A stretch of 38,602 nucleotides of DNA from a virus, in the IMG/VR virus record IMGVR_UViG_3300036866_000012, positions 1 through 38,602 of that record; one strand, 5' to 3'. Position 1 is the first letter of the stretch. Every line of letters begins with the position of its first letter. A program made the position numbers and the translations under genes. Positions 1 through 38,602 of this stretch are shown one piece after another. The notes under the pieces are model-generated. The model ran no database searches, was not told the DNA's origin, and saw only the letters and a list, made by a program, of their open reading frames with translations.

Positions 1-1
1 G

Positions 2-271
2 GCCTACGGATGGGGCGGCTACATCATGATCCTATCGAAGGCAGCGTGGCGCGACGCGGGCAAGTTCGTGGACGGGCAACTTTGCGTGGATCATCAGATG
101 CACTTTGCGCTCAGGCGAGCGAAGCGGCGGGTGTTCCTGATCGAGGGCCTGTACATTTACCACTACGCCAGAGGGCGCGGTGAGCAGTACCAAGCGAAGA
201 CGCTGGCAGCGACGTGCGAGTGCCGGACGGTGACACGCGGTGTGTCGCTGACCGATAGGCGGGCGATTTGA
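2..271 (+). CDS. GT2-like glycosyltransferase, C-terminal fragment (5' end outside window)
   Basis: The reading frame is open from the first bases, so the N-terminus lies to the left. The visible ~89 residues begin AYGWGGYIMILSKAAWRDAG and include VDHQMHFALRR and LIEGLYIYHYARGRGE. This pattern (a GG-M-x-SK-x-W-x-x-x-G segment, then an acidic VD, then an 'xGxYxxHYxR' end) is typical of the C-terminal half of family-2 glycosyltransferases found in phages. The nucleotide-sugar binding part and the DxD motif are not in view, so donor and acceptor cannot be named. Its stop codon overlaps the start of a second glycosyltransferase, so the two probably act together. Family assignment is from remembered patterns, not a search. 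Confidence 0.6.
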   Translation, partial: AYGWGGYIMILSKAAWRDAGKFVDGQLCVDHQMHFALRRAKRRVFLIEGLYIYHYARGRGEQYQAKTLAATCECRTVTRGVSLTDRRAI

Positions 272-933
272 TCAGCGTGCTCACGTGGAAGTGGGGCGAC
301 GCGTACGGACCCGAGTACGTGATCCGGCTCAACCACATGCTGAGTCGGCATCTGCGGGTGCCGTTCCAATTGTTCTGCATCACGGACAACGCTGAGGGGC
401 TGTTGAATCAGGACATCGCGTTGGTTCCGATGTTCACGAAGTGGGCAGGCGTAAAGAAGCCGCAAGGCTACCGGTCAGCGGACAACGACCTGTGCCAGCG
501 ACGGCTCGCGATGTTCGATCGCCAGTTCCTCGAAGTGCAGTCGGGACGATTCCTGCACTTGGACCTGGACACGGTGATCACAGGCGACATCACGGACATG
601 ATCGTCCGGCCGGAGCCGCTGATCATGGCGGCGCGACCGAAGATGAAGCATCGCGTGATGCCGGGGTTCATGCTGTTCGACCGGGGCTATCTGCACGAGT
701 TGTGGGAGACGTTTCACGGTGACCCGCAACGGTCGGACATGGAACTTATCGACAACTTCGTCTCGTCGCGGAATCTGAACCCGCCGACGTGGACCGAGGC
801 TGATGGAGTGTACGGGCACATTTACATCAAGAAGGCCGGGCACCTGCCGAAGGATGCCCGAGTGGTGATGTTCTACGGACCCGGTAAGCCGCACGAGGTA
901 GACGCGGCGTGGGTGAAGGAGCACTGGCGGTGA
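268..933 (+). CDS. GT8-like glycosyltransferase
   Basis: The 221-residue product begins MISVLTWKWGDAYGPEYV, and a DLD motif at residues 99-101 sits in the context RFLHLDLDTVITGDI. That fits the metal and nucleotide-sugar binding DxD of GT-A fold, family-8-like enzymes. Residues ~115-140 (LIMAARPKMKHRVMPGFMLFD) and the C-terminal YGPGKPHE also match the phage-encoded GT8-like group as I know it. The start is TTG at 268, overlapping the previous TGA (TTGA), which favours translational coupling. It lies directly upstream of head genes. It may therefore glycosylate a virion protein or a host surface polymer, but the sequence shows no acceptor. Length is normal for a single-domain enzyme. Confidence 0.7.
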   Translation: MISVLTWKWGDAYGPEYVIRLNHMLSRHLRVPFQLFCITDNAEGLLNQDIALVPMFTKWAGVKKPQGYRSADNDLCQRRLAMFDRQFLEVQSGRFLHLDLDTVITGDITDMIVRPEPLIMAARPKMKHRVMPGFMLFDRGYLHELWETFHGDPQRSDMELIDNFVSSRNLNPPTWTEADGVYGHIYIKKAGHLPKDARVVMFYGPGKPHEVDAAWVKEHWR

Positions 934-1094
934 CTGACGAGAGAGTTGTGCAGATTCTTGCTGAGCACAAAGCCTGTCGCAGCCCGCGCGAAGTGGCGGC
1001 TGTGAAGTGCATCATCGCCACTGTTGTTAAAGAGGCGCTTCAGGATAGCGCGTACGAAATGTTGACAGGACAGAAGGCACCGGAGCGAGCATGA
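930..1094 (+). CDS. small helical protein of unknown function
   Basis: This 54-residue ORF starts with GTG at 930, overlapping the TGA of the upstream glycosyltransferase (GTGA). It ends in an ATGA overlap with the minor head protein. A start at GTG 909 is also in frame but would overlap more. The protein (MTDERVVQILAEHKACRSPR...) looks mainly helical, with no membrane segment and no motif I recognise. The coupled position between two well-supported genes is the main reason to accept it. Confidence 0.55.
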   Translation: MTDERVVQILAEHKACRSPREVAAVKCIIATVVKEALQDSAYEMLTGQKAPERA

Positions 1095-1921
1095 TCCCGA
1101 GCGCGTATCGTGTGAGTAAGCGGCACCGAGTCCTGTGGGCGACGATGAATTTCCTCGCCGACAGGGATGCGGTTGGTCCGCGCACGAAGCGGTTCGATCG
1201 CGCGGTGATCAAGGCGACGGTCGATCGGCGCAAGCTGATCCTCGAACACAAGGCGGCGGACATGATGCGGGACTTCTTCACATATCAGCAAGAGTTCGTG
1301 AAGGACGCAGGCATCAGTCTGGACCTGATCGACCAGGCGCTCGGGGCGACCCGCGACGACCTGGAAGACACGTACAAGCGTGTGTGCCTGATGACAGCCG
1401 GGAACTACGGTCCGTGGGTGCTCGGGCACCTGGACGCGACGATGAAGGCTCCCGATCCGTTCACCGCACCAATGACCGAGTGGATTCGGCAGAACGCCGG
1501 GGAGCGTGTAGCGGGCATCAATAAGACGACCCGTGACTCTCTCCGGGAGATCATCGCGGACGGCGTAGCACAGGGTGACACTGTCGAGATGATCGCGCGG
1601 GCAATAGACGACCTGTACCTCGACGAGATCATCCCGAATCGCAGCATGACGATCGCTCGAACCGAAGTCGGTAACGCGGCTAACTTTGCCTCGAACGAGG
1701 CAGCGCAGGCGACGGGCGTGGCGATGGAGAAGACGTGGAACACGCTGGGCGATGCGTTCGTGCGTGACGACCACGCCGACGCGGACGGGCAGACCGTTGA
1801 ACAAGATCAGGACTTCGTCGTTGGCGGCGAGTACCTGGGATGGCCGGGCGACATCAGCAAGGGCGCGACGGCGGGCAACGTGATCAATTGCCGATGCTTC
1901 ATCACGTGGGACGCGCGATGA
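1091..1921 (+). CDS. minor head protein, Mu F / SPP1 gp7 family
   Basis: The 276-residue product carries the hallmark C-terminal domain of this family. It has TIARTEV at 187-193 (the ARTE motif), then W216 and VRDDHADADGQ at 224-234, then VGGEYLGWPGD, and finally NVINCRCFITW with CRC at 267-269. Proteins of this family sit inside or near the portal, join the head and may be ejected or assist DNA packaging and injection. The N-terminal ~130 residues are helical. The ATG start overlaps the preceding stop (ATGA). The portal gene normally lies just upstream in such phages, so it may be left of the glycosyltransferases. Confidence 0.92.
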   Translation: MIPSAYRVSKRHRVLWATMNFLADRDAVGPRTKRFDRAVIKATVDRRKLILEHKAADMMRDFFTYQQEFVKDAGISLDLIDQALGATRDDLEDTYKRVCLMTAGNYGPWVLGHLDATMKAPDPFTAPMTEWIRQNAGERVAGINKTTRDSLREIIADGVAQGDTVEMIARAIDDLYLDEIIPNRSMTIARTEVGNAANFASNEAAQATGVAMEKTWNTLGDAFVRDDHADADGQTVEQDQDFVVGGEYLGWPGDISKGATAGNVINCRCFITWDAR

Positions 1922-2004
1922 ACATTGTGGCGTGGGTGATCGTGATAGGTGCGTTGGTGCTCTGCATCGCGGTATCGTGGGCACACGGAAAGGGACGCGT
2001 GTGA
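1918..2004 (+). CDS. 28-residue single-span membrane peptide
   Basis: ATG at 1918 overlaps the minor head protein stop (ATGA). The ORF ends at TGA 2002-2004, which overlaps a GTG start (GTGA) of the next gene. The peptide MNIVAWVIVIGALVLCIAVS is followed by WAHGKGRV. That is a hydrophobic stretch of about 19 residues with a basic tail, as in a single transmembrane helix with its C-terminus in the cytoplasm. Perfect stop/start coupling on both sides supports translation. Its role is unknown. It could be a small membrane effector, or mainly a coupling ORF. Confidence 0.55.
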   Translation: MNIVAWVIVIGALVLCIAVSWAHGKGRV

Positions 2005-5000
2005 TTTACTACAGAACAAAAGACTACGTCATGAAGGCAGCCGTTGACAAGAGCGGCGGCGTCATGGTCGCACTACAGGTGCCGCTCGACGTGGCAACGA
2101 AGCTGATCGTTGAGGGCGGACAGCCCGCGAACGACCTTCATATCACACTCGTCTACCTGGGCAAGTCCGATCAGTTCAACGCGAAGAAGATGCAGACGCT
2201 CCACGACATCGTCTCGTCGATCGCGAAGGAGTACACGCCGCTCGACATCACGCTGACCGGTTACGGTGTGTTCGCCGAGACCGATGACGGCCCGTGCCTG
2301 CACGCGGTGGTGGGGCTCAGCGATGCACTTGACTCGCTGCAAGAGACGGTGGCCGAGGCTGTCGCGAGCTACGGCATGCCCCCGCAAGGCAAGGGCTCGA
2401 TGAATGGGCAGTACAAGCCGCATATCACGCTGGCGTACGGTGAGAGCGCGGCTCCGCCCGAGGTTCCGCCTGTGACTGAGTTCAAGATTGAGTGGCTGCG
2501 TTCGACGTTCGGTGCTACCGAGGGTCTGTTCAGACTTCAGGGTACTCGGAAGTCGGTCATGATGAAAGCGGTGTTCGACGAGTCGCAGCATCCCCGCGAC
2601 GAGAGTGGTAAGTTCTCCGAGAGCGGCGGGGGTGAGGGCTCGCGTGTGTTCATGACCCCCGACGACGTGATCGAAGAGTCCACGTGGGGTGGCAAGAAGC
2701 AGTACGTGATCCGCGACCCGAAAACGGGTAAGGGCAGCGGGCGGCTTATCTCTGAGCCTGTCAACATCAAGAACGTACCCGAGACGCTGTACCACGCGAC
2801 GACGAACCTCCCCGCCGTTAAAGGCTCGGGGTATCTGCGGGCAGCGAGCGACGGCGGCGGAATGGGCGGCGGCAACGGCATGCCTGGTGTGTCGTTCACG
2901 ACGAGCAAGGCCGATGCGGAGCTAATGACGAAGGAACTACGCCGCACGGTGGACATCACGCACGAGGCACCCGATACTGCCGAAGCGATGAAGGCGAAAC
3001 TCGAAGGCTACGCCCGCGAGGACGAGAAGGCTGGTGGACTTCAGAAGGGTGACCTACAGCGGTCGGTTGACTACTCGCTGAGCAATTGGGAAGCCAACCA
3101 CAAGTCGTCGTCGCGCGAATGGAACGGCGAGAGTTGGGACACGTCCCCGGCGAAGGACCCTGAGAAGATGAAGGTCAGCATGCAACGGCTGGCGAAAGAG
3201 ACCTTCACTCAGTACCTTCAAGCTAGGGATATGGATTCTCAGAAACTCTTGAACACGAAAGGCGCTGACTTCCACCAGAACGACAAGTACGCGATGCTGA
3301 AGGACCCGCTTCTGTACGGGAGCGGTGAGGACTTCGCGAAGATGGACCCGGCGAAAATCGGCATTGTCACCACGAGCAAGAAGAACCTGCCGGGTCGGGC
3401 TCTCATTCGTGCCGGGTCCGATGACTTCCTACACGAGGTTCGTGTACACGCGGACGTGCCGCTTGAAACGGATACGGTGTACAAGGACGGCGAGGGTGGC
3501 TCCGGACTCACGGCTCCGACCGAGGGCGGCGGGACTCCGCTGATGTCGTTGAACCACGACAAGCGACGCAAGCCGATCGACGGTCAGGTGTACACGGCGT
3601 TCACGCCGGACGGCTCGCTGGGCACAGCCTCGTCGCCGGGCATCATGAAGGACGGCGCACCGGCAGGGATGGCGAGCGACAGCACGGCGGCGTTCGGCAC
3701 GAGCGACCTGAACAACGGGGGCCGCATCGCGCCAGAGCAGGGCATGTTCAAGAAGCCACGGCGCGCGAATAAGGCTGAGGTTGCGATTCCGGGGACCGAA
3801 AAGCACATGAGAGTTCTGGACGCGCACGGGTGGGAGTTCCACGCTAACGATCACGATTCGGTAGTGTACTCGAACCCTAAGAGTGACGATGAAGTTCGAG
3901 TGTGGTCATCCGGTCATTGGATTCGATACACCAAGGATCAGAAGGTTGTCTCTCAGGGTGACACGGACGTAGACCTGGGACAAAATCTCGGGGTGAAGAA
4001 GGACGAGTTCGGCGGCGGACAGGGTCAGGGCCAAGGGCTCGCGGTGGCGACCGCGCCCGAGTTCACGAAGCGGCCGGTGAAGCCGGAGTTCAAATTCGCT
4101 GGCGCGGTGGGGCCGAAGTTCGAGGACAAGGACGTGAACGGCGACCTGAAGAAAGAGGACCCGACGACGGGCGGCAACATGGCGATCAGTGCCGAGCCGA
4201 GCCCGGAGATGTCCGACGACCGTGAAGACAAGCTGCGAGCCGAGGATCGGCTGCGCAAGAGCGGCGGAGCCTGGCAGGCACCGAAGACCGAGGCGGGCGC
4301 ACAGCCAAGCATCCCGATGACGCAACAGGGCCGCAACCCTGAGCGTCATCACAACGATCCGCGCATGCGGGACAACGAACCGTTCACACCACCCGAGGGC
4401 ATCACGCAACCGATGGCGCTCTCCGAGTACCGGACGCCGAAGGTTCAGCGCACGGTGGACATGGTTGAGAACGGCGTACTCGTGGTGCGTCACACGTTCT
4501 ACGGCGACGACGATAAGACGGCGAAGCACATGGAAGACGCACACCGCGAGGCTGACGCGTCGCTCGATGCCTCGATGGACGGCAAGCCGTACAAGGACGT
4601 GGACATCACGGCAGTCCGCAAAGCTGAGGGTCCGGCTGTGATCCTGGCCCGACACGGCAGCACGGACTTCAATTCGGGTGCCGCCGAAGAAGGTGGGCCG
4701 CGCATTCGTGGCTGGATCGACGTTCCTCTGAATACCGAAGGACATGCGGATGCGAAGAGGGTGGCGGCGAAGATCGCGAAGGAATACCCGCACGTGGACG
4801 AGATTCACACGTCGGACTTGAGCCGAGCGGCTGATACCGCGCAGGCGATCAGTGACGCGCTCGGTGGTGTGCCGATCACGAAGACGCGGGACCTTCGTCC
4901 GTGGGACCTGGGCGATTACAATGGCAAGCCTGTCGAGGGCATCAAGGACAAACTCGACGCGCTCGTGATGAATCACAGCGAGAAGGCACCGAACGGAGAG

Positions 5001-5588
5001 TCATTCGATGACTTCATGGATCGCTTCTGCCCGTACCTCGAAGCTGCTCAGGCGGATGCGAAGAAGGGCAACAAGGTCATCGTGCTCGTGGCGCACACGC
5101 GTAACGTGCGCGCGGCTGAGGCTGTCTGCGATCGCGCGAAGATGACGCCGGAACTGATGATGGGACCGAACGACATCACCGAACCGGGTGAGTTCGCGGT
5201 GATGAAGCCGACCGGTGACGGGTGGGGGTTCAAGGTTGCGAAGGCGCACGACGCGGGGGTTCAGCCCGAGGCTCACGACGAGAAGCCGAAGTTCCCGGCT
5301 GGCGGTATCGCGCCCGGCACGGCGATCATCCGGGCCGAGGCTCCGGTTGTAAAGGTTGAGGCTCCTATCATCACTGTGTTGCCTGCTCCGGTCAACATCG
5401 TGAAAGCAGACAACGCCGAAGTCGTAGAGCGGCTGGGCGAGGTTATGAAGGAGATCAACATAATGAAAGCAGACAACACCGAGAGACTGAGCAGTCTCTT
5501 GAAAGCGCTGCTCCGAAAGAAGAAGCGAACGGTACAGTACGACGAACAGGGTAACATAACAGGCTCGATCGAAGAGGAGATGGAGTAA
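2001..5588 (+). CDS. giant multidomain protein: 2H phosphoesterase, ADP-ribosyltransferase-like region, histidine phosphatase
   Basis: I chose GTG 2001 because a GGAAAGGGA ribosome site lies just upstream and it overlaps the previous TGA; ATG 2031 is the alternative. The product is 1195 residues. Residues ~15-175 contain two HxT motifs, HIT at 47-49 and HIT at 141-143, the signature of 2H phosphoesterases (LigT / RNA-ligase-like fold). Near residue 197 is a DESQHPRDESGKFSE linker. Residues ~260-490 start with LYHATT (264) and PGVSFTTS (~298) and end with HEVRV (Glu 479), resembling an ADP-ribosyltransferase fold; this call is tentative. Residues ~600-662 form a small W-rich module. Residues ~878-1075 are a histidine phosphatase, with LARHGSTDFN (R884, H885, G886) and a second VAHTRN (H1032). 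The C-terminus is a coiled, Lys-rich tail. Such a combination next to head genes suggests a virion-associated enzyme, which is inference. Confidence 0.8.
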   Translation: MIYYRTKDYVMKAAVDKSGGVMVALQVPLDVATKLIVEGGQPANDLHITLVYLGKSDQFNAKKMQTLHDIVSSIAKEYTPLDITLTGYGVFAETDDGPCLHAVVGLSDALDSLQETVAEAVASYGMPPQGKGSMNGQYKPHITLAYGESAAPPEVPPVTEFKIEWLRSTFGATEGLFRLQGTRKSVMMKAVFDESQHPRDESGKFSESGGGEGSRVFMTPDDVIEESTWGGKKQYVIRDPKTGKGSGRLISEPVNIKNVPETLYHATTNLPAVKGSGYLRAASDGGGMGGGNGMPGVSFTTSKADAELMTKELRRTVDITHEAPDTAEAMKAKLEGYAREDEKAGGLQKGDLQRSVDYSLSNWEANHKSSSREWNGESWDTSPAKDPEKMKVSMQRLAKETFTQYLQARDMDSQKLLNTKGADFHQNDKYAMLKDPLLYGSGEDFAKMDPAKIGIVTTSKKNLPGRALIRAGSDDFLHEVRVHADVPLETDTVYKDGEGGSGLTAPTEGGGTPLMSLNHDKRRKPIDGQVYTAFTPDGSLGTASSPGIMKDGAPAGMASDSTAAFGTSDLNNGGRIAPEQGMFKKPRRANKAEVAIPGTEKHMRVLDAHGWEFHANDHDSVVYSNPKSDDEVRVWSSGHWIRYTKDQKVVSQGDTDVDLGQNLGVKKDEFGGGQGQGQGLAVATAPEFTKRPVKPEFKFAGAVGPKFEDKDVNGDLKKEDPTTGGNMAISAEPSPEMSDDREDKLRAEDRLRKSGGAWQAPKTEAGAQPSIPMTQQGRNPERHHNDPRMRDNEPFTPPEGITQPMALSEYRTPKVQRTVDMVENGVLVVRHTFYGDDDKTAKHMEDAHREADASLDASMDGKPYKDVDITAVRKAEGPAVILARHGSTDFNSGAAEEGGPRIRGWIDVPLNTEGHADAKRVAAKIAKEYPHVDEIHTSDLSRAADTAQAISDALGGVPITKTRDLRPWDLGDYNGKPVEGIKDKLDALVMNHSEKAPNGESFDDFMDRFCPYLEAAQADAKKGNKVIVLVAHTRNVRAAEAVCDRAKMTPELMMGPNDITEPGEFAVMKPTGDGWGFKVAKAHDAGVQPEAHDEKPKFPAGGIAPGTAIIRAEAPVVKVEAPIITVLPAPVNIVKADNAEVVERLGEVMKEINIMKADNTERLSSLLKALLRKKKRTVQYDEQGNITGSIEEEME

Positions 5589-5998
5589 TGGCAAAGAATC
5601 CGAAATTCTCAGACACGACCGCAAACGCGAAGGCCGTCGCGGCGACGGCACTTCTGAACAACGGCTACCTCCGCATCTATGACGGGTCGCAGCCCGCCAA
5701 CGCCAACGCTGGCATCGGCGGCGCGACTCTGCTCGCCGAGCTACGGTTCAATGCGACCGCGTTCGGTGCGCCGTCTGCCGGTGTGGCGGTGGCGAACGCC
5801 ATCACGTCCGACACCGACGCGAACGCGACCGGGACTGCGGCGTGGTTCCGTGCCCTCGAAAGCGACGGCACGACGGTTGTCTTCGACGGTAGCATCGGCG
5901 CGGGTGGTACGTTCGACCTGGTGCTCAACACGACATCGATCGTCATTCACGCTGAAGTGGCGGTCTCGTCTTTCACCTACACGGAGAACGAGGGCTAA
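5588..5998 (+). CDS. small beta-rich structural protein
   Basis: The 136-residue product starts in a TAATG overlap with the giant upstream gene. Its N-terminus (MAKNPKFSDTTANAKAVAAT) is followed by alternating beta strands, including a LRIYDGSQPA segment, an ALA/GLY/THR-rich core and a final VSSFTYTENEG. It has no catalytic motif, signal peptide or membrane helix. Small proteins of this composition next to head genes are usually capsid decoration or head-fibre components, but I do not recognise the family. Position between the enzyme fusion and another beta-rich protein fits a virion role. Confidence 0.75.
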   Translation: MAKNPKFSDTTANAKAVAATALLNNGYLRIYDGSQPANANAGIGGATLLAELRFNATAFGAPSAGVAVANAITSDTDANATGTAAWFRALESDGTTVVFDGSIGAGGTFDLVLNTTSIVIHAEVAVSSFTYTENEG

Positions 5999-6000
5999 TC

Positions 6001-6804
6001 ATGGTGACCTTGGAGCGCACTATTCCGAAGTTCAATCCTAATTTCGTTCGTAGTCTGCGGACCCAGCCGTTCGGGTTCGCCTTCGACGGCCACGAAGGTG
6101 AAGTTGTCGAAGTCTACGGGCACCGCTTCCTCAAACACGGTGGCAGACTCATGCCGCTTATCGAGGGTGGTGCGGACACGAAGATCAGCGCCCTGACCGA
6201 GGTTTCGACCCCCGCGCTCGACGCACAGGAGATTCCGTGCAACGATGCGGGAACGACGAAGAAGATCGTGCTCGGGACCGACCTGAAGCCGTGGATCGGC
6301 AACATGCTCATGAATCGGTCAGTGGCGGACCAGACAATTTCCGCGACGACTGCGTACGTGACAGGTTCCAGCATCTCTGTTCCGGTGGGCAAGCTGCGAG
6401 CGGGTACGACGTTCCGTTGGCGCATTTTCATGACGAAGACCGCCGCTGGTTCGACGGCGGGCAGCACAATCCTTCTGAAGATCGGTACGCTCGGGACGAC
6501 CGGCGACGCGACGATCGCGACGCTGACGACTGGTACGCCGACTGCGGCTGCGGATACCGGTGTGCTCGATCTTTCGGCTACGATTCGGACCATCGGTGCG
6601 GCTGCGACATCAAACTTCGCCGGACGACTGACACACAACCTCGCGACGACGGGTTTCAGCAACATCGCGGGCGAAGCGTATCAGGCGGCTGGCTCGACGT
6701 TCGACTCGACAGTGGCGAACCTGATCGTCGGTATCACCATCACCACGACGACAGCATCAGCCTGGACGCTCGTGCAGGTACTCGCGGAAGCAGAACTTTT
6801 GTAA
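6001..6804 (+). CDS. beta-rich virion protein with jelly-roll-like C-terminus
   Basis: This is a 267-residue product with ATG two bases after the preceding stop. Residues ~55-90 read GGADTKISALTEVSTPALDAQEI, the 'ISALTxVxxPA...DEIP' leader seen in many phage fibre and decoration proteins. The remaining ~170 residues (from NRSVADQTISATTAYVTGSS) are Thr/Ala/Gly-rich predicted beta strands of the kind found in phage capsid- or tail-attached jelly-roll domains, including RLTHNLATTGFSN. I see no enzymatic motif. It probably sits on the outside of the virion, as a head fibre or decoration, given its place among head genes. Receptor binding is possible but unsupported. Confidence 0.75.
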   Translation: MVTLERTIPKFNPNFVRSLRTQPFGFAFDGHEGEVVEVYGHRFLKHGGRLMPLIEGGADTKISALTEVSTPALDAQEIPCNDAGTTKKIVLGTDLKPWIGNMLMNRSVADQTISATTAYVTGSSISVPVGKLRAGTTFRWRIFMTKTAAGSTAGSTILLKIGTLGTTGDATIATLTTGTPTAAADTGVLDLSATIRTIGAAATSNFAGRLTHNLATTGFSNIAGEAYQAAGSTFDSTVANLIVGITITTTTASAWTLVQVLAEAELL

Positions 6805-6815
6805 AATCGGAGAAG

Positions 6816-6846
6816 AGTCCTGCGGCTCTCCTTGGGCCGCAGGATT
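6816..6846 (+). promoter_or_regulatory. hairpin covering the ribosome binding site of the next gene
   Basis: TCCTGCGGC (6818-6826) and GCCGCAGGA (6836-6844) form a perfect 9-bp stem with a 9-nt loop, extendable by a G-T and an A-T pair. The 3' arm contains CAGGA, the best Shine-Dalgarno-like sequence before ATG 6853. Folding would therefore hide the site. No T-run follows, so an intrinsic terminator is less likely than a translation control element, although partial termination is possible. Confidence 0.55.
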
Positions 6847-6852
6847 AAACAC

Positions 6853-8838
6853 ATGACCTTCCCGACTACGCAGCTTCTCGACAACTTCAACCGATCAGAC
6901 ATCGCGGCTCTTCCGAGTCCGTGGGCTAGTTGGTGGTCTCCCGGCAATACGTTTGAGAATTTTAATCAACATGCCGATTTTCTGATTCCGGGGACTGCGA
7001 CTGACTATCGCAGCAATGCGACTTACGGACCCGATTGTGAAGTTTGGTGTACGATCGCACAGGTTTCGAGTGGCGGCGGTAACATCACCATTTGGCTCCG
7101 TGGTGACAACGGTGGTGCTAGTGTTAGTGGTTACGGTCTTGAACTGACAGTCTCGGGCGGCGTCGCTACATTCAAGATCGGTGTCTACAACGCCACGAAC
7201 CCCGGCCCACAGGGCACGTTCGGGACGACCCTAGCGTCCACGACGCAAGCCTTTGCTAATGGTGATGGGGTTGGTTTCTCGGCGATTGGCACGACTCTCA
7301 CGGCGTGGTATCGCTCCGGTGCGTCCGGTGCGTGGACCGCTATCCTGACAACGACCGACAGCACGTACACCGCCGCAGGACGTTTAGCGATGACCGGCGT
7401 ACTCGCCAGCGGAACCAACTGGCAGATCGAAGACTTCGGCGGCGGCACGTTCGGCACCGTCCCTCAGCATACTCCGACAGGGCCGTCTGTTGGTTGCGGA
7501 GATCGACTCGCTCTCGAAGACGGCAGCGGCGTTGTGTTGCTCGAATACACAGCGCTGCTCACAGAAACCGATGGCGACATCGCACTCGAAACCCCGGCTG
7601 ACGGGTCGGGCGGTGGTGTTCTTCTCTTCGAGTGGGGTATCGATTCGCGGATGCTCGTCGAGAACCCCGATCCTTGGGGTATCATGCTCGAAGACCGCTC
7701 AGGCTTTCTACAAGCTGAGAGCGGCGGGACTGTCATCCTCGAAGAGGCGACGGTTGTAGACGGCCTTCAGCTTGAAAGCGGTGTAGGCAACCTCGAAGCC
7801 GAAGACGGTCGGACGATTCGGCTCGAAGAGATGCCGCGCGGACATGTTCTGTTGGAAGATAGTTCGGGCGCGCTGATCGAAGAAGACGGTTCTTCGTATA
7901 TCCTGCTCGATCAAGCACCGGACAGTAGCGACGCGTGCGATGGCATGCTGCTCGAAGACGGTAGCGGGTACATTCAGCTTAACAACCCGCGACCCTCGCC
8001 GACAGACGCGATCCTAGTCAACAACCGCGTCATCTCCGGGACAGCGAGCATCACGCAGCCCGCTGCGAGCCTCGATGCGGTGGGTACGGTTCCTGTCACT
8101 GGTACGGCGGATGTTACACAGCCCGCCGCGTCTCTTGACGCTGTTGCGGTGGAGCGCTTCACAGCTACGGGCTCTGTCACTCAACCGGCCGCATCGTTGG
8201 ACGCGACAGCGAAAGAGCGTTTCACGGCGACGGCTGATGTCACTCAGCCCGCTGCGAGCCTGGACGCGACGGCGAAGGAGCGTTTCACCGCCACGGCGAG
8301 CGTGACTCAACCCCCGGCGAGTCTCGATGCGGTTGCGAAGGAAAGATTCACCGCGAGCGCTGACGTAACACAACCAGCCGCTAGCTTGGACGCGGTAGCG
8401 AAGGAAAAATTCGTAGCAACCGCAAGCGTGACTCAGCCTGCGGCTTCTCTCGACGCGACGGCGAAAGAGCGGTTCGTGGCGTCTGGCTCTGTAACGGAGT
8501 CACCCGCAAGCCTGGACGCGTCGGGCACTGTAACCGAGACGGGTGTTGTCGGCGACGGTTCTGTGACACAACCGGCCGCGAGCCTGGACGCGATGGGTTC
8601 TGTCACTGTGACGAACGTCACAGGAACAGCATCGGTCACGCAACCGGCCGCGTCTCTCGACATGAACGGCAGTGTGACCAACCCGCCGAGTCCTCCCAAG
8701 GTTGTGTCCAACGGACCGGGCGGTGCGTATCCGTTGAAGCCGAGACGGCGTCCGGATTGGCTCGATCAGGTTGAACGTGAGCCACAAACGAAAACCAAAA
8801 AGACGGCGGCAGTACTACTTGAACTAGGAGTCCTATAA
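6853..8838 (+). CDS. lectin-like protein with two tandem-repeat regions (fibre or spike)
   Basis: ATG 6853 is preferred to an in-frame TTG at 6832, which lies inside the hairpin. The product is 661 residues. Residues ~1-205 look like a concanavalin/LamG-type beta sandwich (DNFNRSD... YGLELTVSGG... WQIEDFGGG). Residues ~217-378 hold short repeats of the LLEDGSGxIxLE type. Residues ~396-606 hold ten copies of a ~20-residue unit built on SVTQPAASLDA, most separated by VAKERFTAT-like spacers. A charged tail (PRRRPDW..., then KTKKTAAVLLELGVL) ends the protein. The order carbohydrate-binding-like head, then beta hairpins, then regular stalk fits an extended virion fibre. It lies among head genes rather than tail genes, so a head fibre is possible. 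Confidence 0.75.
   Translation: MTFPTTQLLDNFNRSDIAALPSPWASWWSPGNTFENFNQHADFLIPGTATDYRSNATYGPDCEVWCTIAQVSSGGGNITIWLRGDNGGASVSGYGLELTVSGGVATFKIGVYNATNPGPQGTFGTTLASTTQAFANGDGVGFSAIGTTLTAWYRSGASGAWTAILTTTDSTYTAAGRLAMTGVLASGTNWQIEDFGGGTFGTVPQHTPTGPSVGCGDRLALEDGSGVVLLEYTALLTETDGDIALETPADGSGGGVLLFEWGIDSRMLVENPDPWGIMLEDRSGFLQAESGGTVILEEATVVDGLQLESGVGNLEAEDGRTIRLEEMPRGHVLLEDSSGALIEEDGSSYILLDQAPDSSDACDGMLLEDGSGYIQLNNPRPSPTDAILVNNRVISGTASITQPAASLDAVGTVPVTGTADVTQPAASLDAVAVERFTATGSVTQPAASLDATAKERFTATADVTQPAASLDATAKERFTATASVTQPPASLDAVAKERFTASADVTQPAASLDAVAKEKFVATASVTQPAASLDATAKERFVASGSVTESPASLDASGTVTETGVVGDGSVTQPAASLDAMGSVTVTNVTGTASVTQPAASLDMNGSVTNPPSPPKVVSNGPGGAYPLKPRRRPDWLDQVEREPQTKTKKTAAVLLELGVL
7501..7985 (+). 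repeat. LLEDGSG-type short coding repeats
   Basis: The coding sequence repeats a short motif, seen as LALEDGSGVVLLE, IMLEDRSG, LLEDSSGALIEEDGSS and MLLEDGSGYIQL. The motif pairs a hydrophobic strand with a D-G-S-G turn, consistent with stacked beta hairpins. A closely related LLLQDGSG repeat occurs in the gene at 29803-30507, so the same repeat type is used in two virion proteins. Confidence 0.75.
8038..8670 (+). repeat. ten VTQPAASLDA coding repeats
   Basis: Ten copies of (T/S)x(S/D)(V/I)TQPAASLDA are arranged in tandem; copies 5 and 8 vary (QPPASLD, ESPASLD). Copies 2-7 have a full spacer of the type VAKERFTAT, giving a ~20-residue period; others have shorter Gly/Val spacers. The DNA copies differ at many third positions while the protein is conserved. 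This suggests selection on the protein rather than a very recent DNA amplification. Confidence 0.9.
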
Positions 8839-10847
8839 TGGACATCATCGAAAAAGAGTGGAACGAGGCAGATCACCCGCGCGAGCCGAAAGGCACAGCG
8901 GCGGGTGGACGGTTTGCCGGGGGCGGTGGCCCGAATGCCGGGCCAGGGTGGGCGAATCTCGGCGATGGCGTGATGGGGCCGACCGGGCACCCGATGAACG
9001 ACGTGACGTGGGACGCTGTACCCGGTCATGATCAGTTCAACGTGCGCGAAAAGTTCTTGCAAGATTGGGTCGGTTGGGCGAAGAAGCACGGCCCCGACGA
9101 CTGGAAGTTGAATACGCTCGTGGACCGCGCCGCCGACAAGTGGGACTCCATGAGCGCAGCCGACAAAATCTCCTACGCTCGTCGCCTGCCCGCCGATATG
9201 TTCGAGCGACCCGCACAGGTGGGCGACCTGGGCACCGAGAAACCGCTCGCGCCGGGTCTGCCGTCCGACCAGCTAGGCGAAGAGCCTCGTGCCGGACACC
9301 CCGAGGGCGGAAAGACCGAAGATCAGCCCGAGCCTGAGCAGGAAGCCTTCAGCACGGGCGCGGAGCCTCAGGCTGAAGAAGATGAAGGTCCTACCCCACA
9401 GCCCGAAGAGTGGGGCGAGTTGAACGGCAGACAGCAAGATCGGGTATACGAGAAGTGGAAGGAAGAAACCCACGACGACTTCGTGCGCGATAACGTTGAA
9501 ATGTGGCGCGAAGACGAGTCCAACTTTGAGGGCATTCCGAAGGAAGTAGCTGAGGACTCAGATTTCGGTGAGCAGGAGTTGAAGGACATCAACAACGGCT
9601 ATTATCCTGGTGAGCGTCCGGCCGGTATCGATGACAGCGGTGGCGGAACACCGGCTGCGCACGACGAAGAGAATCAGCGAGCAGCGGCGTGGCGGGACCA
9701 CTTCGCGATCGATGACTCGTTTCAGAACGGCGCATTCTCGTGGGACGACGAGGGCAACCTTTCCGTGGACACTGACAAGCTGGTGTTCCGCGACAACCCG
9801 CACGAGGGACCCGAGGCTGAGCGTCAGCAATTGATCCCCGGCGTGTCGCGTGAAGAGATGTCGAGCGCGTACAAGAAGGCCGAGTGGGCAAAGGTGAAGG
9901 ACGACTTCGAGGAGCAGTTCAAGGAGAAGTTCGAGGCTGAGGTTCAGTCTCGAACCGAGAAGCTGAAGGAGAACCCGCCCGACTACCTCGAAGACGTTGA
10001 CGAATATCAGTCCGAGGCGTGGGACAACATGGACGACCGCGAGAAGTGGCGTCATGCGAAGAATTACCTGTCTGACTTACAGGGCGACGGTGGCGACGAG
10101 TCAGGTGGGTCGCGCGGTGAGGGTATTGCAGGTACGGTCGGACCGAGCGCGGAAGACGCGCCCGAGCAGAAGAAGATTCAGAAGCTAGAGCCTGTGTCGA
10201 AAAAGAACCTGGGCGGCGGGGTCAGTGTGTCGAAGATCGTGACCATGAAGGACGGCTCGAAATTCGTGTGGAAACCAAGCACGGGTGAGGCGAATGTTCG
10301 CGACGGCATCGAGGCAGGAGTGCAGTACCAGCGTGAGGTAGCCGCGTATGACATTGCGAAGGTGGTTGGAATGAAGAACCTGATGCCGGTGTCGTCGATC
10401 GTGAAGTACGAGGGGAACTACGGGGTCATGATGCAGATGATCCCGCACGCGCACAACGACGGCACCGAAGGTGACTCGGAATTCGAGAACACGGCGAAGC
10501 GTGGAACGATCTTCGACTTCGTGATCGGCAACACCGATCGACACGGGGCCAACTGGATGTCCGACGACAACGGCAAGTTGTGGTTGATCGACCACGGACT
10601 TTCGTTTTCCACGGGCGGCGATCGTGTGCGGTTCGGGCTGTGGGGTAGTGCCGTGCACGACACGAACAACGATGATGCGATCACCGAGGCGTTCGTTAAG
10701 CCGTGGCGTGGGAAGTGGGACAAGATCGAAACGATCCTAGAGCGACGGCATATCGAGAGCGACGCGGTCGAAGCTGCGAAGGAACGATATGATCTACTGA
10801 TGCGAAAAGGCGTCACGTGGCGAGACCTATTCGAGCACGGGGAGTGA
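8838..10847 (+). CDS. large acidic protein with C-terminal HipA/PI3-4-kinase-like domain
   Basis: The 669-residue product starts in a TAATG overlap. Residues ~8-30 (EADHPREPKGTAAGGRFAGGGG) are a variant of the HPRDxxGKF linker found in two neighbours. Residues ~130-450 are strongly charged, Glu-rich and probably helical or disordered. Residues ~460-669 resemble an atypical kinase. There is FVWKP with candidate ATP-binding K479, a glutamate in QREVAAYD (E500), a catalytic-loop-like FVIGNTDRHGANWM (D567, H569, N572), and LWLIDHGLSF with metal-binding-like D585. This arrangement matches HipA / PI3-4-kinase-like folds. The substrate is unknown. Proximity to capsid genes and the shared linker suggest the kinase is packaged or virion-bound; that is inference. 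Confidence 0.8.
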   Translation: MDIIEKEWNEADHPREPKGTAAGGRFAGGGGPNAGPGWANLGDGVMGPTGHPMNDVTWDAVPGHDQFNVREKFLQDWVGWAKKHGPDDWKLNTLVDRAADKWDSMSAADKISYARRLPADMFERPAQVGDLGTEKPLAPGLPSDQLGEEPRAGHPEGGKTEDQPEPEQEAFSTGAEPQAEEDEGPTPQPEEWGELNGRQQDRVYEKWKEETHDDFVRDNVEMWREDESNFEGIPKEVAEDSDFGEQELKDINNGYYPGERPAGIDDSGGGTPAAHDEENQRAAAWRDHFAIDDSFQNGAFSWDDEGNLSVDTDKLVFRDNPHEGPEAERQQLIPGVSREEMSSAYKKAEWAKVKDDFEEQFKEKFEAEVQSRTEKLKENPPDYLEDVDEYQSEAWDNMDDREKWRHAKNYLSDLQGDGGDESGGSRGEGIAGTVGPSAEDAPEQKKIQKLEPVSKKNLGGGVSVSKIVTMKDGSKFVWKPSTGEANVRDGIEAGVQYQREVAAYDIAKVVGMKNLMPVSSIVKYEGNYGVMMQMIPHAHNDGTEGDSEFENTAKRGTIFDFVIGNTDRHGANWMSDDNGKLWLIDHGLSFSTGGDRVRFGLWGSAVHDTNNDDAITEAFVKPWRGKWDKIETILERRHIESDAVEAAKERYDLLMRKGVTWRDLFEHGE

Positions 10848-13690
10848 TGATGAAAGCGATCGTCTACGGCTACTCTGGTGACAAACATGTAACGTTGGGT
10901 GAGATTCGTCTGCGAGGCGACAAACTCGTGTATGCAATTCATCCCAATGCGGGCAACCACGACCGGGCGCGCGACGTGCTCTCGACGATGATCAAGGAGG
11001 GCATGGGCTCCGACCCGAAGGTGTGGCTGAAGTACTTGCCTCACATGTACTCGGGGACGTACCTCCGGGCGAAGTTCGTGGACGACCTACCGCCGATCCA
11101 GCCGCGACACGGGTTGCACTGGCCGAAGCACTTCGAGCCCGCGACGGTGGCGAAGGAGTTCAACCCGGACCAGCCGCGCGACGAGTCTGGCAAGTGGACG
11201 AGCGGTGGCGGAAGTGTGCGTGCTCAGCAAGCGGCGTCGGACTACATGAAGGGCCGGGGTGAGACCTACACTCCGCCGACGAAGCAACCGTACGACGAGA
11301 AGCGCGCGGCACAGGTGGCCGACGCGTACGACAAGATGCCGAACACACCGAACGACCCGGAGACGCTGGACAGCTACCACGCGATGGCTGACGAGTCGGC
11401 GGCGCAGTACCACGCGATGGCGAAGACCGGCATGAAGGTTGAGGCTGTCGCGCCGGGCCAGCCGGACCCGTACAAGAACGCCGACGAGATGATCAAGGAC
11501 GCAGTCGAGAACAACCACATGTGGTACTACCCGACCACGAGCGGATTCGGGCCTGAGGGTGCGACGGCGGATCAGCGGTTGCCGATGCTTCAGGACTCGG
11601 GCATCAAGGACTCGAACGGACGGCCGATGCTGAAGAACGACGTGTTCCGGGTGGTGCACGACTATTTTGGACACGTGAAGGACAACAACAACTTCCGGCC
11701 GGAGGGCGAAGAGGCCGCATGGCGATCGCACTCGGGCATGTTCTCGCCGAAGGCTCGCCGGGTGATGACGACCGAGACGCGCGGGCAGACCAATTGGGTG
11801 TACTACGGCCCGTACGGCGAGCAGAACCGCAACGCCAAGGACTCGGCCGGGGTCCGGTTCGCGGACCAGAAGATCGGACTGCTCCCTGAAGAGTACGTGT
11901 ACAAGGCGTTCGACGAGGCTCAGCACCCGCGCGACGATGCGGGCAAGTTCTCCGAAGCCGGTGGCGCAGGCATCGCGCGCACGGACTGGCAGGCGAGCCC
12001 GTCTGCCGAGACGTTCATCGCCGAGCGGGACAAGAACCCGCGCCGGGACTTCATGAGCCACCTGAACCCCGAGGACCTAAAGGACAGCAAGATCATTCTG
12101 AGCGAGGACGGCAAGGCCGGAGCCACGGTCGCACCGGACGGGGACATTCAGAACGTGTTCCGCAACCCCGGTGCTCCGAAAGGCTCCGGGACTGCGGCGG
12201 CGCTCGAAGCGGTCAAGCACGGCGGCAAGATGCTCGACTGCTACGACTACGAACGCAAAGGGCGCGAGGGCCTGCCCGACGTGTACCGCAAGGCGGGGTT
12301 CGTCGAGACCGGGCGCATGAAGTTCAACCCGGCCTACCGACCGGATTGGGAGGGCCAGGGCCGAACCCCCGACGTGGTCTTCATGGCCTACGTGGGCGGC
12401 GACCAGTCTGCGAGCCCGAAGTCCGACCGCTACTACGGCAGCACAGAGTGGGACAAAGCCAAGGAAGACAGCAAGGCTGCGGCGAAGCCGCCACGCACCG
12501 CGAAGGCTCTGACCCTCGATGACGAGAACAAAAAAATCGCAGAGAACAAGAAGCGGTGGCAGTACCGCACGCACCGGTTCGCTCCGGCCAACTTCACCGC
12601 TGGCAACGGACACCCCCGGTGCATTCGTTGCGGGGACGAGGAGCCGGTGGACGGGCTCTGCATCCCGAGCCTGAAGAAGTGGGACCGGATGCTGACAGCC
12701 TGGACCGAGAAGTTCGAGAGTGATTGGAATGGTACAATAGACTCAGGAGGGAATATGTCGGCCGGTTGGATCGCTCAATTCCACTCGAAATGCATCGAAA
12801 AGGGTGCGGTCTGCAAAGTCGCGTGGCCTGCCTGCCCTGTCGGCAAGTCCGACACGATCGCCAAGTACATCACCGGTCACAACGGCAAGTTCCAAGTGCA
12901 TGCCGAGTCTGGCAAAGTGCTCGGGACGCACGACACGAAAGCCGACGCCGAGGCTCAGCTTCGAGCGATCGAGGCGCACAAGCACGGCACCGGTAAGGAC
13001 GTTCAGTGGCCGGTCGAACCGAGCACACCGGGCTACGGAAAGAAGCCTCTCCAAGGCGAGAAGGCCCCCAATCAGAAGAGCGAAGAGATCGCACTGGACG
13101 ACGCTACGATCGATGCTCTGAAGTCGGCATGGCAAGCATTTGCCAAGTCCATCGGACTCGTGTTCAAAAGCGAGGACGTGATGGCCGAGCCGATCGACAC
13201 GAACGTCTACCGCATCGAGGCTGTAGGAAAGCGCGCGTACTTCCTGGCCGAGGGCGGCAAGGCTGAGCGGATCGAGTACCATCGCAAGGATGCGTTCGTC
13301 ACAGTGCAAAAGTCCGAGAAGATGCGATACACGCTGGGCGCGGTCTACGCGCCGGGCGAGGTTGACTTCCACGGCGATACGATGACCGAGGCCGAGTTGG
13401 AGAAAGCGGCTTGGGCATTCGCGAAGAAGGACGGGCTCACGAAGCGCGTGGGTCTGATGCACCAGAGCGGCACCGATGGCGCGGGCGACATCGTCGAGTC
13501 GTACATCTATCGCGGCCCGGAGTGGAAGTTCAAGGACACGAAGGGCAACGAACAGACGATCGTGCCGGGTACCTGGATGTTGGGCACCGTGTGGACGCCT
13601 GAGTCCTGGACAAAAATCGAGCGCGGCGCAGTGAACGGATATTCGCTCCAAGGTGTCGCGAGAAAGTTCGCGAACGGAGAGGAAGTGTAA
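10847..13690 (+). CDS. multidomain head protein: conserved phage domain, GNAT-like region, XkdF-like prohead protease
   Basis: ATG 10847 overlaps the previous stop (TGATG), giving 947 residues. Residues 1-100 are unrecognised. A first linker, FNPDQPRDESGKWTSGGG, lies at ~104-121. Residues ~130-353 (from DYMKGRGETYTPPT, through NNHMWYYPTTSGFG, HDYFGHV and TETRGQTNW to LPEEYVY) match a domain I have seen in phage virion proteins but cannot name. A second linker (FDEAQHPRDDAGKFSE) is at ~355-370. Residues ~405-518 are GNAT-like (NPGAPKGSGTAAALEAV, LPDVYRKAGFVETGRMKFN). CIRC...LC near residue 595 may bind zinc. Residues ~825-940 resemble the XkdF-type prohead serine protease (YTLGAVYAPGEVDFHGD, LMHQSG with H872, GYSLQGVARK with S933). 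It should process the procapsid. A strong internal start can make the protease part alone. Confidence 0.82.
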   Translation: MMKAIVYGYSGDKHVTLGEIRLRGDKLVYAIHPNAGNHDRARDVLSTMIKEGMGSDPKVWLKYLPHMYSGTYLRAKFVDDLPPIQPRHGLHWPKHFEPATVAKEFNPDQPRDESGKWTSGGGSVRAQQAASDYMKGRGETYTPPTKQPYDEKRAAQVADAYDKMPNTPNDPETLDSYHAMADESAAQYHAMAKTGMKVEAVAPGQPDPYKNADEMIKDAVENNHMWYYPTTSGFGPEGATADQRLPMLQDSGIKDSNGRPMLKNDVFRVVHDYFGHVKDNNNFRPEGEEAAWRSHSGMFSPKARRVMTTETRGQTNWVYYGPYGEQNRNAKDSAGVRFADQKIGLLPEEYVYKAFDEAQHPRDDAGKFSEAGGAGIARTDWQASPSAETFIAERDKNPRRDFMSHLNPEDLKDSKIILSEDGKAGATVAPDGDIQNVFRNPGAPKGSGTAAALEAVKHGGKMLDCYDYERKGREGLPDVYRKAGFVETGRMKFNPAYRPDWEGQGRTPDVVFMAYVGGDQSASPKSDRYYGSTEWDKAKEDSKAAAKPPRTAKALTLDDENKKIAENKKRWQYRTHRFAPANFTAGNGHPRCIRCGDEEPVDGLCIPSLKKWDRMLTAWTEKFESDWNGTIDSGGNMSAGWIAQFHSKCIEKGAVCKVAWPACPVGKSDTIAKYITGHNGKFQVHAESGKVLGTHDTKADAEAQLRAIEAHKHGTGKDVQWPVEPSTPGYGKKPLQGEKAPNQKSEEIALDDATIDALKSAWQAFAKSIGLVFKSEDVMAEPIDTNVYRIEAVGKRAYFLAEGGKAERIEYHRKDAFVTVQKSEKMRYTLGAVYAPGEVDFHGDTMTEAELEKAAWAFAKKDGLTKRVGLMHQSGTDGAGDIVESYIYRGPEWKFKDTKGNEQTIVPGTWMLGTVWTPESWTKIERGAVNGYSLQGVARKFANGEEV
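12730..12750 (+). promoter_or_regulatory. internal extended -10 promoter-like box and strong ribosome site
   Basis: TGGTACAAT (12730-12738) fits an extended -10 element (TGnTAnAAT) and is identical to boxes before the scaffold and tail tube genes. It is followed by a perfect AGGAGG at 12745-12750, four bases before an in-frame ATG at 12755. Transcription starting about 7 bases after the box would give a very short leader. I found no clear -35 box. The element is inside an open coding frame. Confidence 0.6.
12755..13690 (+). CDS. nested XkdF-like prohead protease from an internal start
   Basis: ATG 12755 is in frame with the large upstream gene and would make a 311-residue protein (MSAGWIAQFHSKCIEKGAVC...). 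It contains the segment GKVLGTHDTKADAEAQL and the whole protease domain. In this numbering the candidate catalytic residues are H236 and S297. The AGGAGG site with ideal spacing is stronger than that of almost any other gene here, and a promoter-like box precedes it. A free protease of ~310 residues matches the usual size of this family. Two readings are possible. The phage may make both the fused and the free form. Or the upstream gene may have lost its stop codon recently. Confidence 0.7.
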   Translation: MSAGWIAQFHSKCIEKGAVCKVAWPACPVGKSDTIAKYITGHNGKFQVHAESGKVLGTHDTKADAEAQLRAIEAHKHGTGKDVQWPVEPSTPGYGKKPLQGEKAPNQKSEEIALDDATIDALKSAWQAFAKSIGLVFKSEDVMAEPIDTNVYRIEAVGKRAYFLAEGGKAERIEYHRKDAFVTVQKSEKMRYTLGAVYAPGEVDFHGDTMTEAELEKAAWAFAKKDGLTKRVGLMHQSGTDGAGDIVESYIYRGPEWKFKDTKGNEQTIVPGTWMLGTVWTPESWTKIERGAVNGYSLQGVARKFANGEEV

Positions 13691-13695
13691 TCATC

Positions 13696-14070
13696 ATGAC
13701 TTGGTACAGACAGGACGCGTTCCTTCACCCCGACAACGCCGACTTCGATCCGACGCAGAGCGCGCCGGGCAAGATCGGCGGCGTGAAGCCATCTCCGGCG
13801 ACGATGGCTGATCCTCCGAAGAACGCCGTCCGCGAGACGCGAAGCACCGACGAGTCGTTCGAGGAGCGGAAAGAGACCGCCAACATGGACGACGCCGTTT
13901 CGCCGGTCGCGATGGACATGGCCCCGAGCGACGAGCAGTTCTCGCCCGGCCGTCAAGAGGACGGCGAGTTCGAGGGTGAGCCCGGTTTCTATCACCCCGG
14001 CGACGACCGCGATCACCGTGCGATGAACCTGTTCGGTCCCGACGAGGACGAAGAGGCGGCGGAGAACTAA
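13696..14070 (+). CDS. acidic, probably disordered head-associated protein
   Basis: This 124-residue product is rich in Asp, Glu and Pro (FEERKETANMDD, EDGEFEGEPGFYHPGDDRD, ending FGPDEDEEAAEN), with no membrane segment or catalytic motif. It follows the prohead protease by five bases and precedes other head genes. The composition suits a capsid assembly or DNA-mimic type of protein, but the function is unknown. It is unlikely to be the main scaffold, because a better candidate is at 15056. Confidence 0.7.
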   Translation: MTWYRQDAFLHPDNADFDPTQSAPGKIGGVKPSPATMADPPKNAVRETRSTDESFEERKETANMDDAVSPVAMDMAPSDEQFSPGRQEDGEFEGEPGFYHPGDDRDHRAMNLFGPDEDEEAAEN

Positions 14071-14071
14071 G

Positions 14072-14716
14072 ATGCTCAGACGAGACACATTCCTTGGTCA
14101 GATTCCCGTCGAGAAGGGCACGCTCGCGCAAGGCGACATCAACATCACGATCCACGGACCGAAGAAGCCGCCAGAGGAAAAGATGGAGAAGGGCAGCGGC
14201 GACTTCACCGATTGCATGTCGCGCATCGTTCCTGCGATGGCAAAAGAGGGCAAGAGTCCGGACGATCCGAACGCGTTCTGTGCGTGGTATGAGCACAACC
14301 AGTCGGGTCACTGGCCGGGTGAGAAGAGCGTCGGCAAGCGCGATGCGTTTCTCGGCGGCTTCGGTTACGAACCCAGCTTCGACGAGATTCTGAAAGCGTG
14401 GAGCGACGCGGCTCGCGCGGCTGCTCTCGAAGCGCGGCGTCAGGGTCACTCAGGCGCTCCTGCCGAGCAGTCTACTCAGGCTGGTGCAGAGACGCATCAG
14501 GCTGCGACGAGCATGGGCTGGGAAGCGCGCGGTACCACAGGTGACGGCGCGCAGACCTACGATCATCCTTCGATGCCGGGTCACGCGATGACCGTGCACG
14601 CGAATGGCGCGTGGGAGCACGCGGCTCCGGGCGGCTACAAGGTGCAGGGACAGAACAGTGGCGCGATGTCGAATTATCTGAACCATCTGCACGGACGCAC
14701 AGCGCAAGCTGCGTAA
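14072..14716 (+). CDS. head-associated protein with two small domains, function unknown
   Basis: The product has 214 residues. Residues ~42-84 read DFTDCMSRIVPAMAKEG and NAFCAWYEHNQSGHWPGE. This is a Cys/Trp module I have seen in phage head proteins near the protease. Residues ~148-210 form a second module (MGWEARG, YDHPSMPGHAMTVHANGAWEH, then a YLNHLHG end). It resembles the W-rich module in the giant protein at 2001-5588 (about nt 3800-3985). No catalytic residues are obvious. It starts two bases after the previous stop and is followed by a TAATG-coupled gene, so it belongs to the head operon. Confidence 0.72.
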   Translation: MLRRDTFLGQIPVEKGTLAQGDINITIHGPKKPPEEKMEKGSGDFTDCMSRIVPAMAKEGKSPDDPNAFCAWYEHNQSGHWPGEKSVGKRDAFLGGFGYEPSFDEILKAWSDAARAAALEARRQGHSGAPAEQSTQAGAETHQAATSMGWEARGTTGDGAQTYDHPSMPGHAMTVHANGAWEHAAPGGYKVQGQNSGAMSNYLNHLHGRTAQAA

Positions 14717-14949
14717 TGGATCGCATGGAGCCGGTTGTCTACAGATGTACCGGCATCAATGAGCACGGAGCAATCTGCAACAAGGTTCTCTTCGTGTTCA
14801 CTCCGCCGATCGCGGAGCCGATTCCAGGAGCAGGCGCGCATCGTGCGGACCTGGGCACGATCGAGCAGAAGTGTCGTCGTTGTAAGACGGTGAACATGTT
14901 CAAGATGGGAGAGTACGACACAGCGATTCGGGGCCTGCAAAGGCACTAA
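14716..14949 (+). CDS. Com-like small zinc-finger protein
   Basis: The start is the ATG in a TAATG overlap, giving 77 residues. C11, C21, C53 and C56 are arranged as YRCTG...AICNKVLFVF and IEQKCRRCKTVNMF, like the zinc-binding module of the Mu Com family (small translational regulators). The first pair is unusual, with nine residues between the cysteines instead of two. Com of phage Mu activates translation of the mom DNA-modification gene. No mom-like gene is seen here, so the target is unknown and regulation of nearby late genes is only a guess. A plain zinc-ribbon structural protein is the alternative. Confidence 0.65.
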   Translation: MDRMEPVVYRCTGINEHGAICNKVLFVFTPPIAEPIPGAGAHRADLGTIEQKCRRCKTVNMFKMGEYDTAIRGLQRH

Positions 14950-14958
14950 TCATCCGTG

Positions 14959-14967
14959 TGGTACAAT
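14959..14967 (+). promoter_or_regulatory. extended -10 promoter for the scaffold/capsid genes
   Basis: TGGTACAAT lies in the only gap between the Com-like gene and the scaffold, about 90 bases before ATG 15056. It matches the TGnTAnAAT extended -10 form and occurs again at 12730 and 22466. No obvious -35 is present, which is normal for extended -10 promoters. It would drive the most abundant virion proteins. Confidence 0.65.
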
Positions 14968-14992
14968 AGAATCATAGTAGCGAAGTAGAGCG

Positions 14993-15015
14993 AACCCGCC
15001 CCGACGAGTCGCGCC
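14993..15015 (+). promoter_or_regulatory. 5' leader element shared with the tail tube gene
   Basis: AACCCGCCCCGACGAGTCGC begins 26 bases after the TGGTACAAT box. A closely similar AACCCGCCCGATTGAGTGCC begins 27 bases after the box before the tail tube gene. Both would lie in the first ~20-40 nt of the transcript. This matches a conserved leader element, for example one affecting mRNA stability or antitermination. The function is unproven. Confidence 0.45.
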
Positions 15016-15055
15016 TGAGAGCGCCAGAGCCGAGGCAACACCAGAACGAAAGGCT

Positions 15056-15835
15056 ATGGCGACCCGCACGAAGGCCCTCACAACGGAGTTGAAGGACCTG
15101 GACGTAGACCGGGTTGACGGTGTTGACCGACCCGCTACGGGCCGGGCCTTCGCCTTGTTCAAGAGCCGAGACGGCAAACCCGTAACGAAGAAAGAGGACA
15201 CGACAATGGCCGAGACGATCACCAAGGACCAGCTTGCTCAACTGATGAAGAACTACGCTGCGGTTGCGACTGCGGCCGACATGCTCCTGAAGCAGCTTCG
15301 CAAGGACCAGGCTGGCAAGGTCAGCAAGTCCACCGCGATCGCTGTGAACGGTCTCGCGCAGATCATGGGTGCCGAGCCCGTGTTCGTCGCGAAGGCTGTC
15401 CCGACTCAGCCGTACGAGTTCTCCGAGCCCGACGCGGACATGCGCGGCCCGGCCGACGAGGACCTGGGTGGAAACTTCACCCCGCGTAGCATGCCCGGAT
15501 CGATGGTCGGTCGCGTGCAGTTCAGCGTGAAGGGCACCGAGAAGGCTTCGTATGCTGCGCCCGCCGTCGCTGGTGAGCCGGACGAGGACGACGCGAAGAT
15601 GCCGTGGGAGAAGTCGGCGGCTGCGAAGGCTGCGTTCGATGCGGCTGTCGCGAAGGCTGTCGAGGCCGCTGTCGCGAAGGCCGCTCCCGTGACGAAGGCC
15701 ACCCCGGTCGAGAAGGCCGAGAAGCCGGAGTCGAAGCAAGTGATGACCGCCGAGCAGCGCGAGGTCCGCAAGGGCCAGGGCTACCGTTTCGGCGAGACGT
15801 TCGAGAACGTGGTTTTCGGGGCGCAGGCTCGATAA
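15056..15835 (+). CDS. probable capsid scaffolding protein
   Basis: This 259-residue product lies immediately upstream of the major capsid gene. Its N-terminus contains LKDLDVDRVDGVDRPATGRA followed by FALFKSRDG, a pattern common at the start of phage head-assembly proteins. The middle and C-terminal parts are Ala/Lys/Glu-rich and helical (AKAAFDAAVAKAVEAAVAKA), as expected for a scaffold that is removed on maturation. It has no enzymatic motif. The ATG is preceded by GAAAGGCT. A second start with a good ribosome site lies at 15206. The protease encoded upstream would be the natural processing enzyme. Confidence 0.72.
   Translation: MATRTKALTTELKDLDVDRVDGVDRPATGRAFALFKSRDGKPVTKKEDTTMAETITKDQLAQLMKNYAAVATAADMLLKQLRKDQAGKVSKSTAIAVNGLAQIMGAEPVFVAKAVPTQPYEFSEPDADMRGPADEDLGGNFTPRSMPGSMVGRVQFSVKGTEKASYAAPAVAGEPDEDDAKMPWEKSAAAKAAFDAAVAKAVEAAVAKAAPVTKATPVEKAEKPESKQVMTAEQREVRKGQGYRFGETFENVVFGAQAR
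15206..15835 (+). CDS. nested short scaffold from an internal start
   Basis: ATG 15206 is in frame (Met 51 of the scaffold) and is preceded by AAAGAGGACACGACA. The same leader, with one extra A, precedes the major capsid ATG at 15877. This would give a 209-residue protein (MAETITKDQLAQLMKNYAA...) without the DRVDGVDRPATGR head. Nested scaffold forms are known in other phages, such as lambda Nu3 within the C gene. Here the evidence is the near-identical ribosome site only. Confidence 0.5.
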   Translation: MAETITKDQLAQLMKNYAAVATAADMLLKQLRKDQAGKVSKSTAIAVNGLAQIMGAEPVFVAKAVPTQPYEFSEPDADMRGPADEDLGGNFTPRSMPGSMVGRVQFSVKGTEKASYAAPAVAGEPDEDDAKMPWEKSAAAKAAFDAAVAKAVEAAVAKAAPVTKATPVEKAEKPESKQVMTAEQREVRKGQGYRFGETFENVVFGAQAR

Positions 15836-15876
15836 GCCACGCCTGAACAACAGACCAGAGAAAGAGGACAACGACA

Positions 15877-16872
15877 ATGCAGATCGCACGGTGGCTCGAA
15901 AAGGCGACGTGGACCACTCCCGACATCACGGCTCCGACCGGTGGTGGGTTGCTCTCGCCGCAACAGGCGCGCGAGTTCCTTCGGGTTCTGATCGACGAGA
16001 GCATCCTCCTGAAGGAGGCGAACAACCAGACTTCGCTCTCGCCGAAGTTCGAGGTTCCCCGGATCAGCTTCGGGAACCGCGTGCTGCGTGCCGGTGTCGA
16101 GGCGACTCGACTCGACGCGAGCGATCGCGTGAAGCCGACCACGGGTCTCGTGACCCTGAGCACCAACCTCTTCAAGGGTGAAGTGCCGGTGTCGGACGAG
16201 ATGTTCGAGGACAACATCGAGCGTGACGCCCTCGCGGACACGATCATGGTCATGCTCGCCGAGGCTGTCGGCCGTGACATCGAAGAGTTCGTGATCAAGT
16301 CGGACACCGATCGCACGGCGGCTGACGGCGCGGACTTCCCGGTTCTCGATCAGTTCGACGGGATGATCAAGCAGCTTCAGACGGGTCTCCCGGCGTCGCA
16401 GAAGATCGACGCGTCGGCGATCACGTCGTACGACTCCCTGTGGGGTCGCATGGTGACGAATCTCCCGGCTCGGTACCGCCGCGACGTGACGGCCCTCCGG
16501 CTCTACGTCCCGGTGAAGCACGCTGACGGTTACCAGGCCGAGTTGGCGAAGCGCGGTACGCCGCTCGGGGACACGAACATCCTGGAAAATCTCCGGACCA
16601 AGCTGGCGTTCCGTGGCATTCCGATCGTGCCGGTTCCTCTGATGACCGGCGTGAGCACCATCGCGGGTGTCGAGATCGACTACGACAACTTCGCGATCCT
16701 GACGCACCCGCTCAACCTGTACGTGGGTTGGCACCGCCGCATCCGTGTGGAGCGGTGGCGTGATCCTCGTGAGGGTGCGACCAGCTTCCTCCCGAGCCTT
16801 CGTGTGGACGCCAAGTACGCTGACCCCAATTTCGGGGTTCTCAGCTACGGCATCGCTCTCGGCACGGAGTAA
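15877..16872 (+). CDS. major capsid protein (HK97-like fold)
   Basis: The 331-residue product has features of HK97-fold capsid proteins. A helical N-terminus (LLSPQQAREFLRVLIDESILLKEA) leads into a beta-rich segment (PRISFGNRVLRAG) and then EVPVSDEMFEDNI, typical of the E-loop and spine-helix region. The A-domain-like part includes YRRDVTALRLYVPVKH and FRGIPIVPVPLM. The end is AILTHPLNLYVGWHRRIRVERWRDPREG and YGIALGTE. It follows the scaffold and has an AAAGAGGA ribosome site 10 bases upstream. The following perfect hairpin fits a highly expressed gene. I see no Lys-Asn crosslinking pair that can be assigned. Confidence 0.88.
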   Translation: MQIARWLEKATWTTPDITAPTGGGLLSPQQAREFLRVLIDESILLKEANNQTSLSPKFEVPRISFGNRVLRAGVEATRLDASDRVKPTTGLVTLSTNLFKGEVPVSDEMFEDNIERDALADTIMVMLAEAVGRDIEEFVIKSDTDRTAADGADFPVLDQFDGMIKQLQTGLPASQKIDASAITSYDSLWGRMVTNLPARYRRDVTALRLYVPVKHADGYQAELAKRGTPLGDTNILENLRTKLAFRGIPIVPVPLMTGVSTIAGVEIDYDNFAILTHPLNLYVGWHRRIRVERWRDPREGATSFLPSLRVDAKYADPNFGVLSYGIALGTE

Positions 16873-16910
16873 CATCCGGGCCTGCTCTTGAAGTGAACTG
16901 AACTTCCTGC

Positions 16911-16939
16911 CGCTCTGGTGGGCGACCCCCACCAGAGCG
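16911..16939 (+). terminator. strong hairpin after the capsid gene
   Basis: CGCTCTGGTGGG (16911-16922) and CCCACCAGAGCG (16928-16939) form a perfect 12-bp, GC-rich stem with a 5-nt loop, 38 bases after the capsid stop. No T-run follows (TGATTGG), so it may act as an mRNA 3'-end stabiliser or partial terminator rather than a classic intrinsic terminator. Confidence 0.65.
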
Positions 16940-16970
16940 TGATTGGAAGGAAGAAAGGGACACCATCATC

Positions 16971-18062
16971 ATGATCACCACCGACAACTTCCGCAAAATT
17001 CGACGCCAGCTTCAGGGCAAAGGCGTCAACTTCCGCGAAACCATCGTCACTGTCGATACCTACTCGGCCGTGAGCGTCCCCGGTCTCCGCAAGGACGACG
17101 TGATCGTCTCCGTGCTCGACATGACCGACTTGGTCGATGTCGGCGCACAGATCGTACGCGCGGCCAAGGCATCGCGTGAGTTTGGTTCGGTGAACAGCCG
17201 GATCACCTTCACGGCTCGCGTGGCTGGCGTTCAGGGCGACAAGATTCGCGTGGCCTACGTCAACGACCAGACCCAGCTTACGTCGGGTGTGGCTCAGGCG
17301 GGGTACGTGACGGTGGTGAACACCGAGAGTGCGGGTGTGATCTACACCGACATCATCTTCCACATGGCCCTCAACACGAGCGGTACGGTGGACACCACGG
17401 ACGGCGCGACGGCTCCGAACAGCGCCAACATGGTTCGCGCGGCGGTTCTGACTCAGGCGGATGCGCCGGGTCATCCTCGTGCGGCCGACATCGTGGACGC
17501 GACGATCGACAACGGCACCGGCCAGACGCACGTCACGGCGATGTCTGCGACGGTTCTTCAGAACGGCGCGGACGACTCCCAGCACGGCGCGACGGCCGAC
17601 ACTCTGACCGATTCCGAGGGTCTGGTGTGGACCGAGCGGTTCCCGCAGGGCGACGATCCGGATGGTCGGGTCATTTCGGTTCAGTACGTCGATCCGGGTC
17701 TGGCTTCGCAGGATGCCTACGCTACCGTGACGATCACGTCGGCGAACAAGGTTCTGATCCAGATTCACCTTGCGACCGACATTTCGAGCGTGATCACCAC
17801 GACTCGCAACCAGGTTGCTCAGATGGTCATGGACAGCTACCGCCAGAAGACTTCGGCGGCGGGCGACAACGGCGTGGCTGGTGGGCCTCAGGGTCCGGCC
17901 GACTTCGTCACTGTCGCGTATCCGAACGACGCGACGGTTGTCGCGGCGCATGCGGCGGCGGACCTGACGGGCGGTTCGGACGACGGTGGGTTCGACCTGG
18001 CGACGACTCCGCAGGATTCGACCGGCAACAAGGTGAAGGTGGCCTGGATCACCAGCCACTAA
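16971..18062 (+). CDS. capsid decoration-like or head structural protein with two repeated beta domains
   Basis: The product is 363 residues, directly after the capsid gene. It is beta-rich with no enzymatic motif. Two segments look like copies of one domain. The first runs about 75-200 (KIRVAYV, YTDIIFHMALNTS). The second runs about 228-350 (RVISVQYVDPG, VLIQIHLATDISSVITTT, ending AADLTGGSDDG). The second is clearly similar to the middle of the tail tube protein (AITIAFVNDG, ITVHLATDPYSAVTST, LAGGSETG). Its place between capsid and connector suggests a decoration or second major head protein. GAAAGGGA before the ATG and hairpins on both sides suggest strong expression. Confidence 0.7.
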   Translation: MITTDNFRKIRRQLQGKGVNFRETIVTVDTYSAVSVPGLRKDDVIVSVLDMTDLVDVGAQIVRAAKASREFGSVNSRITFTARVAGVQGDKIRVAYVNDQTQLTSGVAQAGYVTVVNTESAGVIYTDIIFHMALNTSGTVDTTDGATAPNSANMVRAAVLTQADAPGHPRAADIVDATIDNGTGQTHVTAMSATVLQNGADDSQHGATADTLTDSEGLVWTERFPQGDDPDGRVISVQYVDPGLASQDAYATVTITSANKVLIQIHLATDISSVITTTRNQVAQMVMDSYRQKTSAAGDNGVAGGPQGPADFVTVAYPNDATVVAAHAAADLTGGSDDGGFDLATTPQDSTGNKVKVAWITSH

Positions 18063-18074
18063 TCTGACTTCAAC

Positions 18075-18113
18075 CCCCGTAGCCGCCTAGTCAAAAGCTA
18101 GGTGGTTGCGGGG
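18075..18113 (+). terminator. strong hairpin after the decoration-like gene
   Basis: Bases 18075-18090 pair with 18098-18113 over 16 bp, including three G-T wobble pairs, around a 7-nt loop TCAAAAG. The outer part is CCCC/GGGG and the inner part is CCTAG/CTAGG. Wobble positions preserve pairing, pointing to a functional RNA hairpin (terminator or stabiliser). The next ribosome site (TTTGGAGG) follows shortly afterwards. Confidence 0.7.
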
Positions 18114-18140
18114 TGTTCGATAACCCTTTGGAGGCACCTG

Positions 18141-18473
18141 ATGCCCTACTTGAATCTCGAAAAGGAATTGTTCGTCGCCGGGGTGAAGTTCCCGGCCGGG
18201 CCGCGAGAAATCGGCGGCGGATGGGCAAAGTTACTGATCGAGGCTGGGGCAAAGGGGCTGACGAAAAAGCAGTACGACGATCTAACGGCGGGAGCCGCCG
18301 CAAAGGCGGGCGACAAGAAAGCCGCCGACGTGCGTCTCTCCGCAACGGAGAATGACGGTGCCCGCACCGCACGTGACGCTGACGACTCTACAGGACGTGA
18401 AGAATCGGCTCTCGATTCCGTCCGGCGACACCAGCAAGGACGCCCTTATCGAGTCGTACATCCCTGCGATTGA
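18141..18473 (+). CDS. small head-tail region protein overlapping the connector gene
   Basis: ATG 18141 has a TTTGGAGG site at good spacing and gives 110 residues. The first ~65 residues (MPYLNLEKELFVAGVKFPAG, GGGWAKLLIEAGAKGLTKKQ) look like a compact domain. The last ~40 (DADDSTGREESALDSVRRHQ...) are Arg-rich and low-complexity, and they overlap the connector gene in another frame by 122 bases. No known function. It may be a small neck-region protein whose ordered part is only the N-terminal half. Confidence 0.6.
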   Translation: MPYLNLEKELFVAGVKFPAGPREIGGGWAKLLIEAGAKGLTKKQYDDLTAGAAAKAGDKKAADVRLSATENDGARTARDADDSTGREESALDSVRRHQQGRPYRVVHPCD

Positions 18474-19041
18474 AGAGGACATCCTTGCCCTGACGGGCTA
18501 CTCGTTCACGGGTGGATCGAAGCAAGACATCCTCACGGACTGGCAGCGTGGGACGACGAGACTAACTCAGTTTCGCCCGGTTCTTACCCTCACGAATGTT
18601 GAGGGGCGTGTGCTTGGAACACAGGCGACGTTCAACCAACTGCTCGGGGACATCAAGGACCCAACTAGGGGCCGCATTCTTCTAGTGGGCTACCTAAACG
18701 CGTTTTACGATCCTCGCGCGGGTTACGGTGCCGCGTACGGTGGTGGTACCTGGGAGAACTGGTACAAGTGGCGTGAGTACACGTGGCCGATCGTTCGATT
18801 GACGTACACGGTCGATCCATTGGGTTCGGCGACGAACCCGGTACCGAAGGTTCTGACGACGGCTGCTACGGAGTGGACCGCGTTCATCCTGGGCAAACCA
18901 GCGGGCTCGGGTCCGCTGACGAGCGTGTCGATCGAGAAGGTGAGTGAGAGTTACGGGCCAGGCAAGAAAGGTCCGATGCCCGCGTTCGTGCAGGCGTTGC
19001 TTGGACGGCATATCCGCGAACAAGCTGTGATGCAGTTCTAA
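18352..19041 (+). CDS. head-tail connector protein (gp6-like)
   Basis: This 229-residue product begins MTVPAPHVTLTTLQDVKNRL and continues with SKDALIESYIPAIEEDILAL. That is the N-terminal helical pattern of the phage gp6-like head-tail connector family (the ring below the portal). The rest includes LTLTNVEGRVLG, a Gly/Tyr/Trp-rich insertion and a basic C-terminal helix (FVQALLGRHIREQAVMQF). The start is placed at ATG 18352, behind ACGGAG, but GTG 18373 is possible. The long overlap with the upstream gene is unusual for this otherwise neatly coupled operon. Confidence 0.8.
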   Translation: MTVPAPHVTLTTLQDVKNRLSIPSGDTSKDALIESYIPAIEEDILALTGYSFTGGSKQDILTDWQRGTTRLTQFRPVLTLTNVEGRVLGTQATFNQLLGDIKDPTRGRILLVGYLNAFYDPRAGYGAAYGGGTWENWYKWREYTWPIVRLTYTVDPLGSATNPVPKVLTTAATEWTAFILGKPAGSGPLTSVSIEKVSESYGPGKKGPMPAFVQALLGRHIREQAVMQF

Positions 19042-19054
19042 GAAAGAGGAGACT

Positions 19055-19735
19055 ATGAAACCGACGTTGTTCAGACAGACCGTCCTGGTAGACGGCACAG
19101 GTGTCGTCGTTGCGCTGAAGGACCTGGGCGGCGCATATCCCGTTACTCTCTACATGGAAAACACGGATCACGCGGCCGAGGGCCGGACTGCGTTCGGTAG
19201 CAAGAACGCGAACCTCTTCTTCAAGGCGGCGTCTGCGGGTACGCTCACGAAGGCCATCGAGATCATCTTCACCGTCGTGGCGGGTCAGGCGTTTTCGACC
19301 GACGACGATACGAGCGATCCGTACACTGAAGTGTACACGGTCAACCTCGCGTGCGATCCTCAGGGGGTTCCGACTCAGCACGCGTATGACGTGATGGACC
19401 TGATCAATGCCGATCCGTACTCGCCGGTTGTTGCTTCGTTGGCGCACGGCTCAGACGGTAGTGCTCTGATGGGCGCGGCAGACATCACTCTCTCGGGCGA
19501 CCTGGACGCGACGGCGCTTGGCACTGTGACTGTCGAGCATTCGGCTGACGTGAATGGCGTGGACGCTGAGTGGGATTCATCGGCAGCGGCGGGTACCGCG
19601 TTTTCTTCACTCGGAGCGAACACGACCAAGGCGTTTTTGCTCGATGCGCCTGTTCGCGGGCTCCGGGTCAAGGCGTCGAAGACGAGCGCTAACACGTACG
19701 TGACGGTCTCAGCGGTTCGTGCGCTCAACGCGTAA
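19055..19735 (+). CDS. structural protein with shared beta domain
   Basis: The 226-residue product has ATG preceded by AAAGAGGAG. The middle (YTVNLACDPQGVPTQHAYDV to LMGAADITLSG) resembles the domain repeated in the decoration-like protein and the tail tube protein. The C-terminus is a second beta-rich part (VTVEHSADVNG, ending VTVSAVRALNA). It has no enzymatic or membrane motif. Placed between connector and neck proteins, it is likely a head or neck component. The exact role is unknown. Confidence 0.65.
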   Translation: MKPTLFRQTVLVDGTGVVVALKDLGGAYPVTLYMENTDHAAEGRTAFGSKNANLFFKAASAGTLTKAIEIIFTVVAGQAFSTDDDTSDPYTEVYTVNLACDPQGVPTQHAYDVMDLINADPYSPVVASLAHGSDGSALMGAADITLSGDLDATALGTVTVEHSADVNGVDAEWDSSAAAGTAFSSLGANTTKAFLLDAPVRGLRVKASKTSANTYVTVSAVRALNA

Positions 19736-20022
19736 TGACTGTCCAGACCGCGTACCGAAGTGTCAAGCACAGCATTGTTGACACGCTGAAGGCGACGTGG
19801 ATCGACCACGAAACCGGCGCGTTCTCGGTTCCGCACTTCGCATCGGTGGTTGCGATCGCAGCCTTGACGATGGTGTTCGTCAAGAACGCGTACCTGGGCA
19901 AAGTGGACGGTCTGGACTACATCTATTATTCTGTGGCGATGGCGGCTAGCGCGAGCCCGTCGCTGATGCACAAGTTGATCGCGCGGGGCGAAACGCAGAA
20001 GACAGAGGAGAAGAAATCATGA
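19735..20022 (+). CDS. two-span membrane protein, possible holin
   Basis: A TAATG overlap starts this 95-residue protein. It has a hydrophobic segment at ~31-50 (PHFASVVAIAALTMVFV) and a second at ~60-78 (LDYIYYSVAMAASASPSLM), with a charged tail ETQKTEEKKS. A small protein with two helices and a charged end is typical of class II holins. Its place at the head of three more membrane or coiled-coil proteins supports a lysis role. Against this, no endolysin lies beside it, and similar membrane proteins of unknown function occur in phages. Confidence 0.5.
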   Translation: MTVQTAYRSVKHSIVDTLKATWIDHETGAFSVPHFASVVAIAALTMVFVKNAYLGKVDGLDYIYYSVAMAASASPSLMHKLIARGETQKTEEKKS

Positions 20023-20189
20023 TGGGTTACATGGTGGCGGCTGGTGCGTGGGTTGCAAGCAACGCCGTGGCTCTGTGCGCGGGCGGATACGTTGCGTATC
20101 GGTTCCGGGCTCAGATCGACGCGATGGTTGCGAAAGCCGAGGCAGTGTTCGCGAAGGTGTACGGGTTCGTTCGCCACGGCGGGAAGTAA
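20019..20189 (+). CDS. 56-residue membrane protein
   Basis: ATG 20019 overlaps the previous TGA, and a second in-frame ATG follows at 20022. The product MMGYMVAAGAWVASNAVALC is followed by a Gly/Val/Ala-rich segment and then an amphipathic, basic helix (RFRAQIDAMVAKAEAVFAKV). This gives one N-terminal membrane span. Stop TAA is followed at once by the next gene. It could be a holin partner or an accessory lysis protein. I do not recognise a family. Confidence 0.55.
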   Translation: MMGYMVAAGAWVASNAVALCAGGYVAYRFRAQIDAMVAKAEAVFAKVYGFVRHGGK

Positions 20190-20606
20190 TTGTTCAATCC
20201 TCTGAAGTGGTCGCGACCGATCCAGGTCACCGCTGGGCTGGCGGTCGCGCTACTTCTCTACGTCACGCTCGCGAGCGGCGTCTCGATCGCGTGGGCGCGC
20301 CATATCAAGAACGCCGCTCTCCGGGGTATTGCGTCGCAGATCAGCGACATCGATGCGACCGAAGGAAAGGCTGACGGTCTCGAAAAGGCTGTCGGTGCGC
20401 TCGCTGAGGAGAACAAAGTACTCGCGGCCAAAGCTGAAGCCGAGCACGCGGCTCGGATGGAAATGGCTGCTCGACTCGCTCAGGCCGAGAAGACCAACGC
20501 CGGACTGCTCGAAGCGGTCAAGATCGCGAAGGCGAAGGACGACAATCGCAAGCCGATTACCACGCTCGATGAAGCTGTCGCGGTGTTCAACCGGGTGACG
20601 AAATGA
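20190..20606 (+). CDS. membrane-anchored coiled-coil protein, spanin-like
   Basis: TTG 20190 follows immediately after the previous stop and gives 138 residues. An N-terminal anchor at ~14-37 (VTAGLAVALLLYVTLASGVS) is followed by a long coiled coil (LEKAVGALAEENKVLAAKAE..., HAARMEMAARLAQAEKTN). This layout, an inner-membrane anchor with a periplasmic coiled coil, is that of Rz-type inner-membrane spanins. The anchor could equally mark a different envelope protein. The start codon is inferred from position; no other good start is near. Confidence 0.5.
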   Translation: MFNPLKWSRPIQVTAGLAVALLLYVTLASGVSIAWARHIKNAALRGIASQISDIDATEGKADGLEKAVGALAEENKVLAAKAEAEHAARMEMAARLAQAEKTNAGLLEAVKIAKAKDDNRKPITTLDEAVAVFNRVTK

Positions 20607-21118
20607 ACCCTGTGAAACGCGGTATCGCGGTGGGGCTCGTGCTTCTGATGCTCGCTCCCTCAGCGTGGGCCGGACAGGCTCGTATCGTGCAGCCGGGTGA
20701 GAAGATCGACCAGCTTGGCGTGTTCATCCCCGCCGACAACGCGATCCAGGCTGCGGACCTACTTGATCGCTATAACATCATCGTTGAGCGCATGAAGGCC
20801 GCTGATGACCTGTCAGCCTCTCAGATGGCGCAAATCGAATTGCTCGAACAGATGCTTGGATCGAGCGAGCGTGAGTTGGAGATCAAGAACCTGATCATTC
20901 AACACAAGGACGAGATGCTGGCGTTCCGTAAGGAGATCAACGACGAGTACAAGTCGTTGCTTGCGATGAACCGGGAGCAGTTGGTGCGTGATCGAGAGGC
21001 GATCGAGCGTCTAGAGAAGATGGTCGAGAACGCCAACAAGCGAAGCATTTGGACAAGCATCATCGCGTTCATCATCGGCGCAGCGGCGTCGTACTTCACG
21101 TTCGGCATCGTGCATTAA
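20603..21118 (+). CDS. secreted coiled-coil protein with C-terminal membrane anchor
   Basis: The 171-residue product starts in an ATGA overlap. It has a clear signal peptide (MNPVKRGIAVGLVLLMLAPS, cleavage likely after AWA at ~23) and no lipobox cysteine. A long periplasmic coiled coil follows (RYNIIVERMKAADDL, KNLIIQHKDEMLAFRKEIND, REAIERLEKMVENANK). A C-terminal transmembrane helix lies at ~149-169 (IWTSIIAFIIGAAASYFTFG). A protein tethered to the inner membrane at its C-terminus with a periplasmic coiled coil recalls unimolecular spanins, but those carry a lipoylated N-terminus that is missing here. Lysis or envelope function is therefore tentative. Confidence 0.55.
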   Translation: MNPVKRGIAVGLVLLMLAPSAWAGQARIVQPGEKIDQLGVFIPADNAIQAADLLDRYNIIVERMKAADDLSASQMAQIELLEQMLGSSERELEIKNLIIQHKDEMLAFRKEINDEYKSLLAMNREQLVRDREAIERLEKMVENANKRSIWTSIIAFIIGAAASYFTFGIVH

Positions 21119-21139
21119 CAGGGGGGAGGGCCGACACCC

Positions 21140-21508
21140 GTGATCGGGGAAGCGTATCGTAGGTTCCTGTGGCACCGCGCTGAGATCAAGCGCAATACGA
21201 CCGCTGTCTCCGACACGGGTGCCTCGAAGTTCGATTACGCCACGGTCCTCACCGACGTGCCCTGCAACGTGCAATCGAACGGCGGACGCATGAAGCAGGA
21301 CGAGTGGGGCCAGGCTACCGGCAAGAAGATCAATGTCATCTTCGCTCGGGAGATGTCCGGCAAGCTAGAGCACAACGACCTTCTGATCGTGAACGGCAAC
21401 ACATTCCGCATCGTGCAGTCTCACGAGTCCTGGTACTACGGACAGCACCACGTCGAAGTGCAGTGTGAAGTCTACGTTCCGGCCGGAGACAAGGACAGTG
21501 CGGCGTAA
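21140..21508 (+). CDS. head-tail joining (head closure) protein
   Basis: GTG 21140 lies 10 bases after a very strong GGGGGGAGGG site and gives 122 residues. The small beta-barrel pattern (AEIKRNTTAVSDTG, VPCNVQSNGG, INVIFARE, NDLLIVNGNTFRIV, HHVEVQCEVYV) fits the phage head-tail joining/closure family: about 120 residues, five to seven strands, and the 'NGxxFxIV' strand. It follows the connector block and precedes the neck protein, the usual gene order. Confidence 0.75.
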   Translation: MIGEAYRRFLWHRAEIKRNTTAVSDTGASKFDYATVLTDVPCNVQSNGGRMKQDEWGQATGKKINVIFAREMSGKLEHNDLLIVNGNTFRIVQSHESWYYGQHHVEVQCEVYVPAGDKDSAA

Positions 21509-21999
21509 TGGCGAGCCTGGACGACAGCGTCAAGGTGGTGTGGGCCGCTGACGACGTGATCGAACGGATGGCGTCAGCGAATGTCCTGAAGCTGCTCACG
21601 GTGATCGGGACAGAGTATGTGAAGTCTGTCCAGCTTTCGATGCGCAACAGCCCGCGTGGCGGACCGAACGTGAACAAGCGAGGGCAGAAGCGTTCGGCAC
21701 CCGGTGAGCCGCCTGCACCGGACACGGGCGACCTGATTCGGAACTGTCGCTTTCAAGTGCGGCAGGTAGGTGGGAAGTACATCATGGAGGGCGGCAACCG
21801 GCTCCGCAAATCTCTGTACTTGGAATATGGTGCAGCGCGGGGCCGCGTAATGCAGGCTCGTGACCTGAGCGGGAAGTTCACTAAGGCTAAGACAATGTCC
21901 TGGATTCTTTACCCGCGCCCGGTGTGGGGGCCGGAGCTATTGAGGATCAAGGCGCGCATCCCCGAGTTCATCGCGCGTCTACCGAAACGGAGACGGTGA
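21508..21999 (+). CDS. neck protein, HK97 gp10-like
   Basis: The 163-residue product begins in a TAATG overlap. Helices and a basic middle (SPRGGPNVNKRGQKRSAPGE, PPAPDTGDLIRN) are followed by strands and YLEYGAARGRVMQARDLSG, then PRPVWGPELLRIK. The 'APGEPPAxDTGxLxxS' and 'YLEYGxxRMxARP' patterns are characteristic of HK97 gp10-like tail-completion/neck proteins. Here the usual MxARPxxxPA appears as a longer variant. Confidence 0.78.
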   Translation: MASLDDSVKVVWAADDVIERMASANVLKLLTVIGTEYVKSVQLSMRNSPRGGPNVNKRGQKRSAPGEPPAPDTGDLIRNCRFQVRQVGGKYIMEGGNRLRKSLYLEYGAARGRVMQARDLSGKFTKAKTMSWILYPRPVWGPELLRIKARIPEFIARLPKRRR

Positions 22000-22427
22000 T
22001 GGCGAACCTTGTATCGGCAATTCGCAGAGCGATCGTCGCGAAGCTGACGGCGGACACCGCATTGCAGGCTCTCATGGGCGGCACCGTACGTGTGAGCTAT
22101 CGGCCTACGCGCAAGCCTCTTCAGCTACCGATCATCACCATGTTCGACTTTGGCGATCGCGCCGACGACATCACACCGCTGTGGGACCGGAACCATCAGA
22201 TCGATGCGTGGTCTGCCGACCTGGACAACGCCGAGGACATCGCACAGCGGGTCAAGGAATTGCTCGATCATCAGGGGCTCGTGCTCACGGGCTCAGAGGG
22301 CCAGGTCGATCGTATTCATGCGACGGCCGAGTTGGACGCGACACAGGAAGATGCCGACCTGGCTCGGAAGACGATTCGGTTCAGGGTGTTGGCGACTGAC
22401 TACACCACGACCTACCAGAACAACTAG
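21999..22427 (+). CDS. tail completion / tail terminator protein
   Basis: TGATG overlap gives 142 residues. It begins with a helix (LVSAIRRAIVAKLTADTALQ), then strands (VRVSYRPTRKPLQLPIITM), then WSADLDNAEDIAQRVKELLD and a C-terminal strand (TIRFRVLATDY). This alpha/beta pattern and the place directly before the tail tube gene match phage tail terminator proteins. Confidence rests more on synteny than on motifs. Confidence 0.7.
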   Translation: MANLVSAIRRAIVAKLTADTALQALMGGTVRVSYRPTRKPLQLPIITMFDFGDRADDITPLWDRNHQIDAWSADLDNAEDIAQRVKELLDHQGLVLTGSEGQVDRIHATAELDATQEDADLARKTIRFRVLATDYTTTYQNN

Positions 22428-22465
22428 CCCTACAGCGTGCCGCTCAAGGTGCGCGTAACCTTGCG

Positions 22466-22474
22466 TGGTACAAT
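22466..22474 (+). promoter_or_regulatory. extended -10 promoter for the tail tube gene
   Basis: TGGTACAAT here is identical to the boxes at 12730 and 14959. It lies in the 129-base gap between the tail terminator and tail tube genes, about 80 bases before ATG 22557. A leader element shared with the capsid operon follows at 22502. No clear -35 is visible. Confidence 0.65.
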
Positions 22475-22501
22475 ATAACCAAGGGACGTACCTCGACTTC
22501 A

Positions 22502-22523
22502 AACCCGCCCGATTGAGTGCCAA
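22502..22523 (+). promoter_or_regulatory. 5' leader element shared with the capsid operon
   Basis: AACCCGCCCGATTGAGTGCC starts 27 bases after the promoter box. It resembles AACCCGCCCCGACGAGTCGC at 14993, which is 26 bases after its own box. Equal spacing from both boxes suggests a leader element rather than chance. Confidence 0.45.
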
Positions 22524-22556
22524 GCGCGCCGTGGGCCACAAAGGGAGAACTAGCTC

Positions 22557-23462
22557 ATGGCGAAGAATGCGCGGCTTCTGGAACTTGGACCAGCGAACAT
22601 CTATCTGTACCTGCGTCCTCGTGCTCACCTTCTGATCGATTCGTTGTTCCCGTACACCGATCCCGACTCGGGCGTGTACGTTCAGGCGTACAAGGGCGGC
22701 AACCTCGCTCCGGACCGGCCGGGCAACGCTATCACCATCGCGTTCGTGAACGACGGCCCGTCGCAGAGTTTGTCGGTGTCGGTGGCGACCTACGCGATCA
22801 CGGTGCATCTGGCGACCGATCCGTACTCGGCGGTGACCAGCACGGCTGACGACGTGATCGAGGCTCTGACGAACAGCGACCAAGCGCGCGGTCTGATCAC
22901 GGCTGCTCGCGAGGTTGGTGGCGACGGCACGGGTCTCGTGGACGTGTTCGCTACGACTCCGCTCGCGGGCGGCAGCGAGACCGGCGTGGCGACCGATGTC
23001 GGGTTCCTGGGCGATGCGGTGGCCTACCAGGTGACGACCGAGACTGCGAACCTCACGGGCGCGCAGACCGGCAACGTCCCGCAGAACAAGGTGGTCATCG
23101 GCGGCATGACGAAGGTGGTCATCCCGTTCAAGGAGATCAGCGTGGACAACCTGCGACTCGGGGTGCCGAGCGCGCGGCTCGTCGAGAACAGCGACCAGTC
23201 GAAGCGGCGCGTGGACTTCACCGTCGCGGTCGGTGCGGACCTTCGTTCGCTCGCTCTGAAGATGGAGATTCGCAAGATCAAGGGCGGATTCGAGTCCAGC
23301 GAGCCGAAGGACATCATCATCATCCCGGAGATCAGCCCGGCCGAGGGTGAGGTCAACTTCCCGTTCGCGCCGACGACTCAGCGCGAGATCATGACCAACT
23401 GGTACGCCTGGCCGGACAGCATCACTCAGCGGTGGGCGTTCCTGGGCGACGAGAACCCATAA
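22557..23462 (+). CDS. tail tube (major tail) protein
   Basis: This is a 301-residue beta-rich protein beginning MAKNARLLELGPANIYLYLR, with AAAGGGAGAA upstream. Its middle (~60-145) contains AITIAFVNDG, ITVHLATDPYSAVTST and LAGGSETG, the shared beta domain. The C-terminal half (KVVIPFKEISVDNLRLG, RVDFTVAVGADLRSLALKME, EGEVNFPFAP) looks like the tube fold with a long inner strand pair. Evidence for tail tube is its position after the terminator gene and before the chaperones, its own promoter and the strong hairpins that follow. It was not identified by a database match. Confidence 0.75.
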   Translation: MAKNARLLELGPANIYLYLRPRAHLLIDSLFPYTDPDSGVYVQAYKGGNLAPDRPGNAITIAFVNDGPSQSLSVSVATYAITVHLATDPYSAVTSTADDVIEALTNSDQARGLITAAREVGGDGTGLVDVFATTPLAGGSETGVATDVGFLGDAVAYQVTTETANLTGAQTGNVPQNKVVIGGMTKVVIPFKEISVDNLRLGVPSARLVENSDQSKRRVDFTVAVGADLRSLALKMEIRKIKGGFESSEPKDIIIIPEISPAEGEVNFPFAPTTQREIMTNWYAWPDSITQRWAFLGDENP

Positions 23463-23498
23463 GCCGAAGCACAGGGTTTGGGGGACCTACGAACCCCT

Positions 23499-23529
23499 CA
23501 GGCTGTTAGGCAGCGATCCTGCCAACCTG
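23499..23529 (+). other. bulged hairpin after the tail tube gene
   Basis: CAGG (23499-23502), TT (23506-23507) and GGCAG (23509-23513) pair with CTGCC (23519-23523), AA (23524-23525) and CCTG (23526-23529), with small bulges and a CGATC loop. Together with the next hairpin it makes a structured 128-base gap between the tail tube and chaperone genes. Confidence 0.4.
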
Positions 23530-23538
23530 AAAGAACGG

Positions 23539-23560
23539 CCCGGCCGGAGCAGCGGCCGGG
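23539..23560 (+). terminator. GC-rich hairpin after the tail tube gene
   Basis: CCCGGCCG (23539-23546) pairs perfectly with CGGCCGGG (23553-23560) around a 6-nt loop. TATATC follows rather than a T-run. It may end or stabilise the abundant tail tube mRNA before the low-abundance chaperone genes. Confidence 0.55.
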
Positions 23561-23590
23561 TATATCACCATCGAGGCACAGGAGGCCCAC

Positions 23591-24043
23591 ATGGCACAGT
23601 ACGACGCCATCACCAAGCGCAAGGACGGCGCGTGGGAGATGGACACAGCCGCGTTTCTTCCCGACCCGCAAGGGTTCATCAAGGTGAACGGTGAGGAGTA
23701 CCCCGTGTTCTCCTACCTGGACATACCCGTCGAAGACTCCATCAAGATCGTGAAGCTAGGCGAGCGCATCAGTGCGTCCGCCGACATGCAAGAGAGAATG
23801 AACCTCTCGGTCGAACACCTGATGGCTCTGAACGCGGGACCGCGAGAGGGACGAGACAAGCGCAAGATGCTCACGGCAGAGATGCTGTTGGAACTGACAC
23901 CGCGCCATATCGTGACCCTCGTCACGATCGCGAACAGTATCGCAGCGGTCCCTCAGATGGCCGACGAGAGCGCGAGCCCGAGCGAATCAGCTTCATCGCA
24001 GCCCGCGTCGGCCGTTTCTACGGATGGAGCCACAACGAAATAA
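23591..24043 (+). CDS. tail assembly chaperone, gpG-like
   Basis: The 150-residue product follows CAGGAGG. Its first ~115 residues are ordered (DAITKRKDGAWEMDTAAFLP, FSYLDIPVEDSIKIVKLGER, AEMLLELTPRHIVTLVTIAN). The end is Ser/Ala-rich and low-complexity (DESASPSESASSQPASAVST). Between the tail tube and the tape measure, phages of this type encode two chaperones, the second often made by a programmed -1 frameshift. The next gene's frame is open upstream of its ATG and reads protein-like there, so a fused product is plausible. Confidence 0.72.
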   Translation: MAQYDAITKRKDGAWEMDTAAFLPDPQGFIKVNGEEYPVFSYLDIPVEDSIKIVKLGERISASADMQERMNLSVEHLMALNAGPREGRDKRKMLTAEMLLELTPRHIVTLVTIANSIAAVPQMADESASPSESASSQPASAVSTDGATTK

Positions 24044-24273
24044 TGGGTCTCACGCTCAGACAACTGAGCGTGTACCTGTCGCACGTACCGGCGATCATGG
24101 CGCGCGAGGCTATGACGGCGACGGTTGTGACTTCGATGCCGTACATGGACGAGGACGCGCGGATGGAAGTGTTGCAGGAGTGGGCCAGGGCTGCGGGCTC
24201 GAAGATCGAGACGGCTGACCGGATCAGCATGGAAGACTTCAGAGAGGACATCAAGAAGCGCGTAGGCGCGTAA
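24043..24273 (+). CDS. second tail assembly chaperone part, gpT-like
   Basis: ATG 24043 overlaps the preceding TAA (TAATG), giving 76 residues (MGLTLRQLSVYLSHVPAIMA...). The same frame upstream of the ATG, with no start codon of its own, reads FIAARVGRFYGWSHNEIM. It then runs straight into GLTLRQL, which looks like one continuous domain. This favours expression as the C-terminal part of a frameshift fusion with the preceding gene, perhaps alongside a reinitiated short form. Confidence 0.65.
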   Translation: MGLTLRQLSVYLSHVPAIMAREAMTATVVTSMPYMDEDARMEVLQEWARAAGSKIETADRISMEDFREDIKKRVGA

Positions 24274-24276
24274 CGC

Positions 24277-26520
24277 ATGGCGGGCGAGAACGACGTTTTC
24301 ACAGTACTAGGCCAAGTCAAGGTGGACATGAACACCTTGAAGGCTTCGCTGGCGCAAGCCGAAGCCGAAGTACAGAAGTCTGCTCAGCGACAGAAGGCGT
24401 CGGTCGATCAGATGTCCAAGGCCGCGACCGATTCGGTCTTCAAGCGACCGGAGCAGGGCGGCGCGGGTAAGGGCACGTGGTGGTCCGACCCGAACATGGC
24501 GTTCGGTGGCGGCGGTGAGGGTGGTGGGGCGGTTGGCAAACATCTGAAGGGTATCGGTGCAGCCGCCGAAGGTGCGGGCAAGGGCATGCACTTCACCATG
24601 CTCGAAACCCGAGCGTTGTCTCACGTGCTGTCTCTCGCGGTGCCTGGTATGTCAGGTCTCGGCATGGGCCTGTCCGCGATCCTCACTCACTTGGGACCCG
24701 TTGGAGCGGGACTCGCTCTCCTTGCGGTCACGTTCGGAATTCTCGCGAAGCGGGCCGATGAAGTAGCGAAGACCAATTTCGAGATCAAACGTTCACTCGC
24801 TACGTCCGACTTCGAGCGGCTAGCGGGCGCTATGACCAAGGCGAACGAAGCGCTCGCCGAGCAGGTTGACCTTGGCGATCGGGCCAACCAACAGATCACC
24901 GGCTGGCAGTCCTTCACTGATGTCATCACGTCGTTCTGGAAGAAGACGGCAGCAGATGTCACCGGCACCGGAGCCGACGCGCAGCGTGAGAAGCTGAAGA
25001 GACTTCAGGAGGGGTTCAAGCAAGCCTTCAGTGAGTTCGAGGGTCCGAAGCGCATGCGCGAAGTCATGCGTGATTTGAACAGCATCGAGGCCGATGCGGC
25101 GAATCGGGCTATCGGGCTCGCGGACACGAACGACAAGGTCAACGAAGGATACGATCGACTGAACAAGACGCTTCAGGTGTCGCGCGATCTTCAGGTTGCG
25201 GACCTAGAGCTACAGTTCAAGCAGGAAGCCTCGAAGCTGGGCCTCGTGAAGGGTACGAAGGAGTACGCGCAGCTTCGTGAGATCACCGACGAGAAGATCA
25301 AGGCGGCGGATGCTCGCCTGGCCGAGAGCGCGGCAGCAAACGCGGATGCTCAGAAGCGCAAGCTGGCGGAATTGGCGACGGCTCAGGTTGATTACACGAA
25401 CAAGCTAGAAGCCGAGGTTGGCAAGCGTGTCGCGTCAGACCTGGACCTTAGAAAGACTGAGATCGACTCGGCACGTGAGATGGCTCAGCTACGCGCATCT
25501 GTGATCGGGCAGACCGAGAACGCGTCCGATGCGATCAGCGATGCGTACCGTGTTCAGGCGGACAAGATCGAGGACGCTGAGAAGCGTGCCGAGTCCGCGT
25601 CGGCGCGGACCGTCGCTAATCTGAGAGCACAGGTCGCGGCCGGTATCGATGTCGAAGCGAACACCCGGAAGATCGGCGAGGAAGAGGCAGCGCGTGAGAC
25701 CGGGCGTCAGGACGCCGCGAACAAGATGAAGACGCTCCGGCTGCAACAAGAGCGCGACCTGGCAAACGAGTCCAAGCGAGTGTACGATGCGGAGATCAGC
25801 CGAATCACACAAACGACCGGGGCATACTTCGGCTATCGCAAGTCTCTCGGTGAGGACACACTGAGTGGTGAGATCAGATCGCAACAGGCGTTGAACAATC
25901 TGTACGTGAAGGGAACGGCCGAGTATTACAACGGGCTGAAGAAGGTGGCCGACCTTCAGAAGCAGATGCGCGAGGAAGCCAAGTCCACGTTCCAACAGAT
26001 CGCTGGCGCGGCGGCGGAGTCGTTGAAGAAGCGGACGGGCCGAAAGGCTTTCACGCTGGCAGAGCTACAGACTGAAGCGGGCGGCATCGAGAAACAAGGG
26101 GAAGCGTTGTTCGGCGCGGCTGGCCGAGGCCAAGCGGTGGACACCGATGCGCTCATGAAGGCTCTCAACCTGCAAGGTGGGTTCGAGGCGTTCGCGGCTC
26201 AGGGCGGCAATCTGCGCGAGCGGTTTCAGACAGCGATCACAGATCAGCGCGGTGGTGGGTTCGCTGAGGCGGGCACGGTTGGCGGCGCTCCGGAGATCGA
26301 CACGTCGAAGCTGATGAAGGCGTCGGCTGACCTGTTCCGTTCTGGTGTGGCTGACTTCACCGAAGCGGTCAAGGCGTTCGCGAGCGCGAGCGGTGGTCAG
26401 GACTCTCCGCTCTCGTGGCTCCGCGATCCGGTGACTCACCAAGCAAGCGAGACGATGGGCCGAGCGCTCTACCTCGACGGTAAGCGCGCACCGGCTGACG
26501 TATCGGGGGCGGGTACATGA
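24277..26520 (+). CDS. tape measure protein
   Basis: This 747-residue protein is mostly helical. The N-terminus has LKASLAQAEAEVQKSAQRQK. Residues ~106-163 form a hydrophobic region (LSLAVPGMSGLGMGLSAILT, VGAGLALLAVTFGILA), followed by long Ala/Glu/Lys-rich coiled coils (QADKIEDAEKRAESASARTV) and a looser C-terminus. This is the standard layout of tape measure proteins, which set tail length and form part of the DNA exit channel. By the usual ~0.15 nm per residue, a tail near 110 nm would be expected. Position after the chaperones supports the call. I see no lytic or peptidase motif. Confidence 0.85.
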   Translation: MAGENDVFTVLGQVKVDMNTLKASLAQAEAEVQKSAQRQKASVDQMSKAATDSVFKRPEQGGAGKGTWWSDPNMAFGGGGEGGGAVGKHLKGIGAAAEGAGKGMHFTMLETRALSHVLSLAVPGMSGLGMGLSAILTHLGPVGAGLALLAVTFGILAKRADEVAKTNFEIKRSLATSDFERLAGAMTKANEALAEQVDLGDRANQQITGWQSFTDVITSFWKKTAADVTGTGADAQREKLKRLQEGFKQAFSEFEGPKRMREVMRDLNSIEADAANRAIGLADTNDKVNEGYDRLNKTLQVSRDLQVADLELQFKQEASKLGLVKGTKEYAQLREITDEKIKAADARLAESAAANADAQKRKLAELATAQVDYTNKLEAEVGKRVASDLDLRKTEIDSAREMAQLRASVIGQTENASDAISDAYRVQADKIEDAEKRAESASARTVANLRAQVAAGIDVEANTRKIGEEEAARETGRQDAANKMKTLRLQQERDLANESKRVYDAEISRITQTTGAYFGYRKSLGEDTLSGEIRSQQALNNLYVKGTAEYYNGLKKVADLQKQMREEAKSTFQQIAGAAAESLKKRTGRKAFTLAELQTEAGGIEKQGEALFGAAGRGQAVDTDALMKALNLQGGFEAFAAQGGNLRERFQTAITDQRGGGFAEAGTVGGAPEIDTSKLMKASADLFRSGVADFTEAVKAFASASGGQDSPLSWLRDPVTHQASETMGRALYLDGKRAPADVSGAGT

Positions 26521-26924
26521 TCAAGACAATCGGTAAGGTCTTTCTCAACGGCGGGCAGTTCACCACGGACCCGAAGATCAAGCGGAACTGGCCCAACCGA
26601 CAGAGCGTGCTATTCGGCATCGGCGGCTCAGCGGTGGTTCAGGACTTCGACCGCTGGGCGAAGGACATGCGGCTTACGCTAACGAGTGGTGGGAACTACA
26701 TCAATCAAGCGTTCAAGGCGTTTCTGGACGGTCTCGCGGCAGTGCGCGGTGCGACGTACAGCTACACGGACTATCAGGGCATCGAAGCAACGGTGAAGAT
26801 CATCAGCTTCGACGCGGACCCGACGTTCATTCGTGATGGCGATGGTGTGCTGTACGAGTACTCGATGGAACTGAAAATCATGACGTTGGCGAAGTTGGAC
26901 TTCGCGACGTACACGGGGAGTTAA
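26517..26924 (+). CDS. small tail-tip or baseplate protein
   Basis: An ATGA overlap with the tape measure gene starts this 135-residue product (MIKTIGKVFLNGGQFTTDPK, FLDGLAAVRGATYSYTDYQG, VLYEYSMELKIMTLAKLDFA). The final strands resemble the end of small phage baseplate proteins with a tube-like fold. It has no other motif. Gene order after the tape measure suggests a tail-tip component. The specific family is not recognised. Confidence 0.62.
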   Translation: MIKTIGKVFLNGGQFTTDPKIKRNWPNRQSVLFGIGGSAVVQDFDRWAKDMRLTLTSGGNYINQAFKAFLDGLAAVRGATYSYTDYQGIEATVKIISFDADPTFIRDGDGVLYEYSMELKIMTLAKLDFATYTGS

Positions 26925-26925
26925 A

Positions 26926-27708
26926 ATGGCAGAGATCAGACATCTGAACGCAGACGGCGCGACGACGCAGGCGCTACAGTCTTTCGGTCCGTTCGTCTCG
27001 GGCGCGCTCGAAGTGCGTTCGGACAAGGTGAAGTTCGGAGTCGAGAACATCAGCGATCGCGTACTCGGAGGAACCCCGTTCTCGCAATTGCTACTCGAAA
27101 TCGAGCAGACCGGGACGAACGACGGGTTCAACTTCTACTACACGGCAGACGACGGATCAGGCACGATCAGCAAGCCGTGGGGCACGGACCCAGCGGGCGC
27201 GCCAACTGTCGTACTCGCGGGCGGCGGCAGCTTCGTCACAGGCTCATACGGCGTGAAGATCGTGGCGAAGAATGCCACGGGCAAGACGATCGGATCGACC
27301 GAGGCCACCTTCGACGCGACGACCGGCCAGCAAGCCACATATGGGTGGGTGCAGACACCCGGCGCGACAGGCTACGAAGTACACCGCACGAGCACGCCCG
27401 GCACCTATGGGGCCTCAACGTTGCGGGCGGTCATCGGGTCTGGCGCGACTATCACGTACGTGGACGACGGCTCGGCGACAAGCAGCGGCACTCCTCCGCT
27501 CGTGAATACGACCGGTGGCGCGGGTCCAGTGTACGGCACCCCGCCAGCGGACGGTGCGTTCGATCAAACTGACAAGGTAATCGCCACCGGCCCGAGCGGG
27601 CTCGCGATTGGACAACAGTGGTTCTATTGGGCGCAGATTCGAGTGCCTGCCAACACGTCAGAGGTTGGCAACACGCGCACACTGAACGTCGCGCCTGTGG
27701 AGAGCTAA
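26926..27708 (+). CDS. tail structural protein with fibronectin III-like module
   Basis: The product is 260 residues. The N-terminal ~85 residues are beta-rich (LEVRSDKVKFGVENISDRVL, FNFYYTADDGSG). Residues ~95-190 contain VKIVAKNATGKT, a TYGWVQTPGATGYEVHRTST segment and ITYVDDGSATSSGTPPLVNT. This is the W-x-PG-ATGYxVxR pattern of phage fibronectin III-like modules. The C-terminus (LAIGQQWFYWAQIRVPANTS) is another beta domain. Probably an exposed tail-tip or fibre-anchor protein. Confidence 0.7.
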   Translation: MAEIRHLNADGATTQALQSFGPFVSGALEVRSDKVKFGVENISDRVLGGTPFSQLLLEIEQTGTNDGFNFYYTADDGSGTISKPWGTDPAGAPTVVLAGGGSFVTGSYGVKIVAKNATGKTIGSTEATFDATTGQQATYGWVQTPGATGYEVHRTSTPGTYGASTLRAVIGSGATITYVDDGSATSSGTPPLVNTTGGAGPVYGTPPADGAFDQTDKVIATGPSGLAIGQQWFYWAQIRVPANTSEVGNTRTLNVAPVES

Positions 27709-27711
27709 CCC

Positions 27712-28731
27712 ATGAGCATCTTGCTGAGTGACATCAAGGTCTATGCGGCGGCAGTCTTCCCCGAGGACGATGCCGTCACGAACATCGGCGGAGCCCACGA
27801 CTTCACGAAGAAGGTTCAGTTCACCGACTTCAGTGGAACATGGCAGGTGGTCTCTGACTCCACGTCGGACGACTACCCGACTGGCCGACATATCACGCTG
27901 TTCTATCGTGACTTCGCTGGGGCGATTCTATCCGAGAGTGTGGACCTGGACGGTACGACGTTCGCGACAGGTGTCAGCAACATCGAGCGCATGATGAAGG
28001 GTGTCAAGAGCGGTTCGTTCGCTGGTAACTCGGCTGTCATCAGTCAGTCGGCAGAATTCAGCGGCACCCTGCCCGCACAGACGGGGCTCTCAGCGGATCA
28101 GGTTCAGTTTCCAGGCGGCGCGAGCAGCGTCGATCAGACGTATCTCAACATGGTCTTCCGCGCCAACGGCGGCACTGGCAGCACGAAGCTGTTGGAGATC
28201 ATCAATTACGACGGGGCGTCGAAGGTCGCTACGATGAACAAGACGGTCACCGGCTTCTTCGACAACACGACGACGTTCGATGTCTTCAAGGGAATGTTCT
28301 TCGACAAGACCCCGAACGAGATCACGGAGATCGTGAGGAAGGACTACGACTCGTCGGCGGATGTAGCTGTCATTTCGGGTGGCTCCGATCGTGACTTCTA
28401 CGTGAAGGTGTTCTTCGAGCACACAGACGCGAGCGCGAGCGGGCTCAGCGCGACAAGCTGTGTGGTGCGTGAGGCTCAGGACCCAACCGGGCTGAACACG
28501 TTCGCGATTGGCACCGCGCTGAACGACAGTGTAGACAACGGCGCGTTCAACCGACAGCACTCACCGACGACCGGTGTGACAGCGTTCGATAACTCGGACA
28601 AGAACGTACCCAGCGGACAGATCATGGCACCGGGCGATCGCATCGCGGTGTGGATCAAGCTGCATCGAGCAGCGGGCGCATCGGCGGTGAAATCTTTCTG
28701 GATGCCGCAGTTCCGCTTCCAAACCACGTAA
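27712..28731 (+). CDS. tail structural protein, unassigned
   Basis: This is a 339-residue beta-rich product. It starts MSILLSDIKVYAAAVFPEDD and contains TKKVQFTDFSGTWQVVSD, FYVKVFFEHTDASASGLSA and GDRIAVWIKLHRAAGASAVK. I recognise no enzymatic motif or family. It lies three bases after the FN3-like protein and before the fibre protein, so it is most likely a baseplate or fibre component. Confidence 0.65.
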   Translation: MSILLSDIKVYAAAVFPEDDAVTNIGGAHDFTKKVQFTDFSGTWQVVSDSTSDDYPTGRHITLFYRDFAGAILSESVDLDGTTFATGVSNIERMMKGVKSGSFAGNSAVISQSAEFSGTLPAQTGLSADQVQFPGGASSVDQTYLNMVFRANGGTGSTKLLEIINYDGASKVATMNKTVTGFFDNTTTFDVFKGMFFDKTPNEITEIVRKDYDSSADVAVISGGSDRDFYVKVFFEHTDASASGLSATSCVVREAQDPTGLNTFAIGTALNDSVDNGAFNRQHSPTTGVTAFDNSDKNVPSGQIMAPGDRIAVWIKLHRAAGASAVKSFWMPQFRFQTT

Positions 28732-28743
28732 CAGGAGAAAGCA

Positions 28744-29796
28744 ATGGCAAACGAGAGACTGACAGACCTGACTGAACTGAGCGTACCGGCGACAGACGAC
28801 TGGCTGTACGTTGTCGATACGTCGGACACGACCGACGATCCGGCCGGGTCTAGCCGAAAGGCGACCATCGAACGTGTGCTAGCGAACATGTTTCCTTCGA
28901 CGTTCGAGGCTCGCCTGACGACTGAGAGCGGCGTGCCGATCAGCACGGCGGACCGAACGGCGCAGAGCACGATCTATGTGACGCCGATAGTGTCGGGACG
29001 CATCTGTCTGTACGACGGCTCTCGGTGGAAGCTGTATGTGCTGACCGAGAAGAGCCTGGCGCTTTCGTCGCTCACGTCGGGTAAGAACTACGACGTGTTC
29101 CTGTACGATAACTCGGGTACACTGACTGTCGAGTTGAGTGCCGCGTGGTCAAGCGATACCGCCCGCACGGACGCTCTAACGACTCAGGATGGTGTTCTCG
29201 TGAAGAGCGGTTCTCTGACGCGGCGATACGTGGGCACGATTCGCACCACGGGTACGACGACGACTGAGGACAGTCTCGCAAAGCGATTCGTGTGGAACAT
29301 GTACAACCGGACGATCAAGTCCATGAAGCGGTCTGAGACCACAGACGGCTGGGTTTACGACACCGGCTCATTCCGGCAAGCGAACGCCGCATCCGCGAAC
29401 CAGTTGGACTACGTCGTTGGGCAGGCAGACGTGATCGTCGAAGCGACGGTGCGTGCAAGCTGGGCCGCGAACCCGGCTGTTGCGGTTGTGAGCAACGCGA
29501 CTCCGTACGAGCGGATCGTCGGCGTCGGCGTGGACAGCACAACGACGAGCAGTGCGCAGATCGCCAACGTGTCACATGGTATGACCGACGACAACCTGAA
29601 CACGTTGAACATTGCGGCAGGCGCGCCTACTGCGGAGTACCGAGGCTATCCGGGCCTGGGCCGACACTTCCTTGCGTGGTTGGAGCGTGGCGGTGGCGGT
29701 GAGGACGAGACCACGCTGTGGTTCGGTGACGTGGCGTTCAACTCGGGCTCCGGTACGGGAGTGCATAACGGTATCTCCGGTTGGCTGATGGGGTAA
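28744..29796 (+). CDS. tail fibre / receptor-binding-like protein
   Basis: The 350-residue product has a ribosome site CAGGAGAAAG. The N-terminus (ERLTDLTELSVPATDDWLYV) is the usual leader that attaches fibres. It is followed by RLTTESGVPISTADRTAQST and ICLYDGSRWKLYVLTEKSLA. LSSLTSGKNYDVFLYDNSGT, a YVGTIRTTGTTTTEDS segment and KRFVWNMYNR come next. I know this block as a recurring domain in phage tail fibre proteins and prophages. The C-terminus (LDYVVGQADVIVEATVRASW, ending NGISGWLMG) would be the tip. Host range cannot be inferred. Confidence 0.75.
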   Translation: MANERLTDLTELSVPATDDWLYVVDTSDTTDDPAGSSRKATIERVLANMFPSTFEARLTTESGVPISTADRTAQSTIYVTPIVSGRICLYDGSRWKLYVLTEKSLALSSLTSGKNYDVFLYDNSGTLTVELSAAWSSDTARTDALTTQDGVLVKSGSLTRRYVGTIRTTGTTTTEDSLAKRFVWNMYNRTIKSMKRSETTDGWVYDTGSFRQANAASANQLDYVVGQADVIVEATVRASWAANPAVAVVSNATPYERIVGVGVDSTTTSSAQIANVSHGMTDDNLNTLNIAAGAPTAEYRGYPGLGRHFLAWLERGGGGEDETTLWFGDVAFNSGSGTGVHNGISGWLMG

Positions 29797-29802
29797 CGCT
29801 CC

Positions 29803-30507
29803 GTGCTGCTTCAAAACGGCACTGACAAAATCCTTCTTCAGAACGGCGCGGACTTCCTGCTCATGCAGGACGGTTCGGGCGGCAACGCGTGCGGAGCCTT
29901 GCTTCAAACGGCGGGCCTTGTCTTCCTTTTGCAGGACGGCTCGTCTGCTCTGTTACTTCAGGACGGCTCCGGCGACTGCGCGGGTTGCGGAGCCTTGCTC
30001 CAAACGCCTAACTCTGTCTTCCTGCTACAGGACGGCGTGTCTGCCCTACTGCTTCAGGACGGGTCCGGTGATTGCGGCGGCGGCGCGACAACCTTAACTC
30101 TCAATACGATCTTGCCGTTCGAGTCGAACGAGACGCCGCTCTTCGACTTGGCCCTGAGCGTGATCATGCCGCTCGAATCGAAGGGCTACCTGCTACTCAA
30201 CGCGAAACTGCCCCTCGAATCGAAAGGTTGGTTGCAGCCGAAGGTCAAGATTCCGTTCGAGAGCGGCGGTGCGGACCCGGCAGCGATCGAGGTTCGCTTC
30301 GACATCTTCCGAGCACTCAACAGTCCGATCCCGGTCTTCTTCGACATCGTTAGCAATTTGCCGAAGCCGGAGCCGATCGTTGTCGAGTTCGACATCTTCG
30401 AGGGTGTTGCGTCGGCATCGGTGTCGTTCGACATCTTCTCGGGGAAACTGCAAGACGCTCGGTGCGCTGACGTACAAATGCCAATTGCTAAGTGGGAGAT
30501 TTTCTAA
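29803..30507 (+). CDS. protein built from three successive repeat families
   Basis: GTG 29803 gives 234 residues. Residues ~1-90 have seven units of the LLQNG / LLLQDGSG type, with Cys-containing inserts (NACGALLQT, DCAGCGALLQTP). Next come four PFES/PLES units (ILPFESN, IMPLESKG, LPLESKG, IPFESGG). The last part has four FDIF units (FDIFRA, FDIVSN, FDIFEG, FDIFSG). Each unit is a short strand with a turn, suggesting an elongated beta solenoid or stacked hairpins. It is coupled to the next gene by TAATG and sits between the fibre and hub genes, so a tail appendage is likely. Confidence 0.7.
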   Translation: MLLQNGTDKILLQNGADFLLMQDGSGGNACGALLQTAGLVFLLQDGSSALLLQDGSGDCAGCGALLQTPNSVFLLQDGVSALLLQDGSGDCGGGATTLTLNTILPFESNETPLFDLALSVIMPLESKGYLLLNAKLPLESKGWLQPKVKIPFESGGADPAAIEVRFDIFRALNSPIPVFFDIVSNLPKPEPIVVEFDIFEGVASASVSFDIFSGKLQDARCADVQMPIAKWEIF

Positions 30508-32201
30508 TGTCCATTTCACCGCCCGCGTCGGCACTCACGATCGACGCCACGGTTCAGATGACCAGCGACCAATGGGAACTGGCGATGAACACGTCCGAAG
30601 CCTGGCGGTCGCGCTCCGCGACTGAAAAGGTCGATCTATCGGTTGGTCTGATCGACGCGGACGGCAACCCGCAGTACGTCAAGCAAGTGAAGGATGGGCT
30701 GATCCAGGAGTGGGAGCTAGAACTAACACCGAACCAACTGCTCACTCGGCTGCGCGGGCAGGACGCGGCGGTCTATGCGATTCAGACGACGCTCTACATC
30801 TCGTACATCACGGGCGGCTTCGCTCCCCCGGTGACTCCGCCTGAGGCGCTACCACCCGGACTGCGGCCGATCCTGGGAGTCACGCGTCGGATCATCTTGC
30901 CGGGCCACTGGACGGCGTCGGCTGTCTGTAAGGACCTAGCAAATCGGGTCGGGCTCGACTGCTCGTATCAGGCCCCTGACTTCGTGCTACGCGAAGACGT
31001 GGAAGTGAACGGGCCGATCATTCAGGCGATCCAACAGATCGTCGCGCCGCTTAACAGCTTCGAGCCTTACAAGGTGGACGTATACGTGGACGGTGGTCGC
31101 ACACTGATGATTCGCCAGCGACAAGGACTCGTCGAGGCCCCGAGTCCGGGCGGTCCGGAGCCGGGTGGGCTGAACACAGTGACCGTTGACTGCGCGACCA
31201 TGTCTCAGCTACTCGTGCGTCGGCACTTCCTCGATAACATCCGCGTGTTCCGCGCGACGGGGGCGATCATCTCTTGTTCGGAGCTATTGACACTCGATCC
31301 GTTCACCGAGCAGTACGACGAGTTCGACGGCACGAATCACACGCGTACGACGGTGTCCGGGAGACGGCGTCGCTGCGACGGCGCAGAGATTAACTCGACG
31401 AAAGAGACGTACAATCTCGATACGAGTGAGTTCATGTCGCGCGAAACGACTACGAACATTTGGGACCCGTTGGAGCTAGATTCCAATTGCAATATCCGCA
31501 ACAGTCCGCAGGACCGTGGCTCACAGACGATCATCGAGACTGAGGACCCGGATGACCATATCGTTCGTCACACCGACACAGTGACGGTGGTGAAGGTGTA
31601 CGATACTCAGGGGTTCATCGTATCGCAAGAGACACTGACCGAGCACCTGACTGACGGCGAAATGTTGCCGACGAAGCGTGAGGTTAAGCGTTTCTTCGAG
31701 AACGGCTCGAAGCAGTACACCGATCAGACTACCATCTGGACGATCGACTCGGATGGTAAGGCTACGATCGCATCGTCGAAGTCTGCTCCGGCAAGCGGGC
31801 TGCGCCCTGGTGGTCCGGGCCGCGCACCGAAGTCGAACGACAACCTGTTCCCCCGTGCGTTCAAGAACGCAATCATCGATAACGTGCCGGGCGCGAAGGA
31901 CTTCACTCTCAACGCGCCCAGCTTCAACCAGGCGATGATCAACACAATCTATGATCAGGCTGTCGCGTCGAGCGGGTGCTTCGAGTACGAAGTGCAGTTC
32001 ACTGCCATTAACATCCCGTGGTTGAAGAAAGGGCAGATGTTCAAGATCACTGGTCTGATGTACGAGGACGGCGTGACCCCGGTCAATCTTCCGGAGTTCA
32101 CTGTCCTCGACTCGCGCATCCTGCACACGGAGAGCGGGTCAAACCCAACATCGATCACCCAAGTGAAAGGCGTCTTTTGGTCTAAGACGTATGACGACTA
32201 A
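30507..32201 (+). CDS. baseplate hub-like tail protein
   Basis: The start is ATG 30507, in a TAATG overlap, giving 564 residues. It has beta-rich N-terminal parts (VQMTSDQWELAMNTSEAWRS), then a hub-like region (TRRIILPGHWTASAVCKDLA, NRVGLDCSYQAPDFVLREDV, IQQIVAPLNSFEPYKVDVYV). That recalls the LysM-free hub segment where a domain finds a residual low-complexity linker before VYVDGGRTLMIRQRQG. The C-terminal half holds long strands and a basic linker (GRAPKSNDNLFPRAF). The place and size fit a tail hub protein. The family is not confirmed. Confidence 0.6.
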   Translation: MSISPPASALTIDATVQMTSDQWELAMNTSEAWRSRSATEKVDLSVGLIDADGNPQYVKQVKDGLIQEWELELTPNQLLTRLRGQDAAVYAIQTTLYISYITGGFAPPVTPPEALPPGLRPILGVTRRIILPGHWTASAVCKDLANRVGLDCSYQAPDFVLREDVEVNGPIIQAIQQIVAPLNSFEPYKVDVYVDGGRTLMIRQRQGLVEAPSPGGPEPGGLNTVTVDCATMSQLLVRRHFLDNIRVFRATGAIISCSELLTLDPFTEQYDEFDGTNHTRTTVSGRRRRCDGAEINSTKETYNLDTSEFMSRETTTNIWDPLELDSNCNIRNSPQDRGSQTIIETEDPDDHIVRHTDTVTVVKVYDTQGFIVSQETLTEHLTDGEMLPTKREVKRFFENGSKQYTDQTTIWTIDSDGKATIASSKSAPASGLRPGGPGRAPKSNDNLFPRAFKNAIIDNVPGAKDFTLNAPSFNQAMINTIYDQAVASSGCFEYEVQFTAINIPWLKKGQMFKITGLMYEDGVTPVNLPEFTVLDSRILHTESGSNPTSITQVKGVFWSKTYDD

Positions 32202-32485
32202 TGCCACAGCCGCGACTCTCGACGGTACTTGGAGCAGTTGGCAGTAGCTCGTTCGCCGCGAAGGGGGTATTCGGCGCGGCGGGTAGCTCGGCGTTTGCCT
32301 CTGACGCGACTTCGTCCCGAGCGACTGTCATCGGCGTGGTCAGCGACTACAGCAACACGTACTACTGCGACTTCAACGGGTTCACGATCCGCGCGACAGC
32401 CACGATCGATGCTGCGATCCAGGTGGGTGACGCTGTGTGGGTACAGAAGTCTTCATCGGGCTACGTCATCACAGGAACGCTCTAA
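32201..32485 (+). CDS. small OB-fold-like tail protein
   Basis: The 94-residue product starts in a TAATG overlap. It begins MPQPRLSTVLGAVGSSSFAA, a leader shared in its first five residues with the next protein. It continues with strands RATVIGVVSD, YYCDFNGFTIRAT and VGDAVWVQKSSSGYVITGTL, a small beta barrel like those of baseplate spike or OB-fold proteins. Function is not known, but it probably belongs to the tail tip. Confidence 0.62.
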   Translation: MPQPRLSTVLGAVGSSSFAAKGVFGAAGSSAFASDATSSRATVIGVVSDYSNTYYCDFNGFTIRATATIDAAIQVGDAVWVQKSSSGYVITGTL

Positions 32486-34746
32486 TGCCTCAGCCTCGCG
32501 CGCTCTCACAGCTACAGCGCACGGCGAAGGCTCCCGGTGGTGCATCCGGCGTCACGATCACGCGGGAGACTGTCGAAGCCGTCTCTGGAAACGTCTACAC
32601 GATTCAAGGCTTCCAGGTCCCCGGCACTCAGGTGCAAGCCGACGTTGGTGATCAGGTTGACGTGTTGTGGCAGAAGGGCAAGCCACAACGCGTCCTGAAT
32701 CACGAGGTACGCCGGGGGTCCGCGCATATCGTGGACGACGAGGGGGCACAGAGCATTGTCGAAGAGTTGTTCATAGCGCCTAACCCTAAGCTGGCGAGCA
32801 GCGTCCCGGACATTTACTTTCGCAACGACCAACAGGTCACCGCGCTCGGAATCGGCAACGACTTCGCCACGGCACCATCGAGTGTTTTTTGGGGAATGAA
32901 CACAGACGTGTTCGGTGTGCTCGCCGGGTCCGTGGTACATGTGTATCGGATCGATCGCCCGAGCCTAGTGAAGGTTCTGAGGAAGACGGCGAAGATCAAG
33001 GTGAAGCTGTACTCGCTGGACCTGTTGACGGCATTCAGCAACCTGACCGTCGCGACGCTGTCGTTCGAGTGGCATCGTAACACTCAGGCTCCGTACTTCA
33101 AGATCAACTACACAGCGCCGCTCGGTCCGGTGGTTTTCGATGGCGTTGACACAGTGCGGGACAAAGCGGACATGACGCGGGCTCTCACGATCAAGCTGAA
33201 CGGTATTACCGCGTCCTTCGTCGAGGAGGTTCCCGGCACGTACGAGGCTACGGTTACGAACACCGTCGAAAGCATCATCGTAGACGAGAACAACCAGACG
33301 ATCATCGCTCTGTCCATGAAGATCACCGGACTCGGTGACGTGCAGTCGCCGGGTGACTCTCCTGTGACCAATCCGAATCACAACCTGACGAATGCTACGC
33401 TCGATGCGCAGACGTTTCAGTTCAGCGACACCACGCCGCGCGACATCGATACCTCGTATGCTCCGGGGGTGAACGATCCGGTGTGGTCAGAGACCGATGT
33501 TCAGTCCCCGTTCTTGCGACGGGGAATCAATCCGAAGGCTGTCTTCGAGCGGTGGATCACTCCGACGTTGGACTTCCGCAAGTATTTCAGGATCAGCGAG
33601 AAACACGTGCTGTTGCTCAACGCGAGCACCAACGCGGTTGTGAAGGCGACAATCGACGCGGCACCGAACCCGCATGCTGAGGAAATCTATACAGGCTACC
33701 GCTTTTCACCTGGACGAGGCGACGAGTTCGCCGACCTTCGCTCGTTTGCGTTCCTGTTCATCGAGGGCCAAGGCGCGACGATCGGCAACGATAACTTCGC
33801 GACGTGGGACTTGACCACAGACGCGGGCAACCTGGGCATCTCGGGACAGACGCGCTCGGACGGCTCTCTGTTCACAGCGGGTTCAGCGCTTGACATTCCG
33901 ACGAAGCGCAAGATGTTCAAGCGCGACGCGGTGACGTTCTTCAGCGGGCTCGACGGCACACACACGACGCTGAACTATGAGTTCAATGGTCAGCCTATCT
34001 CAGGCGGATGCGCGACCAACCTGGGCTCGGGCGGTAAGGTGCGTGTACATTGGTCTGCGACTCGTCAGCAAGCGATGGATCGCTACTCGGTGGAACTGAC
34101 GCCGCAATTGTTCTTCTCGAAGGGCGGCACGAAGTACACGTTCATCAAGGCAATCTATCGGGCCACGCATCCGGGCGCGGGCACGTACGTGGATCAGGCT
34201 TTCTCGTCATTCGACCCGAACGCGGACCCGCATCAGATCGGCGTGTTCGTGATGGTGGGCACGACGGTGTACAAGCTGCTCGCTCTTCAAACGGTGACGA
34301 ACCCGGATACACCTATTGTGAAGCTGCTCACGGGGAACACGCATCGTGTGATCTTTCGATTTGGGAACGATTGGTATATGTCAAACCTGAACCTGCCAGA
34401 CCCGGCTGACGCGACTCTTCGACTCACGGTGAAGACAGGCACCAACGCGGGAGCGACGACGGTGATCGGCGACGCGCACGGGCCGGGGCTCGTGCTGATG
34501 ACGCCTGACTTGCTGTACGACGCGATCGAGGAACAGCGGAAGTTCATCAAGGGCTGGGACCGCACGACGCAGGCGATCACGCTGAACCAAGCGGCGGCAG
34601 GGTTCCCTCCGGCTGAGGCTGCGCTCACGGCTGTGAGCACGCTTATCAACATCTCGAAGACGCTGAAGGATGGTTCCTCGTCGAAGAACCTACACTCGAT
34701 CGAGGACACGACACTGCTACCGAAGAAACTACAGGAGACGCCATGA
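32485..34746 (+). CDS. large tail-tip protein with OB-like N-terminus
   Basis: ATG 32485 (TAATG overlap) gives 753 residues. Residues ~1-75 (MPQPRALSQLQRTAKAPG, VYTIQGFQVPGTQVQADVGD, QVDVLWQKGKPQRVLNHEVR) resemble the small OB-like protein just upstream, so the two may share an ancestor. The rest is beta-rich, with YKLLALQTVTNPDTPIVKLL and LRLTVKTGTNAGATTVIGD, and has no enzymatic motif I can name. It is the last and largest tail-module gene, so it may be the distal tip or a spike-like protein. Confidence 0.62.
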   Translation: MPQPRALSQLQRTAKAPGGASGVTITRETVEAVSGNVYTIQGFQVPGTQVQADVGDQVDVLWQKGKPQRVLNHEVRRGSAHIVDDEGAQSIVEELFIAPNPKLASSVPDIYFRNDQQVTALGIGNDFATAPSSVFWGMNTDVFGVLAGSVVHVYRIDRPSLVKVLRKTAKIKVKLYSLDLLTAFSNLTVATLSFEWHRNTQAPYFKINYTAPLGPVVFDGVDTVRDKADMTRALTIKLNGITASFVEEVPGTYEATVTNTVESIIVDENNQTIIALSMKITGLGDVQSPGDSPVTNPNHNLTNATLDAQTFQFSDTTPRDIDTSYAPGVNDPVWSETDVQSPFLRRGINPKAVFERWITPTLDFRKYFRISEKHVLLLNASTNAVVKATIDAAPNPHAEEIYTGYRFSPGRGDEFADLRSFAFLFIEGQGATIGNDNFATWDLTTDAGNLGISGQTRSDGSLFTAGSALDIPTKRKMFKRDAVTFFSGLDGTHTTLNYEFNGQPISGGCATNLGSGGKVRVHWSATRQQAMDRYSVELTPQLFFSKGGTKYTFIKAIYRATHPGAGTYVDQAFSSFDPNADPHQIGVFVMVGTTVYKLLALQTVTNPDTPIVKLLTGNTHRVIFRFGNDWYMSNLNLPDPADATLRLTVKTGTNAGATTVIGDAHGPGLVLMTPDLLYDAIEEQRKFIKGWDRTTQAITLNQAAAGFPPAEAALTAVSTLINISKTLKDGSSSKNLHSIEDTTLLPKKLQETP

Positions 34747-35204
34747 TCATCGAATCGAAACTGCCAGTTGACCGGACACAAGAGGGAACGATCTATCTCG
34801 ACAGTGTGATGCTTGGTCGGTGCCGAGGCAAGGCCGACAATCAGGCAGCGATCGAGCACGGCAATCCGTTACGTGATCCGAAGAAGCCGTACGGAGATCA
34901 CCCGACAGGACGCTCGGTAATCTTCGAGGTACGTGAGTGCTCTACCGCTGAGGCTCACAGCTACGGCCCGTTCAAGCTGTGCATCCGCGCCCTCGAAGGT
35001 GATGTAAAAATTCGAGAAGACGCTGAGCCGGGCTGGGATGGCCTGGAAGCACACGGCGGTGACCCACAAGTTGATGGGGTTTCTCTCCGCGCGACATACG
35101 GCTGCTTGCGTGTCGCGAACGCCACGATCAAAGTCCTCGCGGCGGCGGTGAAGGCTGCGCTCTCGCGTGGAGAAACGGTGGAGTACGTTTGCACGAATGT
35201 CTGA
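34743..35204 (+). CDS. L,D-transpeptidase (YkuD)-like protein
   Basis: An ATGA overlap gives 153 residues. The YkuD-type signature is visible: H104-G-G (EAHGGDPQVDG) followed by RATYGCLRVAN with C121 and R123, corresponding to HG...(S/T)xGCxR(V/M) with a catalytic cysteine. GDHPTGRS and AHSYGPFKLC lie before it, consistent with the catalytic fold. There is no signal peptide or peptidoglycan-binding domain. Such enzymes crosslink or cleave peptidoglycan at diaminopimelate stems. Here it may act as a tail-tip wall enzyme or an endolysin substitute, and it is the only cell-wall enzyme candidate seen. Confidence 0.7.
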   Translation: MIIESKLPVDRTQEGTIYLDSVMLGRCRGKADNQAAIEHGNPLRDPKKPYGDHPTGRSVIFEVRECSTAEAHSYGPFKLCIRALEGDVKIREDAEPGWDGLEAHGGDPQVDGVSLRATYGCLRVANATIKVLAAAVKAALSRGETVEYVCTNV

Positions 35205-35212
35205 GTGGAGTT

Positions 35213-35226
35213 TACCTAACTAGGTA
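35213..35226 (+). promoter_or_regulatory. 14-bp dyad just upstream of the helicase start
   Basis: TACCTA (35213-35218) and TAGGTA (35221-35226) form a near-perfect inverted repeat with a 2-base centre, one base before ATG 35228. It overlaps the ribosome-site region and marks the boundary between the tail module and the replication genes. An operator or a short RNA hairpin is possible. Confidence 0.4.
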
Positions 35227-35227
35227 G

Positions 35228-36718
35228 ATGACCCCTTCGACGATCGATGTTGGTGCTATTTGGTCTAGGCTGAAAGGCCCGTACGATCAGACTGCGCTGA
35301 TCAAGGAAACGCTGACGCTCGACTCTCCGGGCGCGGCGTACTTGCGTTGGGGTGACGGTAAGACGCGGTTCCTCAAAGTGGGGGACACGTTCCTGGCCGG
35401 TCTCACGTGGCGAGTGATACGTGCCCTCGTGGACGGGGGCTTCCCGAAGCCGGTGGTCCGCTGGCCGCTCGTCATGGAGAAACGTCCGCTCACCCCGACT
35501 CCAATCCCTGTGCGTCCTGAGGATCAAGAACCTGCGATCGAGAAGATGATCCGGGCTCGACGCTTGGGGCTCGAACACCCGACCGGTGGCGGCAAGACAC
35601 GCATCGGCATCGAGGCTGCGCGGCGCATCGGACATCGCACGCTGTGGCTCACGCACACCAAGGACCTACTTTCGCAGACGGTCGAACGCTTCGAGGAACT
35701 GCTCGACATCGAGTGCGGTGTGCTCGGTGCGGGCAAGGACATCCCCGGAGACGGCCGCGTCGTCGTCGCCATGACTCAGACGCTCGGCCGCATGCTCGAC
35801 GAGAAGCGCGGCGCGCCTGAGATCGTCAAGCCGTACCTCGCTGAATTCGGGTGCGTAATCGCCGACGAAGGACACCACGCGTCGGCGGACTCGTGGCAAG
35901 AAATCCTTATGCAGTGTACGTCGGCTCAGTACCGGTTTGCTCTGAGTGCGACGCTGGGGGCCATCCCCGAGCCGGTGAATCAGTTCAAGATCGAGGGAGC
36001 ATTCGGCCCGACGTGGCGAACCACGTCCGTGTCCGGACTCGCTGACCTGGGGTTCCTCGCCAAGCCACGAATGATTGTTCTCTGCCCACCGTCCACGTCC
36101 TACCCCACCTATGAAGACATCCGCGACTTCATCTGCCCGACTTGGCGAGAGAACCCCCGTCAGTTGAGAACGCTCGGTGCTCTGATGTTCAAGGAGATGT
36201 ACGAGCGCGGCATCGTTGAAAACGACTCACGGAACCAACTGCTCCTCGAAGTCATCTGCCGACACGTGGCGCAGAATGAGAAGGTGTTGGTTCTGTGCTC
36301 GCGGGTCCCGCACATGGAGCTACTATGGTCCGCGCTGAACGCCCGACTCGGGCAGGCCCCGGTGTGGGGCATGGACGGCAACGCTCCCGACCGGCCGCGC
36401 ACCTTGGCTCAGTTCAGGCGCGCCGAGGGTGCCGCTGTCCTGATCGCAACCCCGTTCGCCCGAGAGGGTATCGACCTACCCCAAGTAGACGTTGGGGTCA
36501 TGGCGGGTGGCGGGCTCAGCGACACGGCGGTGATGCAAGGGCTCGGCCGCATGCTGAGGAAGCGACCGGGCAAGGACGAGGTTCTGATCTATGACTGCCG
36601 GGACGGCGGCAACACCGGGACCGAGCGCGAGGATAAGGATTGGCTCGGGAACCATTGGGGTAGCCGCTTCGCCCTGTATGATGCTCAGGGGTTCACCATC
36701 GAAGAGTGGAGGGGCTGA
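35228..36718 (+). CDS. SF2 helicase
   Basis: The 496-residue product has the ordered SF2 motifs. Walker A is PTGGGKT at 118-124. Motif Ia (LTHTKDLLSQT) follows, then the Walker B variant ADEGHH at 212-217 (DEGH rather than DEAD/DEAH). Motif III is SAT at 240-242, and the C-terminal motifs are AREGIDLP (411-418) and MQGLGRMLRK (436-445). The N-terminal ~110 residues include TFLAGLTWRVIRALVDGGFP and a long linker. Similar phage enzymes (T4 UvsW type) unwind branched DNA in recombination and replication. It opens the replication module and is coupled by TGATG to the zinc-finger gene. Confidence 0.88.
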   Translation: MTPSTIDVGAIWSRLKGPYDQTALIKETLTLDSPGAAYLRWGDGKTRFLKVGDTFLAGLTWRVIRALVDGGFPKPVVRWPLVMEKRPLTPTPIPVRPEDQEPAIEKMIRARRLGLEHPTGGGKTRIGIEAARRIGHRTLWLTHTKDLLSQTVERFEELLDIECGVLGAGKDIPGDGRVVVAMTQTLGRMLDEKRGAPEIVKPYLAEFGCVIADEGHHASADSWQEILMQCTSAQYRFALSATLGAIPEPVNQFKIEGAFGPTWRTTSVSGLADLGFLAKPRMIVLCPPSTSYPTYEDIRDFICPTWRENPRQLRTLGALMFKEMYERGIVENDSRNQLLLEVICRHVAQNEKVLVLCSRVPHMELLWSALNARLGQAPVWGMDGNAPDRPRTLAQFRRAEGAAVLIATPFAREGIDLPQVDVGVMAGGGLSDTAVMQGLGRMLRKRPGKDEVLIYDCRDGGNTGTEREDKDWLGNHWGSRFALYDAQGFTIEEWRG

Positions 36719-37563
36719 TGGCTCTATCGTGTCAGCACTGCGGCAAGGGTGTGAACAGCCTGGATCGAAAGGCCAAGCACGAGCGGGTCTGCGGGATGGG
36801 CGCACCCACTACATCTAGCGGTCACACTCGGTCACACTCCACAAGCGAGTCACAAAAGTGTGACCAACCTAGTGTGACCGAAGAAACCTCTAACACTAAC
36901 ACAGAGTTGCCGGTCACACAAGCGCCCGAGTCACACAGTGTGACCCTCAGCACTACCGAGTCTCCTTCTGAAGTGCAAGGGGTCACACGGTCACAAAAGT
37001 GTGACCGGGAGTGTGACCCGCTCGAAGAAGTCAAGGACGCCGTCGTCTATCTCAACGCGCGCCGTGACTACCTGGACCGGTGGGAGCTAGGGTTCATCGG
37101 CTCGATGGTCTTCATCGTCCTGAGCAAGACGAACGGGGACCGGGCGCGCCATCTGACGCCGGACATGGTCGGGAAGCTGTTCGAGACCAAGGCGAAGGTC
37201 GAAGCCTTGGAAGCGAGAGACAAGGCCGAGGCCGAATACGACAGAGTTCAAAGGCATTTCTCCGACATAAACAAACCGGGGCACGTCTGGTGTGACCTGT
37301 GTGAGAAGAACAAGCGAGAGCGGGCTCAGGCGGAGATCGATCGGGTTGAGTTGGAAAAGCGGGACGCCGAGATTCTTGCACAGACTCGTCTACAGGCGAT
37401 CGCTGAGGGTCGAATCGACGAACACGGCAATCGCCTAGAAGTCACCAGGATCGAAAGAAACCCGCTCACCGCTGTGAGGTACCGGGAGATGGCGAGAAAG
37501 CGGCTAGCCGCCCGGAATGCGGCGACGCCTGGGGCTGAAAATGGGAGACCGACAGATGCCTGA
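36718..37563 (+). CDS. zinc-finger protein whose coding sequence carries a DNA-site cluster
   Basis: ATG 36718 overlaps the helicase stop (TGATG), giving 281 residues. The N-terminus MALSCQHCGKGVNSLDRKAK is followed by HERVC, with C5, C8, H21 and C25 placed like a C2HC zinc finger. Residues ~35-100 are Ser/Thr-rich (SGHTRSHSTSESQKCDQPSV, GVTRSQKCDRECDPL). They look shaped by the DNA repeat GGTCACAC/GTGTGACC rather than by protein needs. The C-terminal ~180 residues are helical with charged coiled coil (AKVEALEARDKAEAEYDRVQ) and a WCDLC pair. Between a helicase and DnaB, it may be an origin-binding or replication-loading protein; this is inference. Confidence 0.72.
   Translation: MALSCQHCGKGVNSLDRKAKHERVCGMGAPTTSSGHTRSHSTSESQKCDQPSVTEETSNTNTELPVTQAPESHSVTLSTTESPSEVQGVTRSQKCDRECDPLEEVKDAVVYLNARRDYLDRWELGFIGSMVFIVLSKTNGDRARHLTPDMVGKLFETKAKVEALEARDKAEAEYDRVQRHFSDINKPGHVWCDLCEKNKRERAQAEIDRVELEKRDAEILAQTRLQAIAEGRIDEHGNRLEVTRIERNPLTAVRYREMARKRLAARNAATPGAENGRPTDA
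36820..37018 (+). repeat. cluster of twelve GGTCACAC / GTGTGACC sites
   Basis: Within 199 bases I count twelve copies of the 8-mer or its 6-7 base core, in both orientations. Forward sites start at 36820, 36830, 36849 (core GTCACA), 36912, 36930 (GTCACAC), 36981 and 36989 (GGTCACA). Reverse sites start at 36858, 36872, 36938, 36999 and 37011. Three pairs form dyads: GTCACA-AAAG-TGTGAC (36849-36864), GTCACA-CAG-TGTGAC (36930-36944) and GTCACA-AAAG-TGTGAC (36990-37005). A further GTGTGACC is at 37290. Iteron or operator arrays look like this. Confidence 0.85.
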
Positions 37564-38602
37564 GCGGGTGTGGAGCGACGGTCTAGCCCGGCAGGTTATC
37601 GCTGAGGCTGTGTACGGGGACCTGATCAAGAGCCTGCCCGGAGCATTCACGCCGGAGTTGTTCGGCGAGGCTTCGAGCCCGAGGGCTCGGATCGCGGCGG
37701 TGATCGCAGCGTACGTCGAGGCCAACGGGGGTCGTCCGCCCGTGAGCTACCTGGACACCCTGATCGAGCGGGCGATAGAGGATAGGACCGACGCGGAGAA
37801 GGAAGCAATCGGCAACGAATGGGACATGGTACTGGCGACCGAGGTTGCCGAGAACGCCGACCCGATCTATCAGGAGGTTCGAGAGTGGATCGAGTTCAGG
37901 CGCATGGAGCAGACGCTACTCGACGCATCTGAGTCGCTGGGCACCGATGGCCCCGAGGCTGCTCGGGAAGCCTTGTCGAAGTTCCAGCCGGTGCGTGCGG
38001 AGAATGAGGGCCGTATTCTCCGCTTCATCGGTGACGTGGCCGACCGGCTCGAAGCGTGGCGAACGGGCGACATCATGGGCGAGCGCATCCCGACTGGGTT
38101 CCGTGTGCTCGACAATGAGACGGGCGGCGGACCCGCGCGCAAGGAGACGTGGTTCTTCCTCGCGCCGCCGAAGGGCGGTAAGACGACGTTCCTGCTCAAC
38201 GTCGCGAAGGAGGGCATGACCCGAGGCAAGAACGTCTTCCTGAACACGTACGAGATGCAGGACGTTCGCATGCTGTACCGACTCGATCAGTGGGTGTCGA
38301 AGACAGGGCGGCAGGACTTGCTCACGACCGATGATCGGTTCGGCCGGATCGATCGGTTGGAGAAAACGATCCAGGGACTCCGCGCGTCAGGGGCCGGGGA
38401 AATTTTCGTGAAGACGCGCCGCACCGGAGAGAAGGCCAGCGTCCGCATGGTGGAGCAGGACATCAAGCGTATGCGTGACGAGGGCATCAAGATCGACGTG
38501 GTGATCTTCGACTATCTGAACATCATGGGCTCGATCAAGAGCGAGCGCGAAGTGCGGCACATTCTGTACGCGACGGCATACGAGATGGCGGACCTGGCGA
38601 AG
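37556..38602 (+). CDS. DnaB-like replicative helicase (3' end outside window)
   Basis: ATG 37556 overlaps the previous gene by 8 bases, and the frame is open to the window edge (349 residues seen). Residues ~1-160 form a helical N-terminal domain. The RecA-like domain begins near 178 with IPTGFRVLDNETGGG. Walker A is APPKGGKTT at 203-211 (unusual PPKGGKT instead of GxPxxGKT), NVFLNTYEMQ follows near 226-235, and Walker B is DVVIFDYLN at 314-322. REVRHILYATAYEMADLAK at the edge matches the conserved DnaB stretch before the lost C-terminus. It would unwind DNA at the phage fork. Confidence 0.85.
   Translation, partial: MPERVWSDGLARQVIAEAVYGDLIKSLPGAFTPELFGEASSPRARIAAVIAAYVEANGGRPPVSYLDTLIERAIEDRTDAEKEAIGNEWDMVLATEVAENADPIYQEVREWIEFRRMEQTLLDASESLGTDGPEAAREALSKFQPVRAENEGRILRFIGDVADRLEAWRTGDIMGERIPTGFRVLDNETGGGPARKETWFFLAPPKGGKTTFLLNVAKEGMTRGKNVFLNTYEMQDVRMLYRLDQWVSKTGRQDLLTTDDRFGRIDRLEKTIQGLRASGAGEIFVKTRRTGEKASVRMVEQDIKRMRDEGIKIDVVIFDYLNIMGSIKSEREVRHILYATAYEMADLAK

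Follow-up and report, generated by a model that had tools for sequence, protein, structure and literature searches.

The question raised by this locus is why a gene of a viral replication module should carry a dense series of short DNA sites in both orientations, and which process such sites would serve. We addressed it in a stretch of 38,602 nucleotides from an environmental bacterial virus (hereafter the window; positions 1 to 38,602 of IMG/VR virus record IMGVR_UViG_3300036866_000012). A preliminary description, made from the sequence of the window alone, had noted twelve copies of an 8-mer or its core within the gene of a zinc-finger protein, and had proposed that they form either an iteron-type replication origin or a self-regulating operator bound by the protein encoded around it.

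An array of short sites between two helicase genes

The genomic context given in that description was borne out, with an SF2 helicase gene upstream, the gene for the putative finger protein around the array and a dnaB gene downstream. The features of the region are the following:

35228..36718, + strand: SF2 (ResIII/DEAD) helicase (Pfam ResIII 7.5e-21, Helicase_C 4.6e-10; PHROG DNA helicase 4.7e-60)
36718..37563, + strand: array gene, 281 aa, with finger, predicted disordered linker and helical C-terminus (translation, AlphaFold2 models, ortholog L012:5136-6008)
36730..36792, + strand: candidate C2HC zinc finger, C5-x2-C8-x12-H21-x3-C25 (CQHCGKGVNSLDRKAKHERVC; ligand pattern)
36820..37018, both orientations: array of 12 GTCACA sites, 9 of them exact GGTCACAC (site counts)
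36820..36879: module 1, sites at 36820+, 36830+, 36848+, 36858- and 36872-, dyad GTCACA-AAAG-TGTGAC (sequence)
36854..36893: most AT-rich 40 bp near the array, candidate strand-opening stretch (GC 0.425, lowest 0.9% of the window)
36912..36945: module 2, sites at 36912+, 36929+ and 36938-, dyad GTCACA-CAG-TGTGAC (sequence)
36981..37018: module 3, sites at 36981+, 36989+, 36999- and 37011-, dyad GTCACA-AAAG-TGTGAC (sequence)
37018..37560, + strand: helical C-terminal region, aa 101-281, with a His/CxxC motif at about aa 189-195 (L012 alignment, AlphaFold2)
37290..37297, - strand: outlying exact GGTCACAC, over the second Cys motif codons of the array gene (site search)
37556..38602, + strand: DnaB-like replicative helicase, running off the window (Pfam DnaB_C 8.5e-12; PHROG DnaB-like 2.7e-36)

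The start of the array gene overlaps the helicase stop codon by 1 base and its end falls within the start region of dnaB; the array itself, composed of 8-bp units in three sets, lies about 540 bp 5' of the dnaB start in the adjoining gene. The dnaB gene is complete in contig L009 (3956-5332), where it is followed on its 3' side by a gene for a Toprim primase (Pfam Toprim_2; PHROG primase 8e-37). Only DnaB_C/AAA profiles matched the DnaB-like helicase, the N-terminal part of which is without a profile match, and these profiles revealed no additional DNA-binding domain in it.

Counting of the sites confirmed the twelve copies, the two orientations and the three close dyads previously described, the twelve GTCACA/TGTGAC cores lying within 199 bp of the window sequence (36820-37018). 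Nine of the twelve are exact GGTCACAC/GTGTGACC, two contain one mismatch (AGTCACAC and GGTCACAA) and one contains two (AGTCACAA). Adjacent sites are spaced 8-18 bp, and they are grouped into three modules with about 40 bp between them, each with a convergent dyad at its centre (spacers of 4, 3 and 4 bp), such that the orientation along the array reads +++-- / ++- / ++--. The array is only moderately low in GC (0.543 versus 0.609; lowest 4.3% of sequence windows), and GC skew is positive in nearly every sequence window, with no switch at the array, and is uninformative as regards an origin.

Outside the array exact GGTCACAC occurs only twice in the 38.6 kb of the window, at 8672 and, within the array's own gene, at 37290; a 99.2%-identical contig of 36.8 kb, which overlaps the last 5 kb of the window and runs on from it, contains two further exact copies. 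The genome-wide count proposed in the preliminary description thus found the 8-mer not to be frequent elsewhere, and its one-mismatch matches across the window are at chance level (46 versus 44.6 expected). Against a background of 0.09 cores per 199 bp the clustering is extreme (Poisson probability of at least 12 cores about 4e-22), and the array is the strongest 6-mer cluster anywhere in the window. Over 3000 rounds of random synonymous recoding, with the peptide fixed and the codon usage of the phage retained, the sites averaged 1.24 and never exceeded 6, versus the 12 observed; when the codon order was shuffled they averaged 0.5 and numbered 4 at most. The sites occupy three frames as well as both strands, and the peptides they encode are unrelated (GHT, RSH, KCD, SVT and PVT). 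As they occur in all three reading frames, the array sites are under selection as DNA and not as peptide, just as had been supposed from their appearance. The array shows no substitutions among 99%-identical strains, though only about 1.5 would be expected.

A repeat at the level of the protein can produce such cores, and a real example is present in the window at 8400-8700, where SVTQPAASLDA-type peptides give rise to four of them. For the array, a protein repeat or chance is a negligible explanation, being ruled out by the use of three frames and both strands with unrelated peptides, by the recoding and shuffling results and by the Poisson clustering. The tandem-like peptide repeats at 8400-8700 lie near the C-terminus of the 668-aa product of a gene at 6832-8838, and the second GTCACA cluster of the window (8562-8678) was set aside as peptide repeats.

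The array gene, its relative and its replacement

The zinc finger of the preliminary description stands as a ligand pattern, C-x2-C-x12-H-x3-C, and not as a recognised domain, since the best Pfam fingers for the array-gene protein were below threshold. The array encodes approximately aa 35-101 of the 281, and most of aa 14-98 is predicted to be disordered (pLDDT about 30 in AlphaFold2 models based on the two available sequences); as part of reading the whole locus as an origin, we consider it probable that this array-coded peptide is only a flexible linker. The C-terminal region, folded alone, reached a mean pLDDT of 77 (AlphaFold2, two sequences). The protein had no family match in Pfam, PHROG or NCBIfam, including their O-like, DnaD-like and other initiator profiles, no profile match to an AAA+ P-loop of the DnaC-like loader kind and no PDB sequence match, and its C-terminus had no PDB fold match at E <= 0.001 and hence none marking an initiator or loader. 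Searches with tblastn using the whole protein or the C-terminus against phages and plasmids gave only chance matches (E >= 5) and no relatives, an alignment of the C-terminus found no match in about 800 bacterial genomes of two phyla, a negative that is uninformative, and nothing specific on the array motif or on a finger-type phage initiator was found in the literature.

Scanning of genome contigs with primase and helicase alignments recovered no close relatives, and a search with DnaB found one other relative lineage only, L012/L013, so that the array gene is known from just two independent lineages. The L013 contig (G001, 101821 bases) has an exact terminal repeat of 123 bp, on account of which the genome of this relative appears to be complete at about 101.7 kb. 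Identity between the window and this lineage amounts to 54% for DnaB, 59% for the SF2 helicase and 68% for the primase; the array-gene protein and its L012 counterpart (L012:5136-6008) are only 24% identical overall, making it the fastest-changing of the four proteins compared at the locus. Only its C-terminus aligns clearly between the two, at 26% identity (tblastn 7e-5), and the L012 finger has the pattern C-x2-C-x12-H-x1-C, in which the fourth ligand is displaced relative to that of the window.

The same linker of the L012 gene contains a different array, with 10 GGTCAGG and 11 GGGTCA in 276 bp, again in both orientations and three frames, for which synonymous recoding gave a mean of 0.67 GGGTCA. 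Ten of the 18 GGGTCAGG copies of the 101.8 kb genome of the relative sit in this array. The units of the two arrays have GGTCA in common, and neither unit nor peptide is otherwise conserved. The most AT-rich 40 bp falls within the array in both the window and L012 (lowest 0.9% and 0.12% of the respective sequences), at only 57-65% A+T. The preliminary description had named relatives that keep the peptide and lose the sites as the outcome adverse to its proposal; the opposite was found, in that L012 loses both the peptide and the exact unit and keeps an array. As far as two lineages can be compared, turnover of unit and peptide with retention of the array would fit what is expected of a site array co-evolving with its reader.

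The inverted copies could alternatively act in the mRNA as hairpins, and the folding z-scores of -7.4 for the window and -5.0 for the L012 relative accord with this. However, RNA hairpins follow automatically when sites are inverted, and any array with both orientations folds in this manner. The predicted folds of the two phages differ by eye, the dyad spacers are 3-4 bp in the window versus 6 and 13 in L012, many of the sites are direct repeats and similar arrays in other phages are intergenic, all of which makes an RNA-level element hardly tenable.

In more distant modules (L015, L025, L031/L037 and L039) a winged-helix gene and a DnaC-like loader gene are present at or near the slot of the array gene. 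In the three modules tested, L039 being outside these, the winged-helix genes show weak matches to O-like/DnaD-like initiator PHROGs; the loader matches PHROG profiles at up to 4.9e-14 and in L039 was assigned by sequence similarity. No 6-mer cluster above shuffles was found at any of these loci. Array and finger gene thus co-occur in two of two lineages and are both missing from four of four distant modules, which have module, neighbours and slot in common with the window but contain two genes of different folds, with a short-site array undetected, in place of one finger-array gene. Judged by these sequence comparisons, a cassette exchange has taken place, with related modules carrying an O-like initiator and a DnaC-like loader in the slot of the array gene. 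Its position in the module makes it probable that the finger gene acts as initiator, as loader or in both roles.

These comparisons also bear on the second of the readings originally offered, namely that the protein binds its own gene as an operator and represses or roadblocks transcription of the replication operon. Intragenic site arrays can act as roadblocks, and the protein has a putative DNA-binding finger. However, the array starts about 100 bp into its gene, which itself begins on the stop codon of the gene upstream and so leaves no room for a promoter before the array; nor was a sigma-70-like promoter found anywhere in 35.0-38.6 kb. Twelve sites in three modules exceed the need of a simple repressor, and the counterpart at this position in relatives is an initiator with a loader rather than a repressor. 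With no space for a promoter ahead of an array that lies within an operon gene, operator function loses weight, and we regard it as distinctly improbable. Of the two original proposals, it is therefore the origin that gains, from the position in the replication module and from the L012 array, and the operator that is weakened.

Comparable arrays near replication genes in other phages

Scanning of viral contigs for the pattern GTCACAC-GTGTGAC-GTGTGAC recovered 85 stretches (L064-L143), about half of which have at least six cores in 250 bp, are often locally AT-richer and have the common consensus TGTCACAC. Spacings of 7-13, 18-24, 43-45 and 54-55 bp are repeated in the GTCACA arrays of these contigs, which recur in many unrelated phages beside prim-pol, VapE-like and AAA_25 helicase genes. 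Among 63 flanking genes at most 10 matched one primase family, 8 were VapE-like, 8 matched DUF5906, 6 AAA_25 and 5 Prim-Pol (these families overlap), while the flanks of weak clusters, an imperfect control, gave at most 2 matches per family. In four cases the sites lie within a gene that matches replication initiation protein families:

L131:6747-7541: 6 GTCACA sites inside the gene, which adjoins a DnaC-like loader
L094:658-1218: 4 sites inside the gene, just 3' of its winged helix; the gene adjoins dnaB
L140:4758-5156: 4 GTCACA cores inside the gene
L137:1128-1847: 3 GTCACA cores inside the gene

To avoid selection by motif, we also picked 14 isolated phages or phage genomes by helicase/primase homology alone. 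In seven of them (L149, L150, L151, L155, L156, L157 and L160) an array with both orientations lies no more than about 130 bp from the 3' end of the helicase/primase gene and exceeds all 40 shuffles. Each consists of 9-15 copies of a 6-8 bp word:

Rhizobium 16-3 and RHph_X2_25: unit GCGTGACA
Alteromonas PB15: unit GGTTCA
Roseobacter CRP-823: unit ACTACAA
Paenibacillus NHScienceFair: unit CTGCAAC
Corynebacterium SamW: unit GGGACA
Rhodobacter RcWhiteOak: unit GTGAGA

An eighth phage, ctyzp037, has an array 1.4 kb away; phi2958PVL and BcepNY3 have visible arrays that are not significant, and the remainder of the 14 have none or coding repeats. The array of V16, inside the helicase gene, looks like coding repeats, and that of phage 1358 was likewise rejected, as a Thr-rich gene there contains most of the copies in a single frame. 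The short-word arrays beside the helicase/primase genes of the seven isolated phages are likely to be unannotated origins.

Packaging, partition, recombination and host evasion are further DNA-level roles to consider, as functions of this sort likewise employ short repeated sites, and some GTCACA clusters of the viral contigs are indeed found near terminases as well. Against such a role, the array lies between helicase and dnaB in both lineages, partition genes were not noticed in the window and similar arrays track primase/helicase genes; we consider it very improbable.

The identity of the protein that binds the array is the main uncertainty. The occurrence of GTCACA arrays near unrelated replication proteins means that a different, perhaps host, protein could bind, and the recurrence of the same core could point to a common reader. 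The array would then still be an origin, read by a protein of the host or by a different replication protein of the phage, with the finger protein serving, for example, as a loader or as an ssDNA-binding accessory. A finger gene was not noticed beside the recurring arrays in an unsystematic look, and a lone finger would read 8 bp only weakly, so that recognition of a site of this length by one finger would be unusual. On the other side, the sister phage, despite helicases and a primase that are 54-68% identical, uses GGGTCAGG, and the reader must therefore have changed its specificity. The change of unit in L012 argues for a phage-encoded, fast-evolving reader, and the finger protein is the one that changes fastest; furthermore, isolated phages of similar layout each use a unit of their own. 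Overall we find a different binder unlikely.

A proposed origin within a replication gene

Based on these observations we propose, with a probability of roughly two in three, that the array is an iteron-type replication origin inside a replication gene, and that the finger protein most likely binds it, opens the DNA and helps to place DnaB. An origin is favoured because of the position in the replication module, the density of sites beyond what chance or the peptide would give, the predicted disorder of the linker, the AT-rich 40 bp within both arrays, the array of L012, the exchange with an initiator and loader and the occurrence of short-site arrays in unrelated phages next to their helicase/primase genes. 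Evidence against this reading comes from the sub-threshold finger and its shifted fourth ligand in L012, the small number of lineages (two), the lack of a GC-skew switch, a C-terminus whose fold matches neither initiator nor loader, the unusual prospect of one finger reading 8 bp, the GTCACA arrays near unrelated replication proteins and the only moderately low GC of the array. We infer the following course of events for the origin. A DNA-binding protein, most likely the array-encoded finger protein or a complex containing it, would bind the 8-bp sites, and the bound proteins would form a multi-copy complex over the three dyad-centred modules. The AT-richer stretch inside the array would then be opened, and the DnaB-like helicase encoded immediately downstream would be placed there with the help of the finger protein, after which the phage primase would start synthesis.

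A bolder version, which we put forward tentatively and hold to be possible rather than probable, is that a new kind of initiator, a single-finger protein with the origin in its own gene, replaces on its own both an O-like initiator and a DnaC-like loader in a module that is otherwise conserved, and that the unit turns over together with the finger, amounting to a private origin code for each phage lineage. An intragenic origin of short iterons is of a kind known from phages; what is probably new is that the initiator slot is here occupied by a finger protein that is unusual and matches no known family.

Several characterised systems resemble this arrangement in part. In phage P4 the short type I iterons of ori1/crr are bound by the alpha primase-helicase. 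The window has short iterons in common with P4, in which they are read by a replication protein, but an alpha-type fused primase-helicase was not seen in its module and its array is intragenic. The iterons of phage lambda are about 19 bp, and the N-terminus of its O protein is DNA-binding. Four of these iterons and an AT-rich tract lie mid-gene in the initiator gene O (PMC7466680). In both lambda O and the array gene the repeats form part of the sequence encoding a replication protein; they separate a putative DNA-binding N-terminus from the C-terminus and encode a flexible linker peptide, and helicase functions are adjacent. Lambda differs in having few and longer iterons and an O protein without a finger, as against twelve 8-bp sites in both orientations and a putative C2HC finger in the window, where moreover the phage itself encodes DnaB and a separate loader gene was not seen beside the array gene. 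As no initiator profile matches its product, the array gene is laid out like lambda O without being a member of the O family.

In PICIs/SaPIs an array of short iterons beside the initiator/helicase gene is an experimentally tested origin (PMC6092414, PMC7581432). Common to these origins and the window are short iterons in sets, grouped around an AT-richer stretch (PMC6092414, PMC7581432), and the isolated phages with arrays beside helicase/primase genes resemble them in layout. The PICI/SaPI array lies between genes, and the Rep helicase recognises it through its C-terminal domain, whereas that of the window is inside the finger-protein gene and is associated with a DnaB-like helicase.

If the proposal is true, a finger-type protein joins the short list of phage initiator folds, and an initiator and loader have been swapped for one gene within a module. 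The two related phages would further constitute a natural pair with different origin codes, in which the match of finger to site is directly testable. Origins would then be detectable from sequence as places where a private word of 6-8 bp is clustered in both orientations inside or just 3' of an initiator, helicase or primase gene.

As for the remainder of the window, Rfam and tRNA scans gave no matches, and two long genes, at 1932-5588 (1218 aa) and 10817-13690 (957 aa), match head maturation protease and RNA ligase profiles over part of their length; their products are possibly multi-domain structural proteins.
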